Source: Flavobacterium sp. (lineage in GTDB: Bacteria; Bacteroidota; Bacteroidia; Flavobacteriales; Flavobacteriaceae). From it: 64,000 nt of DNA. This document shows positions 1-64,000 of this stretch, one piece after another; the first letter of the stretch is position 1; every line of letters starts with the position of its first letter. The DNA is taken from NCBI GenBank assembly GCA_030591585.1, contig JAUVAS010000001.1, forward strand, positions 122,036 to 186,035, in the 5' to 3' direction. The position numbers and the translations under genes were made by a program. The notes under the pieces were generated by a model. It did no database searches and was not told the origin of the DNA. It saw only the letters and a list, made by a program, of their open reading frames with translations.

Positions 1-605
1 CTCAGACCGAAGAATATTTAGGAAATGTAAATACCATAGGCCCAAGAGGAGTTTATGATGAAGCAAAACGCTTTCAAGAATCAATTACTATGGCCTATCA
101 CCGTTTTCATGGAGTAGAAACTCGAATTGCCAGAATATTTAACACTTATGGACCAAGAATGCGTTTAAACGACGGTAGAGTAATTCCTACTTTTATGGGG
201 CAAGCACTGCGAGGTGAAGATTTAACAGTTTTTGGTGATGGTTCACAGACACGTTCTTTTTGTTACGTAGAAGATGAAATTGAAGGGTTTTATAAACTTT
301 TAATGAGTGATTATTCACTGCCTGTGAATATTGGAAATCCTCATGAAATTACCATTTTAGAATTTGCCAAAGAAATAATTAAACTCACAGGAACCAATCA
401 AAAAATTGTATTTAAACCATTACCTACAGATGACCCTTTACAACGACAGCCTGATATTACTAAAGCAAAAGAAATATTAAAGTGGGAGCCTAAGACTTCA
501 AGAGAAGTTGGAATGAAAAAAACATTTGATTATTTTAAAAACCTTTCCCCAGAAGATTTATCAAAAAGTGAACACAAAAGTTTTACTAAACATATTAGAA
601 GATAA
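1..605 (+). CDS. NAD-dependent sugar-nucleotide epimerase/UDP-glucuronate decarboxylase-like (5' partial)
   Basis: The reading frame is open from the left edge of the window, so only the C-terminal two thirds is present. Short-chain dehydrogenase/reductase fold: the catalytic YxxxK pair is visible as YDEAK (Tyr codon 54-56, Lys codon 66-68), followed by the typical [10 protein letters not shown] and [15 protein letters not shown] motifs of the UDP-glucuronate decarboxylase/dTDP-glucose dehydratase branch. By family it makes a UDP-sugar precursor (UDP-xylose-like) in the cytoplasm for surface polysaccharide. The next gene, a priming sugar transferase, starts 3 bases after the stop, so they are co-transcribed. 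The exact product (decarboxylase versus epimerase) cannot be settled without the N-terminus. Confidence 0.85.
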
Positions 606-608
606 ACT

Positions 609-1961
609 ATGATGTTTAAAAGAGGAAGATATTCAGGGTTATTAAGACCAACTTCATATCTAATTGACTTATGTATTGTTTTCTTCTTTGCAAAAGATTT
701 TTTTCAAGAAACCAACGATTATTTAAATTTCGTTGTTTTTATCACTATATCTTGGTTTGTAATCTCGTTTATTTCAAATTTTTATGAAATATATAGGTTT
801 ACAAAACTTGTTAAAATTGCTTCATTAATAGGAAAGCAATTTGTTTTATTTACAGTTTTATTGTTTTCCTTTTTTGGATTTTTTACTAGAATAGACAGAG
901 CAAACATTGACATATCCACCTATATTCTTTATGTTTTTGGACTTATTTCTATTTTTAAATTTACCATCTATTTTCTCTTAAAAAAATACAGAACAATACT
1001 TGGAGGAAACTATAGAACAGTAATAATTATTGGTTTAAACCAAAAAACAGACCAACTGCAAAAATTTTTCACCCAAAATCCTGAATATGGGTATCAATTT
1101 CAAAAAATCTTTGAAATTAAGGACCTTAAATCAAGTCTTGAAAAAGTGTTTACGTATATATTAGACAATGAGATTGATGAGATGTATTGTTCTATTGCAG
1201 AATTAACAGATGAACAACTACAAGATGTTATTACTTTTGCAGACAACAATCTTAAAATCTTAAAATTTGTACCAGATAATAAAGAGATTTATACAAAAAA
1301 ATTAGAATTTAATTACTATGGATTTATTCCGGTATTATCCTTAAGAAAAATACCAATAGACAACTCTTTTAATAAATTTCTTAAACGACTCTTTGATATA
1401 GTTCTTTCTATTTTTGTAATTGTTGGTGTTTTATCTTGGCTTACTCCTATTGTAGCGTTTTTTATAAAAATGGAATCCAAAGGCCCTGTGTTTTTCAAAC
1501 AGAAAAGAAATGGTCTAGATTACAAAGAGTTTTATTGCTATAAATACAGATCTATGCGACCCAATCCAGACGCACATTTACATCAAATTAAAAAAAACGA
1601 CCCAAGAGTTACAAAAATTGGAAAGATTATTAGAAAAACAAGCATAGACGAACTCCCACAATTTATTAATGTATTAAAAGGAGAGATGTCTGTAGTAGGT
1701 CCACGCCCTCATATGGTTAGCCATACTCATATGTATGCCGATAAGATAGATAAATTTATGGTGCGACACTTTGTGAAACCAGGTATTACAGGACTAGCCC
1801 AAGTAAGCGGATTTAGAGGTGAAGTAGAAGATGATAATTTCATTACTAATAGAGTGAAATACGATATTTTCTACTTAGAAAACTGGTCGCTATTATTGGA
1901 TTTAAAGATTGTATTTCTAACCATTTTTAATGCGGTTAAAGGCGAAGAAAAAGCGTATTAA
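609..1961 (+). CDS. Polyprenyl-phosphate sugar-1-phosphate transferase (WcaJ/ExoY-type priming enzyme)
   Basis: 450 residues. Membrane segments lie in the first ~130 residues, a soluble Rossmann-like middle follows, and a C-terminal bacterial sugar-transferase domain begins near FKRLFDIVLS. Diagnostic motifs are PVFFKQKRNG, FYCYKYRSM, DELPQFINVLKGEMSVVGPR and PGITGLAQVSG. The family moves a sugar-1-phosphate from a UDP-sugar to undecaprenyl phosphate in the inner membrane, the first step of exopolysaccharide or O-unit assembly. Two ATG codons are adjacent (609 and 612). The last 4 bases overlap the stop of the convergent glycosyltransferase gene. The sugar specificity is not readable from sequence. 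Confidence 0.92.
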   Translation: MMFKRGRYSGLLRPTSYLIDLCIVFFFAKDFFQETNDYLNFVVFITISWFVISFISNFYEIYRFTKLVKIASLIGKQFVLFTVLLFSFFGFFTRIDRANIDISTYILYVFGLISIFKFTIYFLLKKYRTILGGNYRTVIIIGLNQKTDQLQKFFTQNPEYGYQFQKIFEIKDLKSSLEKVFTYILDNEIDEMYCSIAELTDEQLQDVITFADNNLKILKFVPDNKEIYTKKLEFNYYGFIPVLSLRKIPIDNSFNKFLKRLFDIVLSIFVIVGVLSWLTPIVAFFIKMESKGPVFFKQKRNGLDYKEFYCYKYRSMRPNPDAHLHQIKKNDPRVTKIGKIIRKTSIDELPQFINVLKGEMSVVGPRPHMVSHTHMYADKIDKFMVRHFVKPGITGLAQVSGFRGEVEDDNFITNRVKYDIFYLENWSLLLDLKIVFLTIFNAVKGEEKAY

Positions 1962-3127
1962 ATCAAATCGCTTTTTCCCAATAATTCTGTAAATTGCTTG
2001 TTAAAATCAAATCGTTTCACGGCGTTATTTAGTACGATAGTTTTAGAATAATGGGTTAGTTTTTCGTTCGTCATTGTGCCAATAAACTGTTTAAGTTTTT
2101 CTATATTATTTACAGGAATTACCCAACCTAATTGGTTTTCTAAAACTATTTTCTCTCCTTCCCCTCCTGCAAAATATAATACAGGAACCCCCAACCTACT
2201 CAACTCAAATATTTTTGAAGGCACAGAGCCATAGATTCTGTTTTTTAAAGGCACAAACCCTATATCATATGTAATCAATTCATGGTGTAGTTTATCTCTT
2301 TCAACTTCTCCATAATAATGAATATGAGGATTGTTTAACTCTTTGATTAGCTCTGCTTCAGGTCCAGAACCATAAATGTGAAGGCTTACTTTTTTAGAAA
2401 AAGAGATCTCATTACAAATTTTATATAGCCCTTGAGCAACACCTAACAACCCAGCATATACAATTTTAATTTCTTCAGGGTTTTTGTTAGATTCTTTCAA
2501 TAAAGGAGGAGTGAAATCTGGATAATTTCTATACAAAAATGTAGGTTTAGTAATTCTTAAATTTTCAATATGTGTTAGTATTTCTTCCGATTGACCTAAA
2601 ATCAAACTTGAGTTTTTATAACAAAAAATTTCCATTTTGGTAAGAACAGTATAATAAAAACCTTTGGTAAGTAATCCCATCTCTAAACCTGCCAAAGGCC
2701 ATAAGTCAGACACATTTAATATTACTTTTTTCCTTAATATTTTTGCCCATAAAACAGCTGTAAACCCTACAAAAAATGGAGAATACTGAATTAGCACAAG
2801 TTTTGGAGTCCTTTTTGTCAAAAAAAATAAAGTAAGGCTTAATGAGAAGGATATCATCGAAAAAATCCGAATGAACTTATTACTTGATTTAGTTGGCCAC
2901 AGCCATAACCTATATAATGTACCAAACACCTCTTCCGTTTTTTTATAAACGGTTCCTTTATAATTGTTAAAAATTTTTCCTTGTGGGTAGTTAGGTAAAG
3001 GGCAAACTGCTTTTACGTGGTAACCATTTTCAGAAAGACCTTTAACTAAAGAGAATAATCTATTGGAAGCAGCTCCTTTTTCTGGAGGAAAATAATTAGT
3101 TACTATTAGAATTTCTTTTTGCTTCAT
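1958..3127 (-). CDS. GT4-family glycosyltransferase (WbuB-like)
   Basis: 389 residues with a GT-B layout. The N-terminal domain starts EILIVTNYFPPEKGAASNR (acceptor side). The C-terminal donor-binding part contains YAGLLGVAQGL, HIYGSGPE and the acidic EX7E-like region GSVPSKIFELSRLGVPVLY. No signal peptide; family members act at the cytoplasmic face of the membrane, adding a sugar to a lipid-linked glycan. It lies 4 bases downstream of the CapK-like gene on the same strand, so the two form an operon, and it converges with the sugar transferase gene to its left. Donor and acceptor are unknown. Confidence 0.9.
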   Translation of the reverse strand: MKQKEILIVTNYFPPEKGAASNRLFSLVKGLSENGYHVKAVCPLPNYPQGKIFNNYKGTVYKKTEEVFGTLYRLWLWPTKSSNKFIRIFSMISFSLSLTLFFLTKRTPKLVLIQYSPFFVGFTAVLWAKILRKKVILNVSDLWPLAGLEMGLLTKGFYYTVLTKMEIFCYKNSSLILGQSEEILTHIENLRITKPTFLYRNYPDFTPPLLKESNKNPEEIKIVYAGLLGVAQGLYKICNEISFSKKVSLHIYGSGPEAELIKELNNPHIHYYGEVERDKLHHELITYDIGFVPLKNRIYGSVPSKIFELSRLGVPVLYFAGGEGEKIVLENQLGWVIPVNNIEKLKQFIGTMTNEKLTHYSKTIVLNNAVKRFDFNKQFTELLGKSDLI

Positions 3128-3131
3128 TTAA

Positions 3132-4445
3132 TTATTTATTTAATAACGAAGTAAACTGCTTCAATTTTCCTCTTTTGTTTCTTGTTAGCACCTTAACTCT
3201 TTCAAAAGTTAAGGTAAGATTACTTTCTAAATAATTATCTAAAGCCTTTTCAACTGTTTTAATTTCTTCGGAATTTAATTGTTTTTTAGAAACATAGGTA
3301 ATAGTAAAAGAGTCTATTTGTGTTTGTTCTATCACAAATTCTTTTACATTACCATCATCTTCAATAACACTTTTAGTCACATAATAAAACGTAAGGCCAG
3401 GAACCACTTTCCCACTAGGTAATTTAGCAACATCATTGGTTCTTCCTATTAATTGTTGAAGAACGGGCTTTTTAAAAGTGCTTTTTTTGGAAAGAACACC
3501 AATGTCTCCAACTTCATATCTTATTAAAGGATGCGCTTTATTATAAAGTGACGTTATTATAATTCTACCTGAATTTCCATTTGAAACAGGTTGATTGTTT
3601 TCGTCTAAAATTTCAACAAATAGTGTTTCGCTATTAACAATAAGCTCCCCTTTTGTATTGGTAAAAGCAATTAAATCTAATTCTGCTGCACCATATTCAT
3701 TAATTATAGGGACTCCTAGCCATTTTTCTAAAATAATTTTATCCTTTTCAAAAAGCATTTCACTAGTCACAATACAATATTTTAAGGTTGGACAAACCTC
3801 ATTTAACACCGTATTTTTTTCTTTTAAAAATTTAGCGAAGAGAACGACGGAACTTGTGTACCCATTAATGTAATAAAACTTTTTTTGCTTGAAACTGCTT
3901 AAAAAGGTTTCTAGGTTTTTTTTAGATAAATCAAAAATCGGGAAGCGAAACCGATGACTCAACCAGTCTTTTAATCGTTCTTTTTGATAGCCTATAAAAT
4001 CTAAAGGAATGCCATAAAATCGAGCTTGATAACTTTTGTTAAAATCAATGTTAAACCAACCAAAACGATTAATAATTTCTGCCCAAGTCATTGCATGGCA
4101 AAATTTATCTTTTGCAAACATTAGAGGATGTCCACTAGAACCGGAAGTTTTATTGATATAGCAATTTTTAGCACTGTAGCCTTCTGAAAGCTTTTCGGCT
4201 AAAGGAATTTGCAAATCTTTTTTTTGCATTACAGGAATATCTCCCCAATTTTCAAGAGATTTATTTCCTATAAATTTCTTATAAAACTCATTGTTTAGTA
4301 AATGATAATCAACGATTTCTTTGCGGTGCCTCTTAATGTATTCCTTGTATTGTTCTTCGGGAATATTTTGAATTTCTTGCAACCGTTTTTTTGCTTCCTT
4401 AATTGGAAAACCATTTAATCGCAATATAAATTCAAATAAATTCAA
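3132..4445 (-). CDS. CapK/phenylacetate-CoA ligase-like adenylate-forming enzyme
   Basis: 437 residues of the AMP-binding superfamily, PaaK/CapK branch. The phosphate-binding loop is readable as KTSGSSGHPL, an adenine-site motif as NEYGAAE, and the hinge region as LIRYEVGDIG. CapK-type members sit in capsule and exopolysaccharide clusters and probably activate an acyl or amino-acyl group for transfer to a sugar; true phenylacetate catabolism is unlikely in this context. First gene of the minus-strand pair with the GT4 gene. Divergent from purD across 91 bases. Confidence 0.85.
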   Translation of the reverse strand: MNLFEFILRLNGFPIKEAKKRLQEIQNIPEEQYKEYIKRHRKEIVDYHLLNNEFYKKFIGNKSLENWGDIPVMQKKDLQIPLAEKLSEGYSAKNCYINKTSGSSGHPLMFAKDKFCHAMTWAEIINRFGWFNIDFNKSYQARFYGIPLDFIGYQKERLKDWLSHRFRFPIFDLSKKNLETFLSSFKQKKFYYINGYTSSVVLFAKFLKEKNTVLNEVCPTLKYCIVTSEMLFEKDKIILEKWLGVPIINEYGAAELDLIAFTNTKGELIVNSETLFVEILDENNQPVSNGNSGRIIITSLYNKAHPLIRYEVGDIGVLSKKSTFKKPVLQQLIGRTNDVAKLPSGKVVPGLTFYYVTKSVIEDDGNVKEFVIEQTQIDSFTITYVSKKQLNSEEIKTVEKALDNYLESNLTLTFERVKVLTRNKRGKLKQFTSLLNK

Positions 4446-4504
4446 TGTAGAATAATTAAGGCAACAATTTACAAATTAAATAAAACCCAATCTTAAAATA
4501 ACTG

Positions 4505-4512
4505 TATTTTTG
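4505..4512 (+). promoter_or_regulatory. Putative -7 box upstream of purD
   Basis: TATTTTTG matches the Bacteroidota consensus TAnnTTTG and lies 24 bases before the purD ATG. No convincing -33 TTG element is visible at the expected spacing, so this rests on the -7 box and position alone. Confidence 0.5.
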
Positions 4513-4536
4513 CAATAGTTTTTAAACAGGAAACCC

Positions 4537-5811
4537 ATGAATATTTTAATATTAGGCTCCGGAGGTCGTGAACATACATTTGCTTACAAAATTGCCCAAA
4601 GCAATCGTTGTGAGCAGCTTTTTGTAGCCCCAGGAAATGCAGGAACTTCAGAGATGGCTATCAACATTCCAATTTCTGTAAACGATTTTGAAGCGATAAA
4701 AAATTGTGTGTTAGAAAATAATATTAAAATGGTAATTGTAGGCCCAGAAGACCCTTTGGTAAATGGAATTGCAGATTATTTTTTAGCCTCAGAGAAATTA
4801 AAAAATGTGATGTTTATTGGTCCCTCAAAAGCAGGTGCTTTACTTGAAGGAAGTAAAGAACGGGCTAAAGAGTTTATGATAGACCATCAAATACCAACAG
4901 CTGCCTACCAAAGTTTTACCAATAAAACATTAGCCGAAGGGAAGCAGTTTTTAGAAACGCTTAATTCGCCTTATGTTTTAAAAGCGGATGGATTGGCCGC
5001 TGGGAAGGGAGTATTAATCATCAATGATATTGACGAAGCAAAACAAGAATTAGAAAACATGCTTTCTAATGCTAAGTTTGGTGTTGCAAGCGAAACGGTA
5101 GTAATTGAAGAGTTTTTAGACGGAATAGAATTAAGCGTTTTTGTACTTACCGATGGGAAAAACTATAAAATACTTCCCACGGCAAAAGATTATAAACGTA
5201 TTGGCGAAGGAGATACGGGATTAAATACGGGTGGTATGGGAGCGATTTCCCCAGTTCCATTTGTAGATGAAGTCTTAATGCAGAAAATTGAAGAACGTAT
5301 TGTAAAACCTACGGTCAACGGACTTCAAAAAGAGAATATAGGTTATAAAGGGTTTGTGTTTATTGGGTTGATAAATGTAAATAACGAACCTTTGGTGATT
5401 GAGTATAATGTTAGAATGGGAGATCCAGAAACCGAAGTGGTACTACCAAGAATAAAGTCTGATTTGGTAGCGTTATTTGAAGCAACTTTCAATCAGAAAT
5501 TAGATGAAGTTTCTATAGAAATTGATGAGCGAGCAGCAACAACAGTAATGTTAGTTTCTGGCGGTTATCCTGAAGCGTATGAAAAAGGTAAGGTGATTTC
5601 AGGAATTTCAAAAATAAAAGACTCCATCGTTTTTCATGCAGGAACAACCATAAAAGAAGACGAGGTAGTTACTAATGGCGGAAGGGTTTTGGCGATTACT
5701 TCCTTAGATGTAGATTACAAAAAGGCATTAAAAAAATCGTATCAAAACATAGAAAAACTACATTTTGATATGATGAATTATCGTACAGATATAGGATTTG
5801 ATCTATCCTAA
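4537..5811 (+). CDS. purD: Phosphoribosylamine--glycine ligase
   Basis: 424 residues, full family length. GAR synthetase joins glycine to 5-phosphoribosylamine with ATP, an early step of purine synthesis in the cytoplasm. The N-terminal domain begins MNILILGSGGREHTFAYK. The ATP-grasp part shows KADGLAAGKGV, VIEEFLDGIELSVF and LNTGGMGAISP, and the metal-binding stretch VIEYNVRMGDPETE. Unambiguous family assignment. The 3' end overlaps the convergent small DUF6341-like gene by 9 bases. Confidence 0.97.
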   Translation: MNILILGSGGREHTFAYKIAQSNRCEQLFVAPGNAGTSEMAINIPISVNDFEAIKNCVLENNIKMVIVGPEDPLVNGIADYFLASEKLKNVMFIGPSKAGALLEGSKERAKEFMIDHQIPTAAYQSFTNKTLAEGKQFLETLNSPYVLKADGLAAGKGVLIINDIDEAKQELENMLSNAKFGVASETVVIEEFLDGIELSVFVLTDGKNYKILPTAKDYKRIGEGDTGLNTGGMGAISPVPFVDEVLMQKIEERIVKPTVNGLQKENIGYKGFVFIGLINVNNEPLVIEYNVRMGDPETEVVLPRIKSDLVALFEATFNQKLDEVSIEIDERAATTVMLVSGGYPEAYEKGKVISGISKIKDSIVFHAGTTIKEDEVVTNGGRVLAITSLDVDYKKALKKSYQNIEKLHFDMMNYRTDIGFDLS

Positions 5812-6039
5812 AAACTCGTGTGCTTTAATGCTTTTATCATTACTGCCTTCAGCATCATGTTTTTTAAGTTGTCCAACCCAATAAACAAAGGCTGCCATAC
5901 AGATTGCGATAAATATCCAGGATACTGTATTTGCTCCAAACCAACTTGTTGGTTCAAGTTCTCTAAACGCGTCGTAGGGTTTAAACGCAAAATCTACAAA
6001 AAACGATTGAATTCCTTCAAAAAAACCTGTCCAAGTCAT
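5803..6039 (-). CDS. DUF6341-like small membrane protein
   Basis: 78 residues with one membrane segment (VSWIFIAICMAAFVYWVGQL) and a charged C-terminal tail ending in HEFLG. The signature FFEGIQSFFVDFAFKPYDAFR resembles a small family of unknown function that I recall beside purD in flavobacteria (DUF6341). Function unknown. It converges with purD (9-base overlap) and is divergent from the DUF6427-like gene across 44 bases. Assignment is from memory of the family. Confidence 0.75.
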   Translation of the reverse strand: MTWTGFFEGIQSFFVDFAFKPYDAFRELEPTSWFGANTVSWIFIAICMAAFVYWVGQLKKHDAEGSNDKSIKAHEFLG

Positions 6040-6083
6040 ATCTTTATATCTTATTAAGATAGCAAAAATATAAATTAAGAACC

Positions 6084-7007
6084 ATGCTCACAAGCTTTTT
6101 CGGAAAATCTAAGCCTATAAATTTTATATTAGTGAGTATGTATGTCGTTATGGGCTGCGTGTTTTATTTTATAAACGTAATGGATAAAACAGAAGGGTTC
6201 CCTTTTTTTCAAAAACAAACACTTCTTTTATTAGGTTGTCTTTTTAGTGTATTTCTATTAAATTTTATAGTTAAAAAAAACAGTTTAACCCAAAACAATA
6301 CCTATTCAATTTTCTTCTTTGCTTGTTTTATGTTATTGATTCCTATACTTTTTAATAATACTGAGGTTATAATTTCAAGTGTTTTTTTATTATTAGCATA
6401 TCGACGAATATTGAGTTTGACATCGGAAAAGAATTTAGAAAAAAAGATTTTAGACGCCTCTATTTGGATTACACTAGCAGCTCTTCTCTACTTTTGGTGC
6501 ATCCTCTTTTTTATAGTACTGTTTGTCGCGATTATTCAACAACGATCCGAAAATTATAAATTAACACTTATCCCTTTTGTTGGGTTCTTTTCAGTAATCG
6601 TATTGGCAACTTCGTATAATTTAATTCAAGGAAATTCGTTTTTATGGTTTTTAAATATCGATAGAAAAATTAGTTTAGATTTTCAAATTTATGAAAGAAC
6701 AACACTAATAGTTCCAATCTCAATTCTAGCGATATTGTTAGTTTTAACGTTATTTAGAAAGGTAATTCGTTTTTCTGAAACTAGGTTAAAAGAGAAATCA
6801 AACACAACATTACTTATTTTAATCCTTTTAATTAGTGTAGCCTTAATTTTATTAACTCCAATTAAAAACGGTTCAGAATTTCTGTATTTAATGGCTCCTT
6901 TGGCAATTTTTACTGCTAATTTTATTGAAAAAGCACAAACCTTTTGGGTAAAAGAATTGTTTTTATGGCTCGCATTCACGGTTCCAATTATTATTTTGTT
7001 TTTATAA
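6084..7007 (+). CDS. DUF6427-like polytopic membrane protein
   Basis: 307 residues with roughly eight hydrophobic segments and almost no conserved polar motif. The opening MLTSFFGKSKPINFILV matches the flavobacterial family DUF6427 as I recall it. Function unknown. It is divergent from the DUF6341-like gene and is the last conserved gene before the restriction-modification island. An inner-membrane role is inferred only from hydrophobicity. Confidence 0.72.
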   Translation: MLTSFFGKSKPINFILVSMYVVMGCVFYFINVMDKTEGFPFFQKQTLLLLGCLFSVFLLNFIVKKNSLTQNNTYSIFFFACFMLLIPILFNNTEVIISSVFLLLAYRRILSLTSEKNLEKKILDASIWITLAALLYFWCILFFIVLFVAIIQQRSENYKLTLIPFVGFFSVIVLATSYNLIQGNSFLWFLNIDRKISLDFQIYERTTLIVPISILAILLVLTLFRKVIRFSETRLKEKSNTTLLILILLISVALILLTPIKNGSEFLYLMAPLAIFTANFIEKAQTFWVKELFLWLAFTVPIIILFL

Positions 7008-7064
7008 AACGAGCATGTTAAAATCCTCATCACTTAAAGGAGTGATTAATAGCGAACAGCATAG

Positions 7065-7092
7065 CCTGTCCCGAACTTGATTTAGGGTGACC
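7065..7092. repeat. Degenerate REP-like intergenic repeat
   Basis: Contains CCCGAACTTGATTTAGGG, a decayed copy of the CCCGAACTTGTTTCGGG type of short palindrome common between genes in flavobacteria. It marks the left edge of the restriction-modification island. Confidence 0.45.
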
Positions 7093-7117
7093 ATTAAAAA
7101 ACAATAGAGACAAACAC

Positions 7118-7759
7118 ATGAAAATAAACCTGTCTAAAATAGAAATAGAACTAAAAAAAAGACATCAATACCCTTATAAGTGGTATCGAAAACAAAATGA
7201 CATTTGGGACGGGTACACCAATTTTATATACACCACACTTTTTTGGGACGACCTAATTCCTAAAATTGCTACGACCGTAAAAAAATATCAACTAGACAAA
7301 AAAGAAGTGTTTTACTATGCGATAAACCGGTGGTATAATTTCTGGAGTGCAATGGCAGTAGAACATATATTTAGTAATTGTGAAGGAATTACTCCCGAAC
7401 AAAACTCAAAAGATAGAGTAGTAGATTTTACATTACAAGGAACATCCTTTGACCATAAAACTTCCGTATTTCCGAAGCATTTACAAAACGATTTATGGAG
7501 TGCTAAAAACAACAAAAGAGAGCTAATAACATGGCTGTATAAAAACCAAAGCACGCAACAACGGCAACACTTTAAAAACAGATTATTTATTATAGTCCAC
7601 AAAAAAGACGGGGAACATTGGAAATTAAAATCCGAAATAAAACTACTTGAAAAAGAAATTAAAAACTATGTGTTAAATTTTAAGCCTTCGCAATTACAAA
7701 AGTTTATTTTTACAACCCCAACCGAAACTTTAAGTGATATAATTTGGGTAAATAGATGA
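7118..7759 (+). CDS. Uncharacterised protein with a PD-(D/E)XK-like motif; candidate restriction endonuclease
   Basis: 213 residues, no signal peptide or membrane segment, rich in aromatic residues near the N-terminus. I see an arrangement compatible with a PD-(D/E)XK nuclease core: Glu82 in a helix (AVEHIF), Asp103 (RVVDFTLQG), and Asp112-His-Lys114 in SFDHKTSVFP. Together with the downstream m6A methyltransferase at 10289-11296 it could form a type II restriction-modification pair that the HTH/5mC/GIY-YIG cassette has split. The family is not one I can name; nuclease activity is inference from motif and neighbourhood. Confidence 0.6.
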   Translation: MKINLSKIEIELKKRHQYPYKWYRKQNDIWDGYTNFIYTTLFWDDLIPKIATTVKKYQLDKKEVFYYAINRWYNFWSAMAVEHIFSNCEGITPEQNSKDRVVDFTLQGTSFDHKTSVFPKHLQNDLWSAKNNKRELITWLYKNQSTQQRQHFKNRLFIIVHKKDGEHWKLKSEIKLLEKEIKNYVLNFKPSQLQKFIFTTPTETLSDIIWVNR

Positions 7760-7803
7760 ATTTAAATACATTTGGACATTATTAGTCTAAAACAATATTG
7801 TCC

Positions 7804-8112
7804 ATGAAGTCGTTAGGAAATATTTTAAAAATTGCACGTGAAGAAAAAGAAATGATTTTGAGAAAGGTATCAGCAGAAGTTGATATTGACCAATCCCTGA
7901 TAAGCAAATTTGAAAAAAACGAAAGAAAACCAACCAAAGAACAACTAATTAGACTTGCAAAATTCTACAACCTTTCAGAACAAGAACTAATCATAAATTG
8001 GTATTCTGAAAAAATCGCAGAAGATTTAAAATACACACAAGCAACAACTGAAATTTTAAGAGTTGCAGAAGAAAAAATTAATTATTACAAATCTCAAGAA
8101 AATGGAAAATAG
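7804..8112 (+). CDS. XRE-family HTH regulator, R-M controller-like
   Basis: 102 residues. A Cro/C1-type helix-turn-helix spans about residues 5-60: LGNILKIAREEKEM, then VSAEVDIDQSLISKFEKNER and PTKEQLIRLAKFYNLSE. I start it at ATG 7804; a TTG two codons upstream is less likely. The gene overlaps the 5mC methyltransferase start by 11 bases. In type II R-M systems such small regulators (C proteins) delay nuclease expression until methylation is complete. Its operator was not identified with confidence. Confidence 0.85.
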   Translation: MKSLGNILKIAREEKEMILRKVSAEVDIDQSLISKFEKNERKPTKEQLIRLAKFYNLSEQELIINWYSEKIAEDLKYTQATTEILRVAEEKINYYKSQENGK

Positions 8113-9343
8113 CAAATTAAAAGTAGCCGAATTATTTGCAGGTGTTGGAGGTTTCCGTCTTGGACTTGAAAAACACAATAATTACAATATTGTTTGGAGT
8201 AACCAATGGGAGCCGTTAACTAAAATACAACACGCATCGTTAGTTTACGAAAAGCAATTTGGAAAAGAGAACCACTCTAATGAAGATATAAATGAAGTTG
8301 TAACAAGAAATATTGAGGAAATACCAGATCATGATTTATTAGTTGGCGGTTTTCCTTGTCAAGATTATTCGGTTGCTACAACATTGCATAACTCAAAAGG
8401 ATTGAAAGGAAAAAAAGGTGTGCTTTGGTGGTCAATTCACAAAATTTTAGAAGATAAAAAGAATAAACCAAAGTATTTGTTTTTAGAAAATGTTGATAGA
8501 CTTTTAAAGTCGCCAGCATCACAAAGAGGACGTGATTTTGCAGTTATGCTAAAAAGTTTAAATGATTTAGGTTATGCAGTTGAATGGCGTGTTGTAAATG
8601 CAGGAGAATATGGAATGCCACAACGAAGGAGACGAACTTTTTTTATTGGTTATCACAAATCAACGGACATTTATAAAAGACTTTCTAAGTCTAAAAAATT
8701 AGATTGGTTACTTGAAAAAGGAACAATAGCAAATGCTTTTCCAATTAAAAAAGTGAACAAACTCGAAGAGTTTGAAATCAAAGGAGATTTAGTTGAAATC
8801 ACAAATGAATTCAATAAAAACGGGAAACTTTCACCTTTTCAAAATACAGGGTTACTTTTTAAGGGGAAAGTTTACACGACTAAAACAAGCCCAACATATA
8901 ACGGAAAAAGAACAGTTCTAGGAGATGTTCTTCAAAATGGAGAAGTAACCCCTGAATTTTTTATTGATGACAAAGACAAAGAAAAATGGGAATATTTAAA
9001 AGGCTCTAAAGCCATAGAAAGAATTTCAAAAGAGGGGTTTAAATACAAATATTCTGAAGGTGGAATGATTTATCCTGACAGATTGGATAATTCTTCAAGA
9101 ACAATAATTACAGGAGAAGGTGGAAAATCACCTTCAAGATTTAAACACGTTATAGTTTCAGATAGAGGTTTAAGAAGATTAACACCCGTTGAATTGGAAC
9201 GACTAAATATGTTTCCAGACAACCACACAAAATTGGAAGGGATTACAAATACGAAAAGGGCATTTTTCATGGGTAATGCTCTTGTAGTTGGAGTTATTGA
9301 AAAAATTGGAGAAGAACTATATAAACAAATTAATAATGGATAA
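8102..9343 (+). CDS. DNA (cytosine-5-)-methyltransferase of a type II R-M system
   Basis: 413 residues from ATG 8102. The ordered C5-methyltransferase motifs are all visible: I (AELFAGVGGFRLGLE), IV with the catalytic Cys (GGFPCQDYSVA), VI (LFLENVDRLL), VIII (PQRRRRTFFIGYH), a target-recognition stretch of about 150 residues, then IX (RRLTPVELERLNMFP) and X (FFMGNALVVGVI). It methylates cytosine at an unknown DNA site to protect it from the partner nuclease. The start lies inside the HTH gene and the stop overlaps the nuclease start by 8 bases, so the three genes are translationally coupled. Confidence 0.96.
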   Translation: MENSKLKVAELFAGVGGFRLGLEKHNNYNIVWSNQWEPLTKIQHASLVYEKQFGKENHSNEDINEVVTRNIEEIPDHDLLVGGFPCQDYSVATTLHNSKGLKGKKGVLWWSIHKILEDKKNKPKYLFLENVDRLLKSPASQRGRDFAVMLKSLNDLGYAVEWRVVNAGEYGMPQRRRRTFFIGYHKSTDIYKRLSKSKKLDWLLEKGTIANAFPIKKVNKLEEFEIKGDLVEITNEFNKNGKLSPFQNTGLLFKGKVYTTKTSPTYNGKRTVLGDVLQNGEVTPEFFIDDKDKEKWEYLKGSKAIERISKEGFKYKYSEGGMIYPDRLDNSSRTIITGEGGKSPSRFKHVIVSDRGLRRLTPVELERLNMFPDNHTKLEGITNTKRAFFMGNALVVGVIEKIGEELYKQINNG

Positions 9344-10274
9344 AAGAAGCAATAGAGTACAACCAATAAGGTTGTCCCCTGAATTTTTCCCTTTAGACAT
9401 TCATAAGTCAATGTTTATAAATGATCTTATGATTACAATTCCACAATATTATGCAGAATCTTGGGACCCAAAAGTTCTTGCTAAACATAGTAAGAATAAT
9501 AACAAGTGGGATGTGGAAATAACATATGAATCTCCGAAAGAAACAGGGAAAGTAAAAAGAACATTCAAAGCTAAATTGTCTTTGTTTTTTGCTAGAGGAA
9601 GAAAGCAAACAAGTAGTTATAGGCTTAAATGGGATAACATGTTTGCGGTTCAACTTGCAAATGATTATCCAAAAAGTTTTGTTCGGTCTTTAGAGTATCA
9701 TATTGGTGACGAATACTATAAAGAACAAAAATTTACCGAATATGACATAGGTGGTTTTAAAGAACAATTACAAGTAAAGATTAAATGGAAAAATGACAGT
9801 CCAATTATTACGATTAAAGAATTCTTTAGAGTTAGAGAGGAATCACAAGGATTTCCAAAAGTGTTTAAAGAATTAAGCTCATATTTGATAGCAGATTACT
9901 TATTAAGCTCTGAAGATGAAATCTTAAGAAGAATCCAAATAACAAAATGGAAGCCAAGAAAAGAAATGTCTAAAGAATTAAATGAAAATAATATTTACCT
10001 CTTATTAAATAGAAATCAAAAAGAACTCTATTTCGGTGAAACTAAAAAATCTCTAGCTCAAAGATACCCTAAAAATCAAAAACATCACTCTTTTGAAGAC
10101 TGGACTGAATATTCTATAATTCAATTACCTCCCGAGACTTCTGAACACACAAGATTATTGATTGAGCGCATATTAATTGCCGTTGGCTCAAAACTTTTCC
10201 CAAACACTTTATATTCAGATTTACCTGTTTTGGGTGCGACTAGAGGGCTAATATTAAAAAATAAAAGAAGATAA
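9336..10274 (+). CDS. GIY-YIG domain restriction endonuclease
   Basis: 312 residues from ATG 9336, within the end of the methyltransferase gene. The C-terminal ~95 residues carry a GIY-YIG nuclease core: NIYLLLNRNQ as the GIY strand, LYFGETKKSLAQRY as the YIG strand with its following Arg, and the catalytic Glu in LLIERILIAVG (near residue 276). GIY-YIG restriction enzymes such as Eco29kI and Hpy188I are known. The N-terminal ~200 residues match nothing I recognise and probably provide DNA recognition. The gene order regulator-methyltransferase-nuclease supports the role. Confidence 0.82.
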   Translation: MDKRSNRVQPIRLSPEFFPLDIHKSMFINDLMITIPQYYAESWDPKVLAKHSKNNNKWDVEITYESPKETGKVKRTFKAKLSLFFARGRKQTSSYRLKWDNMFAVQLANDYPKSFVRSLEYHIGDEYYKEQKFTEYDIGGFKEQLQVKIKWKNDSPIITIKEFFRVREESQGFPKVFKELSSYLIADYLLSSEDEILRRIQITKWKPRKEMSKELNENNIYLLLNRNQKELYFGETKKSLAQRYPKNQKHHSFEDWTEYSIIQLPPETSEHTRLLIERILIAVGSKLFPNTLYSDLPVLGATRGLILKNKRR

Positions 10275-10288
10275 CAAAAGTAAAACAA

Positions 10289-11296
10289 TTGGGTTCAATA
10301 GGATACATAGGTTCCAAACATAAATTATTCTCCTTTATTTCTGAAACCATTTCAGGAGTAGCAGGCAACGATCTTTCTCAAAAAGTTTTTTGTGATCTTT
10401 TTGCAGGAACAGGTATTGTTGGCAGGAACTTTAAAACAAGCGTAAAGCAAGTTATTGCTAACGATGTGGAGTTTTATAGTTATGTATTAAATCGAAATTA
10501 TATTGGGAACCACCAATCATTTCTTTCAGAAGCATTAATTGAAGAACTCAATAATTTAAAAGGGACAAAAGGATTTATTTTTCAGGAATATTCTGAAGGA
10601 GGAAAAGCAGGAAGAAATTATTTTACTTCAGAAAATGGGCAAAAGATAGATACGGTAAGAGCTCAGATAAAAACTTGGAGAAAAGCTACAAAAATAAATG
10701 ATGACCAATATTATTTTCTATTAGCAAGCCTTTTAGAGAGTGCAGATAAAGTGGCAAATACTGCTTCTGTTTATGGAGCATATTTAAAAAAAATTAAACC
10801 GTCTGCTGCCAAAAAATTGGTGATAAAACCAGCTGTTTTCTTGGAAACGAATAATAGCCATCAAGTATTTCAGCAAGATAGCAATGAGCTCATCAAGAGA
10901 ATTGAAGGAGATATTTTGTACTTAGATCCTCCTTATAATGCACGTCAATACGGGGCAAATTACCATGTATTAAATACTATCGCAAAATATGATACCTTTG
11001 TGCCAAAGGGAGTGACAGGCTTACGCGATTACTATAAAAGTGATTATTGTAAAAAAGGAGAAGTATTAAATTCGTTTACCGAAGTATTGAAAAACGCACA
11101 ATTTAAATATATCTTTTTAAGTTATAATAACGAAGGTTTAATGACTTCAGAAATAGTAAAAGAAACCATGAAACGTTTTGGAAAATACAGTTTAGAAACC
11201 ACCAAATACCAACGTTTTAAGGCCGATAAAACCGAAAATCGAAATCACAAAGCAAATCATACCTTTGAGTATTTACATATATTAGAAAAAGAATAA
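10289..11296 (+). CDS. Dam-type (D12) adenine-specific DNA methyltransferase
   Basis: 335 residues from a TTG start 14 bases after the GIY-YIG gene. The motif order is that of alpha-class N6-adenine methyltransferases: motif X (IGYIGSKHKL), motif I (FCDLFAGTGIVG), a long target-recognition region, then motif IV (YLDPPYNARQYG). It resembles the NlaIII/FokI-type branch. It methylates adenine at an unknown site. It may be a second protective enzyme of the cassette or the original partner of the 213-residue protein at 7118-7759. Confidence 0.92.
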   Translation: MGSIGYIGSKHKLFSFISETISGVAGNDLSQKVFCDLFAGTGIVGRNFKTSVKQVIANDVEFYSYVLNRNYIGNHQSFLSEALIEELNNLKGTKGFIFQEYSEGGKAGRNYFTSENGQKIDTVRAQIKTWRKATKINDDQYYFLLASLLESADKVANTASVYGAYLKKIKPSAAKKLVIKPAVFLETNNSHQVFQQDSNELIKRIEGDILYLDPPYNARQYGANYHVLNTIAKYDTFVPKGVTGLRDYYKSDYCKKGEVLNSFTEVLKNAQFKYIFLSYNNEGLMTSEIVKETMKRFGKYSLETTKYQRFKADKTENRNHKANHTFEYLHILEKE

Positions 11297-11302
11297 AAAC
11301 GC

Positions 11303-11362
11303 GGCCACTGAGCTTGTCTAAGTGCCTATATAAATAATGAGATTCCTGCTTTCGTAGGAATT
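11303..11362. repeat. Two degenerate REP-like palindromes
   Basis: 11303-11326 (GGCCACTGAGCTTGTCTAAG and following bases) is a decayed 'GAGCTTGTCGAAGTG'-type repeat. 11339-11362 holds a small hairpin, ATTCCT (11342-11347) pairing with AGGAAT (11356-11361). Such intergenic palindromes are common in this group. Together they mark the right edge of the restriction-modification island. Confidence 0.5.
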
Positions 11363-11382
11363 GAAAATAAATAATAGTTCTC

Positions 11383-11991
11383 ATGTTTTCAGAAAAAGCA
11401 AACAAAATTTTTAAAGAAGTAATCGACAAATACCACGAAATTGATAATGTAGATCAACCGTTTAGTAACCCTTATAGTGATGAAACTAATTTATTAGCAC
11501 ACTTGTTATATAGAAAATGTTGGATAGATACGGTACAATGGCATTATGAGGATATTATTCGTGACCCAAATATTGATCCGGTGAGTGCGCTTTCTTTAAA
11601 AAGACAAATTGATGCTTCTAATCAAGATAGAACCGATATGGTTGAGTATGTGGATAGTTATTTTTTGGAAAAATACAACAACGCAACAGTAAAAGAAGGG
11701 GCAACAATTAATACCGAAAGCCCTGCTTGGGGAGTAGATAGACTTTCAATTTTAGCTCTAAAAGTATATCATATGAACGAAGAGGCAACAAGAGAAAACG
11801 CTTCTGAAGACCACAGAAATTCCTGCCAAATAAAACTAAATGTGCTTTTAGAACAACGTGTAGATTTAAGCACAGCGATAGATCAATTATTAAAAGATAT
11901 TTCTACAGGAGATAAATATATGAAGGTGTACAAGCAAATGAAAATGTACAATGATGATGAATTAAACCCTGTATTACGAGGAGAAAAATAG
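11383..11991 (+). CDS. DUF4254 family protein
   Basis: 202 residues, soluble, mostly alpha-helical in appearance and without a signal peptide. The stretch NLLAHLLYRKCWIDTVQWHY and the closing YKQMKMYNDDELNPVLRG fit DUF4254 as I recall it, a Bacteroidota family regularly encoded just before a GT9 glycosyltransferase, as here. Function unknown; a role linked to lipopolysaccharide core synthesis is inferred from that pairing only. Confidence 0.8.
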   Translation: MFSEKANKIFKEVIDKYHEIDNVDQPFSNPYSDETNLLAHLLYRKCWIDTVQWHYEDIIRDPNIDPVSALSLKRQIDASNQDRTDMVEYVDSYFLEKYNNATVKEGATINTESPAWGVDRLSILALKVYHMNEEATRENASEDHRNSCQIKLNVLLEQRVDLSTAIDQLLKDISTGDKYMKVYKQMKMYNDDELNPVLRGEK

Positions 11992-12020
11992 TGTCATTCA
12001 GAGCGAAAGCGAAGAATCTC
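11992..12020. repeat. Single-arm copy of the TGTCATTCAGAG repeat family
   Basis: Begins TGTCATTCAGAGCG and ends AGCGAAGAATCTC. A near-identical copy occurs at 35137-35165 and a palindromic version at 45151-45211, all intergenic. Confidence 0.75.
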
Positions 12021-12025
12021 TTAAA

Positions 12026-13057
12026 TTGAAAAAACCAACTCACATACTAGTCATCCGACTCTCAGCAATGGGAGATGTAGCAATGACAGTTCCTGTGTTG
12101 CAAGCATTTTCTAACAAATATCCTGAAGTAAAACTCACCATACTGTCTCGAGCTTTTTTTAAACCTTTTTTTGAGGACATCCCGAATGTTAACTTTCTAG
12201 AAGCAGATGTTTACGGTAAACACAAAAGATTTGGAATATTTAAACTAGCAAAAGAAGCAAAGGGATTAGGAATTGATGCAGTAGCTGATTTACATAATGT
12301 AATCCGGTCAAAAGTTATTACAAAATATCTATGTATAAGTGGGATAAAAACAGCGACCATCAATAAAGGGCGGTCAGAGAAAAAAACACTTACCAGAGAA
12401 AAAAACAAAAAATTTAGACAATTAAAAACCACACATCAACGCTATGCAGATGTTTTTGTAAAGCTTGGGTTTCCTTTAGATTTAAAGGTGAGTCCAGCTT
12501 TGCCAAGAAAAGATTTTACTCAAAAATTACTAAATTTAACGGGATCTGCTCCTAAAAAATTAATTGGGATTGCTCCTTTTGCAGCTCATGAGAGTAAGGT
12601 GTATCCTTTGAAATTGATGAAGGAGGTAATTTCAATAGTAGATAAAACAGAAAAATATAAACTATTACTTTTTGGAGGAGGAAGCGAAGAAACCTCAAAA
12701 CTTAAAAGTATAGGAGCAGAATTTTCTTCAGCAATTTGTGTAGCAGGAATCTTAAGTTTTAAGGAAGAACTCGCCTTAATTTCTAATTTAGACGTAATGC
12801 TTTCTATGGACAGTGGGAATGGACATCTAGCAGCTATGTATGGGATCCCTGTCATTTCTCTTTGGGGAGTGACACACCCGTATGCAGGCTTTGCTCCTTT
12901 TGGTCAAAATTTCGAAAATAATTTAGTCGCAGATAGAGTAAAATACCCTTTAATACCAACGTCTATTTATGGTAATAAATATCCAGAAGGTTACGAGGGC
13001 GCTATGAAAACTATTTTTCCTCAAGAGGTAGTTGCTAAAATTCTAGAATTAATTTAA
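12026..13057 (+). CDS. GT9-family glycosyltransferase (heptosyltransferase-like)
   Basis: 343 residues from a TTG start. The N-terminal domain opens ILVIRLSAMGDVAMTVPV, the hallmark of ADP-heptose:LPS heptosyltransferases and relatives. The C-terminal domain has LLLFGGGSEE, LDVMLSMDSGNGHLAAMYG and PVISLWGVTHP. The family adds a sugar to the inner core of lipopolysaccharide at the cytoplasmic face. It follows DUF4254 in the same direction with a short repeat between them. The donor sugar is not determined. Confidence 0.9.
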   Translation: MKKPTHILVIRLSAMGDVAMTVPVLQAFSNKYPEVKLTILSRAFFKPFFEDIPNVNFLEADVYGKHKRFGIFKLAKEAKGLGIDAVADLHNVIRSKVITKYLCISGIKTATINKGRSEKKTLTREKNKKFRQLKTTHQRYADVFVKLGFPLDLKVSPALPRKDFTQKLLNLTGSAPKKLIGIAPFAAHESKVYPLKLMKEVISIVDKTEKYKLLLFGGGSEETSKLKSIGAEFSSAICVAGILSFKEELALISNLDVMLSMDSGNGHLAAMYGIPVISLWGVTHPYAGFAPFGQNFENNLVADRVKYPLIPTSIYGNKYPEGYEGAMKTIFPQEVVAKILELI

Positions 13058-13080
13058 TAAAACTAAAATACTATTAGTAA

Positions 13081-14445
13081 CTACTCTTTAATAATTTTTT
13101 TTACCAAAACCCCTTGTGTTGTCTCTATTTTTAAGAGGTACAAACCTGCCTGTAAAGCAGTAATATCTATTGAGTTTGTAACATTTTTTTGAGAGAAAAC
13201 CATGGCGCCTAACACATTATAAGCCACCACACTTTTTATAGGTGTTTCTATATTTTGTATGGTTATAATACCCTTGGTTGGGTTAGGTGTTAGCACAATG
13301 TTTTGCAAAGCATTATCCTCTAGCCCTAAATAAGTTAGATTTTTATACCAAGCTACTTTATCATCACTTATAGAGGCAGAAACTACATCTTTATAACCAT
13401 CCCCATCAAAATCTGCAACGTCTATAGATATGAGACTCTCTGCCGTTAAAGTAATGATTTGTTGTGCTCCAAAATTCCCCAATCCATCATTCTCGTACCA
13501 AGCTATGGTATCACCTCCAAATACTGTAACGACATCTTGGTCGCCATCGTTATCCAAATCTACTGTAACTATATGAATAGGAGCATTTACAGTGGTGGTA
13601 ATAATATTTTTTACACCAAAACTCCCCAATCCATCTAAATTTTCGTACCATGAAATAGTGTCTCCCCCAAATTCAATCAATAAAGTGTCCATATCACCAT
13701 CTCCATCTAGATCGTCTGCGATAATAACTTGAGGGCCAGTAAGATTATTATCAATAAGGTTTGCTAACCCAAAACTCCCTAATCCATCTAAATTTTCATA
13801 CCAATATATACTTTGATCCCCTGCAACTGTAGCTAACATATCTAAATCTCCATCATTATCTATATCTGTGGCATGAGCCCATGTTGTAACAGAAGCCTGA
13901 TTTGTGATAATATGCTCTTCAGTAAAATCTCCCACACCCGTTTTATTTTCATACCAGGCAACAACACCATCATATTTTGATGAAGAATAGGTGTCTAAAT
14001 CTCCATCATTGTCTAAATCTGCGGCAAAAACGGTTAAGGGAAGATCTCTATTTGTATTAATATTTTTTCTACCACTAAAGTTACCTAAACCATCTAAGTT
14101 TTCGTACCATACTACAATGTCTTCTGCTAAAGCTGTTGAAAGGATATCCAAATCCCCATCTCCGTCGATATCTGCACTAGATACAAACTGGTATTCAAAT
14201 AAAAACTCAGTAATGACTATTTTTGTCCCAAAATTCCCCAAGCCATCCAAGCTTTCGTACCACGCAATGGTATTATCACCAATTGATGCTACGACAACAT
14301 CCATAAAATTATCACCGTTTAGATCTGCCGAGTGTACATATCTTGCATTTATAGCTTCTGTAGTAATAATATGTTCTTCGCTAAATTGGGCAATGCCATT
14401 TGTTATAAAAATTAAGAACGTTAAAAAGGTAATGAATTGTTTCAT
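13081..14445 (-). CDS. Secreted FG-GAP/VCBS-repeat protein with T9SS sorting domain (copy 1)
   Basis: 454 residues. Signal peptide MKQFITFLTFLIFITNGIAQ, then about seven tandem FG-GAP/VCBS units, each with a calcium-loop-like DLDGDGDMDTL or DIDNDGDLDML stretch and a WYENLDGLGSFG stretch, forming a probable beta-propeller. The tail (LTPNPTKGIITIQNI, ending AGLYLLKIETTQGVLVKKII) is a type A T9SS C-terminal sorting domain, so the protein should be exported through SprE-dependent type IX secretion. It follows a secreted metzincin gene by 62 bases; a paralogous pair lies at 26011-28942. Role unknown; adhesion or protease partner is plausible. Confidence 0.88.
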   Translation of the reverse strand: MKQFITFLTFLIFITNGIAQFSEEHIITTEAINARYVHSADLNGDNFMDVVVASIGDNTIAWYESLDGLGNFGTKIVITEFLFEYQFVSSADIDGDGDLDILSTALAEDIVVWYENLDGLGNFSGRKNINTNRDLPLTVFAADLDNDGDLDTYSSSKYDGVVAWYENKTGVGDFTEEHIITNQASVTTWAHATDIDNDGDLDMLATVAGDQSIYWYENLDGLGSFGLANLIDNNLTGPQVIIADDLDGDGDMDTLLIEFGGDTISWYENLDGLGSFGVKNIITTTVNAPIHIVTVDLDNDGDQDVVTVFGGDTIAWYENDGLGNFGAQQIITLTAESLISIDVADFDGDGYKDVVSASISDDKVAWYKNLTYLGLEDNALQNIVLTPNPTKGIITIQNIETPIKSVVAYNVLGAMVFSQKNVTNSIDITALQAGLYLLKIETTQGVLVKKIIKE

Positions 14446-14507
14446 CGCAATAAGATTAAAACCTTGGTTACTATTTAAAAAGTAACCAAGGTTGGTTTTA
14501 CAAATTA

Positions 14508-16079
14508 TTAATTATTCTGTTTTAATATGACCGTTTCTTGGGTATTCCCGTTTTCATAATTTTCAATAATATTATACAGCCCTGGCTGTAGGTTGTCAAT
14601 TAGTTCGGGATTATTAATACTGGTAGAATCTTGCTCTGTTATGGTAACATTGGTATTAAAAACATCATCGTTAAATTTAACAATAGTTCCTCCAATAACG
14701 GGAGGGCTGTTCCAGTTATCATAACATTTTTGTGGTTGTGGAAACACTTCATTCCCATTCCCACTAGTTTCATGTTTTATCCATATTGCCGTATGGTTGG
14801 GGTGGGTTATTGTAGAATAATCTGTTTCGTCTTTATTTATTAAAGAAATGACGGTATTTTTATCGTAGGTAAAATTGTCATTCCAACCTGCAGGAGCCGG
14901 ACATTCACAAGAACACTCAATAAATCGATAATTAAACCCAGGCTGAAACAGTGGATATTCCCAAGGTTGTGGATGGGGATAATAGGCAGGATATTCTCCT
15001 CTATAAGGCTCGTATAGCGATGCAACATCGGTTAGCACTGTCTGTAAAACACTTGAAGATTCTATGATTTCTCGTAAATAAATACCTTGCCCTGGCGTAA
15101 AGACATACTCCTCGCAAGGATGCGCAGGTAACATAACATTGATGACATCTTCGTGAGTAATAGTATATAATGTGGTTTGACAATCATCTCCTAAAACATT
15201 AGTATATACACAATCTTCTATATAGTTATAAGGTATATAGTTAGCCTCTGCATAGGCTTCGCTATAACCTTCATCAATTAGCTCGTAATAATGTTCTCTT
15301 TTAAACTCGGGTACTGCATTTGTATCTGTTATTCTATCTCCTTTGCAATGAGCATTATATACTTCATCTTCTGGATTTCGTGTGGCATGTTCACAGGTAT
15401 ATCCACAGGGATCGTTAGAGTTGTCATTGTATCTCCAACCATCTGTAGTATGCCTTAACCCTAAGTTATGCCCAGTTTCATGAGGCAATACAAGATTGTT
15501 AAGGTTATATAGAGGAACTATGCTTTTTTTGGTTTCATAATAAGGTACTGCTCCTCCAAAAAAATTAGCTTGATACGGCACATACACATTAATTGCGTCT
15601 TCAACAACATAACTGTTAATAGTTGCAAAATTCCATAGAGCTGATATTTGGCATCTATCAACAATACCGTAGCCATCAGGATCGTATTCTCCTGGATAAT
15701 CAACGCATTCATAATTCCCATTCACATCTTCATATCTTCTTTTGGGTACGTTTGGAGTATCAAAAGAATCATATCCTCGATACTTAAAAAAGATATTAAA
15801 TTGGTTATAATTAATATTTAAATTTGCGACTGCTTCAAGCGCTTTGTATTCTGTAAAATCACCATTATATTCTCCATTTGGCCCTTTTACTTGCCAAAAG
15901 TAAATATTTAATACAATAGGTTCAGCATCTGTGTATTCTGCTGGATCTATAGAATGACTATAAACACCTTCTGGTTCAGGGTCATTGTTATCTGGTGTTG
16001 CACAGATAAAATCATTTATTTGCGAATTTGCATAGGTAGTTAATAGAATAACGAACATAAATAGAATGTTTTTCTTCAT
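14508..16079 (-). CDS. Secreted metzincin metalloprotease, M43-like (copy 1)
   Basis: 523 residues with signal peptide MKKNILFMFVILLTTYANSQ. The zinc motif is canonical, HETGHNLGLRH (about residues 200-210), followed by a Met-turn candidate (DVINVMLPAHPCEEYVFTPGQ) that resembles M43 cytophagalysins. The C-terminus (ELIDNLQPGLYNIIENYENG, then QETVILKQNN) looks like a T9SS sorting tail. First gene of a two-gene unit with the FG-GAP protein. Full-length relative of the protein encoded at 26011-27591, sharing a C-terminal region with KFNDDVFNTNVTI. The substrate is unknown. Confidence 0.83.
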   Translation of the reverse strand: MKKNILFMFVILLTTYANSQINDFICATPDNNDPEPEGVYSHSIDPAEYTDAEPIVLNIYFWQVKGPNGEYNGDFTEYKALEAVANLNINYNQFNIFFKYRGYDSFDTPNVPKRRYEDVNGNYECVDYPGEYDPDGYGIVDRCQISALWNFATINSYVVEDAINVYVPYQANFFGGAVPYYETKKSIVPLYNLNNLVLPHETGHNLGLRHTTDGWRYNDNSNDPCGYTCEHATRNPEDEVYNAHCKGDRITDTNAVPEFKREHYYELIDEGYSEAYAEANYIPYNYIEDCVYTNVLGDDCQTTLYTITHEDVINVMLPAHPCEEYVFTPGQGIYLREIIESSSVLQTVLTDVASLYEPYRGEYPAYYPHPQPWEYPLFQPGFNYRFIECSCECPAPAGWNDNFTYDKNTVISLINKDETDYSTITHPNHTAIWIKHETSGNGNEVFPQPQKCYDNWNSPPVIGGTIVKFNDDVFNTNVTITEQDSTSINNPELIDNLQPGLYNIIENYENGNTQETVILKQNN

Positions 16080-16431
16080 TTTAATTAGATTTTAAAGTTA
16101 ATAAAAAAATGCAAACTATATAGGGGAGAGTAAAACAATGCTAGCTTTTAAGCTTTACATCAATAGTTTAATTTGTCAACACCTCAAAGCTAGTAAAAAA
16201 AAAAAACGATTTCCAAAACATTTTAACATTTATTTTAGATTTAAGTTTATAATTAATGCTTTTAATCTAAAAAATGATACTCTTTGAGGAATATTAATTC
16301 ATCTGCGTCACAGAAAAAGGAGTTATAATCAATAGCATTATAACTAATTCAATGGTAATATGTATTGGAAAAAAATTAAAATTGTTATAAAGATTTAGTT
16401 ACGTAGAGCATATAATACATCATATAAAAAA
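16080..16431. other. Gene-free stretch with inverted repeats
   Basis: 352 bases between the metzincin gene and the ferredoxin gene with no coding signal that I can see. It holds an 8-bp inverted repeat CTAGCTTT (16141-16148) / AAAGCTAG (16186-16193) and the 9-bp repeat described separately. It must contain the promoter of the metzincin/FG-GAP unit; only a weak TATAGTTTG-like candidate is visible on the minus strand. Confidence 0.5.
16321..16345 (-). terminator. Putative terminator of the ferredoxin gene
   Basis: Perfect 9-bp inverted repeat AGTTATAAT (16321-16329) / ATTATAACT (16337-16345) with a 7-base loop. Read on the minus strand it is followed by CCTTTTT, as in a weak intrinsic terminator, 87 bases after the ferredoxin stop. 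Confidence 0.45.
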
Positions 16432-16722
16432 CTAGACATCATCATAATCTATCTTCAAAGTTGGTGTAGTGGGATGTGCTTGGCAAGTTAGAATCAACCC
16501 TTCAGCAATTTCACTATCGGTAAGAATTTGATTGTTTTCCATGGTAGCTTTCCCTTCGGTAATTCGTGCAATACAGGTAGAACAAACACCTCCTTGGCAG
16601 GAATATGGAGCGTCAATATCTTGATTTAATGCCGCTTCTAAAATGGTTTGTTTGTTAGACATCTTAACTGTAAAAGTCTCTTCATCTACTAGAATTGTTA
16701 ATGTTGTGTTTGTATTGCTCAT
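16432..16722 (-). CDS. 2Fe-2S ferredoxin (PaaE C-terminal-like)
   Basis: 96 residues from ATG 16722. Plant-type 2Fe-2S ferredoxin with cluster ligands C42, C47, C50 and C80 in the pattern CQGGVCSTC...LTCQAHP. It resembles the ferredoxin domain of phenylacetate-CoA epoxidase reductase but stands alone. It is a cytoplasmic electron carrier; the partner is unknown. A TTG codon six codons upstream extends the frame but lies inside the -7 promoter box, so it cannot be the start. Confidence 0.9.
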   Translation of the reverse strand: MSNTNTTLTILVDEETFTVKMSNKQTILEAALNQDIDAPYSCQGGVCSTCIARITEGKATMENNQILTDSEIAEGLILTCQAHPTTPTLKIDYDDV

Positions 16723-16737
16723 CTCTATTAATTTTGG

Positions 16738-16766
16738 CAAAAATACAAAGGTTTTAAATTTTACAA
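16738..16766 (-). promoter_or_regulatory. Promoter of the ferredoxin gene
   Basis: On the minus strand TTG (16764-16766) and TATTTTTG (16738-16745) are separated by 18 bases, matching the Bacteroidota TTG/TAnnTTTG pair. The box ends 15 bases before ATG 16722. Confidence 0.6.
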
Positions 16767-16826
16767 CACAGACTTGGTTTTAAATAACCTAACTTTTATA
16801 AGAATAACAGGTTAAATTTTAAAAAG

Positions 16827-16851
16827 AACCGTATTTTTACGGTTAATTTTG
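16827..16851 (+). promoter_or_regulatory. Hairpin and -7 box upstream of sprE
   Basis: AACCGTA (16827-16833) and TACGGTT (16838-16844) form a perfect 7-bp stem with a TTTT loop. TAATTTTG (16844-16851), a TAnnTTTG match, begins on its last base. The hairpin may be an operator or coincidental; the -7 box sits 60 bases before the sprE start. Confidence 0.4.
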
Positions 16852-16911
16852 AGGTATACACACTAAAAGCGAAGCTTTTAAGTTTCAGTATTATATAAAA
16901 CAATTCATATT

Positions 16912-19584
16912 TTGAGGGGAATCACAAAAATTATAATTTTTTTAATGGCAGTCTTATTTTTGGCAGCCTGTTCACGTAAAAAGAACACTTTTCTTAGTAG
17001 AAATCACCATGCTGTTACAGCAGAATTTAATGCTCTTTATAATGGAAATTTATCGTTTGATACGGGTATAGACGAGTTAACAAGAAGTTTTAGAGATAAT
17101 TTTTGGGAAATACTTCCTGTAGAAAGAATTGAATTTGATGAAGACAAAGTTTTGCCTGGCCAAAATAAAAATCCAAACTTTAATAGGGCCGAAGAAAAAG
17201 CTACAAAGGCAATACAAAAACATTCCGTGTATGTAGATGGAAAAGAATATAATCCGCAAATAGATGAAGCATATATATTATTAGGGAAATCACGTTATTA
17301 TGATACTCGATTTGTACAAGCTTTGGATGCTTTTAATTTTATTTTAAATAAGTATCCTACTAGTAATAGTATAAATCTTGCTAAAGTGTGGAAGGCGAAA
17401 ACAAACATTCGGTTGAATAACGAAGAGGTCGCTATTGAAAGTCTAATAACAATGTTTAAGCAAAAAGAAATTAGTAAAGAAGATTTTGCTGATGCTTCTG
17501 CAATAGTAGCCCAAGCATTTATAAATCTTGACTCTCTTGATGCAGCATTACCCTATATAAAAAGAGCTTCAGAAACCGTAAAAAGCAATGAGTTAAAAGG
17601 GAGGTATTCTTATATAACTGGACAATTATATAATAAGCTAGGACTTAAAGATAGCGCAAATATTGCTTTTGATAATGTTATTGAACTTAACCGTAAATCT
17701 CCACGTATATATATGATTAATGCATATGTGGAAAAAGCTAAGAACTTTGATTTTACAAAAGAAGACAGGGTCGCTTTTTTAGAATTACTTTACGATTTAG
17801 AAAAAAATAGAGAAAATCGCCCATTTCTTGATAAAATTTATAATCAAATTGGCGAATATTACAGAAAAAATGACAGCATAGATTTAGCGATAGAGTTCTA
17901 TAATAAATCTATACAAGCTTATCGTGAAGATCAAATAATGCAATCTGTAAATTATCAAACCTTAGCCGAAATTTACTTTGATTATACTGAATATAAAATA
18001 GCGGGGTCTTATTATGATAGCACTTTAATAAATCTTGAAGAAGGATCTAGACATTGGCGCCGTATTAAAAAGAAACGGGAAAATTTAGACGATGTTATTA
18101 AATACGAAGATATTGCTTTCGTGAACGACAGTATTCTATCTATTGTCAACATGAGTGAATCTCAACAATTAGCTTATTTTACAGAATACACTACAGTATT
18201 AAAACAAAAAGCAATACAGGATTCTATTGCTTTGGTTGAAGCGCAACAAAATATTGAAAATCAAGAGTTTTATAATAATAACAGCAACTCTAGCAAAGGT
18301 GGTCCAAAAAATGGCGGCAGCTTTTATTTTTATAACCAAACCGCGGTATCATATGGCAAGCAAGAATTTTTAAAAAGATGGGGAAATAGAAGCCTAGAAG
18401 ACAATTGGAGGCTTTCAAACAAATTATCTAAACTAAAAAATCTTGAAGAAGAAGAAAGTACTTCAGCACCAATAGCAGAAAATGATCTTTACAAACCAGA
18501 AACCTATATGGCATTAATCCCTAGGGAACAAGGTGTTATTGACAGTATTTCTAAAGAAAGAAATTTCGCTTATTACCAGCTTGGATTAATTTATAAAGAA
18601 AAATTTAAAGAATATGGTTTGGCAATTAACAGACTAGAAACTCTACTCTCTTACAATCCTGAAAAACGTTTAGTTTTACCAACATTATATTTTCTACATA
18701 AAATTTATCTTATAGAAGGAGATGAGGCTTTAGCATCACAATATAAAAATGAAATAATTACTAGATACCCAGACTCTAGATATGCTGAAATATTAAGGAA
18801 TCCCGAAGCAATACTTGCAACTGATGAGTCAAGCCCAGAATATAAATATAGCGAACTATATAGAAAGTTTGAAGACTCAAAATACCAAGATGTCATTGAA
18901 AAATGCGACATATACACTGCACTTTATTTTGGGAATCCAATAATTCCAAAATTTGAGCTTTTAAAAGCTGATGCTATTGGTCGACAACAAGGATTTGAAG
19001 CTTATAAAAGTGCGCTCAATTTTGTTTCATTAAATTACCCTAATTCAGATGAGGGGAAACAAGCTCAAAAACTTTACGCTACTTTATTACCAAAAATTGC
19101 CAACAAAAACTTTTTATCTGATAAAGAAAGTGATAGATGGAAAATAGTTTATAGTTTTAATAGTGATTCTCGAGAATCAGCTGAGAAACTACAAGAAAAA
19201 TTAATTAAAGCTATCGAATTGTTTCATTATGATACGATGTCTACGTCGGTAGATTATTACAATCCAGACACTTTATTTGTTATTATTCACGGTTTAAATT
19301 CTAGATTAGGAGCCCGTGGTTTTGCCGAAGTTTTAAAAGAAAACAAAAAAATTAAACTAAAGAATCCCTTTTTTGAAATCTCTTCACCAAACTATAAAAT
19401 AGTCCAGATACATAAAAATTTAGAAGAATATTTAATAGCAGATTTGTCAAAACCTACCCAAAGTAAAAGTGGGAATAATGAGAAGAAAAGAACCGAAAAA
19501 AACATAATAGAAACCAAAACCAACAAGCAGGAAAAAGAAACTAAAAAAAGTAAAGGTAAAGGGAAATCAGATAAAAAAGGATAA
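16912..19584 (+). CDS. sprE: Type IX secretion/gliding lipoprotein SprE (PorW)
   Basis: 890 residues from a TTG start. Lipoprotein signal with lipobox LAAC (Cys21), then the family-typical SRKKNTFLSRNHHAVTAEFN and SFRDNFWEILPVERI. The remainder is a series of TPR-like helical repeats, and the C-terminus is a Lys-rich low-complexity tail. SprE in Flavobacterium johnsoniae and PorW in Porphyromonas are periplasmic-facing outer-membrane lipoproteins needed for type IX secretion and gliding. That fits the T9SS-tailed proteins encoded on both sides. Bactofilin follows 18 bases later in the same direction. Confidence 0.92.
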   Translation: MRGITKIIIFLMAVLFLAACSRKKNTFLSRNHHAVTAEFNALYNGNLSFDTGIDELTRSFRDNFWEILPVERIEFDEDKVLPGQNKNPNFNRAEEKATKAIQKHSVYVDGKEYNPQIDEAYILLGKSRYYDTRFVQALDAFNFILNKYPTSNSINLAKVWKAKTNIRLNNEEVAIESLITMFKQKEISKEDFADASAIVAQAFINLDSLDAALPYIKRASETVKSNELKGRYSYITGQLYNKLGLKDSANIAFDNVIELNRKSPRIYMINAYVEKAKNFDFTKEDRVAFLELLYDLEKNRENRPFLDKIYNQIGEYYRKNDSIDLAIEFYNKSIQAYREDQIMQSVNYQTLAEIYFDYTEYKIAGSYYDSTLINLEEGSRHWRRIKKKRENLDDVIKYEDIAFVNDSILSIVNMSESQQLAYFTEYTTVLKQKAIQDSIALVEAQQNIENQEFYNNNSNSSKGGPKNGGSFYFYNQTAVSYGKQEFLKRWGNRSLEDNWRLSNKLSKLKNLEEEESTSAPIAENDLYKPETYMALIPREQGVIDSISKERNFAYYQLGLIYKEKFKEYGLAINRLETLLSYNPEKRLVLPTLYFLHKIYLIEGDEALASQYKNEIITRYPDSRYAEILRNPEAILATDESSPEYKYSELYRKFEDSKYQDVIEKCDIYTALYFGNPIIPKFELLKADAIGRQQGFEAYKSALNFVSLNYPNSDEGKQAQKLYATLLPKIANKNFLSDKESDRWKIVYSFNSDSRESAEKLQEKLIKAIELFHYDTMSTSVDYYNPDTLFVIIHGLNSRLGARGFAEVLKENKKIKLKNPFFEISSPNYKIVQIHKNLEEYLIADLSKPTQSKSGNNEKKRTEKNIIETKTNKQEKETKKSKGKGKSDKKG

Positions 19585-19602
19585 TTAATTAAATTAGCAA
19601 TC

Positions 19603-20067
19603 ATGTTTTCAGATAAAAAAGATAAATCAATAGAAAACCCTGGAACAAGCCAAAACCGTATCAATGACGGAACCAATATAAAAGGAGATATAAACTCTAA
19701 TGGTTATTTTAGAATTGACGGGAACATTGAAGGGAATGTAAAAACACCCTCTAAGGTTGTAGTCGGAAAAACAGGTGTTATTATAGGAACCCTTAGTTGT
19801 AAAAACGCTGATATTGAAGGGAGAATAAAAGGAACTCTCAATATTTCAGAAACACTTACGCTTAAATCTACCGCATATATTGAAGGAGAAGTGGTCGTTG
19901 GGAAATTAGCGGTAGAACCAGGAGCAACGTTTAACGCGACTTGCTTAATGAAAGGAACAGTTACAGAACAACAATTGCCAAAAGACAAAGAAGAGGTGTT
20001 GAAAACAAACTCTTACCTTCGCCAGCAAAGAATTAAAACCGCTACCCCAGAAAAGACCGAATCATAA
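19603..20067 (+). CDS. Bactofilin (polymer-forming cytoskeletal protein)
   Basis: 154 residues. The central beta-helix of the bactofilin family (DUF583) is clear from hydrophobic/glycine periodicity: GDINSNGYFRIDGNIEGNV, GVIIGTLSCKNADIEGRI, AYIEGEVVVGKLAVEPGA. Bactofilins polymerise without nucleotide into filaments at the inner membrane and help localise envelope machinery. The flanking tails are short and charged. It lies between sprE and the ATP synthase genes, with 3 bases to the next start, so it may be read through into the atp operon. Confidence 0.92.
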   Translation: MFSDKKDKSIENPGTSQNRINDGTNIKGDINSNGYFRIDGNIEGNVKTPSKVVVGKTGVIIGTLSCKNADIEGRIKGTLNISETLTLKSTAYIEGEVVVGKLAVEPGATFNATCLMKGTVTEQQLPKDKEEVLKTNSYLRQQRIKTATPEKTES

Positions 20068-20070
20068 CAG

Positions 20071-20289
20071 ATGTCTAATAATGATAAAAAAGGCATTAGG
20101 CGTTGGGCAATACTGTCTGGTATAGGAATACAAATGGGTGTTATTATATTTTTGTTTGTAAAAGGAGGTGTCTGGATAGATAGCACGTACAATCACAGCG
20201 AAAAGCTTTTTACAATTATTTTCACACTTCTTGGAGTTGCAGTTTCATTATTTCTAGTGCTTAAACAAACTAACGAGTTAAATAAATGA
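20071..20289 (+). CDS. AtpZ/AtpI-like F0 accessory protein
   Basis: 72 residues with two membrane segments, one around ILSGIGIQMGVIIFLFVKGG and one around LFTIIFTLLGVAVSLFLVL. This is the pattern of the AtpZ/AtpI family, which assists assembly or ion supply of the F0 rotor. Its place immediately before the F0 genes supports the call. It overlaps the next gene by 4 bases. Confidence 0.82.
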   Translation: MSNNDKKGIRRWAILSGIGIQMGVIIFLFVKGGVWIDSTYNHSEKLFTIIFTLLGVAVSLFLVLKQTNELNK

Positions 20290-20675
20290 AACGTACAAGC
20301 CTTCTCTTTTTATTATTGTTATTAGCATTATTAGTATTGAGTTTTGCAATTCATCTTTTTGCATTGCATTTTACGGGTAATCCTCTTTTCGGAAACCAAA
20401 TTTTACTTTCTTATGTGGTTAATTATTTATTAGCGGCAACTGTTTTATTAGTAGTTGAGAAAACATTAAGTAATAATTCTGCTCAAGCAGGCTTTGTTTT
20501 TATGGCAGGAAGCGCGCTAAAATTTTTAGTGTTCTTTTTAGTGTTCTATCCAGTATATAAAGCAGATGACAAGATGGATGTGATAGAATTTACTGCCTTT
20601 TTTGTTCCGTATGCCATCTGTTTGATTGCCGAAGTTATGTACCTTTCTAAACAGCTTAATAATCAGGCGAATTAA
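20286..20675 (+). CDS. DUF6168-like small membrane protein in the atp operon
   Basis: 129 residues with four hydrophobic segments, beginning RTSLLFLLLLLALLVLSFAI. The position between the AtpZ-like gene and atpB, and the general character, fit the flavobacterial DUF6168 family, which I take to be an AtpI-like accessory protein. Family name is from memory; function unproven. Start overlaps the previous gene by 4 bases (ATGA). Confidence 0.7.
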   Translation: MKRTSLLFLLLLLALLVLSFAIHLFALHFTGNPLFGNQILLSYVVNYLLAATVLLVVEKTLSNNSAQAGFVFMAGSALKFLVFFLVFYPVYKADDKMDVIEFTAFFVPYAICLIAEVMYLSKQLNNQAN

Positions 20676-20733
20676 TAAAATCGAGGAGAGTTAAAAAAAA
20701 GTGCAAATAGTTTTTTCTTTTTATAAAGAACAG

Positions 20734-20741
20734 TATTTTTG
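20734..20741 (+). promoter_or_regulatory. Putative internal promoter before atpB
   Basis: TATTTTTG, a perfect TAnnTTTG -7 box, lies 34 bases before ATG 20776, in the 91-base gap after the DUF6168-like gene. It would let atpB-atpG be transcribed independently of the upstream genes. Confidence 0.55.
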
Positions 20742-20775
20742 CACCGATTTTTAAAGCCAATATATTTTGTTTACT

Positions 20776-21858
20776 ATGCAAAGCAATTATTTAGTAAAAT
20801 TCCTTACAATCATACTTTTAGTTTTTGGCATGAATGTGCAGGCACAACATGAAGAACCTCAAACAACAAAAGAAGATGTTAGTTTTAAAGCAAAAATCAA
20901 GGAAAGTATAAATCATCACTTGTTAGATTCGCATGATTTTACTTTTTTTAGTGATAGCGAAACAGGAAAACATTATGGTTTTTCACTTCCTGTAATTCTT
21001 TGGGATAAAGAAGATGGATTACAACTTTTTTCTTCATCAAAATTTCATCATGGTGAAACTGTAGCCGAAAACAATGGTAATTACTACAAATTATACCATA
21101 ATAAGGTATATAAAACAGATGCAGAAGGAACCATTACTTTAGACGACCATCATCATCCAACACAAGCAAAACCTTTAGATTTTTCAATCACAAAAAGTGT
21201 ATTGATGATAATTGTTACAGGTATCCTTATGCTTTTAGCATTTGTGGGTATGGCAAAATCCTTCAAAAAAGGACCAATTGTTACTGGTGCTGGACGATTT
21301 TTAGAACCGATCATACTTTATATTAGAGACGAGATTGCTATTCCAAATATTGGTGTAAAAAAACACAAAAAATATATGCCCTATTTATTAACGGTATTTT
21401 TCTTTGTATGGTTTTTAAACTTATTTGGATTGACCCCTCTTGGCGTAAATGTTACAGGTAATATTGCTGTTACTTTTGCTTTAGCATTGATTACTTTTGT
21501 GATCACTCAGTTTTCGGGGAATAAAAATTACTGGAAACATATTTTTTGGATGCCAGGAGTACCAGTGCCAATGAAAATTATTTTAGCTCCTATAGAATTA
21601 TTAGGAGTAATGATTAAACCTTTCGCGTTAATGATTCGTTTGTATGCAAACATTATGGCAGGACACATTGTGTTAATGAGTTTGATAGGTTTAATATTTG
21701 TGTTCCAGAATTGGATAGGTAGTAGTTTAACATTCGTGTTATCCTTTGCCATTTCAATGATAGAACTTTTAGTAGCTTTATTACAAGCATATATCTTCAC
21801 CATGCTATCAGCCTTATATTTTGGCTTTGCTGTTGAAGAGCACGATGAAGCTCATTAA
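20776..21858 (+). CDS. atpB: ATP synthase F0 subunit a
   Basis: 360 residues from ATG 20776; the upstream TTG at 20767 is less likely. An N-terminal signal-peptide-like segment (LVKFLTIILLVFGMNVQAQ) and a His-rich extension of over 100 residues precede the conserved five-helix core, as is usual in Bacteroidota. The essential Arg is in FALMIRLYANIMAGH, where the E. coli AGE motif reads AGH, as in mitochondrial subunit a. It forms the proton half-channels against the c-ring in the inner membrane. Confidence 0.95.
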   Translation: MQSNYLVKFLTIILLVFGMNVQAQHEEPQTTKEDVSFKAKIKESINHHLLDSHDFTFFSDSETGKHYGFSLPVILWDKEDGLQLFSSSKFHHGETVAENNGNYYKLYHNKVYKTDAEGTITLDDHHHPTQAKPLDFSITKSVLMIIVTGILMLLAFVGMAKSFKKGPIVTGAGRFLEPIILYIRDEIAIPNIGVKKHKKYMPYLLTVFFFVWFLNLFGLTPLGVNVTGNIAVTFALALITFVITQFSGNKNYWKHIFWMPGVPVPMKIILAPIELLGVMIKPFALMIRLYANIMAGHIVLMSLIGLIFVFQNWIGSSLTFVLSFAISMIELLVALLQAYIFTMLSALYFGFAVEEHDEAH

Positions 21859-21900
21859 TAAATTTGAATATTTAATGTTTAATTTTTAATTATATATATT

Positions 21901-22092
21901 ATGGAGATCCCAGCGATTGTAGGTGCAGGTTTAGTAGTAATTGGTGCCGGTATCGGTATCGGTAGAATTGGTGGTTCAGCAATGGACGCTATTGCTCGTC
22001 AGCCAGAAGCTTACGGAAAAATTCAAACAGCAATGCTAATTGCAGCAGCGCTTATTGAAGGTATTGGATTTGCTGCATTATTTGCAGTTTAA
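21901..22092 (+). CDS. atpE: ATP synthase F0 subunit c
   Basis: 63 residues, two membrane helices joined by the polar loop ARQPEA, and the ion-binding Glu in AALIEGIGFAALF. Gly follows the Glu where Na+-type c subunits have Ser/Thr, which suggests H+ coupling. It forms the rotor ring. It is followed by a strong 16-bp hairpin before atpF. Confidence 0.96.
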   Translation: MEIPAIVGAGLVVIGAGIGIGRIGGSAMDAIARQPEAYGKIQTAMLIAAALIEGIGFAALFAV

Positions 22093-22100
22093 CAAAACCC

Positions 22101-22137
22101 AAACAACAATTGCAACGGTTGGTTGCAATTGTTGTTT
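22101..22137 (+). promoter_or_regulatory. Intra-operonic hairpin between atpE and atpF
   Basis: AAACAACAATTGCAAC (22101-22116) and GTTGCAATTGTTGTTT (22122-22137) form a perfect 16-bp stem with loop GGTTG, 8 bases after the atpE stop. It ends in only three T bases, so it is more likely a partial terminator or 3' mRNA stabiliser than a full stop. Confidence 0.8.
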
Positions 22138-22171
22138 AATTAAAATTAAAAAAATTATTTAAAATATATTC

Positions 22172-22672
22172 ATGGAAAAGTTAATTAACGATTTCTCTTT
22201 TGGACTTTTTTTCTGGCAGATAACACTTTTTTTGCTATTACTTTTATTATTAAAAAAGTTTGCTTGGAAACCTATTTTAGACGCTCTTGATGAGAGAGAA
22301 GAAGGGATAAAAGCAGCATTAGATGCAGCGGAAAACGCAAAATTAGAAATGCAAAACCTTCAATCAGATAACGAAAAATTATTACAAGAAGCTCGTTCTG
22401 AAAGAGAGACTATGATAAAAGAAGCTCGTGAAATTAAAACTAAAATGATTTCAGTTGCAAAAGATGAAGCTAAACTAGCGGCAGACGATATGATTTCTCA
22501 AGCTCAACAAGCAATAGAGAACGAAAAGAAATCTGCAATGGCAGAGATAAAAAATCAAATCGCATCACTTTCTATCGAAATAGCTGAAAAAGTAGTTAAA
22601 GAAGAACTTTCTAACAAAGACAAGCAATTAAAATTGGTTGAAGATATGTTAGGAGATGCTACTTTAAATTAG
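22172..22672 (+). CDS. atpF: ATP synthase F0 subunit b
   Basis: 166 residues: one N-terminal membrane helix (FFWQITLFLLLLLLLKKFAW), the KPILDALDEREEGI motif typical of subunit b, then a long charged coiled coil rich in Ala, Glu and Lys. It is the peripheral stalk linking F0 to F1. It lies 12 bases before atpH. Confidence 0.95.
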   Translation: MEKLINDFSFGLFFWQITLFLLLLLLLKKFAWKPILDALDEREEGIKAALDAAENAKLEMQNLQSDNEKLLQEARSERETMIKEAREIKTKMISVAKDEAKLAADDMISQAQQAIENEKKSAMAEIKNQIASLSIEIAEKVVKEELSNKDKQLKLVEDMLGDATLN

Positions 22673-22683
22673 ATAAAATAATT

Positions 22684-23226
22684 ATGAGCGGAAGCAGAGC
22701 ATCCATACGATACGCAAGAGCAGTTTTACAACAAGCTAACGATGCAAATAACGCAAACGTTGTGTTTGATGATATGCAAAGCGTACATGCAACGATCCAA
22801 GCAAGTAAAGAATTACAAATGGTACTTAGTAGCCCTGTAATTACTGCAGGCGATAAACAAAATGCCTTGTTAGCAATTTTTGAACATCAATCAGATGCAA
22901 CCAAATCTCTAATTAAAGTATTGGTAGAAAACAAACGTACCCGTTTATTGGACGATGTTTCAACAAACTATATTGATTTGTACAATGAAGCTCAAGGAGT
23001 AAAAATAGCACAAGTAACAACCGCTGTAGCTCTTACAGATGAACTTTCAGAAAAGGTTTTGGCAAAAATTAAGGAGCTTACAGGGAGTGATAAAGTTACC
23101 ATAGAAAGCATAATAGACGAATCTATAATAGGAGGCTTTATTCTTAGAATAGGTGACCTTCAATATAATGCTAGTATTTCAAATAATCTGGCAAGAATAA
23201 AAAGAGAATTTAGTAAAAGTATATAA
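22684..23226 (+). CDS. atpH: ATP synthase F1 subunit delta
   Basis: 180 residues. The N-terminal helical bundle starts RASIRYARAVLQQA, and the C-terminal part carries the family signature IDESIIGGFILRIGDLQYNA. It connects the peripheral stalk to the top of the alpha/beta hexamer. Length and position are as expected. Confidence 0.95.
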   Translation: MSGSRASIRYARAVLQQANDANNANVVFDDMQSVHATIQASKELQMVLSSPVITAGDKQNALLAIFEHQSDATKSLIKVLVENKRTRLLDDVSTNYIDLYNEAQGVKIAQVTTAVALTDELSEKVLAKIKELTGSDKVTIESIIDESIIGGFILRIGDLQYNASISNNLARIKREFSKSI

Positions 23227-23263
23227 ATAAATTTCAGATACTAATCTGAATAATATAATTAAA

Positions 23264-24841
23264 ATGGCAGAAGTTAAACCAGCTGAAGTATCAGCAATAT
23301 TAAAGAAACAATTATCGGGTTACGAATCTACCGCTTCTTTAGACGAAGTAGGAAGTGTATTAACTGTAGGTGATGGTATTGCACGTGTTTACGGACTTTC
23401 TAATGTTCAATATGGTGAATTAGTTGAGTTCGAAAACGGATTAGAAGGGATTGTACTTAACCTCGAAGAAGATAATGTGGGTGTAGTATTATTAGGGCAT
23501 TCAACAGATATTGTTGAAGGAGCTACTGTAAAACGTACACAACGTATTGCATCTATCAATGTTGGAGAAGGAATTGTGGGTCGTGTAGTAAATACTTTAG
23601 GAGATCCTATCGATGGTAAAGGAGCAATTACAGGGGAAACTTTTGAAATGCCACTAGAGCGTATCGCACCAGGGGTTATTTTTAGAGAACCAGTAACAGA
23701 ACCATTACAAACAGGAATTAAAGCAATTGATGCGATGATTCCAGTAGGTAGAGGACAACGTGAGTTGGTTATTGGTGACCGTCAAACAGGTAAGACAACG
23801 GTTTGTATTGATACCATTTTAAATCAAAAAGAATTTTACGATGCTGGAGAACCTGTTTATTGTATCTATGTTGCCATAGGTCAAAAAGCTTCTACAGTAG
23901 CGAATATAGCTAAAGTATTAGAAGAAAAAGGAGCGCTAGCCTATACAACTATTGTAGCGGCAAACGCATCAGATCCTGCTCCAATGCAAGTATATGCTCC
24001 TTTTGCAGGTGCTGCAATTGGTGAGTATTTTAGAGATACAGGTCGTCCTGCTTTAATTGTCTATGATGATTTATCAAAGCAAGCAGTAGCGTATCGTGAA
24101 GTATCATTATTATTACGTCGCCCACCGGGACGTGAAGCATATCCTGGAGATGTTTTCTACCTTCACTCAAGGTTATTAGAGCGTTCTGCAAAAATCATTA
24201 ATAACGATGAAATTGCAAAAAACATGAATGACCTTCCTGCGTCTTTAAAAGATAAAGTTAAAGGAGGAGGTTCATTAACAGCGCTGCCTATTATTGAAAC
24301 ACAAGCGGGAGATGTTTCGGCATATATCCCAACCAATGTAATTTCGATTACAGATGGTCAGATATTTTTAGATGGAGATTTATTTAACTCTGGTGTACGT
24401 CCAGCAATTAACGTAGGTATTTCGGTATCTCGTGTGGGAGGTAATGCACAGATTAAATCAATGAAGAAAGTTGCGGGTACATTAAAACTGGATCAAGCAC
24501 AGTTCCGTGAACTTGAGGCGTTTGCTAAATTTGGTTCTGATCTTGATGCTGCGACACTTAACGTAATTGAAAAAGGAAGACGTAATGTTGAAATCCTTAA
24601 ACAAGCACAAAACGATCCGTTTACAGTAGAAGATCAAATTGCAATTATTTATGCAGGATCTAAAAACTTATTACGCGACGTTCCAGTTACTAAGATTAAA
24701 GAATTTGAAGCAGATTATATCGAATTCTTAAATGCAAAGCATAGAGATACTTTAGATACATTAAAAGCAGGAAAATTAACCGATGAGGTGATTGCTGTTT
24801 TAACTAATGTAGCAAAAGACCTCACTGCTAAATATAACTAA
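23264..24841 (+). CDS. atpA: ATP synthase F1 subunit alpha
   Basis: 525 residues, full length. The P-loop is [13 protein letters not shown]. Other hallmarks are [33 protein letters not shown] and [20 protein letters not shown], and the alpha signature [14 protein letters not shown]. It forms the catalytic hexamer with beta, whose gene is not in this operon. It is followed by an 83-base spacer with a heptamer repeat before atpG. Confidence 0.97.
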
Positions 24842-24886
24842 AAAGAAGTAATCGGTTAGCAGTATTTAGTCAGCAGAAATAAATTG

Positions 24887-24921
24887 ACTGAATACTGAAT
24901 ACTGAATACTGCGTACTGAAA
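24887..24921. repeat. Heptamer tandem repeat between atpA and atpG
   Basis: Five 7-base units: ACTGAAT three times (24887-24907), then ACTGCGT and ACTGAAA. The upstream CAGTATTTAGTCA (24860-24872) is a near-complement of TGACTGAATACTG (24885-24897), so the block can also fold into a hairpin. Confidence 0.75.
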
Positions 24922-24924
24922 AGA

Positions 24925-25791
24925 ATGGCAAATTTAAAAGAAATACGTAATAGAATAGCTTCGGTATCTTCAACGATGCAGATTACTAGTGCCATGAAAA
25001 TGGTATCTGCTGCAAAGCTGAAAAAAGCACAAGATGCAATTACCACATTGCGTCCGTATGCTGATAAACAAACCGAGTTATTACAAAATCTAAGCGCAAG
25101 TTTAGATGGCGATGTAGGTAGTGATTATACCAATCAACGAGAAGTAAAAAAAGTATTACTAGTTGCTATTTCTTCTAATCGTGGATTAGCAGGAGCGTTT
25201 AATTCAAACATTGTAAAAGGGTGTAATGCTTTAATTGAGGAGTCTTACAAAAACACACAAGTTGATTTTATTACTTTAGGTAAAAAAGCAGGTGATGTTA
25301 TTGTAAAAGACCACACAGTTATTGAAAGTAATACTGAAATATTTGATGATTTAACTTTTGATAACAATGCTATAATCGCTGAAAATTTAATGAATTTATT
25401 TACTGAAGGCACGTACGATAAAATAGTGCTAGTGTATAATAAATTTAAAAATGCTGCCACTCAAATTATCACTACAGAGCAATTTTTACCAATTGTTTCA
25501 GTGAGTAATTCTGAAGAGAAAACAGTTACAGCAGATTATATTTTTGAACCTTCAAAAGAAAAAATTGTAGAAGAATTAATTCCGAAGAGTTTAAAAATGC
25601 AATTATTTAAGGCACTTAGAGACTCCTCTGCAAGTGAGCACGGAGCCCGTATGACAGCAATGCATAAAGCAACAGATAATGCAACAGAGCTTAGAGACGA
25701 ACTAAACTTACAGTACAACAAAGCAAGACAAGCATCTATTACTAACGAGATTTTAGAAATTGTTGGTGGTGCGGAAGCGTTAGCAGGTTAG
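24925..25791 (+). CDS. atpG: ATP synthase F1 subunit gamma
   Basis: 288 residues. The N-terminus ANLKEIRNRIASVSSTMQIT and the C-terminus ITNEILEIVGGAEALAG are the conserved coiled-coil halves of the central stalk; the internal SSNRGLAGAFNSNI is also typical. It turns within the alpha/beta hexamer. It is the last gene of this operon and is followed by an intrinsic terminator. The genes for beta and epsilon (atpD, atpC) are not in the window, consistent with the split arrangement seen in Bacteroidota. Confidence 0.96.
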   Translation: MANLKEIRNRIASVSSTMQITSAMKMVSAAKLKKAQDAITTLRPYADKQTELLQNLSASLDGDVGSDYTNQREVKKVLLVAISSNRGLAGAFNSNIVKGCNALIEESYKNTQVDFITLGKKAGDVIVKDHTVIESNTEIFDDLTFDNNAIIAENLMNLFTEGTYDKIVLVYNKFKNAATQIITTEQFLPIVSVSNSEEKTVTADYIFEPSKEKIVEELIPKSLKMQLFKALRDSSASEHGARMTAMHKATDNATELRDELNLQYNKARQASITNEILEIVGGAEALAG

Positions 25792-25815
25792 TAAAAAACA
25801 AACTATTTAAAAGGA

Positions 25816-25841
25816 AAGCCTTCTAAGTTTTTAGAAGGCTT
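25816..25841 (+). terminator. Intrinsic terminator of the atp operon
   Basis: AAGCCTTCTAA (25816-25826) / TTAGAAGGCTT (25831-25841), a perfect 11-bp stem with loop GTTT, followed by TATTAGTTTTT. It is 24 bases after the atpG stop. Confidence 0.85.
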
Positions 25842-25934
25842 ATTAGTTTTTATCTATTTTAAAAGTTTTCTCTTAAAAACTTTGCTAATTCGTTTTTTTT
25901 TTCAGCTTTGTAGGGTAATGATTACTAAAATTTA

Positions 25935-26021
25935 ATTTTATTCATAATAATTGTAATAAAACTCCCCAATTAATTAAGGTGAACTTTTTATTAACCCTTA
26001 ATTTATTATTATGAATAAAAT
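25935..26021 (+). promoter_or_regulatory. Long inverted repeat covering the start codon of the second metzincin gene
   Basis: ATTTTATTCATAATAAT (25935-25951) is the exact reverse complement of ATTATTATGAATAAAAT (26005-26021), which contains the ATG at 26011. Between them AATTAAGG (25972-25979) pairs with CCTTAATT (25996-26003), a nested hairpin ending one base before the outer arm. If transcription starts upstream of 25935, the mRNA leader would bury its own start codon in a double-stem structure. Inverted-repeat geometry is seen directly; a regulatory role is inference. Confidence 0.65.
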
Positions 26022-27591
26022 CTTATTTATTTGTATATTTATAACAATGATTATAAATGTACATGCACAAATTGACAAATGCGCAACACTTCCACCACAA
26101 TTTGAATTTTCTGAGACTCCTTTCACTCATTCTATTGACCCAGAAGATTTAGCTAGCTTCGGACCTGTAGTATTTAATATTTATTTTTGGCAAGTAAATG
26201 AATTTGGCGGCAATAATGAGAAACCGTTAACAGAACAAATTGTATTAAATGCAGTTGCAAATTTAAATATAGAGTTTAACCCTGCTAACATCTTTTTTAA
26301 ATATAGAGGTTTTGGAGAACTAGATAGTCCAGAGCATGTAACATATGTTAATTATGAATTAAATAGTTCTGGAGAATTAACTTGTGTTATACATAATGAA
26401 ATAGATGACACTAATGGTTATGGGATTTTAAATCATTGTCAAACAGGTGATTTGTTAGAACATGCACAAAACATAGGTGCTTATAAAGAAGATGCTTTTA
26501 ATGTGTATGTGCCTTATGGTACCGATAATTTTGCAGGGAAATCTGCATTTCTTGAAACTTATTTATTTGTACCCACAGTAAATTTAACGAACCCAGTTTT
26601 AATACATGAGGTGGGGCATAATTTTGCACTTTTCCACACCGAAACAGGTTGGACTAGTTTAACAGAAAATGGAGAACCAGACCCTAATTATGAAGATTGT
26701 GAACATGTAACCCGTAACACAGATGATGAAGATTATTACAATGCAGATGTAAAAGGTGATCAAATTCCAGATACTGCTGCTGTACCTAATTTTAGGAATG
26801 AATATTGTATTTTAAACGACACAGAAGCAGATTGCTCTACAGAAGAAGAAGGATATAAGTTTCATTGGATAGATGACTGTTCGTATATTGGAGAAAATGC
26901 TGATTGTCAAGGAACACCATTTGAAATAGGTGACAGTGATGTTCAAAACTTTATGCATGCCAATACGAAAAAAGAATGCAGGAATAATTTTAGTATTGGG
27001 CAGTATATAAGGATGCGTGAAGCGAATAATTGGGATCCTTATGGTACATATCAAGAAGCAATAACAGACATCGCCTCCTTGTACGAGCCTTATAAAGGCG
27101 AGTATTATATTGCTGGACCACTACCAAATAATTATATTCCACCTCATTTTCAGCCTGGTTTTGAGTATCGTTTTGTAGAATGCGAAAGCCCTTTATCAAC
27201 ACCTGAACCTTATAGTACAAGCAATACATTTCCTTATGATATTAATAATGTTATTCTACAAATTGATGCAAACGAAGGACACCATGACCTCATTGTACAC
27301 CCTAACCATACCGCAATAGGAATTATTTCTACTGGAGCACCAGATAATGGATTTTGGCCAAGACCCAAAAAATGTTATGATAACTGGAACAGAGCTCCTA
27401 ATGGTGGTAGTGTTATAAAGTTTAACGATGATGTTTTTAACACTAATGTTACAATAAGCTCGCAAGATTCTACAGCAATAAATAACCCACAACTTATAAA
27501 TAATTTGGAGTCTGGTTTGTATAAAATAGAGAAAACCTATGATGACGGTAGTTCCCAAGAAACAGTAATTTTTAAAGAGAATAATGACTAG
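26011..27591 (+). CDS. Secreted metzincin metalloprotease, M43-like (copy 2)
   Basis: 526 residues, signal peptide ending in INVHAQ. The zinc motif reads HEVGHNFALFH (about residues 199-209): the three His and the Glu are kept but the usual Gly at position 8 is Ala. A Met-turn candidate is VQNFMHANTKKEC followed by FSIGQYIRMRE, as in M43 peptidases. The C-terminal part (KFNDDVFNTNVTI; NNLESGLYKIEKTYDDG) is closely similar to copy 1. It overlaps the FG-GAP gene by 8 bases. Activity may be altered by the Gly-to-Ala change; substrate unknown. Confidence 0.83.
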   Translation: MNKILFICIFITMIINVHAQIDKCATLPPQFEFSETPFTHSIDPEDLASFGPVVFNIYFWQVNEFGGNNEKPLTEQIVLNAVANLNIEFNPANIFFKYRGFGELDSPEHVTYVNYELNSSGELTCVIHNEIDDTNGYGILNHCQTGDLLEHAQNIGAYKEDAFNVYVPYGTDNFAGKSAFLETYLFVPTVNLTNPVLIHEVGHNFALFHTETGWTSLTENGEPDPNYEDCEHVTRNTDDEDYYNADVKGDQIPDTAAVPNFRNEYCILNDTEADCSTEEEGYKFHWIDDCSYIGENADCQGTPFEIGDSDVQNFMHANTKKECRNNFSIGQYIRMREANNWDPYGTYQEAITDIASLYEPYKGEYYIAGPLPNNYIPPHFQPGFEYRFVECESPLSTPEPYSTSNTFPYDINNVILQIDANEGHHDLIVHPNHTAIGIISTGAPDNGFWPRPKKCYDNWNRAPNGGSVIKFNDDVFNTNVTISSQDSTAINNPQLINNLESGLYKIEKTYDDGSSQETVIFKENND

Positions 27592-28942
27592 GATAATTTA
27601 TATTTTATTTTTTATACCAACAATAGTTAGCGCACAGTTTGGTCCACAACAGGTAATTTCTACAGAAGGAGATGGCCCTCAAAGTGTTTTTGCTGCAGAT
27701 TTGGATGGAGATACTTTTAAAGATGTACTCTCTGCCAATAAGTTTGGTTATAATCTTACTTGGTATAAAAATATGGGAGATGGTAGCTTTGGAGAACAAC
27801 AGATTATAGCCACACTAAACCAACCAAAAATTATATTTGCTGGAGACTTGGATGGAGACAACGATCTAGATGTATTAGCTACAGCTTTATTTATAGATGA
27901 ACTTGTTTGGTATAAGAATTTAGATGGTCAAGGTACTTTTAGTACTCAAATAATTATAGATAATGAATTGGATGGTCCTTACGATGTAAAAGCAGTAGAT
28001 ATTGATGGAGATTTAGATTTAGATGTAGTTTGTGGTACAGAATCTTCTGGCTTAGTTTGGTTTGAAAACCTAGATGGCTTAGGCACTTTTAGTACTAAAA
28101 AAGTAATAAATGCATCAGTTTCCAATTCTCGGTCTGTTATGGCAATAGATTTAGATGGTGACACCGATTTAGATATAGTTGCTTCATCCTCGGGATCAGT
28201 GACGGTATCTTGGTACGAAAACCTAGATGGTTTGGGTAACTTTGGAGAACAACAGGTAATTGCGGGTAGTACACTTACAGTTCAATCAATTTATGCAGCA
28301 GATTTGGATGGAGACCTTGATAATGATATAATTTCAGCTACAACAGTAGAAGATAAGGTTTCTTGGTATGAAAACTTGGACGGCTTAGGAAACTTTGGAG
28401 CAGAACAAATAATAACCACTCAAGCTGATTTTGTTTTTTCAGTATTTGCAGCAGATTTAGATAATGACAACGATATGGACGTATTAGCTGCTGCTGCGAG
28501 TGATGATAAGGTTGCTTGGTATAAAAACCTTGACGGAGAGGGTGATTTTTCTACAGAACAAATAATAACAAGCAATGCAGATTCTGTTCGATGGGTTATT
28601 GCTTCTGATTTGGATAATGATGGTGATATGGATGTGCTCTCTGCCTCACAAAACGATGATAAGGTAGCTTGGTATGAAAATTTAACCATACTTGGTTTGG
28701 AGGAGGTATTAAATTTAAAAATAGAGCTTTACCCCAACCCTGCAAATACACTACTAAATATTACTAATAAAGAGAATTACAGTATCGATTATATAAAAAT
28801 GAGTGATGCTCAAGGAAAATTGGTAAAACATATTAAAGGTTTTAAAACCCCAATAGCTATCACGAATTTACAAAAAGGTGTTTATTTTATAACGATACAA
28901 ACCGATCAAGGTAAATTGATAAAAAAAATAATAAAAGAATAA
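27584..28942 (+). CDS. Secreted FG-GAP/VCBS-repeat protein with T9SS sorting domain (copy 2)
   Basis: 452 residues. A signal peptide ends near IVSAQ, then about seven FG-GAP units alternate DLDGDNDLDVL-type acidic loops with WYENLDGLGNFG-type strands. The C-terminal sorting domain is readable as LYPNPANTLLNIT and KGVYFITIQTDQGKLIKKII. It starts inside the metzincin gene, so the pair is translationally coupled. Paralogue of the protein encoded at 13081-14445; the order protease then propeller is kept in both copies. Confidence 0.88.
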   Translation: MTRIIYILFFIPTIVSAQFGPQQVISTEGDGPQSVFAADLDGDTFKDVLSANKFGYNLTWYKNMGDGSFGEQQIIATLNQPKIIFAGDLDGDNDLDVLATALFIDELVWYKNLDGQGTFSTQIIIDNELDGPYDVKAVDIDGDLDLDVVCGTESSGLVWFENLDGLGTFSTKKVINASVSNSRSVMAIDLDGDTDLDIVASSSGSVTVSWYENLDGLGNFGEQQVIAGSTLTVQSIYAADLDGDLDNDIISATTVEDKVSWYENLDGLGNFGAEQIITTQADFVFSVFAADLDNDNDMDVLAAAASDDKVAWYKNLDGEGDFSTEQIITSNADSVRWVIASDLDNDGDMDVLSASQNDDKVAWYENLTILGLEEVLNLKIELYPNPANTLLNITNKENYSIDYIKMSDAQGKLVKHIKGFKTPIAITNLQKGVYFITIQTDQGKLIKKIIKE

Positions 28943-28953
28943 ATGCAAAAAAC

Positions 28954-28978
28954 ACCGTTCTGATATTTTCAGAAGGGT
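28954..28978. terminator. Imperfect hairpin between convergent genes
   Basis: TTCTGA (28958-28963) pairs with TCAGAA (28969-28974), extended by ACC/GGT past one mismatch, followed by CTTTT. It lies between the convergent FG-GAP and S9 peptidase genes. Confidence 0.45.
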
Positions 28979-29010
28979 CTTTTAAGTTATAATAGCTATA
29001 GTTCATCTAG

Positions 29011-30924
29011 CTACATCGTTTCCTTCAACCACCTATAAAATTCACGTTGCCAAATCAAACTATTTTGATTATTTAATACCCAATGGTTTTCTTCTGGGAA
29101 GTATATTAGTTTACTTTTAATACCTTTTAATTGTGCTGCTTGAAAAGCTGCTAAACCTTGACCAATTGGTACACGATAATCTTTTCCTCCTTGAATAATT
29201 AAAATAGGCGTATCCCAATTATCAATATAGGTAGTTGGATTAAATTCATTGAATGCTTTTTGTGCATCTTTATTATTTTTATCCCAATATGCTCCACCTA
29301 AATCCCATGCAGGAAAGAAAATCTCTTCAGTGGTTCCATACATACTTCGCCAATCAAAAATCCCATCGTGAGAGATAAACGACTTAAACCTTCCTTCGTG
29401 CTTTCCAGCTAAATAAAAAGCAGAATACCCTCCGTAACTTGCTCCAATACACCCTAATCTATTAGCGTCTACATAGTTTTCATTAGAAATATCATCGATA
29501 GCAGAAAGGTAGTCGTCCATATTTTGACCACCATAGTCTTTACTAATTTGTTCGTTCCATTCAACTCCGTATCCTGGCATTCCTCGTCTATTTGGTGCAA
29601 TAATAATATAACCGTGGGCAGCCATTAATTGAAAATTCCATCTAAAAGAATAAAACTGACTCAATGCTCCTTGTGGCCCACCTTGGCAATATAATATGGT
29701 TGGGTATTTTTTATTTGGATCAAAATCAGGAGGATAAATTACCCAAGAAAGAAGTTGTTTCCCATCGGTGGTTTTGGTCATTCTTTTTTCAACTTTACCA
29801 AGATTGGTTTTCGCATAAACTTTGTCGTTTACATGACTTAACTGCTGCGTTTCTCCTGACTTTATATCTAAGGAATAAACTTCAGCAGCATGATTCATAT
29901 CTCTTCTTAAAACTGCAAGTTTATGATCTACTTGTCCAATAATTGAATACACATCAAATTGTCCATTGGTAATTTGCCGAGGGGTGTTTATTATTTTTTT
30001 TGAAGAAGAAGCAATCTTAATTTCAAAAACTTGTACTGTTCCTAAAACAGGAGCTACAAAAAATATAGATTTTCCATTCTTTGCCCAAAGGAAGCTGTTT
30101 ACGGTTCCATCCCAAGCTTCTGTAAGATTGATGTCTTTTCCTTTTAAACGAACAATAATATCGTTTTTATCAGATTCGTAACCGTCACGTTTCATTTGTA
30201 ACCAAGCTAAATTCCCATTACTTGAAAATGCTGGAGAAGTGTCGTACCCTTTATTGTATTTGGTTAAGTTGGTGGTTTTTTCAGTAGCTAATTCATATTG
30301 AAAAATATTGGCATTGGTGCTAATTGTGTATGCAGTTCCGCTTTCTTTTTTAGAAACATACAAAATACTTTTACTGTCTGGCGACCATAGATAATCTTCT
30401 GATCCACCAAAAGGTTTTTGCGGAGAATGAAAAGGTTCTCCCTTCATAATATCTATAAGTTTTGCTTTTTTATCTGAAGCAGATCGATACATTATATGAT
30501 TAAAAGTACCGTCCTCCCAGGAATCCCAATGACGATAATTAAGCGCATCATATATCATTACATTAGAGTTTGTAATATCTGGATGGAAATCTGAACCCGA
30601 TACTTTTTGTAACTTTTCATTTTTTACTATAATTTTATATTTTTTGTTGGGCGAAATACTTTTATCGTGAAGATGGCTTTCTTTTATTGTAATTTTCTTT
30701 ACTTCTCCACCATCAATATCAACAGAATATTGCGTGTTGGTTTTCTTTTGAGTTGTAAAACTATATTTGGAAACTCCAAAAACAACATGGTTGTTATCTT
30801 TTGAAATACCTTTACCACTAACTCTACCTAATTTAATTAGGCGTTCTGGTGTCATATTGGTTTTTTGTGCAATAATCATTGTGCTAATGCAAGTAAGTAC
30901 TAAGGTTAAAACTAATTTTTTCAT
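29011..30924 (-). CDS. S9-family prolyl oligopeptidase-like peptidase
   Basis: 637 residues with signal peptide (KKLVLTLVLTCISTMIIAQ). An N-terminal beta-propeller of WD/PD40-like repeats (LWSPDSKSILYVSKK and similar) precedes the C-terminal alpha/beta-hydrolase. The nucleophile is in IGASYGGYSAF (near residue 492), the Asp in QGGKDYRVP (near 585) and the His in FPEENHWVL (near 613). Such enzymes trim peptides in the periplasm, of DPP or acylaminoacyl-peptidase type. It stands alone between terminator-like hairpins. Confidence 0.92.
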   Translation of the reverse strand: MKKLVLTLVLTCISTMIIAQKTNMTPERLIKLGRVSGKGISKDNNHVVFGVSKYSFTTQKKTNTQYSVDIDGGEVKKITIKESHLHDKSISPNKKYKIIVKNEKLQKVSGSDFHPDITNSNVMIYDALNYRHWDSWEDGTFNHIMYRSASDKKAKLIDIMKGEPFHSPQKPFGGSEDYLWSPDSKSILYVSKKESGTAYTISTNANIFQYELATEKTTNLTKYNKGYDTSPAFSSNGNLAWLQMKRDGYESDKNDIIVRLKGKDINLTEAWDGTVNSFLWAKNGKSIFFVAPVLGTVQVFEIKIASSSKKIINTPRQITNGQFDVYSIIGQVDHKLAVLRRDMNHAAEVYSLDIKSGETQQLSHVNDKVYAKTNLGKVEKRMTKTTDGKQLLSWVIYPPDFDPNKKYPTILYCQGGPQGALSQFYSFRWNFQLMAAHGYIIIAPNRRGMPGYGVEWNEQISKDYGGQNMDDYLSAIDDISNENYVDANRLGCIGASYGGYSAFYLAGKHEGRFKSFISHDGIFDWRSMYGTTEEIFFPAWDLGGAYWDKNNKDAQKAFNEFNPTTYIDNWDTPILIIQGGKDYRVPIGQGLAAFQAAQLKGIKSKLIYFPEENHWVLNNQNSLIWQREFYRWLKETM

Positions 30925-31000
30925 ATTAAATACAGAAATTGATGTTATGGTATTAAAGGAACAAATATATAAAAAGAGAAATTACTTATTTTACTAATAA

Positions 31001-31033
31001 AAACCCCTTCTGAAATTGTTTCAGAAGGGGTTT
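31001..31033 (-). terminator. Strong intrinsic terminator of the CoA-transferase gene
   Basis: AAACCCCTTCTGAAA (31001-31015) / TTTCAGAAGGGGTTT (31019-31033), a perfect 15-bp stem with a 3-base loop. On the minus strand it is followed by TTATTAG and lies 20 bases after the stop of the gene at 31054-32325. Confidence 0.88.
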
Positions 31034-31053
31034 AGCTTTATAAACAGGAGTTG

Positions 31054-32325
31054 TTAATACACTTTTCCATCAAAATAATCTCTTGCAATACCTTCTCTAA
31101 AGTCAGGGTGTGCAATTTCGGTTAAAGCCTTAACACGTTGTTTAATTGTTTTTCCGTAGAGGTTAGCAACACCATATTCGGTCACCACATAATGTATATG
31201 TGCTCTTGTAGTTACCACTCCGGCACCTGGTTTTAAAAAAGGAACAATTCTATTTACCCCTTTTTTTGTTACAGAAGGCAAAGCGATTATTGCTTTTCCT
31301 CCTTCACTTAACGAGGCACCACGAATAAAATCCATCTGCCCTCCTACACCACTGTACATTCTTGATCCAATAGAATCGGCACATACCTGCCCAGTAACAT
31401 CAATCTCAATAGCAGAATTTATCGCCACCATTCTAGGGTTTTGCATAATTATTCCCACATTATTTACAAAATCTGCTTCTCGCATTTCAATAAATGGGTT
31501 GTCGTCTACATACTCAAATAAACGTTTAGAGCCCATTAAAAACGTAGCCATTGCTCTACCAGGATTAATCCCTTTATAATTTCCATTAATGACATCGTTT
31601 AAGATTAAATCGATGACCCCGTCTGAAAACATTTCGGTATGTAAACCAAGATCTTTATGGTTTCCTAAGCGAGTTAATACAGCATTTGGGATATTTCCAA
31701 TTCCCATTTGTAGCGTACTTTTGTCTTCAATTAATTCAGCAATAAAATCACCAATTTTCTCTTCACTCTCGGTAGGTTTAGCGGGCTCATGATAATGTAG
31801 GGGTTCGTCTACTTCAACAAAAGTATCAAACTCTGTATAGTGAATAATACCGTCACCGTGAGTACGAGGCATATTTGGATTTATTTGTGCAATTACATGT
31901 TTTGCATTTCCAATTGCCGCTAATGTTGCTGCTACTGTAACACCTAATGAACAATATCCATGTTTATCTGGTGGCGAAACCTGAATTAAAGCAATATCTA
32001 AAGGGATGATATTTTTTTTAAATAATAAAGGCAATTCACTTAAAAAAACGGGAGTGTAAGATCCGTTTCCAGCCTTTAAAGTATGTCTAACATTAGGGCC
32101 AATGAAAAATGAATTTACATGAAAACTTTTACTATATTTTGGATCTGCATAAGGAGCATCTCCTTCAATATGAAGGTGGCAAACCTCAACGTTTCGAAGC
32201 TCTTCATGCCTTGCAGACATCGCATTAATTAGGGCTTGTGGCGCTGCTGCTGCTGCTTGAATATACACACGGTCATTAGATTTAATAACCTTAACAGCTT
32301 CTTCTGGTGTTTTAGATTTATACAT
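31054..32325 (-). CDS. Acetyl-CoA hydrolase/transferase family (CoA-transferase)
   Basis: 423 residues with both halves of the acetyl-CoA hydrolase/transferase fold. Motifs: QMGIGNIPNAVLTRLG, NSAIEIDVTGQVCADSIG (with a probable catalytic Glu) and MYSGVGGQMDFIRGA. Relatives are succinyl-CoA:acetate and 4-hydroxybutyrate CoA-transferases. It moves CoA between carboxylic acids in the cytoplasm; which pair is used is not readable. It is monocistronic with its own terminator. Confidence 0.88.
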   Translation of the reverse strand: MYKSKTPEEAVKVIKSNDRVYIQAAAAAPQALINAMSARHEELRNVEVCHLHIEGDAPYADPKYSKSFHVNSFFIGPNVRHTLKAGNGSYTPVFLSELPLLFKKNIIPLDIALIQVSPPDKHGYCSLGVTVAATLAAIGNAKHVIAQINPNMPRTHGDGIIHYTEFDTFVEVDEPLHYHEPAKPTESEEKIGDFIAELIEDKSTLQMGIGNIPNAVLTRLGNHKDLGLHTEMFSDGVIDLILNDVINGNYKGINPGRAMATFLMGSKRLFEYVDDNPFIEMREADFVNNVGIIMQNPRMVAINSAIEIDVTGQVCADSIGSRMYSGVGGQMDFIRGASLSEGGKAIIALPSVTKKGVNRIVPFLKPGAGVVTTRAHIHYVVTEYGVANLYGKTIKQRVKALTEIAHPDFREGIARDYFDGKVY

Positions 32326-32488
32326 AACAATTTCTTTAATTTATGACAAAGGTACTATAGAAAAAACATCAAAAAACTGTTAATTGTCATATTTTTATTG
32401 TGAGGAGATATTACTTATTTTTTCCATAAAATAAATAGATTTTTTCGGAATAGTTTTTGTAATAAATGACAAAACTAAATTGATAATT

Positions 32489-33025
32489 ATGAAACATAAT
32501 AAACTAGTTCTTTTTATAACAATAGTATTTACCTCTTTTTGCTTTTCTCAAAATCAAAAAAAAGAGACGTTTGTTTTTTTACAAGTAGCGCCATTTATTT
32601 CTGGAGAAAACTCTAAAGATATTGGAGCTATTGGAATTGCTGGTTTTGAGGTTTTTGTCACTAATAATATCTCTGTAGCAACAGGTGTTTTCTCCTCTAA
32701 TAACACGATGTTTAAAAACAATAACGGGACAACTATTCATTCATACGGTATCTTGCCTTCTGTTCAATATTATATAATTAACAAATCAAAATTTAATGTT
32801 TTTTGCACATTAGGCTATGGGTTTGGGTTTGAAGACTTAACGCGTTCTGCTATACAAAATAGTGCGTTAACCATAGTTAACATTGGCTTAGGAGGAAATT
32901 ATAGTATTATGAATAACCTTTATTTAAAGTTAACTATTCCATATTTTTATGCAAAAAATATTACAATAAATAAAAAAGCATTAGAAGGAATTACTCCGTT
33001 CTTTGGTGTAAATTATAAACTATAG
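32489..33025 (+). CDS. Secreted outer-membrane beta-barrel-like protein
   Basis: 178 residues from ATG 32489; the frame opens three codons earlier at TTG. Signal peptide LVLFITIVFTSFCFSQ, then alternating hydrophobic/polar strands (VQYYIINKSKFNVFCTLGYG; NIGLGGNYSIMNNLYLKLTI) and a terminal strand ending NYKL, the style of small outer-membrane barrels. No named family recognised. No operon partner is obvious. Confidence 0.68.
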   Translation: MKHNKLVLFITIVFTSFCFSQNQKKETFVFLQVAPFISGENSKDIGAIGIAGFEVFVTNNISVATGVFSSNNTMFKNNNGTTIHSYGILPSVQYYIINKSKFNVFCTLGYGFGFEDLTRSAIQNSALTIVNIGLGGNYSIMNNLYLKLTIPYFYAKNITINKKALEGITPFFGVNYKL

Positions 33026-33102
33026 AAAGTTACTAAATGTCATTATTTTAGAAATAATCTAACTTCATTTTGTACATTTATAACGTATTAAATAGTCATA
33101 CT

Positions 33103-33615
33103 ATGAAAAGATTACAATTAGTTTCGGGTGTTATAGGAATGGTTTTTCTAAGTGTTTTGTTTTTTAATTGTGCTGGGTTAAAAAAAGACAATTCAGAATA
33201 CGCATTTGCACAAAACCCTCCTTTTTCAATAGAAGAAGTTTATAGTCAAAAATGGATGGCAGGTGTTGAAGAAGGTGGATCAGGAATACAGATGTATATA
33301 ACTATTAAAAATTTAGAACCTGAAACCCTCATAAATAAAATCTATTTCAGAAATAAAATAGCATCTGCTGAAGAAAAGAGAAACAATAATTTTGTTGGAT
33401 ATTTCACGAATAAACAACTAGAGATCATTATGGACAGTGATGTCACTAATGAAGCAAATAATACGCCTCCACAGAAATCTCCTTTTCAGTTAGATGAAAA
33501 CGAAGCGGTGTTAAGTTACATTTACAAGGGGGTAGAATATTATTTTAAACTTTCTAATATCGAGGAGAAAGAAGTAATAGCCTATCCAAGTAGCAATCCC
33601 AATAATGGCAATTAA
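33103..33615 (+). CDS. Hypothetical lipoprotein
   Basis: 170 residues from ATG 33103; a TTG 11 codons upstream is ignored because the lipoprotein signal begins here. Signal MKRLQLVSGVIGMVFLSVLF with lipobox FFNC, so probably outer-membrane anchored. The body is beta-rich in appearance (WMAGVEEGGSGIQMYITIKN). No family recognised. It precedes the flippase gene in the same direction. Confidence 0.7.
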   Translation: MKRLQLVSGVIGMVFLSVLFFNCAGLKKDNSEYAFAQNPPFSIEEVYSQKWMAGVEEGGSGIQMYITIKNLEPETLINKIYFRNKIASAEEKRNNNFVGYFTNKQLEIIMDSDVTNEANNTPPQKSPFQLDENEAVLSYIYKGVEYYFKLSNIEEKEVIAYPSSNPNNGN

Positions 33616-33667
33616 TATTGCACCACCCACAGAAATTCAATACTTTTAAAAATTAAAATTCAAGGGA

Positions 33668-35134
33668 TTGGGCGTCTTTAAAAAACTTTTTAAACAAACA
33701 TTTATTTATGGTTTAGCAACGGTATTGCCTCGTGCATTGGCAATATTTTTAGTGCCGTTGTATGTGTTGGTTTTAGGAAAAGAACAGTTCGGGATTTATG
33801 CTTCTTTAATGGCATTTTTAATCCTAGGAAATGTGATGCTTTCCTATGGTATGGAAACTGCCTTTTTTAGATTTATTAATAACGATGAATTTAATAAAAG
33901 CAACGTACAATCTACTGCACTAACTTCACTAACTATTACAACACTTCTATTTCTATCTATTGCCTTATTTACAAGGGAACAACTAGCGTCTTTTTTAGAT
34001 TTTAAAACTGAATATATCACCTACGGACTTCTAATTTTAGCACTAGACGCCTTAGTAGTAATCCCATTTGTATGGTTTCGGGCTCATGAAAAACCAATGT
34101 GTTATGCCGTTATTAAAATAGTTAATGTGAGTATAAATTTAGGGTTTAATTTATTTTTCTTTTTGGTAGTACCCATTTTGGCTGAAAAAAACACGGACTC
34201 CATCTGGAACTCAATATATATAGAAGAAGGCAAAGTAGCGTATGTATTTATAGCGAACTTAATTGCTAGCGTAATTACATTTTTAATTTTAGTACCCACC
34301 TATTTTAAAATAAAGTTCTCTCTTAATCGTATTATTTTGAAGAAAATGTTGCGGTATGCATTTCCTGTTTTAGTTGCAGGAATTGCTTTTTCTATCAATG
34401 AAGCCTTCGATAAAATCTTATTGAAATACCTATTGCCTTCAGATATAGCTGAAGCTCAGGTTGGTATTTACGCAGCCTGCTACAAACTAGGAGTTTTCAT
34501 GACACTTTTTGCAACCGCTTTTAGATTGGGAATAGAGCCTTTTTTCTTTAATCATTCAAAAAATGAAAATGCCAAAGAAACCTACGCGACCATCACCAAA
34601 TATTTTACAATAATTGGAAGCTTAATTCTTCTGTTTGTGGTGGTTTATCTAGATGTTTTTAAACGAATATTAATTCCAGATAGTTCCTTTTGGGAGGCGC
34701 TAGTTATTGTCCCCATTATATTACTAGCCAATTTATGTTTAGGGATTTATCACAACCTTTCGGTTTGGTATAAGGTTACAGACAAAACAAAATTTGGAGC
34801 GTATATCTCGGTAATTGGAGCGTTAATCACTTTGACGCTTAATTTTGTATTGATCCCTATTATTAGCTATAAAGGGTCTGCTATTGCAACTTTAGCGGCT
34901 TATGGGAGTATGATGGTGATCTCCTATTTTATAGGAAAGAAACATTATGCCGTTCCGTACGATCTAAAAAAAACAGGATTTTATCTATTGCTATCTGTTG
35001 TATTTTCGGTACTTTCATTTTATATTTTTGACGGAGATTTATGGATAGGAACGGCACTATTATTGGTGTTTGTTTTACTGATATATTTTTCTGAAAAGAA
35101 GGAAATAAAACAAATTTTGAAACAGAATAATTAA
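33668..35134 (+). CDS. Polysaccharide flippase (Wzx/MATE-like)
   Basis: 488 residues from a TTG start, with about 12-14 membrane segments. The opening GLATVLPRALAIFLVPLYV is typical of the Wzx/PST polysaccharide exporter family, which flips lipid-linked sugars across the inner membrane. It lies just before dut, a gene order I recall as conserved in flavobacteria, and is separated from it by a short repeat. The substrate is unknown. Confidence 0.9.
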   Translation: MGVFKKLFKQTFIYGLATVLPRALAIFLVPLYVLVLGKEQFGIYASLMAFLILGNVMLSYGMETAFFRFINNDEFNKSNVQSTALTSLTITTLLFLSIALFTREQLASFLDFKTEYITYGLLILALDALVVIPFVWFRAHEKPMCYAVIKIVNVSINLGFNLFFFLVVPILAEKNTDSIWNSIYIEEGKVAYVFIANLIASVITFLILVPTYFKIKFSLNRIILKKMLRYAFPVLVAGIAFSINEAFDKILLKYLLPSDIAEAQVGIYAACYKLGVFMTLFATAFRLGIEPFFFNHSKNENAKETYATITKYFTIIGSLILLFVVVYLDVFKRILIPDSSFWEALVIVPIILLANLCLGIYHNLSVWYKVTDKTKFGAYISVIGALITLTLNFVLIPIISYKGSAIATLAAYGSMMVISYFIGKKHYAVPYDLKKTGFYLLLSVVFSVLSFYIFDGDLWIGTALLLVFVLLIYFSEKKEIKQILKQNN

Positions 35135-35136
35135 TA

Positions 35137-35165
35137 TGTCATTCAGAGCGATAGCGAAGAATCTC
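35137..35165. repeat. Single-arm copy of the TGTCATTCAGAG repeat family
   Basis: TGTCATTCAGAGCGATAGCG and following AAGAATCTC differ by one base from the copy at 11992-12020, and both resemble one arm of the palindrome at 45151-45211. Confidence 0.75.
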
Positions 35166-35244
35166 TAAATAATATTAATTTTAAAAAGATTGACAATAAA
35201 AATAAAAAGATGTGATTTATCACGTTTGGTTTAAAAAAGAAACA

Positions 35245-35709
35245 ATGAATAAAAATCAAGAGATACCCGTTTTCACGAGTATTAAAATAATAAACAAATC
35301 CAATCACGAGTTACCTAATTACGAAACCAATGCTTCGGCGGGGATGGATTTACGTGCAAATCTAACAGAATCGATAAGATTAAAACCCCTAGAAAGAACC
35401 ATTGTTAAAACAGGTCTTTTTATAGAACTCCCCGTTGGGATTGAAGCACAAGTACGCCCTCGTAGCGGATTGGCAGCAAAAAAAGGGGTTACTGTTTTAA
35501 ATGCTCCTGGCACCATAGATGCAGATTATCGTGGTGAAATAGGCGTGATTTTAGTCAACCTTTCTACCGAAGATTTTACTATTGAAAACGGAGAACGAAT
35601 TGCGCAATTAATTATCGCTAAACATGAACGCGCAGATTGGGAGGAAGTTGATGTGTTGGGTGAAACGGCTAGAGGTGAAGGGGGATTTGGGAGTACTGGG
35701 GCGAAATAA
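35245..35709 (+). CDS. dut: dUTP diphosphatase
   Basis: 154 residues from ATG 35245; a GTG 11 codons upstream is possible but adds no conserved sequence. All five trimeric dUTPase motifs are visible: [47 protein letters not shown] and [10 protein letters not shown]. It hydrolyses dUTP to dUMP, keeping uracil out of DNA and feeding dTMP synthesis. The single-chain R-M-S gene is inserted just downstream, between dut and a nucleotidyltransferase that usually follows it. Confidence 0.96.
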
Positions 35710-35710
35710 T

Positions 35711-35745
35711 GGAATTATTCCATTGTTATATAGGAATTATTCCAT
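35711..35745. promoter_or_regulatory. Twin palindromic direct repeats upstream of the R-M-S gene
   Basis: GGAATTATTCCAT occurs at 35711-35723 and again at 35733-35745, exactly 22 bases (two helical turns) apart. Each is itself a palindrome (GGAAT-T-ATTCC). The layout is that of a two-site operator bound on one DNA face. It lies 77-111 bases upstream of the -7 box of the R-M-S gene. Confidence 0.6.
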
Positions 35746-35821
35746 AACTTTAACAGCTTCCCCCATTGAATAATATTTTAATAACTTATTTAAGTTATGC
35801 GATTTAAGCAGATTCATTTTA

Positions 35822-35829
35822 TAAATTTG
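35822..35829 (+). promoter_or_regulatory. Putative -7 box of the R-M-S gene
   Basis: TAAATTTG matches TAnnTTTG and ends 22 bases before ATG 35852. No clear -33 element. Confidence 0.5.
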
Positions 35830-35851
35830 TATTGAAAAACTTAACCAGAAA

Positions 35852-38800
35852 ATGCCTTATAAAAATTTAATATTAAAACTTGGTTTTTTTCCTAAAGAAA
35901 ACACCTCGGGTATTTTTATTAAAAAATATACTGATGGATATGCTATTGAAATAGATTTTGAAAAAGAAAATTTCAACTACGGAAATAAAATAACCGCAGA
36001 AAGTAAGACAACACAAAATTTTTCCCAAGCTGAAAACTGGGTTGTTTTAGAATGTGTAGATAGGCTTTTAGAAAAAGGATATAACCCTAAAGATATTATA
36101 TTAGAAAAAACGTTTCCTTCTGGTCACGGGCATTCAGGAAGATTAGATGTTTTAGTTAAAAAAGATAAGAAAGCTTTTTTAATGATAGAATGTAAAACCT
36201 ACGGGAAAGAATATGACAAAGAACTAGCAAATATCAATAAAAAAGGAGGACAACTTTTCACATACTTTCAAAATGACACCAATACAGAATTTTTAATGCT
36301 TTATGCTTCATCCCTAATTGATGGAAATCTTATTTATAAAAATGAAATTATAAAAATTGAAGACAATTATAGAACCGCTGGTAATGTAGAAGATGTTTTT
36401 AATAGGTGGAATAAAGTAAGTAACCAAAATGGTATTTTTGAGGATTGGGTTGATGCGTATAATTTTCAAAATAAATTACTCACACAAAGAGAGTTAAAAT
36501 CATTAAACAAAGAAGATAGTGAATTTATTTTTTACGAATTCCTTTCTATTTTAAGGAGACATTCTGTTTCTGACAAACCAAATGCTTTTAATAAAATTTT
36601 TAATCTATTTCTTGCAAAAATATTTGATGAAAAGAAAAAACCAAATGACGAATTAGATTTTCAATGGCGAGAAAAAAGAGATACTCCTGTAGATTTTCAA
36701 ATACGATTGATAAATCTTTACAAAGAAGGAATGTTTACTTTTTTAGAAAAGGAAGTTGCGGGTATTAATGAAGACGATTTTAAATATTTCCCTCCAGAAA
36801 AAATAGAAGCACAAAAGAAAAAATGGTTAATGTTTAATAATGTCTTTGCAATAAAAGAAGTTGTTGATAATGAGTCTTTTAATGACAATCAAATCGTATT
36901 AAAAGAAGTTGTAGAGTTATTGCATAAATACCAAATTCGGTATCCAAGAAGACAACAGCATTTAAGCGATTTTTTTGAAAGATTATTAACTACTGGTTTA
37001 AAACAAGAGGCAGGGCAATTTTTTACACCTCCACCAATTACTAAATTCATTATAAAATCACTTCCTGTAGAAAATGAAATAAAAAAAGCATTAGACAACC
37101 CAGTAGCAGAATTACCTGCTGTAATAGATTATGCAGTTGGTAGTGGACACTTTATTACAGAAATGTTAGAGGAGTATCAAACCATTATTGATAACTTAGA
37201 AACAGATAGTTTTTATCCAGAAGTAGCAAAAAAAGTAAAAAACTGGGTATCAGATAAATACGATTGGGCTTCAAAATATGTATATGGAATAGATAAAGAT
37301 TACCGCTTGGTAAAAGTTGCTAAAGTTGGTTGTTATTTCTATGGTGATGGATTGGCACAAATTATTCACGGAGATGGTTTAGATAATTTTAAAAACTCAA
37401 AAAGTTACAGAGGTTTACTAAAACAAAAAGAAGATAAACCAAATAATGGCAAGTTTTCTTTTGTAATTTCTAACCCTCCGTATTCGGTAAGTTCTTTTAA
37501 ATCTAATCTTAAAAATGCTAATGCAGATAATGATTTTGAACTATTTAAATACTTAACAGATAGGAGTTCAGAAATTGAATGTTTGTTTGTAGAACGGACT
37601 AAACAACTCTTAAAAGAAGGCGGAATAGCAAGTATTGTGTTACCAAGTTCTATTTTAAGTAATACAGGCATTTATACCAAAGCGAGAGAAATTATATTAA
37701 AAGACTTTGATATTGTAGCTATTACAGAATTAGGTTCTGGAACCTTTATGGCAACAGGAACAAATACGGTTGTACTATTTTTAAAACGCAGAAAAAATAC
37801 ATTTGCCGAAGACATACAAGAAAAAGCAAACAATGCTTTTTCCAATATTAAAGATGTTACCATAAACGGTATTGAAAACCCAATAAACAAATATGTTGCA
37901 CACGTTTGGGAAGGTGTTTCGTTAGATGATTATAAAACATTATTAAAACAACAACCTAACAAACTTATTGAACAACACGAAATTTACCAAGAGTATAAAA
38001 AGAAAATAAAAGCAAAAAACGAAGCTGAAAAAAGAGTTAAAATAATAGCCTTAGAAAAAGAGAAGTTCTTTTATTTTATATTGGCTTACACTCAAAAAGT
38101 AGTGTTGGTAAAAACAGGCAGTAAAAAAGAAGAAAAACGCTTTTTAGGTTATGAGTTTAGCAACCGTAGAGGTAGTGAAGGCATACACCCAATACAAAGA
38201 GGTAAAAGCATAGACGAATGTACAAGCCTTTTTGCAAATGAAGATAATGTAGAAAAAGCAAATTACTATATTAAAAAAGCATTTACTGATAATGCATTTG
38301 ATTTAAAAATACCAGAACATTTACAAAAGAATATAAGCTATCAAAACTTGGTGGATATGCTTACGTTTGATAGAATAGATTTTGAAAAAAACATTTCACT
38401 TTCTTCTAAAAAAAAAGTTGATTTTGAAGCGGTTTGGAAAACTAATAAATTAGAATTTTTAAGTGATATTTCTCAAATTAAAAAAGGTAAAACGATAACA
38501 GAAGCTAAATCAATTAAAGGTGTAATACCTGTTATTGCAGGCGGGAAATCTCCTGCCTATTATCATAATGAGTTTAACAGAAATGGGAATGTAATTACAA
38601 TAAGTGCTTCAGGTGCTTATTCTGGATTTGTAAATTATTTTGACAATCCAATATTTGCATCTGATTGTAATACAGTAATTTCTAAAGATGAAAATATTAT
38701 TTCTACAAAATTACTTTTTTACTTTTTAAAATCAATACAACAAATAATTTACGGTTTACAAAGAGGGCAAGCACAACCTCACGTATATGGAGATGATTTA

Positions 38801-39508
38801 TCAAAAATTAAAATCCCACTGCCACCAAAAAACATACAAGAAAAAATAGTTTCTGAAATTGAGGTTTTAGAGAAAAAAGAACGAAAGACTGTTGAGGAGA
38901 TTGAGAACTTGAAAAATATAATCCCTAAATTAATAAATAGTTTAAAAAACAACAAGTTAGAGCGATTAGAAAATTTAGCAACTGTTTCTTCGGGAGGAAC
39001 TCCGTCAATGAAAGTACTTGGTTATTGGAAAAATGGAACTATTCCTTGGTTAAAGTCAGAAGTATGCAAAGAAAAAGATGTTCTTTTAGCTGAAAATTTT
39101 ATTTCAGAATTAGGTTACCAAAAATCAAGTGCAAAAATGTTAGATATTGATTCTACATTAATAGCTTTGGTTGGTGCTACAAAAGGAAAAACAGCATTTT
39201 TAAAATTTAAAGCCACTACAAATCAAAATATTGCAGGTATTTCATCTATTGATAAAAACATAATACTTAACAGGTATATCTATAATGTTTTAAAAACAAT
39301 GTATTTAGAAATTATTAAAGATTTAAGTCAATACGATATGCTTAATTTAACAATGATTAGAAATATAAAAATCCCATTACCGACAATCCAAGACCAACAA
39401 AAAATAGTTTCGAAAATTTCAACAATAGAAACTAAAATCACTTCTTTAGAAAAAGAAATTTCGTTAATACCACAACAAAAAGAAACTGTTCTAAAAAAAC
39501 ATTTATAA
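35852..39508 (+). CDS. Single-polypeptide restriction-modification-specificity enzyme (type IIG/IIB-like)
   Basis: 1218 residues combining nuclease, methyltransferase and specificity parts. Residues ~90-120: PD-(D/E)XK core, Asp99 (SGRLDVLV) and Glu113-Cys-Lys115 (MIECKTYG). Residues ~385-560: gamma-type N6-adenine methyltransferase with QFFTPPPITKFI, motif I DYAVGSGHF (usually DPACGSGHF) and catalytic SNPPY near 540. Residues ~863-1030 and ~1036-1210: two HsdS-like target-recognition domains, each ending in a coiled-coil linker after IPLPPKNIQEKIV or IPLPTIQDQQKIV. It should cut and methylate at a bipartite site set by the two domains. It stands alone between dut and a nucleotidyltransferase gene, suggesting insertion as a defence cargo. 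Confidence 0.93.
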   Translation: MPYKNLILKLGFFPKENTSGIFIKKYTDGYAIEIDFEKENFNYGNKITAESKTTQNFSQAENWVVLECVDRLLEKGYNPKDIILEKTFPSGHGHSGRLDVLVKKDKKAFLMIECKTYGKEYDKELANINKKGGQLFTYFQNDTNTEFLMLYASSLIDGNLIYKNEIIKIEDNYRTAGNVEDVFNRWNKVSNQNGIFEDWVDAYNFQNKLLTQRELKSLNKEDSEFIFYEFLSILRRHSVSDKPNAFNKIFNLFLAKIFDEKKKPNDELDFQWREKRDTPVDFQIRLINLYKEGMFTFLEKEVAGINEDDFKYFPPEKIEAQKKKWLMFNNVFAIKEVVDNESFNDNQIVLKEVVELLHKYQIRYPRRQQHLSDFFERLLTTGLKQEAGQFFTPPPITKFIIKSLPVENEIKKALDNPVAELPAVIDYAVGSGHFITEMLEEYQTIIDNLETDSFYPEVAKKVKNWVSDKYDWASKYVYGIDKDYRLVKVAKVGCYFYGDGLAQIIHGDGLDNFKNSKSYRGLLKQKEDKPNNGKFSFVISNPPYSVSSFKSNLKNANADNDFELFKYLTDRSSEIECLFVERTKQLLKEGGIASIVLPSSILSNTGIYTKAREIILKDFDIVAITELGSGTFMATGTNTVVLFLKRRKNTFAEDIQEKANNAFSNIKDVTINGIENPINKYVAHVWEGVSLDDYKTLLKQQPNKLIEQHEIYQEYKKKIKAKNEAEKRVKIIALEKEKFFYFILAYTQKVVLVKTGSKKEEKRFLGYEFSNRRGSEGIHPIQRGKSIDECTSLFANEDNVEKANYYIKKAFTDNAFDLKIPEHLQKNISYQNLVDMLTFDRIDFEKNISLSSKKKVDFEAVWKTNKLEFLSDISQIKKGKTITEAKSIKGVIPVIAGGKSPAYYHNEFNRNGNVITISASGAYSGFVNYFDNPIFASDCNTVISKDENIISTKLLFYFLKSIQQIIYGLQRGQAQPHVYGDDLSKIKIPLPPKNIQEKIVSEIEVLEKKERKTVEEIENLKNIIPKLINSLKNNKLERLENLATVSSGGTPSMKVLGYWKNGTIPWLKSEVCKEKDVLLAENFISELGYQKSSAKMLDIDSTLIALVGATKGKTAFLKFKATTNQNIAGISSIDKNIILNRYIYNVLKTMYLEIIKDLSQYDMLNLTMIRNIKIPLPTIQDQQKIVSKISTIETKITSLEKEISLIPQQKETVLKKHL

Positions 39509-39541
39509 TTTAACAAAGTTACCCGTTTTCACGGGCATGAT

Positions 39542-40558
39542 ATGAAAATAATAGTCCCAATGGCAGGCCGTGGTTCACGCCTTCGCCCACATACGTTAAC
39601 AGTTCCAAAACCATTAATTCCTGTTGCAGGAAAACCAATTGTCCATCGCTTGGTGGCAGATATTGCTAATTTATTGGATGAGCCTATTGAAGAAATCGCT
39701 TTTATTTTAGGAGACCCTGCTTGGTTTGGTGACGAGGTTGTAGAAAGTTTAAAAAAATTAGCAGAAAGTTTAGGTGCAAAAGCAAGTATTTACAGACAGT
39801 TAAAGCCGTTGGGGACGGGTCATGCAATTATGTGTGCCGAGCCATTGCTTTCGGGCCCTGCCGTGATTGCGTATGCTGACACCTTGATTAGAGCAGATTT
39901 TAATTTAGACAAAGAAGCAGACAGTGTTATTTGGACCAAAAAAGTAGATAATCCAGAGGAATATGGTGTGGTAAAACTAAACGAAAAAGATGAAATTATT
40001 GAGTTGGTAGAAAAACCCGAAGCCTTTATAAGTGATCAGGCAGTAATAGGGATTTACTATTTTAAAGAGGTGGCGGATCTTAAAAACGAATTGCAATTTG
40101 TCTTAGATAATAACATCATCAACGGAGGAGAATACCAAATCAACGATGGGATTAAACGAATGATGGCTGACGGTAAAGTGTTTAAAACCGGAACGGTAGA
40201 TGAATGGATGGACTGCGGAAATAAAGAAATCACCATTGAAACCAACCGTAGAATGTTAGGTTTTTTAGCTGAAGGCGATGAAAAAACAGTTTCAGAAAAC
40301 ATCAAGATGGAGAACTCAAAAATTATAGCCCCCTGTTTTATTGCTGAAGGAGTAGTGCTTAAAAATAGTACTGTTGGGCCTTATGCATCTATTGGAGAGA
40401 ATACCACTATCGAAAACAGTAACGTTAAAAATAGTATAATCCAAACCAACACCCTGATAAAAAACGCTACTTTGGACAGCGCAATGATTGGGAATCATGC
40501 GATTTTTGACGGTAATTTTACCAATGTGAGTATTGGAGATTTTTCGGCTTTGAAGTAA
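39542..40558 (+). CDS. Sugar-phosphate nucleotidyltransferase
   Basis: 338 residues. The N-terminal nucleotidyltransferase domain has the signature MKIIVPMAGRGSRLRPHTLT and VPKPLIPVAGKP; the C-terminal ~90 residues are a left-handed beta-helix of hexapeptide repeats (NSTVGPYASIGENTTIENSN). It makes an NDP-sugar from a sugar-1-phosphate, probably for surface glycan. Relatives are RmlA and GlmU-like enzymes, so the base and sugar are unresolved. First gene after the inserted R-M-S gene. Confidence 0.9.
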   Translation: MKIIVPMAGRGSRLRPHTLTVPKPLIPVAGKPIVHRLVADIANLLDEPIEEIAFILGDPAWFGDEVVESLKKLAESLGAKASIYRQLKPLGTGHAIMCAEPLLSGPAVIAYADTLIRADFNLDKEADSVIWTKKVDNPEEYGVVKLNEKDEIIELVEKPEAFISDQAVIGIYYFKEVADLKNELQFVLDNNIINGGEYQINDGIKRMMADGKVFKTGTVDEWMDCGNKEITIETNRRMLGFLAEGDEKTVSENIKMENSKIIAPCFIAEGVVLKNSTVGPYASIGENTTIENSNVKNSIIQTNTLIKNATLDSAMIGNHAIFDGNFTNVSIGDFSALK

Positions 40559-40608
40559 CATATAAAATGATATCTAAAATGGTGTTGAAGGGTTTTAACT
40601 ATAATTAA

Positions 40609-40632
40609 GGTCTCGACTGCGACCGACCAGAC
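40609..40632. repeat. REP-like repeat
   Basis: GGTCTCGACTGCGACCGACC followed by AGAC resembles the 'GTCTCGACT...CGACCAGAC' interspersed repeats of flavobacteria. It lies 6 bases before the TTG start of the TPR gene. Confidence 0.5.
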
Positions 40633-40638
40633 AAAAAT

Positions 40639-42012
40639 TTGAACATAAAAACTATATTTTTCTTCCTTTTTTTATTAGGAATACTCCAATTCCAAACAAT
40701 CTTTTACGCCCAAGAAATTCAAGGACAAGCTACAGATGATTTAGGAAATGTAAGTGATGCATTTCAGGAAAATTTTTTCGAAGCCCTTAAGCAAAAGAGT
40801 ATTGAAAACTATGAACTGGCATTAAAAGCGCTGAGAAAAGCAGAATCTGCTGCAAAAGATAATGAAGAAAATAAAGCTGTTGTATATTTTGAAATGGGTA
40901 AAAACCTTGCAAAATTGAAACGTTACGAAGAAGCAGAAACAAATTTTTATAAAGTATTGGAATGGAACAATAATAAAATTGAAGTGTTGGAAGCCCTTTA
41001 TGATATTTATTTTGATCTAAAAAATTACGATGCTGCCATCCCTTTAGTGATAAAACTGATTGAGTTTGATTCAGATTATAAAGAGGATTTAGCAAACCTA
41101 TACAATCGAAATCACCAATATGATGAAGCTTTGAAAATTTTAGATGAATTAGACAAAGAATGGGGAGAAAGTAGCTACCGAAATGTCTTGCGTTCACAAA
41201 TTTATAGAACGACAGGAAACACGTCTAAAGAAATTAATAATCTTGAATCTAAAATTGAATCAAACCCCAAAAGTGAGAAAGAATATTTAAAACTAATTTA
41301 TCTTTATAGTGAAGAAGGAAATTCAGAGAAAGCATTTAAAACTGCTAAAGATCTTTTAAAACAAAAGCCTAATTCTCAGTTAGTGCACATGGCGTTGTAC
41401 AAGTTTTATTTGGAAGAAGGAAATCATCAAGAGGCAATAAAGTCTATGGTAATTGTGTTTAATTCACAAGAAATAGGAAATGAAAGCAAGAATCGAGTGT
41501 TGAAAGATTTTTTAAATTTCACCCAAAAGAATCCAGCATATAAACCTGATATAGAAAATATTGCTACTTCATTTTTAAATCAGGAAGACAGCCCTGCATT
41601 TATGTTGTTGGGAGATTATTATCTTTCAGAAAAGAATAAAGAGGTCGCCCTATCTTATTATTTAAAAGGAATTGAAAAGGACTCACAGAATTTCGGCTTA
41701 TTAAAAAACGCATTATTGCTTCAGATAGATATTAAAAAATATAAGGATGCTTCAGAATTAAGTATCAATGGATTAGATATTTTTCCTGCACAACCCTTAT
41801 TATATCTAATAAATGGTGTCGCGAATAATTATTTAAAACAAACAGAACAAGCCATAGAAAGCTTAGAAACAGGATTGGATTATTTGTTTGATGATTCAAA
41901 AATGGAATATGACTTTTACCAGCAATTAATCATTTCCTATACCCAAAAAGGAGCTGTTAAAAAAGCAACGATGTACCAGCAAAGGGCAGCAGATTTAAAC
42001 ATAACAAATTAA
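40639..42012 (+). CDS. Secreted tetratricopeptide-repeat protein
   Basis: 457 residues from a TTG start. A signal peptide (FFFLFLLGILQFQTIFYAQ) is followed by about ten TPR-like helix pairs, for example AVYFEMGKNLAKLKRYEEAE and LYLINGVANNYLKQTEQAIE. TPR proteins are interaction scaffolds; this one is probably periplasmic. It stands before DUF4292 and an EnvC-like gene in a compact run, suggesting a shared envelope-assembly role. Partner unknown. Confidence 0.85.
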   Translation: MNIKTIFFFLFLLGILQFQTIFYAQEIQGQATDDLGNVSDAFQENFFEALKQKSIENYELALKALRKAESAAKDNEENKAVVYFEMGKNLAKLKRYEEAETNFYKVLEWNNNKIEVLEALYDIYFDLKNYDAAIPLVIKLIEFDSDYKEDLANLYNRNHQYDEALKILDELDKEWGESSYRNVLRSQIYRTTGNTSKEINNLESKIESNPKSEKEYLKLIYLYSEEGNSEKAFKTAKDLLKQKPNSQLVHMALYKFYLEEGNHQEAIKSMVIVFNSQEIGNESKNRVLKDFLNFTQKNPAYKPDIENIATSFLNQEDSPAFMLLGDYYLSEKNKEVALSYYLKGIEKDSQNFGLLKNALLLQIDIKKYKDASELSINGLDIFPAQPLLYLINGVANNYLKQTEQAIESLETGLDYLFDDSKMEYDFYQQLIISYTQKGAVKKATMYQQRAADLNITN

Positions 42013-42022
42013 TAAGAAGTAG

Positions 42023-42799
42023 GTGAATTTTAAATTAGTATATATTATTTCAGTTTCATTTTTACTGTTTTCTTGTGGAGGAGGAAAAGTTGTTAACGAG
42101 TCTAACCAAGCCAATAATAGCCTTTCTTCAAAAAGCATTATCATTACTCATCTAGCAGCTTCTCCAGAGTTTTCTACATTAGCAGCTCGAATGCAAGTGG
42201 TGTATGAAAATGGAGATGACCTAAAAAGTCTTACGGTAAGTTTGCGAATGGAGAAAAATAAAAAGATATGGATCAAAGCGTCTATATTAGGAATTACCTT
42301 GGCTAAGGTTTTAATAACTCCGGGGTCTGTACGTTTTTACGAAAACATTTCTAATACGTATTTTGATGGTGACTTCTCGTTATTAAGTGATTGGTTAGGG
42401 ACTGAAATTGATTTCCAGAAAGCCCAAGCGATTTTGTTAGGTCAGTCTATATTTGACCTAGGTGCCAAGCATAAATCTACAGTGATAGTTAATAAATATA
42501 AACTTCAACCTAAAACGCAAATGAATAATTTTATTTATTCACTGTTTTTGAATCCTGAGAATTTTAAAATTTCTTCCGAAACAGTATCCCAACCAAACGA
42601 CCAAAGAATGTTTACTGTGAACTATGGGAAATACCAAAAAATTGAAGGAGGACATTACCCTTCCCAAATTAGAATTTTAGCAATTCAAAAAGGTGCGGAA
42701 ACTAAGATTGCTGTAAATTATAAAAAGATAGATCACAACGCTCCTATACGGTTTCCGTTTACAATTCCAAGAAGCTATGAAAAAATAGAACTGAATTAA
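42023..42799 (+). CDS. DUF4292 lipoprotein
   Basis: 258 residues from a GTG start. Lipoprotein signal with lipobox LFSC at about residues 15-18. The body has RMQVVYENGDDLKSLTVSLRM and KIWIKASILGITLAKVLITP, a pattern like LolA/LolB-type beta-shells seen in DUF4292. Likely periplasmic-facing outer-membrane lipoprotein; it may handle lipid or lipoprotein cargo, but that is inference. Its stop abuts the start of the next gene (TAAATG). Confidence 0.82.
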   Translation: MNFKLVYIISVSFLLFSCGGGKVVNESNQANNSLSSKSIIITHLAASPEFSTLAARMQVVYENGDDLKSLTVSLRMEKNKKIWIKASILGITLAKVLITPGSVRFYENISNTYFDGDFSLLSDWLGTEIDFQKAQAILLGQSIFDLGAKHKSTVIVNKYKLQPKTQMNNFIYSLFLNPENFKISSETVSQPNDQRMFTVNYGKYQKIEGGHYPSQIRILAIQKGAETKIAVNYKKIDHNAPIRFPFTIPRSYEKIELN

Positions 42800-44041
42800 A
42801 TGACGAAACTCCAAACATACTTATTTCTGGTTTTTTCTTTTTTCCTATTCACTTCTACCGTGGCTCAAGTTAACAAGCAACAGCAATTAGAAGAAAAAAG
42901 GCAGGCGCTTTTAAATGAAATCAAACAAATTAACAGCTTGCTGTTTGCTGCTCAAAAGGAAGAGAAATCGGTGCTATCCCAGGTAGAAGATTTGGAGAGT
43001 AAGATTAACACACGTCAAAATTTAATTAGAGTTACCAACCAACAAGCAAATTTATTGTCGAGAGAAATCAACGATAATCTTGGTAAAATAAATCATTTAC
43101 GAGGAGAACTAAAGGAGTTGAAAGAAGATTATGCTTCTATGATATTAAAATCGTATAAGAGCAAATCGACCCAAAGCAGGATAATGTTTGTGATGTCTTC
43201 CGAAAACTTTTTACAGGCCTATAAACGATTTCAGTATATGAAACAATATACAAAACATCGCAAATTGCAAGGAGAAAGTATAAAAGAAAAAACGATTATA
43301 CTTCAAGAATTAAACAAAGATTTAATAGCCCAAAAAAAACAAAAGCAGGTTTTAATAGAAGAAAATAAAGTTGCGAAAACAAAGCTTTCAGCAGAGAAAA
43401 AGGATCAAGAAGAATTAATTGCCACACTTAAAAAAGATGAAGGAAAATATGCGCGACAGATAAAGAAAAAGCAACGGCAAGCTAGTAAAATTGATAAGGA
43501 AATAGAAAAACTAATACGGGATGCTATTGCAGCTTCTAATGCTAAAGCAGCCAAAAAGGGAGGGGCAACCACCACAAAAAAATCATCTAAAACTTTTGCG
43601 TTAACTGCAGAGGCAAAAGCATTGGCAGTAGACTTTACCAATAATAAAGGCAAGTTACCTTGGCCTGTAAAAAATGGTGTGGTAGTTAAACGCTTCGGAA
43701 ACACAAGACACCCACAATTACCTAATGTAACAACCTACTGTAGTGGCGTAGAAATTGCAACAGGAAACAATGCTAAAGCAAGAGCAGTTTTTAATGGTGA
43801 GGTGATGGAAATTCAGAAAATAAAAGGAGCTAATAACGCGATTTATATTCAGCATGGTAATTACATTACCGTTTATCAAAACATCATCAATGTTCTTGTA
43901 AAAAAAGGAGATAAAGTAACGACCAAACAAGAATTAGGAACCGTGTACACCAAATCTAACTCTGGAAAAACAATTCTTAAATTTTTGGTATATAAAAATG
44001 CCACTAAGATGAACCCTGCTAGTTGGGTTTATAGGATGTAG
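42800..44041 (+). CDS. EnvC-like murein hydrolase activator (degenerate M23 domain)
   Basis: 413 residues. Signal peptide LFLVFSFFLFTSTVAQ, a long coiled coil (residues ~25-240) rich in Gln, Glu and Lys, then a C-terminal LytM/M23 domain. The zinc ligands are lost: the HxGxD motif reads YCSGVEIA and the last His motif reads VYQNI. This is the EnvC/NlpD pattern: such proteins do not cut peptidoglycan but activate amidases during cell division. It is directly coupled to DUF4292. Confidence 0.9.
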   Translation: MTKLQTYLFLVFSFFLFTSTVAQVNKQQQLEEKRQALLNEIKQINSLLFAAQKEEKSVLSQVEDLESKINTRQNLIRVTNQQANLLSREINDNLGKINHLRGELKELKEDYASMILKSYKSKSTQSRIMFVMSSENFLQAYKRFQYMKQYTKHRKLQGESIKEKTIILQELNKDLIAQKKQKQVLIEENKVAKTKLSAEKKDQEELIATLKKDEGKYARQIKKKQRQASKIDKEIEKLIRDAIAASNAKAAKKGGATTTKKSSKTFALTAEAKALAVDFTNNKGKLPWPVKNGVVVKRFGNTRHPQLPNVTTYCSGVEIATGNNAKARAVFNGEVMEIQKIKGANNAIYIQHGNYITVYQNIINVLVKKGDKVTTKQELGTVYTKSNSGKTILKFLVYKNATKMNPASWVYRM

Positions 44042-44087
44042 GGTTTTGAAATCTATACAGAGTAAGATAGAAATTTATAAAAAGAAG

Positions 44088-44537
44088 ATGCTTAACTCAA
44101 ATTTAAAACGAGTAGTTAATTTAATTGCAATTTTAAGTATTTCACTTTTAATTCTAAGTTTTCAAGAACCATTTAAAATTTCAGGAAAATATAAAGTTGT
44201 TCATAATGACTTAAGGACTCCAAATGGGATTATTAAGGTTGATGATTTTGAAATTGTTTTTAATAAAGACACTTATAAAAAAACATTCCCAAAAGGGGAA
44301 AAAGTTAACGGAACTTTAAAAAGAATAAAAGTAAATAATAATGAAACTATTATTTACTTAAATGATATAATAAAAGTTCAGCTTGAAATACAGTTAGATT
44401 CTTTGCTTTGGGAATCTCATGGGAATCCAGTTATCGAATTACAAGAATTGAATGCAGATACAATACCTTTTAGAACAACATTTAACTATAACCTACATAT
44501 AACTAAAAATGAAGGAATGTTAATTCGTGTAAATTAA
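44088..44537 (+). CDS. Hypothetical membrane-anchored or exported protein
   Basis: 149 residues from ATG 44088; the frame also extends to a TTG at 44046. One N-terminal hydrophobic segment (VVNLIAILSISLLILSF), then a beta-rich soluble part beginning FKISGKYKVVHNDL, faintly lipocalin-like. No family recognised. Located just after the EnvC-like gene in the same direction. Confidence 0.55.
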   Translation: MLNSNLKRVVNLIAILSISLLILSFQEPFKISGKYKVVHNDLRTPNGIIKVDDFEIVFNKDTYKKTFPKGEKVNGTLKRIKVNNNETIIYLNDIIKVQLEIQLDSLLWESHGNPVIELQELNADTIPFRTTFNYNLHITKNEGMLIRVN

Positions 44538-44600
44538 AAGTTAACCCTTAAATTCAGTTTTTTTAGATAAAATACAGATAACATTAGGATAATTTATATC

Positions 44601-44807
44601 CTAACAACACTCCTCCCCCTCAGCATCTTTCACGCCTAATTTTTTAAGTATTCCTTCCATCAAACACCATTTGGTAAATGAGGATTGTAATAAGTTAGCG
44701 CCTACAAACAAGGTAAACCACAACCAATTCTGGTTTACGTACATCGCTAGTAATACACTAATAATAATAAATGTTCCTGCAATTGCTTTAATAAATCTGT
44801 TAATCAT
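44601..44807 (-). CDS. DUF2892 (YgaP-like transmembrane) protein
   Basis: 68 residues from ATG 44807. Two membrane segments: MINRFIKAIAGTFIIISVLL and WFTLFVGANLLQSSFTKW, the layout of DUF2892, a domain often attached to rhodaneses or found in sulfur- and metal-related operons. The C-terminus ends GEECC, a possible metal- or thiol-active pair. Last gene of the RND efflux operon, 10 bases after the PII-like gene. Confidence 0.8.
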   Translation of the reverse strand: MINRFIKAIAGTFIIISVLLAMYVNQNWLWFTLFVGANLLQSSFTKWCLMEGILKKLGVKDAEGEECC

Positions 44808-44817
44808 AATATTGTTT

Positions 44818-45123
44818 TTAAAGTGATCTTTCAATAGGCAGTACAACTGCTTTAATGGGATTGTTAGTTTCTAAATTTTGATTGTATTCTTTCAATAATA
44901 CAAAGAGTTTGTCTATTTTTTCTGCTTCCGTAAAAGAAAATATTAAAATAGAGTTTGTGGCACTTTTATTAGCAGCAAACCAATTGGAAGTTGATAGAAT
45001 AGTTGGTTTGTTTTTATAGCCATCTATTCCAGATTCACTAAAGTTTTGAATTCCTGCTTTATTAAATATTTGAAGAATATCACTATGAAATTCTTCTACC
45101 GAGGTTACCATTACTAGTTTCAT
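44818..45123 (-). CDS. PII-like (GlnB-fold) small protein
   Basis: 101 residues from ATG 45123; upstream in-frame codons run into the palindromic repeat, so the later start is preferred. The pattern MKLVMVTSVEEFHSDILQIF and AGIQNFSESGIDGYK fits a ferredoxin-like PII-related fold, a kind of small protein sometimes found with RND metal efflux genes. It would act as a cytoplasmic sensor or modulator. Family call is from pattern only. Confidence 0.55.
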   Translation of the reverse strand: MKLVMVTSVEEFHSDILQIFNKAGIQNFSESGIDGYKNKPTILSTSNWFAANKSATNSILIFSFTEAEKIDKLFVLLKEYNQNLETNNPIKAVVLPIERSL

Positions 45124-45150
45124 GTGTTTTGTTATTTTAATAAATGTCTC

Positions 45151-45211
45151 TGTCATTCAGAGTGAAGCGAAGAATCTTACTATGAGATTCTTCGCTTCAC
45201 TCTGAATGACA
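45151..45211. repeat. 27-bp palindromic REP-type repeat
   Basis: Arm 45151-45177 (starts TGTCATTCAGAGTGAAGCG) is the exact reverse complement of arm 45185-45211, with a 7-base centre. It lies between the RND pump gene and the PII-like gene and would form a very strong RNA hairpin. Single arms of a sibling repeat are at 11992-12020 and 35137-35165. Confidence 0.9.
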
Positions 45212-45222
45212 AGAAAGATTCG

Positions 45223-48200
45223 TTATTCATTATGCTTCTTACGTTCTATTAAATAATAAACCAACGGCACCACCAATAAAGTTAGTACGGTTGATACAAT
45301 GGTTCCTCCCATTAATGAGATGGCTAACCCTTGAAATATTGGATCGAATAATATTACAAAAGCTCCAATAACTACGGTTCCTGCCGTTAATAAAATAGGA
45401 GTAGTTCTTACGGCTCCTGCTTCAATAACTGCCTTTTTTAAAGGGACTCCTTCATCTAATCTCAGGTTAACAAAGTCAATTAGTAATACCGAGTTTCGCA
45501 CCATAATACCTGCCAGAGCGATCATTCCTATAAAAGATGTTGCGGTAAAAAATGCATCTAACATCCAGTGTCCCAGAATTATTCCTATTAGCGAAAGAGG
45601 AATTGCAACCATCATTACCATAGGAGTTCTAAAACTCTGGAACCATCCTACAATAAGAATATAAATAAAGATTATTGCGCCTCCAAAAGCCATTCCTAAA
45701 TCCCTAAATACTTCTAGGGTAATTTGCCATTCTCCATCCCATTTTACCGTATAATTATCTTCATATTCAGGTTGCGATAAGTAGGATTCGCTTAATGTAA
45801 ATCCTTCAGGAAGCTTCACTTCTTTTAATTTATCTGTCATACCTAAAATAGCATACACAGGGCTCTCTAATTCTCCTGCCATGTCTGCCATTACATAAAC
45901 CACGCGTTTTTGATTTTTTCTAAAAATGCTTTTAGCTTTTGTGCTTTCTTTAATTTCAACCAAGTCTCCAATGGTAATCATTGTACCTTGTTGCGATTTT
46001 ATTTTCAGTTGTGAAATATCGTTAATAGTAGATTTTTCTTTTTCGTCTAAAGCCAATATTAACCCTACTTGTTTGGAAGCGTTTTCATCATAAAGATTGG
46101 TGATGGCTCTTTCAGACAAGGCCATATTCATGGTATAGACAATTTGTTGTGGCGAAATACCGTACAGAATTGCTTTTTCTTTATCGATCACAAATTCATA
46201 TTCAATTTGGTCTGCTTCTACCATCCAATCTACATCCACCACATCGTCTGTATTTTTAAGAATATTTTGAATCTGATTGGCAACATCCATTTGTGTCTCA
46301 TAATTGGGGCCATATATTTCAGCAACAATAGTAGACAACACAGGAGGTCCTGGCGGTACTTCTACAATTTTCACATTGGCATTGTACTTCGCTGCTATTT
46401 TCTGAATATCCGGCCGCATCAAACTAGCAATCTCATGACTCTGTAATTTACGGTCATGCTTATCTGTTAGGTTTACTTGAATGTCTGCCATATTTGAACC
46501 TCCACGAAGATCGTAATGACGTACCAATCCATTAAAGGTAATAGGGGCTGAGGCACCTACATAACTTTGGTAATTCACCACTTCGGGCTGGGCAGATAAG
46601 TATTGAGAGATCTCTTTTGCCACGACAGCAGTACGTTCTAAAGTGGTTCCTTCGGGCATATCGATAACCACTTGAAATTCATTTTTATTATCAAAAGGAA
46701 GCATTTTCACCGCAACCGAATTGGTAAAAAACAATCCCATACTAGCAAATAATACAAAGAATGTTCCTCCTAAAAATATCCAACGGATTTTGGAATTTTC
46801 AATTAAAGGCAATTCAACTTTATTATAGAATTTATAGATAAAGGTTTCCTCTAATTGTTTTACTGGTTTTGCTTTCTTCCCTTTTTTATCTTTTTCTCTA
46901 AGGAAAATAAATCCTAAATACGGTGTGATGGTTAAAGCCACAAACAAAGAAAGTATCATTGCAATAGAGGCTCCAATTGGCATAGGTGCCATATAAGGAC
47001 CCATCATCCCAGAAACAAACGCCATTGGTAATACTGAAGCGATTACTGTAAAAGTTGCGAGTATTGTTGGATTTCCTACTTCGTTAATTGCATATAATGC
47101 TGCCTGTTTAAAGGGCAATCGTTTCATTTTAAAATGCCGGTGCATATTTTCGGCTATAATAATAGAGTCATCGACGACAATTCCTGTTACAAATACCAAT
47201 GCAAACAGTGTGATTCGGTTCAGCGTATAATCCAGCATATAATAACTAAGGAGCGTTAATGCAAACGTTATTGGAACCGATAAAAACACGACCAATCCGC
47301 CACGCCATCCCATAGCAAGCATTACCACTAAAGTAACCGCAAGAATGGCTCCCATTAAGTGCATTAATAATTCTGACACTTTTTGTGAAGCGGTTTCTCC
47401 GTAATTTCTAGTTACCTCTACGTGAACCTCATCTGGGATTAAATCTAATTTTAAGTGCTCCACTTTATCCAAAATAACGTTGGATAAATTCATCGCATCT
47501 GCACCTTTTCGTTTTGCAACCGATATGGTTACCGCAGGATATTCAGAATTATAAAGTTCAGATTTTTCACTAGCGACTCCGTATCCTAATGCTACGTATG
47601 CTTTAGAAATTTCTGGACCATCAAGTATAGTCGCAATTTGTTTTAAATAAATAGGTTGACCTTGTTGAACACCTACTACCAAATTTTCTACATCCTTAAC
47701 TGTTTTTAAAAAGTCTCCAGTATTTACACTAAACTCTGTATCGCCGCTATTAAAACTACCAGAACTTAATTGCTGATTGTTAGACTTGATCATTTGTGAA
47801 ATAGAAAGGAAATCCAATCCGCTTTCAGCCATTTTATCTTTATCTAAAACAACCCTAAGTTGTCTGTTTCTACCACCAATTCTTTTGGTAACCGAAACAT
47901 CATTTACTTTTTCAATCTCATCGGATAATTCTTGAGCAATCTGTTTTAGTTGATAATCGTCATAGGCTTCACTCCAAAGGGTTAATCCTAAAACAGGAAC
48001 ATCATCAATCGCACGTGTTTTTATCAATGGCATCGTAACCCCTTCAGGCATAATATCCATATGCTTATTGATTTCGTTGTAGAGTTTTACAAACGAACGT
48101 TCAATATCTTCACCCACATAAAACTGAACAATGACCATTCCTTGTTCTTTCATAGAAGTTGAATACACATATTCTACGCCCTTAATGTTTGAGATTAATT

Positions 48201-48420
48201 TTTCTAAAGGTTTTACTACTCTTGATTCCACTTCGGTAGGACTTGCGCCTGGATAACCCACAAATATGTCTGCCATTGGCACATCAATCTGTGGTTCTTC
48301 CTCCCTAGGTATTAAAAATGAACTATACACTCCAATAACCATAAACACGATCATTAGAAGCACCGTAAGCTTTGAGCCAATAAAGCCCTTTGCTATTTTA
48401 CCTGCTAATCCTTCTTTCAT
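45223..48420 (-). CDS. RND efflux pump, inner-membrane subunit (AcrB/MMPL type)
   Basis: 1065 residues with the two-fold RND repeat: 12 membrane segments and two large periplasmic loops. The proton-relay helix TM4 contains GIVVDDSIIIAEN with the paired Asp of hydrophobe-type pumps, whereas CzcA-type metal pumps have one. It exports a substrate across both membranes with the adaptor and TolC-like protein encoded upstream. Operon order: TolC, adaptor, pump, PII-like, DUF2892. Substrate not predicted. Confidence 0.95.
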   Translation of the reverse strand: MKEGLAGKIAKGFIGSKLTVLLMIVFMVIGVYSSFLIPREEEPQIDVPMADIFVGYPGASPTEVESRVVKPLEKLISNIKGVEYVYSTSMKEQGMVIVQFYVGEDIERSFVKLYNEINKHMDIMPEGVTMPLIKTRAIDDVPVLGLTLWSEAYDDYQLKQIAQELSDEIEKVNDVSVTKRIGGRNRQLRVVLDKDKMAESGLDFLSISQMIKSNNQQLSSGSFNSGDTEFSVNTGDFLKTVKDVENLVVGVQQGQPIYLKQIATILDGPEISKAYVALGYGVASEKSELYNSEYPAVTISVAKRKGADAMNLSNVILDKVEHLKLDLIPDEVHVEVTRNYGETASQKVSELLMHLMGAILAVTLVVMLAMGWRGGLVVFLSVPITFALTLLSYYMLDYTLNRITLFALVFVTGIVVDDSIIIAENMHRHFKMKRLPFKQAALYAINEVGNPTILATFTVIASVLPMAFVSGMMGPYMAPMPIGASIAMILSLFVALTITPYLGFIFLREKDKKGKKAKPVKQLEETFIYKFYNKVELPLIENSKIRWIFLGGTFFVLFASMGLFFTNSVAVKMLPFDNKNEFQVVIDMPEGTTLERTAVVAKEISQYLSAQPEVVNYQSYVGASAPITFNGLVRHYDLRGGSNMADIQVNLTDKHDRKLQSHEIASLMRPDIQKIAAKYNANVKIVEVPPGPPVLSTIVAEIYGPNYETQMDVANQIQNILKNTDDVVDVDWMVEADQIEYEFVIDKEKAILYGISPQQIVYTMNMALSERAITNLYDENASKQVGLILALDEKEKSTINDISQLKIKSQQGTMITIGDLVEIKESTKAKSIFRKNQKRVVYVMADMAGELESPVYAILGMTDKLKEVKLPEGFTLSESYLSQPEYEDNYTVKWDGEWQITLEVFRDLGMAFGGAIIFIYILIVGWFQSFRTPMVMMVAIPLSLIGIILGHWMLDAFFTATSFIGMIALAGIMVRNSVLLIDFVNLRLDEGVPLKKAVIEAGAVRTTPILLTAGTVVIGAFVILFDPIFQGLAISLMGGTIVSTVLTLLVVPLVYYLIERKKHNE

Positions 48421-48443
48421 AATTAAATATTTTGAAGTTTTAC

Positions 48444-48510
48444 CGAAATAATTCCCCCTTTGAAGGGGGTTAGGGGGATGTTTACCATCTTATATCCCAA
48501 AATTATTTCG
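48444..48510. repeat. Small inverted-repeat element, MITE-like
   Basis: Perfect 10-bp terminal inverted repeats CGAAATAATT (48444-48453) and AATTATTTCG (48501-48510) bound an inner hairpin CCCCCTT (48454-48460) / AAGGGGG (48463-48469) and a GGGTTAGGGGG run. The GC-rich core is unlike the flanking AT-rich DNA. It sits between the adaptor and pump genes of the efflux operon. Confidence 0.6.
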
Positions 48511-48520
48511 ATCAACTTTT

Positions 48521-49591
48521 TTATTGTATTGAAATTTTTACTCCGTTGTATAATTTTCCTTCTGCTGAAACAATGTATTCTTCCTCAGCATTTAAACCAG
48601 ATAACACTTCTATTTTATCTCCATAGGTTTTTCCTAATCGTAACCAACGCAATAATGCAGTTTGGTTCTGACTTACTGTATAAATACCCGATAGTTGCCC
48701 TCTGTGAACAATAACATTTATAGGTACCAAAACAATGCTTGTATTAGACTTCCTTTTTGTTGGAAACATCACGCTGGTATACATTCCAGATAATATAGAA
48801 ACTTCGGTTTTATCGAGTTTAATTTTTACATAATATTGACCACCAGTATTACTTGCTGAGGTACTAACTTCGGTAACTACTCCTTTAAGTGTTTCTGAAA
48901 TAGATTTCACCAAGACATTTACCTTAGTTCCTTTTTTAATTTGTGATATTTCACTTTCAGGAACTGTCAATGTAACTTCAAAATCACCTGGAGCTTCTAC
49001 AGATATTAATGGCATTCCAGGATTTGCTAAGTCACCAGCATCAATAAATTTATTGGTCACCACTCCGTTAAAAGGAGCTTTAATATCTACATATTTAAAC
49101 TGAGCATTGATTTCGTTTTTCATTTGATTGGCAGCCTCTAATCGCGCTTTTGCCATTTCGAAATTTGCCGTTATATCGTCCATTTCTTTTTGAGAAGCTG
49201 AGTTTTCAGCAAACAAGTTTTTATAGCGATTGTAATCTTTTTCAGCAATATTATAGGCGGCACTTGCTTCGGTTATACTTGCGTTAACCTGTGCTCGTTT
49301 TGCTTGTAAATCGGTATTATTAATAGATAAAAGCAGTTTCCCTTTAGCAACATTATCTCCAACCTTTACATAAATTTGGTCTACATAACCACTGGTTCTA
49401 GTACTTAATGTAACTTTATTTTCTGCTTCAATTTTCCCGCTGGCTGTAAAAAACGGACTGTTATTTTCTGAATTTACAGAACTTACCGTCACAGCAATCG
49501 CAGGTGTTTTACTAATTGTAGTTTCTTTTTTGTCGCTACCACAGCTAATAAGTAAAAGTGATAAAGCAACAAGAGTGATGTATTTTTTCAT
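48521..49591 (-). CDS. RND efflux periplasmic adaptor (membrane fusion protein)
   Basis: 356 residues. Lipoprotein signal with lipobox LLISC. The order is that of an MFP: barrel-sandwich hybrid half (SGYVDQIYVKVGDNVAKGKL), a helical hairpin (residues ~100-165), the second half (APFNGVVTNKFIDAGDLANPG), and beta-barrel domains. It links pump and TolC in the periplasm. It lies 7 bases after the TolC-family gene. Confidence 0.94.
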   Translation of the reverse strand: MKKYITLVALSLLLISCGSDKKETTISKTPAIAVTVSSVNSENNSPFFTASGKIEAENKVTLSTRTSGYVDQIYVKVGDNVAKGKLLLSINNTDLQAKRAQVNASITEASAAYNIAEKDYNRYKNLFAENSASQKEMDDITANFEMAKARLEAANQMKNEINAQFKYVDIKAPFNGVVTNKFIDAGDLANPGMPLISVEAPGDFEVTLTVPESEISQIKKGTKVNVLVKSISETLKGVVTEVSTSASNTGGQYYVKIKLDKTEVSILSGMYTSVMFPTKRKSNTSIVLVPINVIVHRGQLSGIYTVSQNQTALLRWLRLGKTYGDKIEVLSGLNAEEEYIVSAEGKLYNGVKISIQ

Positions 49592-49598
49592 AATGATT

Positions 49599-50912
49599 TT
49601 ATTCTTTGGTTAGAAATTGTAAGTATAAGTATGCGTAATTGTACTCGAAAATGGTTTGATAATATTGTAATTGTTTCTGTGCGTATTGAGTTTCTGCCAA
49701 CAATAAATCGGTGGTTTTTTCAAGACCCTCTTTGAATCTGTTGGTTCTAATACGTAAGGATTCTTCAGATTGTTCTAAGGCTAAAGAGGTTAGTTTTAAT
49801 TTATTATCGGCATCTGTTAGCATCCTATTTGCTTTGTTAAGGTCAAGTGTGCTTTGTGAAACATACTGCTCGTACTCTAACATGGATTGATTGTATTGTG
49901 CTTTGCTTCTTTGAGCTTTCCCAACATTTTTATAGCCTTCAAAAAGATTCCAGTTTAATTGTGCACCCACTAAATATCCATTGGCACTTCCTTGAAAAAT
50001 ATTTTGATCGTACAATTCATAACTTCCAAAAGCATTTAATCTTGGTAGAAATGCCATTTTATCTGCTTTGTACATAGATTCATAAGCTTCGGTTGTTAAT
50101 TGCATTGCTTTTATGTCTGTTCTTTTTTCTGAAATGATTTCACTATTAGTTAACGAAAGCGAAGAAACACTCAGGCTATCTGAAGGGATAAAAACCGAAG
50201 CCTCTTTTTCATTCATTAAAAAGGATAAATAATCTGACGCATTTTTCACATTACTTTTTGCAGACTGAAGTTGATTCTGAACTTCGCTTACACGAACATC
50301 TACCGAAAGAACATCGGCTCTTTGCAGGTAACCTTGTTTAAAACTATTGTCTGCATTTTTTTTGTTTTCTTGGGCAGCTTCAAAAGATTTTTCTAAAACA
50401 TCAACAGCTTTATAAGCTAATTGTAGTTGCATATATGCTTTTTCAACTTCAAATGTTAGGTAATCTTTGTTTCGTAAAGTTTGAAGTTCTACCGCATCCA
50501 TTTTGTTTTTGGCAGCCTTACGTTGATAAAAACCATCAAGGTTGATTAAGGGTTGTTGAATTTCGAATTTTGTTGCAAATCCGGTTACTTCATCCGGATT
50601 ATTTAATAGATCTGGATTAAAATCTTCGGGAGTTAAAATACCTTGATTTAGTTTTGTTCCAAATGCCATTAACGGGTTGGTTGTAGCAACGCCAGAATGT
50701 GAAGCTGAAATATTTGGCAAAAAAACAGAGTTGGTTTGTCTGTATTCTGCTCTTGCTTTTAAAAATTCTTGTTCAGATATCTTCAAAGAAGTATTCTGTT
50801 CAAGAACTTTAGATAAGACTTCAGATTTGGTAATAGGCTTTAATTCCTGTGAGAATAAAGATGCTGAAAACATCAATATTCCAAAACTGATTATATATAG
50901 GTATTTCTTCAT
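49599..50912 (-). CDS. TolC-family outer-membrane efflux protein
   Basis: 437 residues, signal peptide ending ASLFSQ. Two internal repeats of long helices with OEP-family features (LGAQLNWNLFEGYKNVGKAQ; YAQKQLQYYQTIFEYNYAYL). It forms the trimeric outer-membrane channel of the tripartite system. First gene of the minus-strand efflux operon, with an inverted repeat upstream at 50962-50988. Confidence 0.93.
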   Translation of the reverse strand: MKKYLYIISFGILMFSASLFSQELKPITKSEVLSKVLEQNTSLKISEQEFLKARAEYRQTNSVFLPNISASHSGVATTNPLMAFGTKLNQGILTPEDFNPDLLNNPDEVTGFATKFEIQQPLINLDGFYQRKAAKNKMDAVELQTLRNKDYLTFEVEKAYMQLQLAYKAVDVLEKSFEAAQENKKNADNSFKQGYLQRADVLSVDVRVSEVQNQLQSAKSNVKNASDYLSFLMNEKEASVFIPSDSLSVSSLSLTNSEIISEKRTDIKAMQLTTEAYESMYKADKMAFLPRLNAFGSYELYDQNIFQGSANGYLVGAQLNWNLFEGYKNVGKAQRSKAQYNQSMLEYEQYVSQSTLDLNKANRMLTDADNKLKLTSLALEQSEESLRIRTNRFKEGLEKTTDLLLAETQYAQKQLQYYQTIFEYNYAYLYLQFLTKE

Positions 50913-50961
50913 TTTACTTTTTTATTTGGCGCAAAAATAAAACGATAAACTAAAGCTAACG

Positions 50962-50988
50962 GTAACATTAGATACAATACTGTGTTAC
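50962..50988. promoter_or_regulatory. Inverted repeat upstream of the efflux operon
   Basis: GTAACA (50962-50967) and TGTTAC (50983-50988) with a 15-base spacer, 50-76 bases before the TolC-family start. The TGTTAC half-site recurs in the sqr/Cys-protein intergenic region (52721-52726, 52828-52833), suggesting a common regulator. Confidence 0.35.
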
Positions 50989-51044
50989 ATAAAAAAAGAT
51001 GAGACAAGGACTTAATTGAGAGTCAATCCTGTTATTAAAAAAAA

Positions 51045-51191
51045 TTATTTTATTTTTTCCGAACTTCGAGTACCTCCATGTCCCATAGCCACTACATTCA
51101 GAATTTTAAAGTTCAAGTAAATGAATTTAAAAAACTGAATAATAGGGTTGTGCATTATGAATTTTTGAAAACGAGTTATTTTTTTAGCCAT
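51045..51191 (-). CDS. 48-residue small protein downstream of sqr
   Basis: Open frame from ATG 51191 to TAA 51045, 21 bases after the sqr-like gene and on the same strand. The sequence starts MAKKITRFQKFIMHNPIIQ, continues through the aromatic/hydrophobic segment FFKFIYLNFKILNVVAMG, and ends in GHGGTR plus a charged tail. I recall similar tiny proteins with a GHGGTR end near flavobacterial oxidoreductase genes, but cannot name the family. A membrane-associated companion of the oxidoreductase is the simplest reading. Confidence 0.7.
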   Translation of the reverse strand: MAKKITRFQKFIMHNPIIQFFKFIYLNFKILNVVAMGHGGTRSSEKIK

Positions 51192-51212
51192 TTATATTTT
51201 TTTAAGTTTTGT

Positions 51213-52667
51213 TTATTCAGGAATTAACCACCAAAAAGGTTTCATTTTAGCTTTGTATAAAAAAGCATAATGCAGTGCAAGTTTTACCCAGTGACCTGCT
51301 AATCCAAGATCTCCAATAGTTTTAGAGTTTATTCTTCCTGTTTCAGGATATTTTTTATAATCTGGAACAATTGGATTAGTAGTAATGGTAACCCCTCTCC
51401 CTCTTAGCATTCCAAATCCTGTTGAAGCAATACATGCAGCACCCATATTACCCATTGAACCTAGATGGTGTAACTCATCATTTCCTTTTTTAATCATTTC
51501 CACAATGTTGTCTGCCACTAATTTTGCAGTAATCCCCGAAGGCATTCCAGTTCTTGGAGGAGTTGGGAAAATAGGAGTCCCATTGGTGCTTTTTCTTGGT
51601 TTTGAAATCCCATGAGGAGGAGCAAATGCTATCCCTGGGGCAAAAATATTTTTATAACTTGGGTTTTGATACGTCTCTGGCCAATCTTGTACTGTCCATT
51701 CTTCATAAGGTTTTTGAGTATAATCAGCATCTACAATCATAAAACCATTAAATAATTTTTGGGTAATATCATCACCATTTTTATCATATGCGCTAAACCC
51801 ATGACCCGAAAATGCTGGAATTAACATAGCAAAATCAAATTCCTCCGTTTTATGCTCTCCATTTAATGTTTCATAATGGACAATACCGTCTTCTACTTTG
51901 TTTACACCAGCTCTTTTAATAATGTCTATTCCACGGTCTTCAAAGACCATTTCTATGAGTTCTTGTGATGTGGTTAATTTTCCCCCCATAGTCACCATTA
52001 ATCCATCCATTCCAAAATCCCCAACTTCATATTCGTTAGAAATCCACGTCACAGTAGCTTTATCTCTTACTTTATGCCTGTTTAATTCTTGTTCAACATT
52101 CATAATATACTCAAAAGCGGCACCTTGACAAGTAGCTTTTGCATGACCAGTTCCAATTAGTATTTTAACGTTTACACCATTTTTCATACGGGTAATTAAT
52201 TTTTCAAAATCATTCCATGCGTGTTGGGCGTGATCATAGGTGCAAACGGAAGCAGTTTTATTGGTTCCAGGTTTTAAGCCTTCGGTTGCCTCAAAATTAA
52301 GTTTTGGACCTGTGGCATTAATTAAATAATCGTAGTCAACTTTAATGGTTTCTCCTTTTTGCTCACCAGTTACATATTCAGCACTAACAAAACCTTTGTC
52401 TGTTTCATTATCTCCTTCAGGATAAAAGGTGGTGACTTTAGCTTGAATATAGGTAATTCCCTTTTTTTTATAAAGAGGAGCTAATGGAAAAATAAGTTGG
52501 TCAGGTTTCATTCTACCTACTCCAACCCAAATATTAGAAGGGATCCATTGATAATTGCTGTTTGGTGAAACAACGACAACTTCGTGTTCTTTGGATAGGT
52601 TTTTTCTTAAATAGGATATTGCGGTATGTCCAGAAATACCAGCTCCTAAAACTACAATTTTTGCCAT
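51213..52667 (-). CDS. sqr: Sulfide:quinone oxidoreductase-like flavoprotein
   Basis: 484 residues. FAD-binding GxGxxG (VVLGAGISGHTAIS) at the N-terminus; the middle has YLINATGPKLNFE and TWISNEYEVGDFGMDG. Three Cys that could match the SQR redox triad are C142, C180 (HAKATCQGAAFE) and C412 (AACIASTGFGM). SQRs oxidise sulfide to sulfane sulfur and reduce membrane quinone. Rhodanese genes at 62.5-64 kb fit that role. Divergent from the first Cys-rich small-protein gene across 221 bases. Other FAD-dependent oxidoreductase functions cannot be excluded. Confidence 0.82.
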   Translation of the reverse strand: MAKIVVLGAGISGHTAISYLRKNLSKEHEVVVVSPNSNYQWIPSNIWVGVGRMKPDQLIFPLAPLYKKKGITYIQAKVTTFYPEGDNETDKGFVSAEYVTGEQKGETIKVDYDYLINATGPKLNFEATEGLKPGTNKTASVCTYDHAQHAWNDFEKLITRMKNGVNVKILIGTGHAKATCQGAAFEYIMNVEQELNRHKVRDKATVTWISNEYEVGDFGMDGLMVTMGGKLTTSQELIEMVFEDRGIDIIKRAGVNKVEDGIVHYETLNGEHKTEEFDFAMLIPAFSGHGFSAYDKNGDDITQKLFNGFMIVDADYTQKPYEEWTVQDWPETYQNPSYKNIFAPGIAFAPPHGISKPRKSTNGTPIFPTPPRTGMPSGITAKLVADNIVEMIKKGNDELHHLGSMGNMGAACIASTGFGMLRGRGVTITTNPIVPDYKKYPETGRINSKTIGDLGLAGHWVKLALHYAFLYKAKMKPFWWLIPE

Positions 52668-52839
52668 ATAATTTATTTTGGAACAAGGTAAGTCCTTGAC
52701 AAAGTGGTTACAGCAACTTTTGTTACAAATGGGTGCCTAAAGAATTTTTGTAGGCTATTGAGAGTAAAAAAGAATTCCTCTTGATTATAAACCTAAAGAA
52801 ACATTAGTTATTCAGCTTTGTGATAATTGTTACGTAAAA

Positions 52840-52851
52840 TGACAAATGTCA
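52840..52851. promoter_or_regulatory. TGACA-AA-TGTCA palindrome
   Basis: TGACAAATGTCA is a perfect 5-bp-arm inverted repeat with an AA centre, 24 bases before the -7 box of the gene at 52889. The same TGTCA and TGACA half-sites (57935-57939 and 57957-57961) precede the paralogous gene at 57977. Possible activator site; the Crp/Fnr gene at 60737-61405 is a candidate. Confidence 0.45.
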
Positions 52852-52874
52852 CTTTTTTTTTTATTGGAGTTATA

Positions 52875-52882
52875 TATTTTTG
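52875..52882 (+). promoter_or_regulatory. -7 box giving a probably leaderless mRNA
   Basis: TATTTTTG (TAnnTTTG) ends 6 bases before ATG 52889. Transcription should start about at the ATG, leaving no room for a ribosome binding site. Confidence 0.6.
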
Positions 52883-52888
52883 CAAATT

Positions 52889-53263
52889 ATGAATCGACAA
52901 AGGAGCATTTTTTCTTTAATACTCGTAACTGCATTGTTGTGGAATGTTTTTCATGTAGCAATTACGTATGGGTATTATTACTTAGATGAATCTGGATTTA
53001 TAGAACAATTCTGCGTCAATATAGAAAAGCCAGAATTAAAATGTGATGGAAAATGTCATTTAAAAGATGTTGCCCAAAAGGATTCAACTAATGATAAGGC
53101 TCCTTCAAAAATGATTACTTCAAAAGACGTTACATTTTTTGTTCAAGAAAAAGAAAAATTAGAGTTTGGCTATATTACTTATAACAAAAAGGAAGTAAAA
53201 ATATATAACAATCTTTACTCCTACTTAAGAGAATATTCCTTGTATCAACCTCCTCAAGTTTAA
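52889..53263 (+). CDS. Small exported or membrane-anchored Cys-rich protein (copy 1)
   Basis: 124 residues from ATG 52889; an upstream in-frame TTG overlaps the promoter box. One N-terminal hydrophobic segment (IFSLILVTALLWNVFHVAIT), then a signature shared with the copy at 57977: FIEQFCVN...KPELKCDGKCHLKDV, with C42, C52, C56 and H57. The protein ends YQPPQV, as copy 2 ends RPPQV. Small proteins with a CxGKCHL motif occur before TonB-dependent receptors in Bacteroidota as I recall, but have no assigned function. A metal (copper) binding or handover role is inference from Cys/His and context. Confidence 0.8.
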   Translation: MNRQRSIFSLILVTALLWNVFHVAITYGYYYLDESGFIEQFCVNIEKPELKCDGKCHLKDVAQKDSTNDKAPSKMITSKDVTFFVQEKEKLEFGYITYNKKEVKIYNNLYSYLREYSLYQPPQV

Positions 53264-53384
53264 TCGATTTTCAGGTTTAATTCCCCGTCGCTCTGCGTCG
53301 AAATAAAAAAGGGAATTCCTTTTTGATATCTCGTACTCTTGGGTCGAGGTAGTTCATTTTCCATAATAAACAAATTTCACTATT

Positions 53385-53407
53385 CTATATTGATTAATTC
53401 AATATAG
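53385..53407. repeat. 9-bp inverted repeat ahead of a TonB receptor gene
   Basis: CTATATTGA (53385-53393) / TCAATATAG (53399-53407), perfect, with loop TTAAT, in the 272-base gap between the small Cys protein and the receptor. A looser hairpin, AATTCCC (53279-53285) / GGGAATT (53311-53317), followed by CCTTTTTG, could terminate some small-gene transcripts. Nothing coding is visible in this gap. Confidence 0.55.
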
Positions 53408-53535
53408 GAATCTGTTTATGTTCTAAAATAATAGGATGTAAACCCTAGGTATTATGTGGAGGGTATTAAAATTCAATTCAAAAATAAAAGCCGTCACTAA
53501 ATCAATTAGCTGACGCAAACAAAAATAATAATATC

Positions 53536-55836
53536 ATGAAAAAATACATTTTAACAATATTGCTATGTATTAGCACCTTATCAATTTGGTCACAAGAAAT
53601 TACAGTAAAAGGAACTGTAGTTGACGCTTTTGATGAACCTTTAGAGGGCGTTTCTATCAAATCAAAAAAGTTAAATAAAGGAACAACAACAGATAAGACT
53701 GGAAATTTTATTCTAGAAAATATAGAGGAAGGTGAATGGTTAATTTTTTCATTTATAGGACATAATACATCTTCAGTTAAGGCAAAAGATGCGGTGTATG
53801 TCACTATGGATGAAGCTACAACAGACCTAGATATGGTGGTTGTAAGTGCTTCTCGAACGCTACAGAGACGTAAAGAACTTCCCGTAGCGATATCATCTGT
53901 TTCACGTTTGACAATGGATGAAGTAAATCCTATTTCTATAGATCAGGCTTTAAATCAAAAAACAGGGGTTCATATGATCGACTTAGGAAATGAGCAACAT
54001 ATGATGGCTATCCGTCAGCCAATATCTACCAAAAGTTTATATCTTTATCTAGAAGATGGAATTCCCATTAGACCCACAGGAGTTTTTAACCACAATGCTT
54101 TATTGGAAATGAATATGTTGGCCACTGAGAATATAGAAATTATACGAGGCCCTTATTCTTCTTTATACGGTAGTGAAGCGATTGGTGGAGCTATTAATTT
54201 TATTACAGAAAAACCGAGTAAAGCGTTGACAGGTAGATTAGGTTTAAGAGGGCATACCGATGGATACTTTAGAGGCGATTTTAAAATATCAAAAACATTT
54301 GGAAAAACAGGAGTTTACTTAGCGGTTTACAAATCGGCCATAAAAGACGGAATACGGGATTATGGTGATTATGATAAATTAGCTGTAACTGGTAAAGTTA
54401 CACATCAATTTTCTGACAAGTTAGATTGGTCAAACACCTTAACCTATGTAGATTATTTTAGTGAAATGAGTGGTAGTTTAGACGAGGAAAAATTTAAAAA
54501 TGAAGATTATTCTTCTTATCATACTTTTACTTTTAGAGATGCAAAAGCTTTGCGTTTTAATTCAACATTAAACGGAAAATGGAATGATCATAATATCTCT
54601 ACGTTAAGTTTAATATTTCGTGATAACACTATGAGGCAAAACCCCAGTTATAGAATTGCTAGTGATACTGAATTTGGAGAATACACAACAGGAGAGTTAA
54701 ACGACAATAGTTTTAAAACTTTTGCAGTTTATTTACAGCACAATTTTAAATTTGATGTAATGAAGTCAAATCTAATAGTAGGAGCAAACCTAGATTCAAG
54801 TCCTAAAACCTTTATTGCTGAACTATTAGATGTATACCGTAATGATGACGGTTTTTTTGAATCCTATACAGCTACAGGAGTGTATAAATCAGATTATGAA
54901 ACAGATATTGTCAATACGGGATTTTATTTAACAGGTGACATGGAGCCTTTTGATAATTTTAAAATAAATGCTGGTATCCGATATGATATTTATAGCTATG
55001 ATTTTAGAAATAAATTAGATGATGCCTCTGATTATTCATCAAAAGATGCAAAGGAAACTTTCACTTCAATTACACCACGTATAGGATTTGTATATAATTT
55101 CACCAAAAGTATAGGACTATATACAAACTATAGTGTTGGATTTATTCCACCTAGTATTGGAGATTTATTTAGAAAAGATGATGTGCCTTTATTAGATCCT
55201 TCAACATTTAATAATATAGAATTAGGCGGTTGGATTGGGTTATATAATAATAAACTATTTTTAGATTTTGCTGTGTATTCATTAAAAGGAAAAGATGAAG
55301 TAGTTTCAGTTACCATAAAAGAAGATGAAATTACAATGAGAGAGAATAAAAATGTAGGAGAAACCAAACACAATGGTGTTGAATTTGGCATTAATTATAA
55401 ACCTATAGAAGGTTTATCTATTCGTTATAATGGGGCATATTCTAAACATGAATATATAGATTTTGTAACAAAAATAGTAGATGGAGAACCTGTCAAAGAT
55501 TATAGTGGTAATGAAATGCCGGGAGCACCAGAATGGGTAACAAATGCAGGAATTGATTATAAACCAAAGGCTTTTTTAAAAGGCTTTAGAATAGGATTAG
55601 AGTGGCAACATGTAAGTGAATATTTTACAGATCAAGAAAATGAATATACTTATGAAGGTTATGATGCTTTTAATGCAAGATTGGGTTATGATATTAAACA
55701 CTTTGGTTTTTGGATGAATGTAATGAATTTGTCGGATAAATTATATGCAACAAGGGCCAATACAGATTGGGGTAGAACAACTTATACACCAGGAATGCCA
55801 CGTACTTTTATATTCGGTGTTAATTATAAGTTTTAA
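53536..55836 (+). CDS. TonB-dependent outer-membrane receptor
   Basis: 766 residues. Signal peptide KKYILTILLCISTLSIWSQ, a carboxypeptidase-regulatory-like Ig domain (residues ~20-105: VKGTVVDAFDEPLEGVSIKS), the plug (LEDGIPIRPTGVFNHNAL; IEIIRGPYSSLYGSEAIGGA), then the beta-barrel ending FIFGVNYKF. It imports a ligand using TonB/ExbBD energy. Downstream of a small Cys-rich gene and upstream of a propeller lipoprotein, so a metal chelate is a likely ligand, though the plug lacks the CPNxMD copper motif of the second receptor. Confidence 0.93.
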   Translation: MKKYILTILLCISTLSIWSQEITVKGTVVDAFDEPLEGVSIKSKKLNKGTTTDKTGNFILENIEEGEWLIFSFIGHNTSSVKAKDAVYVTMDEATTDLDMVVVSASRTLQRRKELPVAISSVSRLTMDEVNPISIDQALNQKTGVHMIDLGNEQHMMAIRQPISTKSLYLYLEDGIPIRPTGVFNHNALLEMNMLATENIEIIRGPYSSLYGSEAIGGAINFITEKPSKALTGRLGLRGHTDGYFRGDFKISKTFGKTGVYLAVYKSAIKDGIRDYGDYDKLAVTGKVTHQFSDKLDWSNTLTYVDYFSEMSGSLDEEKFKNEDYSSYHTFTFRDAKALRFNSTLNGKWNDHNISTLSLIFRDNTMRQNPSYRIASDTEFGEYTTGELNDNSFKTFAVYLQHNFKFDVMKSNLIVGANLDSSPKTFIAELLDVYRNDDGFFESYTATGVYKSDYETDIVNTGFYLTGDMEPFDNFKINAGIRYDIYSYDFRNKLDDASDYSSKDAKETFTSITPRIGFVYNFTKSIGLYTNYSVGFIPPSIGDLFRKDDVPLLDPSTFNNIELGGWIGLYNNKLFLDFAVYSLKGKDEVVSVTIKEDEITMRENKNVGETKHNGVEFGINYKPIEGLSIRYNGAYSKHEYIDFVTKIVDGEPVKDYSGNEMPGAPEWVTNAGIDYKPKAFLKGFRIGLEWQHVSEYFTDQENEYTYEGYDAFNARLGYDIKHFGFWMNVMNLSDKLYATRANTDWGRTTYTPGMPRTFIFGVNYKF

Positions 55837-55899
55837 TCACAGAGTAATAGCTAAATAAAAGGGAAGTAAAGCGAGTACTTCTCTTTATAAAAAAATAAA

Positions 55900-57222
55900 A
55901 TGAAGAATATTAAATTTATAGTAATTATAGCATTGATAATTACCTCTATAGAATCTTGTAGAGAGAAAAGGACCTCATTGGATGACAAAAAAAATGTAGT
56001 AAATACAATAGAGGGTAATAAAAAGGATACCATTTATATGCTTACTAAACCTAATGTAAATTCTGAAGGTGCTTTTATCTTTAATTCAGGTAAAGATATA
56101 TTGATAAACTGGACAGAATGGTATAAAGACAGTAAGCAAAATGTATTAAAATTTGCTTTTTTTGATGAGAATTCACAAAAATTTTCAAAGCCAATTGTTG
56201 TTACTCCTTCTAAAGGACTTCAAATCCATGCTGAGAGTATGGCAAAAGTAGGCGTAACATCAAAAGGTATACTTTATGCGGTATTTAGAGTAAAATCTAA
56301 ATCTAGGAAAAATATGTTTGGTGGAAGTGTGTATTACACTATTTCTTCTGATAGAGGTTTAACATGGAGTCCTAATGTTAAATTAGTAGCAGATAAAAAT
56401 TCAGACAGTCAAAGTTTTTTTGATATCGCTTTGTTACCAGATGGCGAATTGGGAATAACGTGGCTAGACAATAGAAAGCCTATTCATAAAGACAGAAAAG
56501 GGAAAACATTATATTTTGCTAAAACAAATTCGGATAGAGGTTTTTATGAGGAATCACCAATTGCTGGATCTACCTGTGAGTGTTGTAGAACTGAAATTTA
56601 TGTAGATCAGCAAAAAAAAATACATATAGCTTATCGGAATATTATAGAAAGGGAAGAAGATTTTACAAATCCTAGTTTCACTTTAAGTAATGTAGAAATT
56701 AGAGATATGTATTATGTATCGTCTCAAGATAATGGAACTAGTTTTTCAGAACCGATACCTATAAGTAAAGACAATTGGCAGATTAATGGCTGTCCGCACA
56801 CAGGACCGTCATTGGCTAAAACTAATTCTAATTTAGCAGCGGTTTGGTTTACAGGTGCAAATAATAGTCCAGGAATTTTCTTTTCAAATTATGTAAATGA
56901 ACAGTTTACTGACAGAAAATTTTTAAGTAAAGAAGGACTTCATCCTCAAATGATTGCTAATAAAGGGAGATATTATATTGTTTATGAGGAATATTATGAA
57001 TTGGAAGATAAAGGATATACAAAAATAATGCTAGAAACTATAGAATCAACAATTGAAAACAAAATTTCAACTGAAATAAGCAGTCCTAAAACTAATAACA
57101 ACTGTGTTGTTATTAGTTCAATTAATCAATCAACAATATTGACCGCATGGGTAAATGTCAATACAAGAAATCCTAAGATTTTGTATAAGTTAATTAACAT
57201 AAAAAATAAAAAAAGAAATTAA
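55900..57222 (+). CDS. BNR/Asp-box beta-propeller lipoprotein with CECC motif
   Basis: 440 residues. Lipoprotein-like signal IVIIALIITSIESC. Asp-box repeats are visible as SSDRGLTWSP (near residue 149) and SSQDNGTSFSEP, which normally triggers a sialidase (exo-alpha-sialidase-like) annotation. A compact cysteine motif STCECCRTEIYVD (near residues 222-234) and INGCPHTGPSLA are not part of sialidase catalysis and look metal-binding. Placed 63 bases after a TonB receptor. I favour a surface or periplasmic metal-handling propeller over a true sialidase; the Arg triad was not identified. Confidence 0.72.
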   Translation: MKNIKFIVIIALIITSIESCREKRTSLDDKKNVVNTIEGNKKDTIYMLTKPNVNSEGAFIFNSGKDILINWTEWYKDSKQNVLKFAFFDENSQKFSKPIVVTPSKGLQIHAESMAKVGVTSKGILYAVFRVKSKSRKNMFGGSVYYTISSDRGLTWSPNVKLVADKNSDSQSFFDIALLPDGELGITWLDNRKPIHKDRKGKTLYFAKTNSDRGFYEESPIAGSTCECCRTEIYVDQQKKIHIAYRNIIEREEDFTNPSFTLSNVEIRDMYYVSSQDNGTSFSEPIPISKDNWQINGCPHTGPSLAKTNSNLAAVWFTGANNSPGIFFSNYVNEQFTDRKFLSKEGLHPQMIANKGRYYIVYEEYYELEDKGYTKIMLETIESTIENKISTEISSPKTNNNCVVISSINQSTILTAWVNVNTRNPKILYKLINIKNKKRN

Positions 57223-57453
57223 AAACATTTTTTTTCAATTTGATTTTAAATCCAAGTAAAGGTAAAACTATCCATAAACAGAGTGCTAAAATGAAAGAAA
57301 AGTTACAAGTTTAATTGGAATGACAATTGGAGCAGATGGTGTTTGTAATTAAACCGCTTTAGAAAATGCGTTTATTTTAAACATCAGTATCAATGTTGTT
57401 TATAAAATGTTCCTTCGGGAACTTTAAGGGGAATGTTGGGTTATATAATATAG

Positions 57454-57665
57454 GGAAAGATACCAAGGAATAATTTACCGCTAATAAGCCCTTTTGTATA
57501 TAAAGCAGCATCTCATTTTAAAAAGAGCTTTTACAATGGTCTTTATATGTAAAAGTAGGAGTTGAAAACCTTTTTGACACCTCTTATTCAACCTATGCAG
57601 ATTGGAATAATATACCAAGAATGGGACAAATTTTTTTTATAAATGCTTCTTATGTGATTCGGTAG
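57454..57665 (+). pseudogene. Remnant of a TonB-dependent receptor 3' end
   Basis: Frame 1 from 57454 encodes GKIPRNNLPLISPFVYKAAS then HFKKSFYNGLY and stops at 57550; shifting frame near 57545 gives YVKVGVENLFDTSYSTYADW then NNIPRMGQIFFINASYVIR and a stop at 57663-57665. This is the last barrel section of a TonB receptor (VENLFD...PRMG...NASY). Further stops and shifts occur in 57223-57453, where only weak coding traces remain. A third receptor once followed the propeller lipoprotein gene. Confidence 0.82.
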
Positions 57666-57669
57666 AAGT

Positions 57670-57798
57670 TTATTTCTTTTTTTCGCTATTCATAAAAGAA
57701 ATTAAAACAACAACAAGAACCACACAAACTAAAGCAAAAATCCCAATCATTATTACCCCATTAGAATAGTTGTAAAGTGCAATATTTTGAAGAATCAT
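57670..57798 (-). CDS. 42-residue single-span membrane protein
   Basis: Open frame from ATG 57798 to TAA 57670. N-terminus MILQNIALYNYSNG, one strong membrane helix (VIMIGIFALVCVVLVVVLIS), then FMNSEKKK. A TAnnTTTG box (TAACTTTG, minus strand, 57828-57835) lies 29 bases upstream. The shape, a short lumenal part, a helix and a Lys-rich end, is that of small regulatory or respiratory membrane peptides. No family name is certain. Confidence 0.65.
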   Translation of the reverse strand: MILQNIALYNYSNGVIMIGIFALVCVVLVVVLISFMNSEKKK

Positions 57799-57962
57799 AT
57801 GATTAGTTTTTAATTATTTTCGATTATCAAAGTTACAAATGTTTTAATAAAGTAAAATGATATTTATCAGTTGGAGGAAAAAGCATCTAAGGATAAGATA
57901 TTTTTGAATGAAATATTTCTGATTTTATGATTTTTGTCACCTCTTAAAAATTAGAATGACAG

Positions 57963-57970
57963 TAATTTTG
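57963..57970 (+). promoter_or_regulatory. -7 box giving a probably leaderless mRNA (copy 2)
   Basis: TAATTTTG ends 6 bases before ATG 57977, exactly the spacing seen for the paralogous gene at 52889. Confidence 0.6.
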
Positions 57971-57976
57971 TAGCTT

Positions 57977-58354
57977 ATGTATTTTAAGAAAACCATTTTT
58001 TCTTTATTATTATTATTTGCTCTTTTTTGGAACACTTTTTACGTGTCTTTAACTTATGCTTATTATTATGTAGATCAACCTGGTTTTATAGAACGGTTTT
58101 GTGGAAATATTGACAAACCAGAAATGAAATGTAATGGGAAGTGCCACCTTAAAGATGTTGTTGAGAAGAAGACAGCGAATGAAGATGTACCACTAAATAT
58201 GATTGTCTTAGAAGAACCTACACTATTTTTTAAAAACATCAAAAACATTAATTTAAACTCTGAAAGTATAGAAATAAAGCAACAACCCGAGTGGTATTTT
58301 AATTTCTATACCTATACACGAACCTACTCATTAGATCGCCCTCCACAGGTGTGA
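57977..58354 (+). CDS. Small exported or membrane-anchored Cys-rich protein (copy 2)
   Basis: 125 residues. Hydrophobic N-terminus (IFSLLLLFALFWNTFYVSLT), then FIERFCGN...KPEMKCNGKCHLKDV with C42, C52, C56 and H57 at the same residue numbers as in copy 1, and a conserved end with YTRTYSLDRPPQV. The Cys block is nearly invariant while the tail between diverges, so the block is the functional part. The copper-receptor-like TonB gene follows at 58565. Confidence 0.8.
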   Translation: MYFKKTIFSLLLLFALFWNTFYVSLTYAYYYVDQPGFIERFCGNIDKPEMKCNGKCHLKDVVEKKTANEDVPLNMIVLEEPTLFFKNIKNINLNSESIEIKQQPEWYFNFYTYTRTYSLDRPPQV

Positions 58355-58400
58355 ATTAAATCCCCAAAACACATGTTATTTTAATAGAAAGAAATACTAA

Positions 58401-58550
58401 GTCTTGGATTTATGCTCTTGTGGGATTTTCCTGTATTTAGGGTTCTATTCTATAAAACGAAAGGAACGATTTAGTTTACTATGTGTATTGGCAGGTACAT
58501 TATACCAAAGCCTAGCATTACTAATTGCTAGCGTTATTATTTCACATTAA
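58401..58550 (+). pseudogene. Possible decayed small membrane-protein gene
   Basis: One frame (from 58401 to TAA 58548-58550) reads GIFLYLGFYSIKRKERFSLL then CVLAGTLYQSLALLIASVII; another frame upstream reads NTKSWIYALVGFSCI before a TAG at 58438. Joined by a frameshift they look like one small two-helix membrane protein. No start codon is convincing. Coding character is suggestive only. Confidence 0.35.
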
Positions 58551-58564
58551 ATAAAAATTATAAA

Positions 58565-60664
58565 ATGAAAAATATTTTTAGTATGCTCCTTTGCATACTG
58601 TTATTCAATAGCGCTTTTTCACAAGATAAAAATGAAAAAGTTAAAGACACAAGTGCATTAAAAATAATTGAAATTGATGAGGTTATCGTTGTGGGAAATG
58701 CTACAATAGATCCTGTATTTTCAGCAGTTTCTAATAATTATGCCGAGAGAGTTGTACAGCCAAAAAATGTTGCTGAATTATTTGAAAGCATCAACGGAAT
58801 TTCAACGATAAAAAGAGGGAGTTATGCAATGGATCCTTCTTTTAGAGCAGCTCAATACGAGCAACTTAATATTATGTACGATGGAGGTACTAAAGTTGTC
58901 AATGCTTGTCCAAATCGAATGGACCCAATAACAACCCATGTTACTCCCGAAGAGGTTACTAAAATTGAAGTTATAAAAGGCCCATACTCTGTACGTTATG
59001 GAGCTACATTTGGAGGAATCATCAATGTGGTTACCACTAAACCAGGTTCAGAAGAGTTTGGGTTTAATGGAAATATTTCAGCAGGTTATGAAACCAACGG
59101 GAACTCTTTTGTAACTATGTTAGGTCTTCAAAAAGCTACTAATAAATATGATATAGCTGGAAATTTTGGTTATCGAGATTACGGAAGTTATGAAGACGGA
59201 GGCGGGACAGAGGTCCCTTCTTCCTTTAGAAGTACAGATTATGGAATAAAATTTGGGTATAATTTTACAGATGATCAGCGTATTAAACTTACATGGAGAC
59301 AATCTTTTGGTAGAGATGTACAACATGCAGGATTGCCGATGGATACAGATTATGATAATAGTAGTATCCTGTCTTTAGACTATAATTTACATATTGGAAA
59401 GTTTATTAAAAAAGTTACCGCAAAAGCGTATTATAGTTATGTAGATCATCTAATGAATAATTATGACAGACCTTCTTTTATGATGATGGAAGCCTCTTCT
59501 CCAGTAGAAGCTACAACTGTAGGCGGAAAACTGGAGTTTGTATTAGATCCTTCAAACAAGTTTAAACTTTTTAGCGGACTTGACTTTATTCATATAGGAA
59601 GAGACGGTGTAAGAAACCGACTTGTAAAAATTATGAATGGAGAGCCATTACCTATGCCAATGGAGTTTGTTGATAAAGTTTGGCAGGATTCCTATATTAA
59701 TGATATGGGGATATTTACTGAAACAAAATGGTATGCAAATAGCACCACTATTTTTACGGGTGGAATCCGGTATGATCTAGTAGTTTCAGATATTCAAGAC
59801 CCAGAAGAAGATTTTGCTGAAATGTATGATTTAAAAAAGCGTACAGAAAATAATGTAAGTGGGACGGTTTCGGTTAGAAAATTGGTGTCTGATAATGTCA
59901 CTCTTGAAGCTGCGTACGGAAGAGGAGTGCGTTCTGCAAATATGACCGAACGCTTTATCAATCATTTTACAATAGGAGAAGACCCTTATGAATATATAGG
60001 AAACCCAGGCTTAAAAGCAGAAGTAAATAACCAGTTTGAAATTGGGATTAAAGGTAAAGTAGATCTAAAAAAAGGGTTTAATAGGCTTAGTTATGATGCT
60101 TCTTTTTATTATTCTTTTTTTGAAAACCTTATTGTAGCTCAAATAGACGAAGACTTAATTAGAAAGTTTAACCCTATGTTGGAGCCTATTCATCCAAAAG
60201 TATTTAGAAATATAGATGACGCTTATAAGACAGGTTTTGAAATTATGGCTAAACTAGATTTTCTTGATGACTTTTATTTTAAAACAGAATTGGCTTATGT
60301 TTATACAGAGAATAAAGATTATGGCGAATCTATTCCTCTAACTCCACCTCTCACAACAAGATTGTTTTTGGGATATGAAACGGATAAGTATTGGATAAAC
60401 GGTCAATATAATATAGTAGCAGAACAAACAAATATAGCTGAGACTTTTGGAGAAACTATAACAGAGGGCTGGTCTACTTTTGATCTTAGATTTGGAATAA
60501 TTCCTATAGAAAAACTTACACTAGGTGTAGCGATTTTAAATATTTTTGATGAAGAATATAATAATCATTTAAACTTTTCTTATACGAATCAAGAAGACTT
60601 TATACGGAAGCCTATTAATGATCCTGGAAGAAACTTCACAGCTTTTATTCAATATAAGTTTTAA
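58565..60664 (+). CDS. TonB-dependent receptor, NosA/OprC-like copper receptor
   Basis: 699 residues, signal peptide ending NSAFSQ. The plug carries VVNACPNRMDPITTHVTPEE (near residues 111-130), the CPNxMDP motif of TonB-dependent copper receptors such as NosA and OprC, where these residues bind copper. Next come KIEVIKGPYSVRYGATFGG and a barrel ending FTAFIQYKF. It should import copper or a copper-bearing ligand across the outer membrane. Preceded by a small Cys-rich protein gene and followed by a terminator and a convergent Crp/Fnr gene. Confidence 0.88.
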   Translation: MKNIFSMLLCILLFNSAFSQDKNEKVKDTSALKIIEIDEVIVVGNATIDPVFSAVSNNYAERVVQPKNVAELFESINGISTIKRGSYAMDPSFRAAQYEQLNIMYDGGTKVVNACPNRMDPITTHVTPEEVTKIEVIKGPYSVRYGATFGGIINVVTTKPGSEEFGFNGNISAGYETNGNSFVTMLGLQKATNKYDIAGNFGYRDYGSYEDGGGTEVPSSFRSTDYGIKFGYNFTDDQRIKLTWRQSFGRDVQHAGLPMDTDYDNSSILSLDYNLHIGKFIKKVTAKAYYSYVDHLMNNYDRPSFMMMEASSPVEATTVGGKLEFVLDPSNKFKLFSGLDFIHIGRDGVRNRLVKIMNGEPLPMPMEFVDKVWQDSYINDMGIFTETKWYANSTTIFTGGIRYDLVVSDIQDPEEDFAEMYDLKKRTENNVSGTVSVRKLVSDNVTLEAAYGRGVRSANMTERFINHFTIGEDPYEYIGNPGLKAEVNNQFEIGIKGKVDLKKGFNRLSYDASFYYSFFENLIVAQIDEDLIRKFNPMLEPIHPKVFRNIDDAYKTGFEIMAKLDFLDDFYFKTELAYVYTENKDYGESIPLTPPLTTRLFLGYETDKYWINGQYNIVAEQTNIAETFGETITEGWSTFDLRFGIIPIEKLTLGVAILNIFDEEYNNHLNFSYTNQEDFIRKPINDPGRNFTAFIQYKF

Positions 60665-60682
60665 ACAATATAAAATAGCACA

Positions 60683-60712
60683 AAAGAGGCTCCTACTATT
60701 AGGAGCCTCTTT
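60683..60712. terminator. Bidirectional intrinsic terminator
   Basis: AAAGAGGCTCCTA (60683-60695) / TAGGAGCCTCTTT (60700-60712), a perfect 13-bp stem with loop CTAT, between the convergent receptor and Crp/Fnr genes. Confidence 0.9.
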
Positions 60713-60736
60713 CATTTAATTTGTTAGAGCAATTAT

Positions 60737-61405
60737 CTAATCAAGGTTTTCAACAATAATTCTATTACGGCGAATGGTTATTTGCCCTTCATTTTCAAGG
60801 CGTTTCAATAAACGAGATACCACAACTCTAGAGGTATTGATGTCGTCTGCTATTTCTTGATGAGTGATTACAAGGGTATTGTCTTTTGCAATTTTAACTT
60901 TATCAATTAAGTGTTTGTAAAGTCTATCTTGTAAATTTAAAAAGGCAAGTCTATCTATGGATTCTACCATTTCTATCAAACGAAAATGATAACTATCAAT
61001 AATAAAACGCCGCCAAGAATCATATTTTTTTAACCATTCCCCAACCATATTAACAGGAATAAATACCCCTTCAGCATCTCGTGTAACTACTCCTCTGAAC
61101 ATGCTTTTATTTCTATTGATACAGTTTGCAAAAGAGATGGCACAAGTATTTCCTTTTTCTAAATAGTATAAAACAATATCATCTCCTTTTTCATCTTCGC
61201 GCATAATTTTCACGACACCTTCAACCAATAAAGGAATGTGTGTCATTTCATCGTCTATATCAATAAGTGTTTCTCCTTTTTTTAGAGTTTTAAACTCACC
61301 TATTTCAATAATTTCATTGATGAGGTCTGTTTCAAAAATTGAAGAGAAACTTTCTTTTAATTTTTCTTCGATTAGGGTTTTTTTAGTAGGCATATTTGGA
61401 ATCAT
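60737..61405 (-). CDS. Crp/Fnr-family transcriptional regulator
   Basis: 222 residues. The N-terminal cyclic-nucleotide-binding-like beta-barrel spans about residues 25-135 (GETLIDIDDEMTHIPLLVEG). The C-terminal winged helix has ITHQEIADDINTSRVVVSRL and LKRLENEGQITIRRNRI. Only two Cys occur (TCAISFANCINR), so no Fnr 4Fe-4S set is present; it may sense redox or nitric oxide otherwise. ATG 61405 is nearly leaderless relative to the -7 box; ATG 61393 is the alternative. It could control the nearby receptor, porin and sqr genes. Confidence 0.9.
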   Translation of the reverse strand: MIPNMPTKKTLIEEKLKESFSSIFETDLINEIIEIGEFKTLKKGETLIDIDDEMTHIPLLVEGVVKIMREDEKGDDIVLYYLEKGNTCAISFANCINRNKSMFRGVVTRDAEGVFIPVNMVGEWLKKYDSWRRFIIDSYHFRLIEMVESIDRLAFLNLQDRLYKHLIDKVKIAKDNTLVITHQEIADDINTSRVVVSRLLKRLENEGQITIRRNRIIVENLD

Positions 61406-61414
61406 TAATTATTG

Positions 61415-61422
61415 CAAATTTA
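61415..61422 (-). promoter_or_regulatory. -7 box of the Crp/Fnr gene
   Basis: On the minus strand TAAATTTG (TAnnTTTG) ends 9 bases before ATG 61405, again implying a leaderless or very short leader. Confidence 0.55.
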
Positions 61423-61431
61423 CGAAAAAAA

Positions 61432-61465
61432 AGGCTGTCTTCCGAAATTTCGGGGCAGACAGCCT
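61432..61465 (-). terminator. Intrinsic terminator of the porin/rhodanese unit
   Basis: AGGCTGTCT (61432-61440) / AGACAGCCT (61457-61465) encloses a second palindrome CCGAAATTTCGG (61442-61453). On the minus strand it is followed by TTTTTTTT. It stops transcription from 61502-62542 just before the Crp/Fnr promoter. Confidence 0.88.
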
Positions 61466-61501
61466 CTTCCAATAAAAACTAACCAATGAAAACAAAATTA
61501 T

Positions 61502-62542
61502 TTAAAATTTCACTTGCACTTGTGCTAAAAACATATCATTGTCAATATTGACATCGGTTTCAATATGAGCTTGATAATTTAATTGAAATCTAATATTTTT
61601 TCCTACAAAATAGCTTGCTCCAATAGTCATCATTTCTTGATAACCAATATCTAAAACGTCCAAGTTGGCATCAAAATACTCATATTTAAAGACAGGCTGT
61701 AGGTTCCATTTTGTATCATAATAAATCATTGCATAGGCTCCAGCTCTTTCTTCGCCTAATTCAACAAGAACATCTCCACAACCACCACCGGCTCCTCTGT
61801 TAAAAGCGCCTTCGTCATAAATATATTCTCCTTGAAAATGGAAATTACTATATTCAGCTGCTATTTCTACTCCATATGTAGTTCTTGAATCATCAATATT
61901 AGTTGGGTATCCATATCTAAAGCTACCCCCTACAGTTACATAATCTAAAACCTTATAAGTAGCTCTACCTATAATGTCTTTTTTAGAGTTATTGTCTGAA
62001 GTAAGTAAACCACTACCATTCATCAATGCCACAGCATAATTAAACTTTGTAAATTTATTTCCGCCAAAAACCATCATACCATAATCTCTTTGTGGAGCAA
62101 CTAACTGGTTAACCACAACAGATCGACTAATTGTTGCAAGCGCATGACATGGTGTTGACACCTCTAAACTAAAAGGTTGTTTAAACGAACCAACAGACAT
62201 TTGAGCCCAGTTATACTTTCTATAACTTACAAAGGCATCTAGCAATACAACACTCCCGGTACCACTTACAAAAGGACTAGTTTCTAAAGAAAAGTAGTAA
62301 TGGAAATTCTCATAAATTTCACCTCTAACTCCTACTCTGGCTCTTTTAAATTTAAAAGTATTCTCATTGTCATCATTAAAAGTATATTCATATTGTGGTT
62401 GTAAAAAACCAAATACTATTACTTTTTTATTTATAGAATCATTAGATGTTGATGCATCATCCCCATCACAACCTTGCGAAAAGGCATTATTTATTTGAAA
62501 CATAAATACTAGTGCAACTGTTAATATTATTTTATTTTTCAT
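61502..62542 (-). CDS. Porin of the OprO/OprP (phosphate-selective porin) family
   Basis: 346 residues. Signal peptide IILTVALVFMFQINNAFSQ. Family features are KVIVFGFLQPQYEYTF, FKFKRARVGVRGEIYENFHY and QMSVGSFKQPFSLE, with alternating beta-strands and a C-terminal strand ending LAQVQVKF. It forms an outer-membrane channel, probably for anions; phosphate selectivity is not proven for this branch. It is 22 bases downstream of the two-domain rhodanese gene, so it may pass sulfur oxyanions. Confidence 0.87.
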   Translation of the reverse strand: MKNKIILTVALVFMFQINNAFSQGCDGDDASTSNDSINKKVIVFGFLQPQYEYTFNDDNENTFKFKRARVGVRGEIYENFHYYFSLETSPFVSGTGSVVLLDAFVSYRKYNWAQMSVGSFKQPFSLEVSTPCHALATISRSVVVNQLVAPQRDYGMMVFGGNKFTKFNYAVALMNGSGLLTSDNNSKKDIIGRATYKVLDYVTVGGSFRYGYPTNIDDSRTTYGVEIAAEYSNFHFQGEYIYDEGAFNRGAGGGCGDVLVELGEERAGAYAMIYYDTKWNLQPVFKYEYFDANLDVLDIGYQEMMTIGASYFVGKNIRFQLNYQAHIETDVNIDNDMFLAQVQVKF

Positions 62543-62564
62543 CTCGCTTATTATTTATATTCTA

Positions 62565-63569
62565 CTAATTTACTAGCGGTAAATTTTTTGAAACAGACTC
62601 ACTCCATTGGTTTGAAACCCAAGCAGGGTTTGAATTGTACAATCCATTCATCCCAAATTTTAAACTATATGCATCATAACCCAACACATTTAACCAAGCA
62701 GTTACAACTGCTGAAGTTTGTCCTGTATAACAATAAGTAACAACAGCATTTGCGTCAGGATCTAAGCCTTGATATCCATTACCAGCAAGCAATAGGTCTT
62801 CTAGTATACGATAAGCACCAGTGATATGTCCAAACCCAGTATAATCAGTTGAATTGAAATAATTATTTATATAATAATCACTTGGAGAATCAAGCACTTC
62901 TGTTGAAGAAAACCCTTTAAACCCCTCTGTAATAACCTGTGCAATTCTATTATTTAGTATTACTTCTCCTTCTGTTTCAAAACTGGAAATATCAGGATCT
63001 CCAAAAACTGGTGCTGCTGTTGCATCTGCATAATCCCAATTTGCATGACCTGCTGCAGGATCACCAATTGCACCATTCCAAGCACCTGCTGTAGCTGAAT
63101 TCCATCCAGACATACCCCATTTTAATGCTTGCGTACTACTATATCCTGATAAACGTAATAGCGCAGTTCCATAACATGCAGTCTGGCCTGTATAACAAAC
63201 CACCAAAATAGGTTGTCCACCAGCTACAGGAGCCTCGTCTAAAATATTTGCAAAAGGAACATTTTTAGCACCTTCTATATGGCTTGTGCCAAAATCGGCA
63301 GCACTTCTAATATCAATAATATAATACTTGTCTAAAAAAACTTGTAAGTCTGCTTCTTCAGGTGCGCCAGTAACAAATTTTGCGCCTTCTGCATTGACGA
63401 TTATTTTATCTAAGTCCAAGTCGTTGGCAAGCATATAATCTTTCATAAGTGAAAATGCAGGCGTGGTGATTACAGAACCATCTGATAAATCATCACCTCT
63501 GTCACAAGAAGTAAGGAGTAATGATGGTATCAACAATAATCCGATAAGAAATAATGATAATTTTTTCAT
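62565..63569 (-). CDS. Lipoprotein with two rhodanese domains
   Basis: 334 residues. Lipoprotein signal with lipobox LLTSC. Domain 1 (about residues 60-165): YIIDIRSAADFGTSHIEGAK and active-site loop VVCYTGQTA. Domain 2 (about 215-320): YYINNYFNSTDYTGFGHITG and YCYTGQTSA. Both keep the catalytic Cys. Rhodaneses move sulfane sulfur; being exported, this pair could receive products of sulfide oxidation. A partial relative is encoded just upstream at 63615-64000. Confidence 0.92.
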   Translation of the reverse strand: MKKLSLFLIGLLLIPSLLLTSCDRGDDLSDGSVITTPAFSLMKDYMLANDLDLDKIIVNAEGAKFVTGAPEEADLQVFLDKYYIIDIRSAADFGTSHIEGAKNVPFANILDEAPVAGGQPILVVCYTGQTACYGTALLRLSGYSSTQALKWGMSGWNSATAGAWNGAIGDPAAGHANWDYADATAAPVFGDPDISSFETEGEVILNNRIAQVITEGFKGFSSTEVLDSPSDYYINNYFNSTDYTGFGHITGAYRILEDLLLAGNGYQGLDPDANAVVTYCYTGQTSAVVTAWLNVLGYDAYSLKFGMNGLYNSNPAWVSNQWSESVSKNLPLVN

Positions 63570-63614
63570 GATAAATAATTTTAGTTGGTTAAAAAATGTA
63601 TAAAAATGTTTTTG

Positions 63615-64000
63615 TTATTCAATTACAGGATACATGTTGACTTCCTTTTTAGAAAATCCATTCCACCCTTTTTCTTTTAATGTTTTATTCATAAAGCTAT
63701 TTGCTCCGTATGCTAAATTTCCAGCATCGTATCCAATTAGGTTTAAGTAAGCAACTACATAAGCTGCGCTTTGACCAGTAGAGCAATACACTAATACTTG
63801 TTTGTCTGTAGGTAGGGTATATAAGTCTGTAGTAGATGAGAATGAAGCTTTAGGTTGATATTGAACAGCACCTGTTATATGGCCTGTAGAATAATCTTCT
63901 TCATTCCAGTAATTAACTATATAATAGTCATCTGGGCTTTCAAAAACCACTGGAGACTTAATAATATATTCTTTATAAGGTTTTGCAAAAGCTTCTTCTA
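63615..64000 (-). CDS. Rhodanese-domain protein (5' partial)
   Basis: The frame runs off the right edge; 128 residues are visible, starting EEAFAKPYKEYIIKSPVVF. A rhodanese domain follows: DDYYIVNYWNEEDYSTGHIT and active-site loop LVYCSTGQSAAYV with its catalytic Cys. It is similar to domain 2 of the downstream protein, so the full gene probably encodes another tandem rhodanese. It is 45 bases upstream of that gene and in the same direction. Confidence 0.88.
   Translation of the reverse strand, partial: EEAFAKPYKEYIIKSPVVFESPDDYYIVNYWNEEDYSTGHITGAVQYQPKASFSSTTDLYTLPTDKQVLVYCSTGQSAAYVVAYLNLIGYDAGNLAYGANSFMNKTLKEKGWNGFSKKEVNMYPVIE

What the first reader, a model, noticed from the sequence alone, without database searches (positions are those of the whole stretch)
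7118..11296. Composite restriction-modification island, possibly one system nested inside another
A tightly overlapping HTH/5mC-methyltransferase/GIY-YIG cassette (7804-10274) is flanked by a PD-(D/E)XK-like protein (7118-7759) and a Dam-type adenine methylase (10289-11296). The outer two genes could be one R-M pair split by the inner three-gene system. Alternatively all five act as one defence unit with two types of methylation. Degenerate REP-like repeats mark both ends, and DUF6427 and DUF4254/GT9, housekeeping genes, lie outside.
Basis: partly seen in the sequence, partly recalled or inferred. Interest (0 to 1): 0.75.

Follow-up and report, generated by a model that had tools for sequence, protein, structure and literature searches.

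The report
One restriction system inserted inside another
In this marine Flavobacteriaceae genome a complete three-gene DNA-restriction cassette (probably acting at GATC) sits exactly between the cutting and the protecting gene of another restriction system (probably acting at CATG); related genomes show the uninterrupted pair and several other genes inserted at the same joint.

Summary
In 19 distinct loci the 213-aa gene (R213) and the D12 adenine methylase overlap by 4-7 bp; about nine more lie within 21 bp. In Flavobacteriaceae the pair sits at one site, PurD-DUF6427-[R213-D12]-DUF4254-GT9; 35 of 36 sampled genomes lacking it there keep the flanking order. R213 is an undescribed family with an invariant D-x8-D-x-K motif. 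D12 is of the M.HpyI/M.NlaIII kind: IceA/NlaIII-type nucleases replace or join R213 beside it, and CATG is the palindrome most specifically depleted around the pair. The inner HTH-M5C genes are those of Sau3AI-type (GATC) systems, but a GIY-YIG protein replaces the Sau3AI nuclease. The 2.5-kb cassette lies directly behind R213's ATGA; D12's ATG became ATA, and a TTG in a possible duplicated scrap of R213's end opens the frame. Other inserts at this joint: an AAA-DUF4143 defence candidate, a small nuclease/HTH cassette (once with an 88-bp target duplication), an NlaIII-type nuclease, and a truncated HTH-M5C carrying that small cassette. Components are known kinds; the repeatedly used R/M joint, the R213 family and the nuclease swap look new. 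No function was tested.

The parts
7118..7759 (+). R213: predicted PD-(D/E)XK restriction endonuclease of the outer (predicted CATG) system
   Evidence: No Pfam/NCBIfam/PADLOC family. 31 homologues share invariant E82, D103, D112-x-K114. Partner of D12 in 24/24 family genomes. AF2 pLDDT 91.9. dN/dS 0.07-0.14.
7756..7759 (+). ATGA: old R213-stop / D12-start overlap, still present at the left edge of the insertion
   Evidence: Same overlap joins R213 directly to D12 in uninterrupted relatives such as L026.
7770..7803 (+). Putative promoter/operator of the inner cassette (imperfect palindrome TTTGGAC-N7-GTCTAAA plus TTGTCC next to the ATG)
   Evidence: Conserved in front of the HTH gene in most cassette copies compared, in otherwise unrelated upstream DNA; absent in L129. 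Function inferred.
7804..8112 (+). HTH regulator of the inner cassette
   Evidence: HTH_3 3.3e-11; same HTH precedes M5C in Sau3AI-type systems (mostly 77-94% identity).
8102..9343 (+). M5C: 5-methylcytosine methyltransferase of M.Sau3AI kind (predicted GATC)
   Evidence: PF00145 1.3e-65, PADLOC MTase_II 2.4e-174; 83-87%-identical homologues are followed by a Sau3AI-type nuclease.
9336..10274 (+). GIY-YIG protein: predicted restriction endonuclease of the inner cassette, standing where Sau3AI stands elsewhere
   Evidence: IY, YxGE, R, E and N catalytic residues shared with a 31% homologue; PF01541 1.8e-6 in that homologue; only that one clear homologue in about 690 genomes.
10289..11296 (+). 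D12 N6-adenine methyltransferase of the outer system (M.HpyI/M.NlaIII kind, predicted CATG); TTG start, former ATG now ATA at 10298-10300
   Evidence: PF02086 5.2e-54, PADLOC PDLC03257 5e-139; start codon is ATG, less often GTG or TTG, at that position in other loci; dN/dS 0.09-0.12.
10284..10300 (+). Possible remnant of the duplicated R213 3' end (..AATTGGGTTCAATA), which supplies the TTG start of D12
   Evidence: Near-junction alignment with R213 3' end beats 99.2% of shuffles; an intact 88-bp version of such a duplication is seen in L034.
6084..7007 (+). DUF6427, conserved left neighbour (outside the system)
   Evidence: PF19992 1.2e-7; conserved order with PurD and DUF4254 in genomes without R-M.
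11383..11991 (+). DUF4254, conserved right neighbour (outside the system)
   Evidence: PF14063 6.1e-63.

Best explanation
Two type II restriction-modification systems, one nested in the other. The outer system (R213 nuclease + D12 methyltransferase, predicted CATG with m6A) is an old translationally coupled pair at a fixed chromosomal site. The inner system (HTH regulator, M.Sau3AI-type m5C methyltransferase, GIY-YIG nuclease; predicted GATC) arrived as a ready cassette with its own HTH-controlled promoter and landed in the R213/D12 overlap. R213 kept its stop codon. D12 lost its ATG and is now the last gene of the inner operon, read from a TTG. Shown here: gene content, ancestral adjacency, insertion position, loss of the ATG, low dN/dS of both outer genes, CATG depletion in genomes carrying the outer pair. 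Inferred: enzymatic activities, both recognition sites in this strain, HTH control, use of the TTG, and insertion with target duplication in this copy.
For: Uninterrupted R213-D12 pairs with overlapping ends in 19 distinct loci. Same site with the pair absent, or only a D12 relic, in relatives including a genome of the same genus. R213 genomes all carry D12; 5 of 7 further genomes where R213 has no D12 beside it carry D12 elsewhere. IceA/NlaIII nuclease (PF05315 1.8e-71) lies between R213 and D12 in L040, as a relic in L019, and paired with D12 alone in G031; M.HpyI methylates CATG next to the NlaIII-like iceA1 (PMC4450513, PMC13340068). CATG median o/e 0.50 near the pair vs 0.85 in loci without it, p=2.4e-7, by far the strongest of 16 palindromes. 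HTH-M5C precedes a Sau3AI homologue (PDB 4pxg, 1.6e-74) in several genomes. Conserved HTH operator moves with the cassette. dN/dS about 0.1 for R213 and D12 vs relatives.
Against: R213 has no significant structural match; its weak PDB matches include many PD-(D/E)XK enzymes but none above Z 4.2. The GIY-YIG protein has almost no homologues, and its one clear relative (G149) has no methyltransferase beside it, so it may not be M5C's cognate enzyme. GATC depletion in the window (0.64) is not specific. The duplication trace in the window is short (p about 0.008 against simple shuffles). The genome is a draft (116 contigs, 90% complete) and no methylation data are available.
Confidence: 0.85

Rival explanations
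1. All five genes act as one composite defence unit with two methylation types.
For: All five genes lie on one strand and are nearly contiguous; D12 follows the GIY-YIG gene by 14 nt.
Against: R213-D12 occurs alone in many genomes, HTH-M5C occurs alone with a Sau3AI nuclease, and the five-gene set was found only in this genome.
Confidence: 0.05
2. The outer system is dying: the insertion cost D12 its start codon, R213 is or will be silenced, and D12 persists as an orphan methylase while the inner system is the active one.
For: D12 lost its ATG. Relics of D12 at this site in G188 (same genus), G257 and G090 show that the outer system is lost often.
Against: R213 is intact with all motif residues and shows low pairwise dN/dS (0.07-0.14), as D12 does; CATG is still depleted in the window, 0.58.
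Confidence: 0.15
3. The inner GIY-YIG gene is not M5C's cognate nuclease but a separate gene that came in after the original Sau3AI nuclease was lost; the inner system is then an orphan methyltransferase plus an unrelated GIY-YIG protein.
For: M5C relatives pair with Sau3AI-type nucleases; the only clear GIY-YIG homologue, in G149, stands alone without a methyltransferase.
Against: 8-nt overlap with M5C, as expected of a coupled pair, and all catalytic residues of the GIY-YIG fold are kept.
Confidence: 0.3

Closest known systems
IceA1/HpyI and NlaIII systems (CATG)
   Same: D12 methyltransferase of the same kind. An IceA/NlaIII-type (PF05315) nuclease stands beside or replaces R213 next to D12 relatives (L040, L019, G031). 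In H. pylori too, different genes (iceA1/iceA2) occupy the place next to hpyIM (PMC13340068).
   Different: The nuclease here is R213, a predicted PD-(D/E)XK protein and not the IceA/NlaIII type; whole systems, not alternative alleles, occupy the joint.
Sau3AI system (GATC, m5C)
   Same: HTH and M5C of the inner cassette are mostly 77-94% and 83-89% identical to those in Sau3AI-type systems of other Flavobacteriaceae; the nuclease of one of these matches PDB 4pxg at 1.6e-74.
   Different: The Sau3AI/MutH-type nuclease is missing and a GIY-YIG protein is in its place.
Insertion of R-M genes with long target duplication (Nobusato et al. 2000, cited in PMC3031569)
   Same: L034's insert at the R213/D12 joint is flanked by an 88-bp duplication of R213's 3' end; the window shows a possible short remnant.
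   Different: The target is the joint between the nuclease and methylase genes of another R-M system, used repeatedly by unrelated inserts.
GIY-YIG restriction enzymes (R.Hpy188I, PMC2630997; R.Eco29kI from memory)
   Same: GIY-YIG catalytic residues in the C-terminal part.
   Different: No sequence match to any solved GIY-YIG enzyme; about 200-residue N-terminal region without recognised relatives outside G149.

Membership tests
Type II restriction-modification system (outer pair R213-D12) | Methyltransferase of a DNA-modifying family with catalytic motif | tested here: met
   PF02086 5.2e-54; DPPY motif in the sequence; PADLOC MTase_II 5e-139.
Type II restriction-modification system (outer pair R213-D12) | Nuclease gene linked to the methyltransferase across genomes | tested here: met
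   24/24 strong R213 genomes carry D12; overlap in 19 distinct loci.
Type II restriction-modification system (outer pair R213-D12) | Nuclease activity at the site the methyltransferase protects | not testable with these tools
   Indirect only: invariant D-x8-D-x-K and CATG depletion p=2.4e-7.
PD-(D/E)XK nuclease fold (R213) | Sequence motif D...(D/E)-x-K on neighbouring strands | tested here: met
   D103, D112, K114 invariant in 31 homologues; D103 precedes predicted strand 104-106 and D112/K114 lie in strand 109-117.
PD-(D/E)XK nuclease fold (R213) | Fold similar to solved members | tested here: inconclusive
   Weak matches include EcoO109I, NhoI, Can2, Card1 at Z 2.9-3.8; no significant Foldseek hit.
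M.HpyI/M.NlaIII-type CATG methyltransferase (D12) | Pairs with IceA/NlaIII-type nuclease | tested here: met
   L040 and G031: PF05315 protein (or a 72% homologue of it) next to a D12 with 63-65% identity to the window's.
M.HpyI/M.NlaIII-type CATG methyltransferase (D12) | Methylates CATG | not testable with these tools
   Depletion of CATG only; phage homologues (36-46% identity) bear the annotation 'ulcer associated adenine specific DNA methyltransferase'.
Sau3AI system (inner cassette) | M.Sau3AI-type m5C methyltransferase | tested here: met
   83-87% identical to methyltransferases followed by a Sau3AI-type nuclease.
Sau3AI system (inner cassette) | Sau3AI/MutH-type nuclease | tested here: not met
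   The third gene is GIY-YIG; no Sau3AI-like gene was recognised among the ORFs between M5C and D12.
GIY-YIG nuclease (inner third gene) | Y, Y, R, E, N catalytic residues | tested here: met
   Y220, Y231, R242, E276, N289 (numbering of the 311-aa query) shared with the G149 homologue, which scores PF01541 1.8e-6.

The most novel reading that the evidence does not exclude
The joint between the nuclease and methylase genes of CATG systems is a recurrent landing place for other defence cassettes: insertion duplicates the 3' end of the nuclease gene so that both outer genes stay usable, and the killing of cells that lose the outer methylase then protects whatever lies between the two genes from being deleted.
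Probability: 0.3. Interest if true: 0.65.

Novelty: new variant of a known kind. Interest (0 to 1): 0.5.

Why it matters
It gives a clear case of one restriction system inside another, with uninterrupted, interrupted, decayed and empty states all visible in relatives, and at least six different contents found at the same joint. That makes the old idea that R-M genes move by insertion with target duplication and protect neighbouring DNA directly testable. It also predicts a new CATG nuclease family (R213) without any database model here, and a GIY-YIG replacement for the Sau3AI nuclease.

Tried and rejected
Composite five-gene unit: rejected, the halves occur apart. REP-like repeats as island borders: rejected, 36 near-copies genome-wide. 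A phage or plasmid carrier: R213 and GIY-YIG gave no hits in viral contigs and GIY-YIG none in phages or plasmids; R213 one partial plasmid hit. Structure of the GIY-YIG protein alone: pLDDT 46, unusable. Known fold for R213: no significant match in solved or viral structure libraries, which does not show a new fold. PDB sequence searches for D12, R213 profile and GIY-YIG profile: nothing meaningful. RNA in the Mesonia 560-bp insert: only a sub-threshold snoRNA match, chance. Literature searches for a described nested R-M arrangement of this kind found none in the held library, which is not proof of absence.

Full report
Observation. The five ORFs described are all present on the + strand. Corrected starts: HTH 7804, M5C 8102 (11-nt overlap with HTH), GIY-YIG 9336 (8-nt overlap with M5C), D12 at TTG 10289, 14 nt after the GIY-YIG stop. 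My queries for M5C and GIY-YIG began one codon late (8105, 9339), which does not affect the results. Pfam confirms HTH_3, DNA_methylase (m5C), MethyltransfD12, DUF6427, DUF4254 and GT9. GIY-YIG is weak in the window copy (E 0.011) but clear in its homologue from genome G149 (1.8e-6), with which it shares all five catalytic residues. R213 matches no Pfam, NCBIfam or PADLOC model.

Outer pair. R213 homologues were found in 25 of 299 Flavobacteriaceae genomes (24 of them strong) and in 36 further loci of the species-level genome collection, including Sulfurovum, Neomarinimicrobiota, Cloacimonadota and Bacteroidales. In most, D12 follows directly. In 19 distinct loci the two genes overlap by 4 or 7 bp (typically ...ATGA...), and about nine more are within 21 bp. 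All 24 family genomes with a strong R213 match have D12; G252 has D12 without R213 and carries a different nuclease-like gene beside it. In G087 R213 sits between DUF6427 and DUF4254 while D12 lies about 31 kb away. In 5 of 7 other genomes where R213 stands alone or at a contig end, D12 is elsewhere in the genome. This is the pattern of an R-M pair.

R213 as nuclease. 31 homologues share invariant E82, D103, D112, K114. The predicted structure is confident (pLDDT 91.9), with D103 just before strand 104-106 and D112-x-K114 in strand 109-117. Comparison with solved structures gives only weak matches, many of them PD-(D/E)XK enzymes (EcoO109I, NhoI, Can2, Card1, PA endonuclease; Z 2.5-3.8). The nuclease assignment therefore rests on motif and partner rather than on fold.

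Specificity of the outer pair. In L040 an IceA/NlaIII-type nuclease (PF05315, 1.8e-71) lies between R213 and D12. In L019 a relic of such a gene lies there. In G031 an IceA-type gene and D12 form a stand-alone pair. M.HpyI, next to iceA1 in H. pylori, methylates CATG (PMC4450513; PMC13340068). Independently, CATG is depleted around the R213-D12 site (median observed/expected 0.50 in 14 genomes including the window) compared with 35 loci from relatives lacking the pair there (0.85; Mann-Whitney p = 2.4e-7); the next palindrome is TCGA at p = 0.009. The test ignores shared ancestry, so the p-value is indicative only.

Inner cassette. M5C relatives at 83-87% identity are preceded by the same HTH and followed, directly or after one extra gene, by a 460-470-aa protein; the copy in G107 matches the solved Sau3AI enzyme at 1.6e-74. 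The HTH-M5C part therefore belongs to a Sau3AI-type system (GATC, m5C). In the window a GIY-YIG gene replaces Sau3AI. That gene is very rare: one clear homologue in about 690 genomes, none in plasmids, phages or viral contigs. A palindromic element just upstream of the HTH start is conserved among most cassette copies in otherwise unrelated DNA, which marks the left end of the mobile unit and suggests self-regulation.

The insertion. The window still has R213's ATGA at 7756-7759. The inner promoter begins about 10 bp later. At the right edge D12's old start codon is ATA (10298-10300), and the frame is opened by TTG at 10289 within AATTGGGTTCAATA, which resembles R213's own end AATTTGGGTAAATA (near-junction alignment better than 99.2% of shuffles). 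In L034 the same joint carries a different insert flanked by an 88-bp duplication of R213's 3' end, unmistakable by score (74 against at most 20.5 in shuffles). Insertion with target duplication is therefore shown for L034 and only suggested for the window.

A recurrent joint. Contents found between R213 and D12: HTH-M5C-GIY-YIG (window); HTH plus truncated M5C followed by a 79-aa gene, a 156-aa nuclease-like gene and an HTH (L027); that last three-gene cassette alone (L034); an AAA-DUF4143 protein of PADLOC's PDC-S01 kind (L028); an IceA/NlaIII nuclease (L040) or its relic (L019); and about 560 bp of apparently non-coding DNA in Mesonia (L036, L038, L039). On a D12 tree the filled/empty state needs at least six changes. 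Within the window's own clade L026 is uninterrupted with a perfect overlap, and the window's HTH-M5C DNA is closer to that of G186 (90%) than to L027's (85%), so the window and L027 insertions were probably separate. At this chromosomal site the other two joints hardly vary: DUF6427/R213 at most 186 bp, D12/DUF4254 one insert of 563 bp and otherwise at most 228 bp.

The site. PurD-DUF6427-DUF4254 order is kept in 35 of 36 sampled genomes without the pair there. Relics of D12 remain at the site in G188 (same genus as the window), G257 and G090. The site has thus gained and lost the outer system.

Is the outer system still selected? dN/dS of the window's R213 (0.07-0.14) and D12 (0.09-0.12) against relatives is as low as among those relatives. 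Synonymous divergence is high, so these ratios average over a long history and cannot prove activity after the insertion.

Mechanism, as inferred. The inner cassette brings its own regulated promoter, so D12, now last in line, is probably transcribed with it, while R213 is probably read from further upstream. If so, loss of the inner cassette by an imprecise deletion would endanger expression of the outer methylase and select against the loser. This protected-joint idea is untested.

Verdict. A real, well-resolved nested pair of predicted restriction systems built of known kinds, with two new parts (R213 family, GIY-YIG in a Sau3AI-type cassette) and evidence that the R/M joint is used repeatedly.

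Noticed in passing
L034:6687-7700, L027:7400-8500, L190 (G200 C6) 8011-8973, L194, L195: A small cassette of an HTH gene overlapping a 156-aa protein with an ELKTT-type motif (weak FokI cleavage-domain hit, E 0.009), in three of five loci with a convergent 79-aa gene. Three of the five copies seen sit inside R-M systems: the R213/D12 joint, and two separate truncated M.Sau3AI-type genes.
   Followed up: partly
L190 (G200 C6) 6713-9839: A stand-alone Sau3AI-type system broken by that small cassette: M5C is cut at residue 158 and only a C-terminal part of the Sau3AI gene remains on the far side.
   Followed up: partly
L139 (G252 C35) 4484-5347: A 287-aa protein with a VDFFIDGVSYDQK motif directly upstream of the CATG-type D12: possibly a third kind of nuclease paired with the same methylase. 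No Pfam family above cutoff.
   Followed up: no
L189 (G073 C1) 4900-5316: A small gene resembling DUF559/Vsr-like proteins (from memory, not searched) between D12 and DUF4254, the only coding insert seen at that outer joint.
   Followed up: no
L128:5891-7060 and L130:3426-4595: A 389-aa gene without Pfam match sits between M5C and the Sau3AI-type nuclease in two genomes, so this R/M joint also takes inserts.
   Followed up: no
L157, L159, L165 (gap DUF6427-DUF4254): In many relatives without the R-M pair a convergent gene of about 220 aa (uracil phosphoribosyltransferase-like by eye) occupies the same gap.
   Followed up: no
window 11342-11361: ATTCCTGCTTTCGTAGGAAT-like palindromic repeat, 36 near-copies in the genome and none for the reversed control: a REP-like dispersed repeat.
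   Followed up: partly
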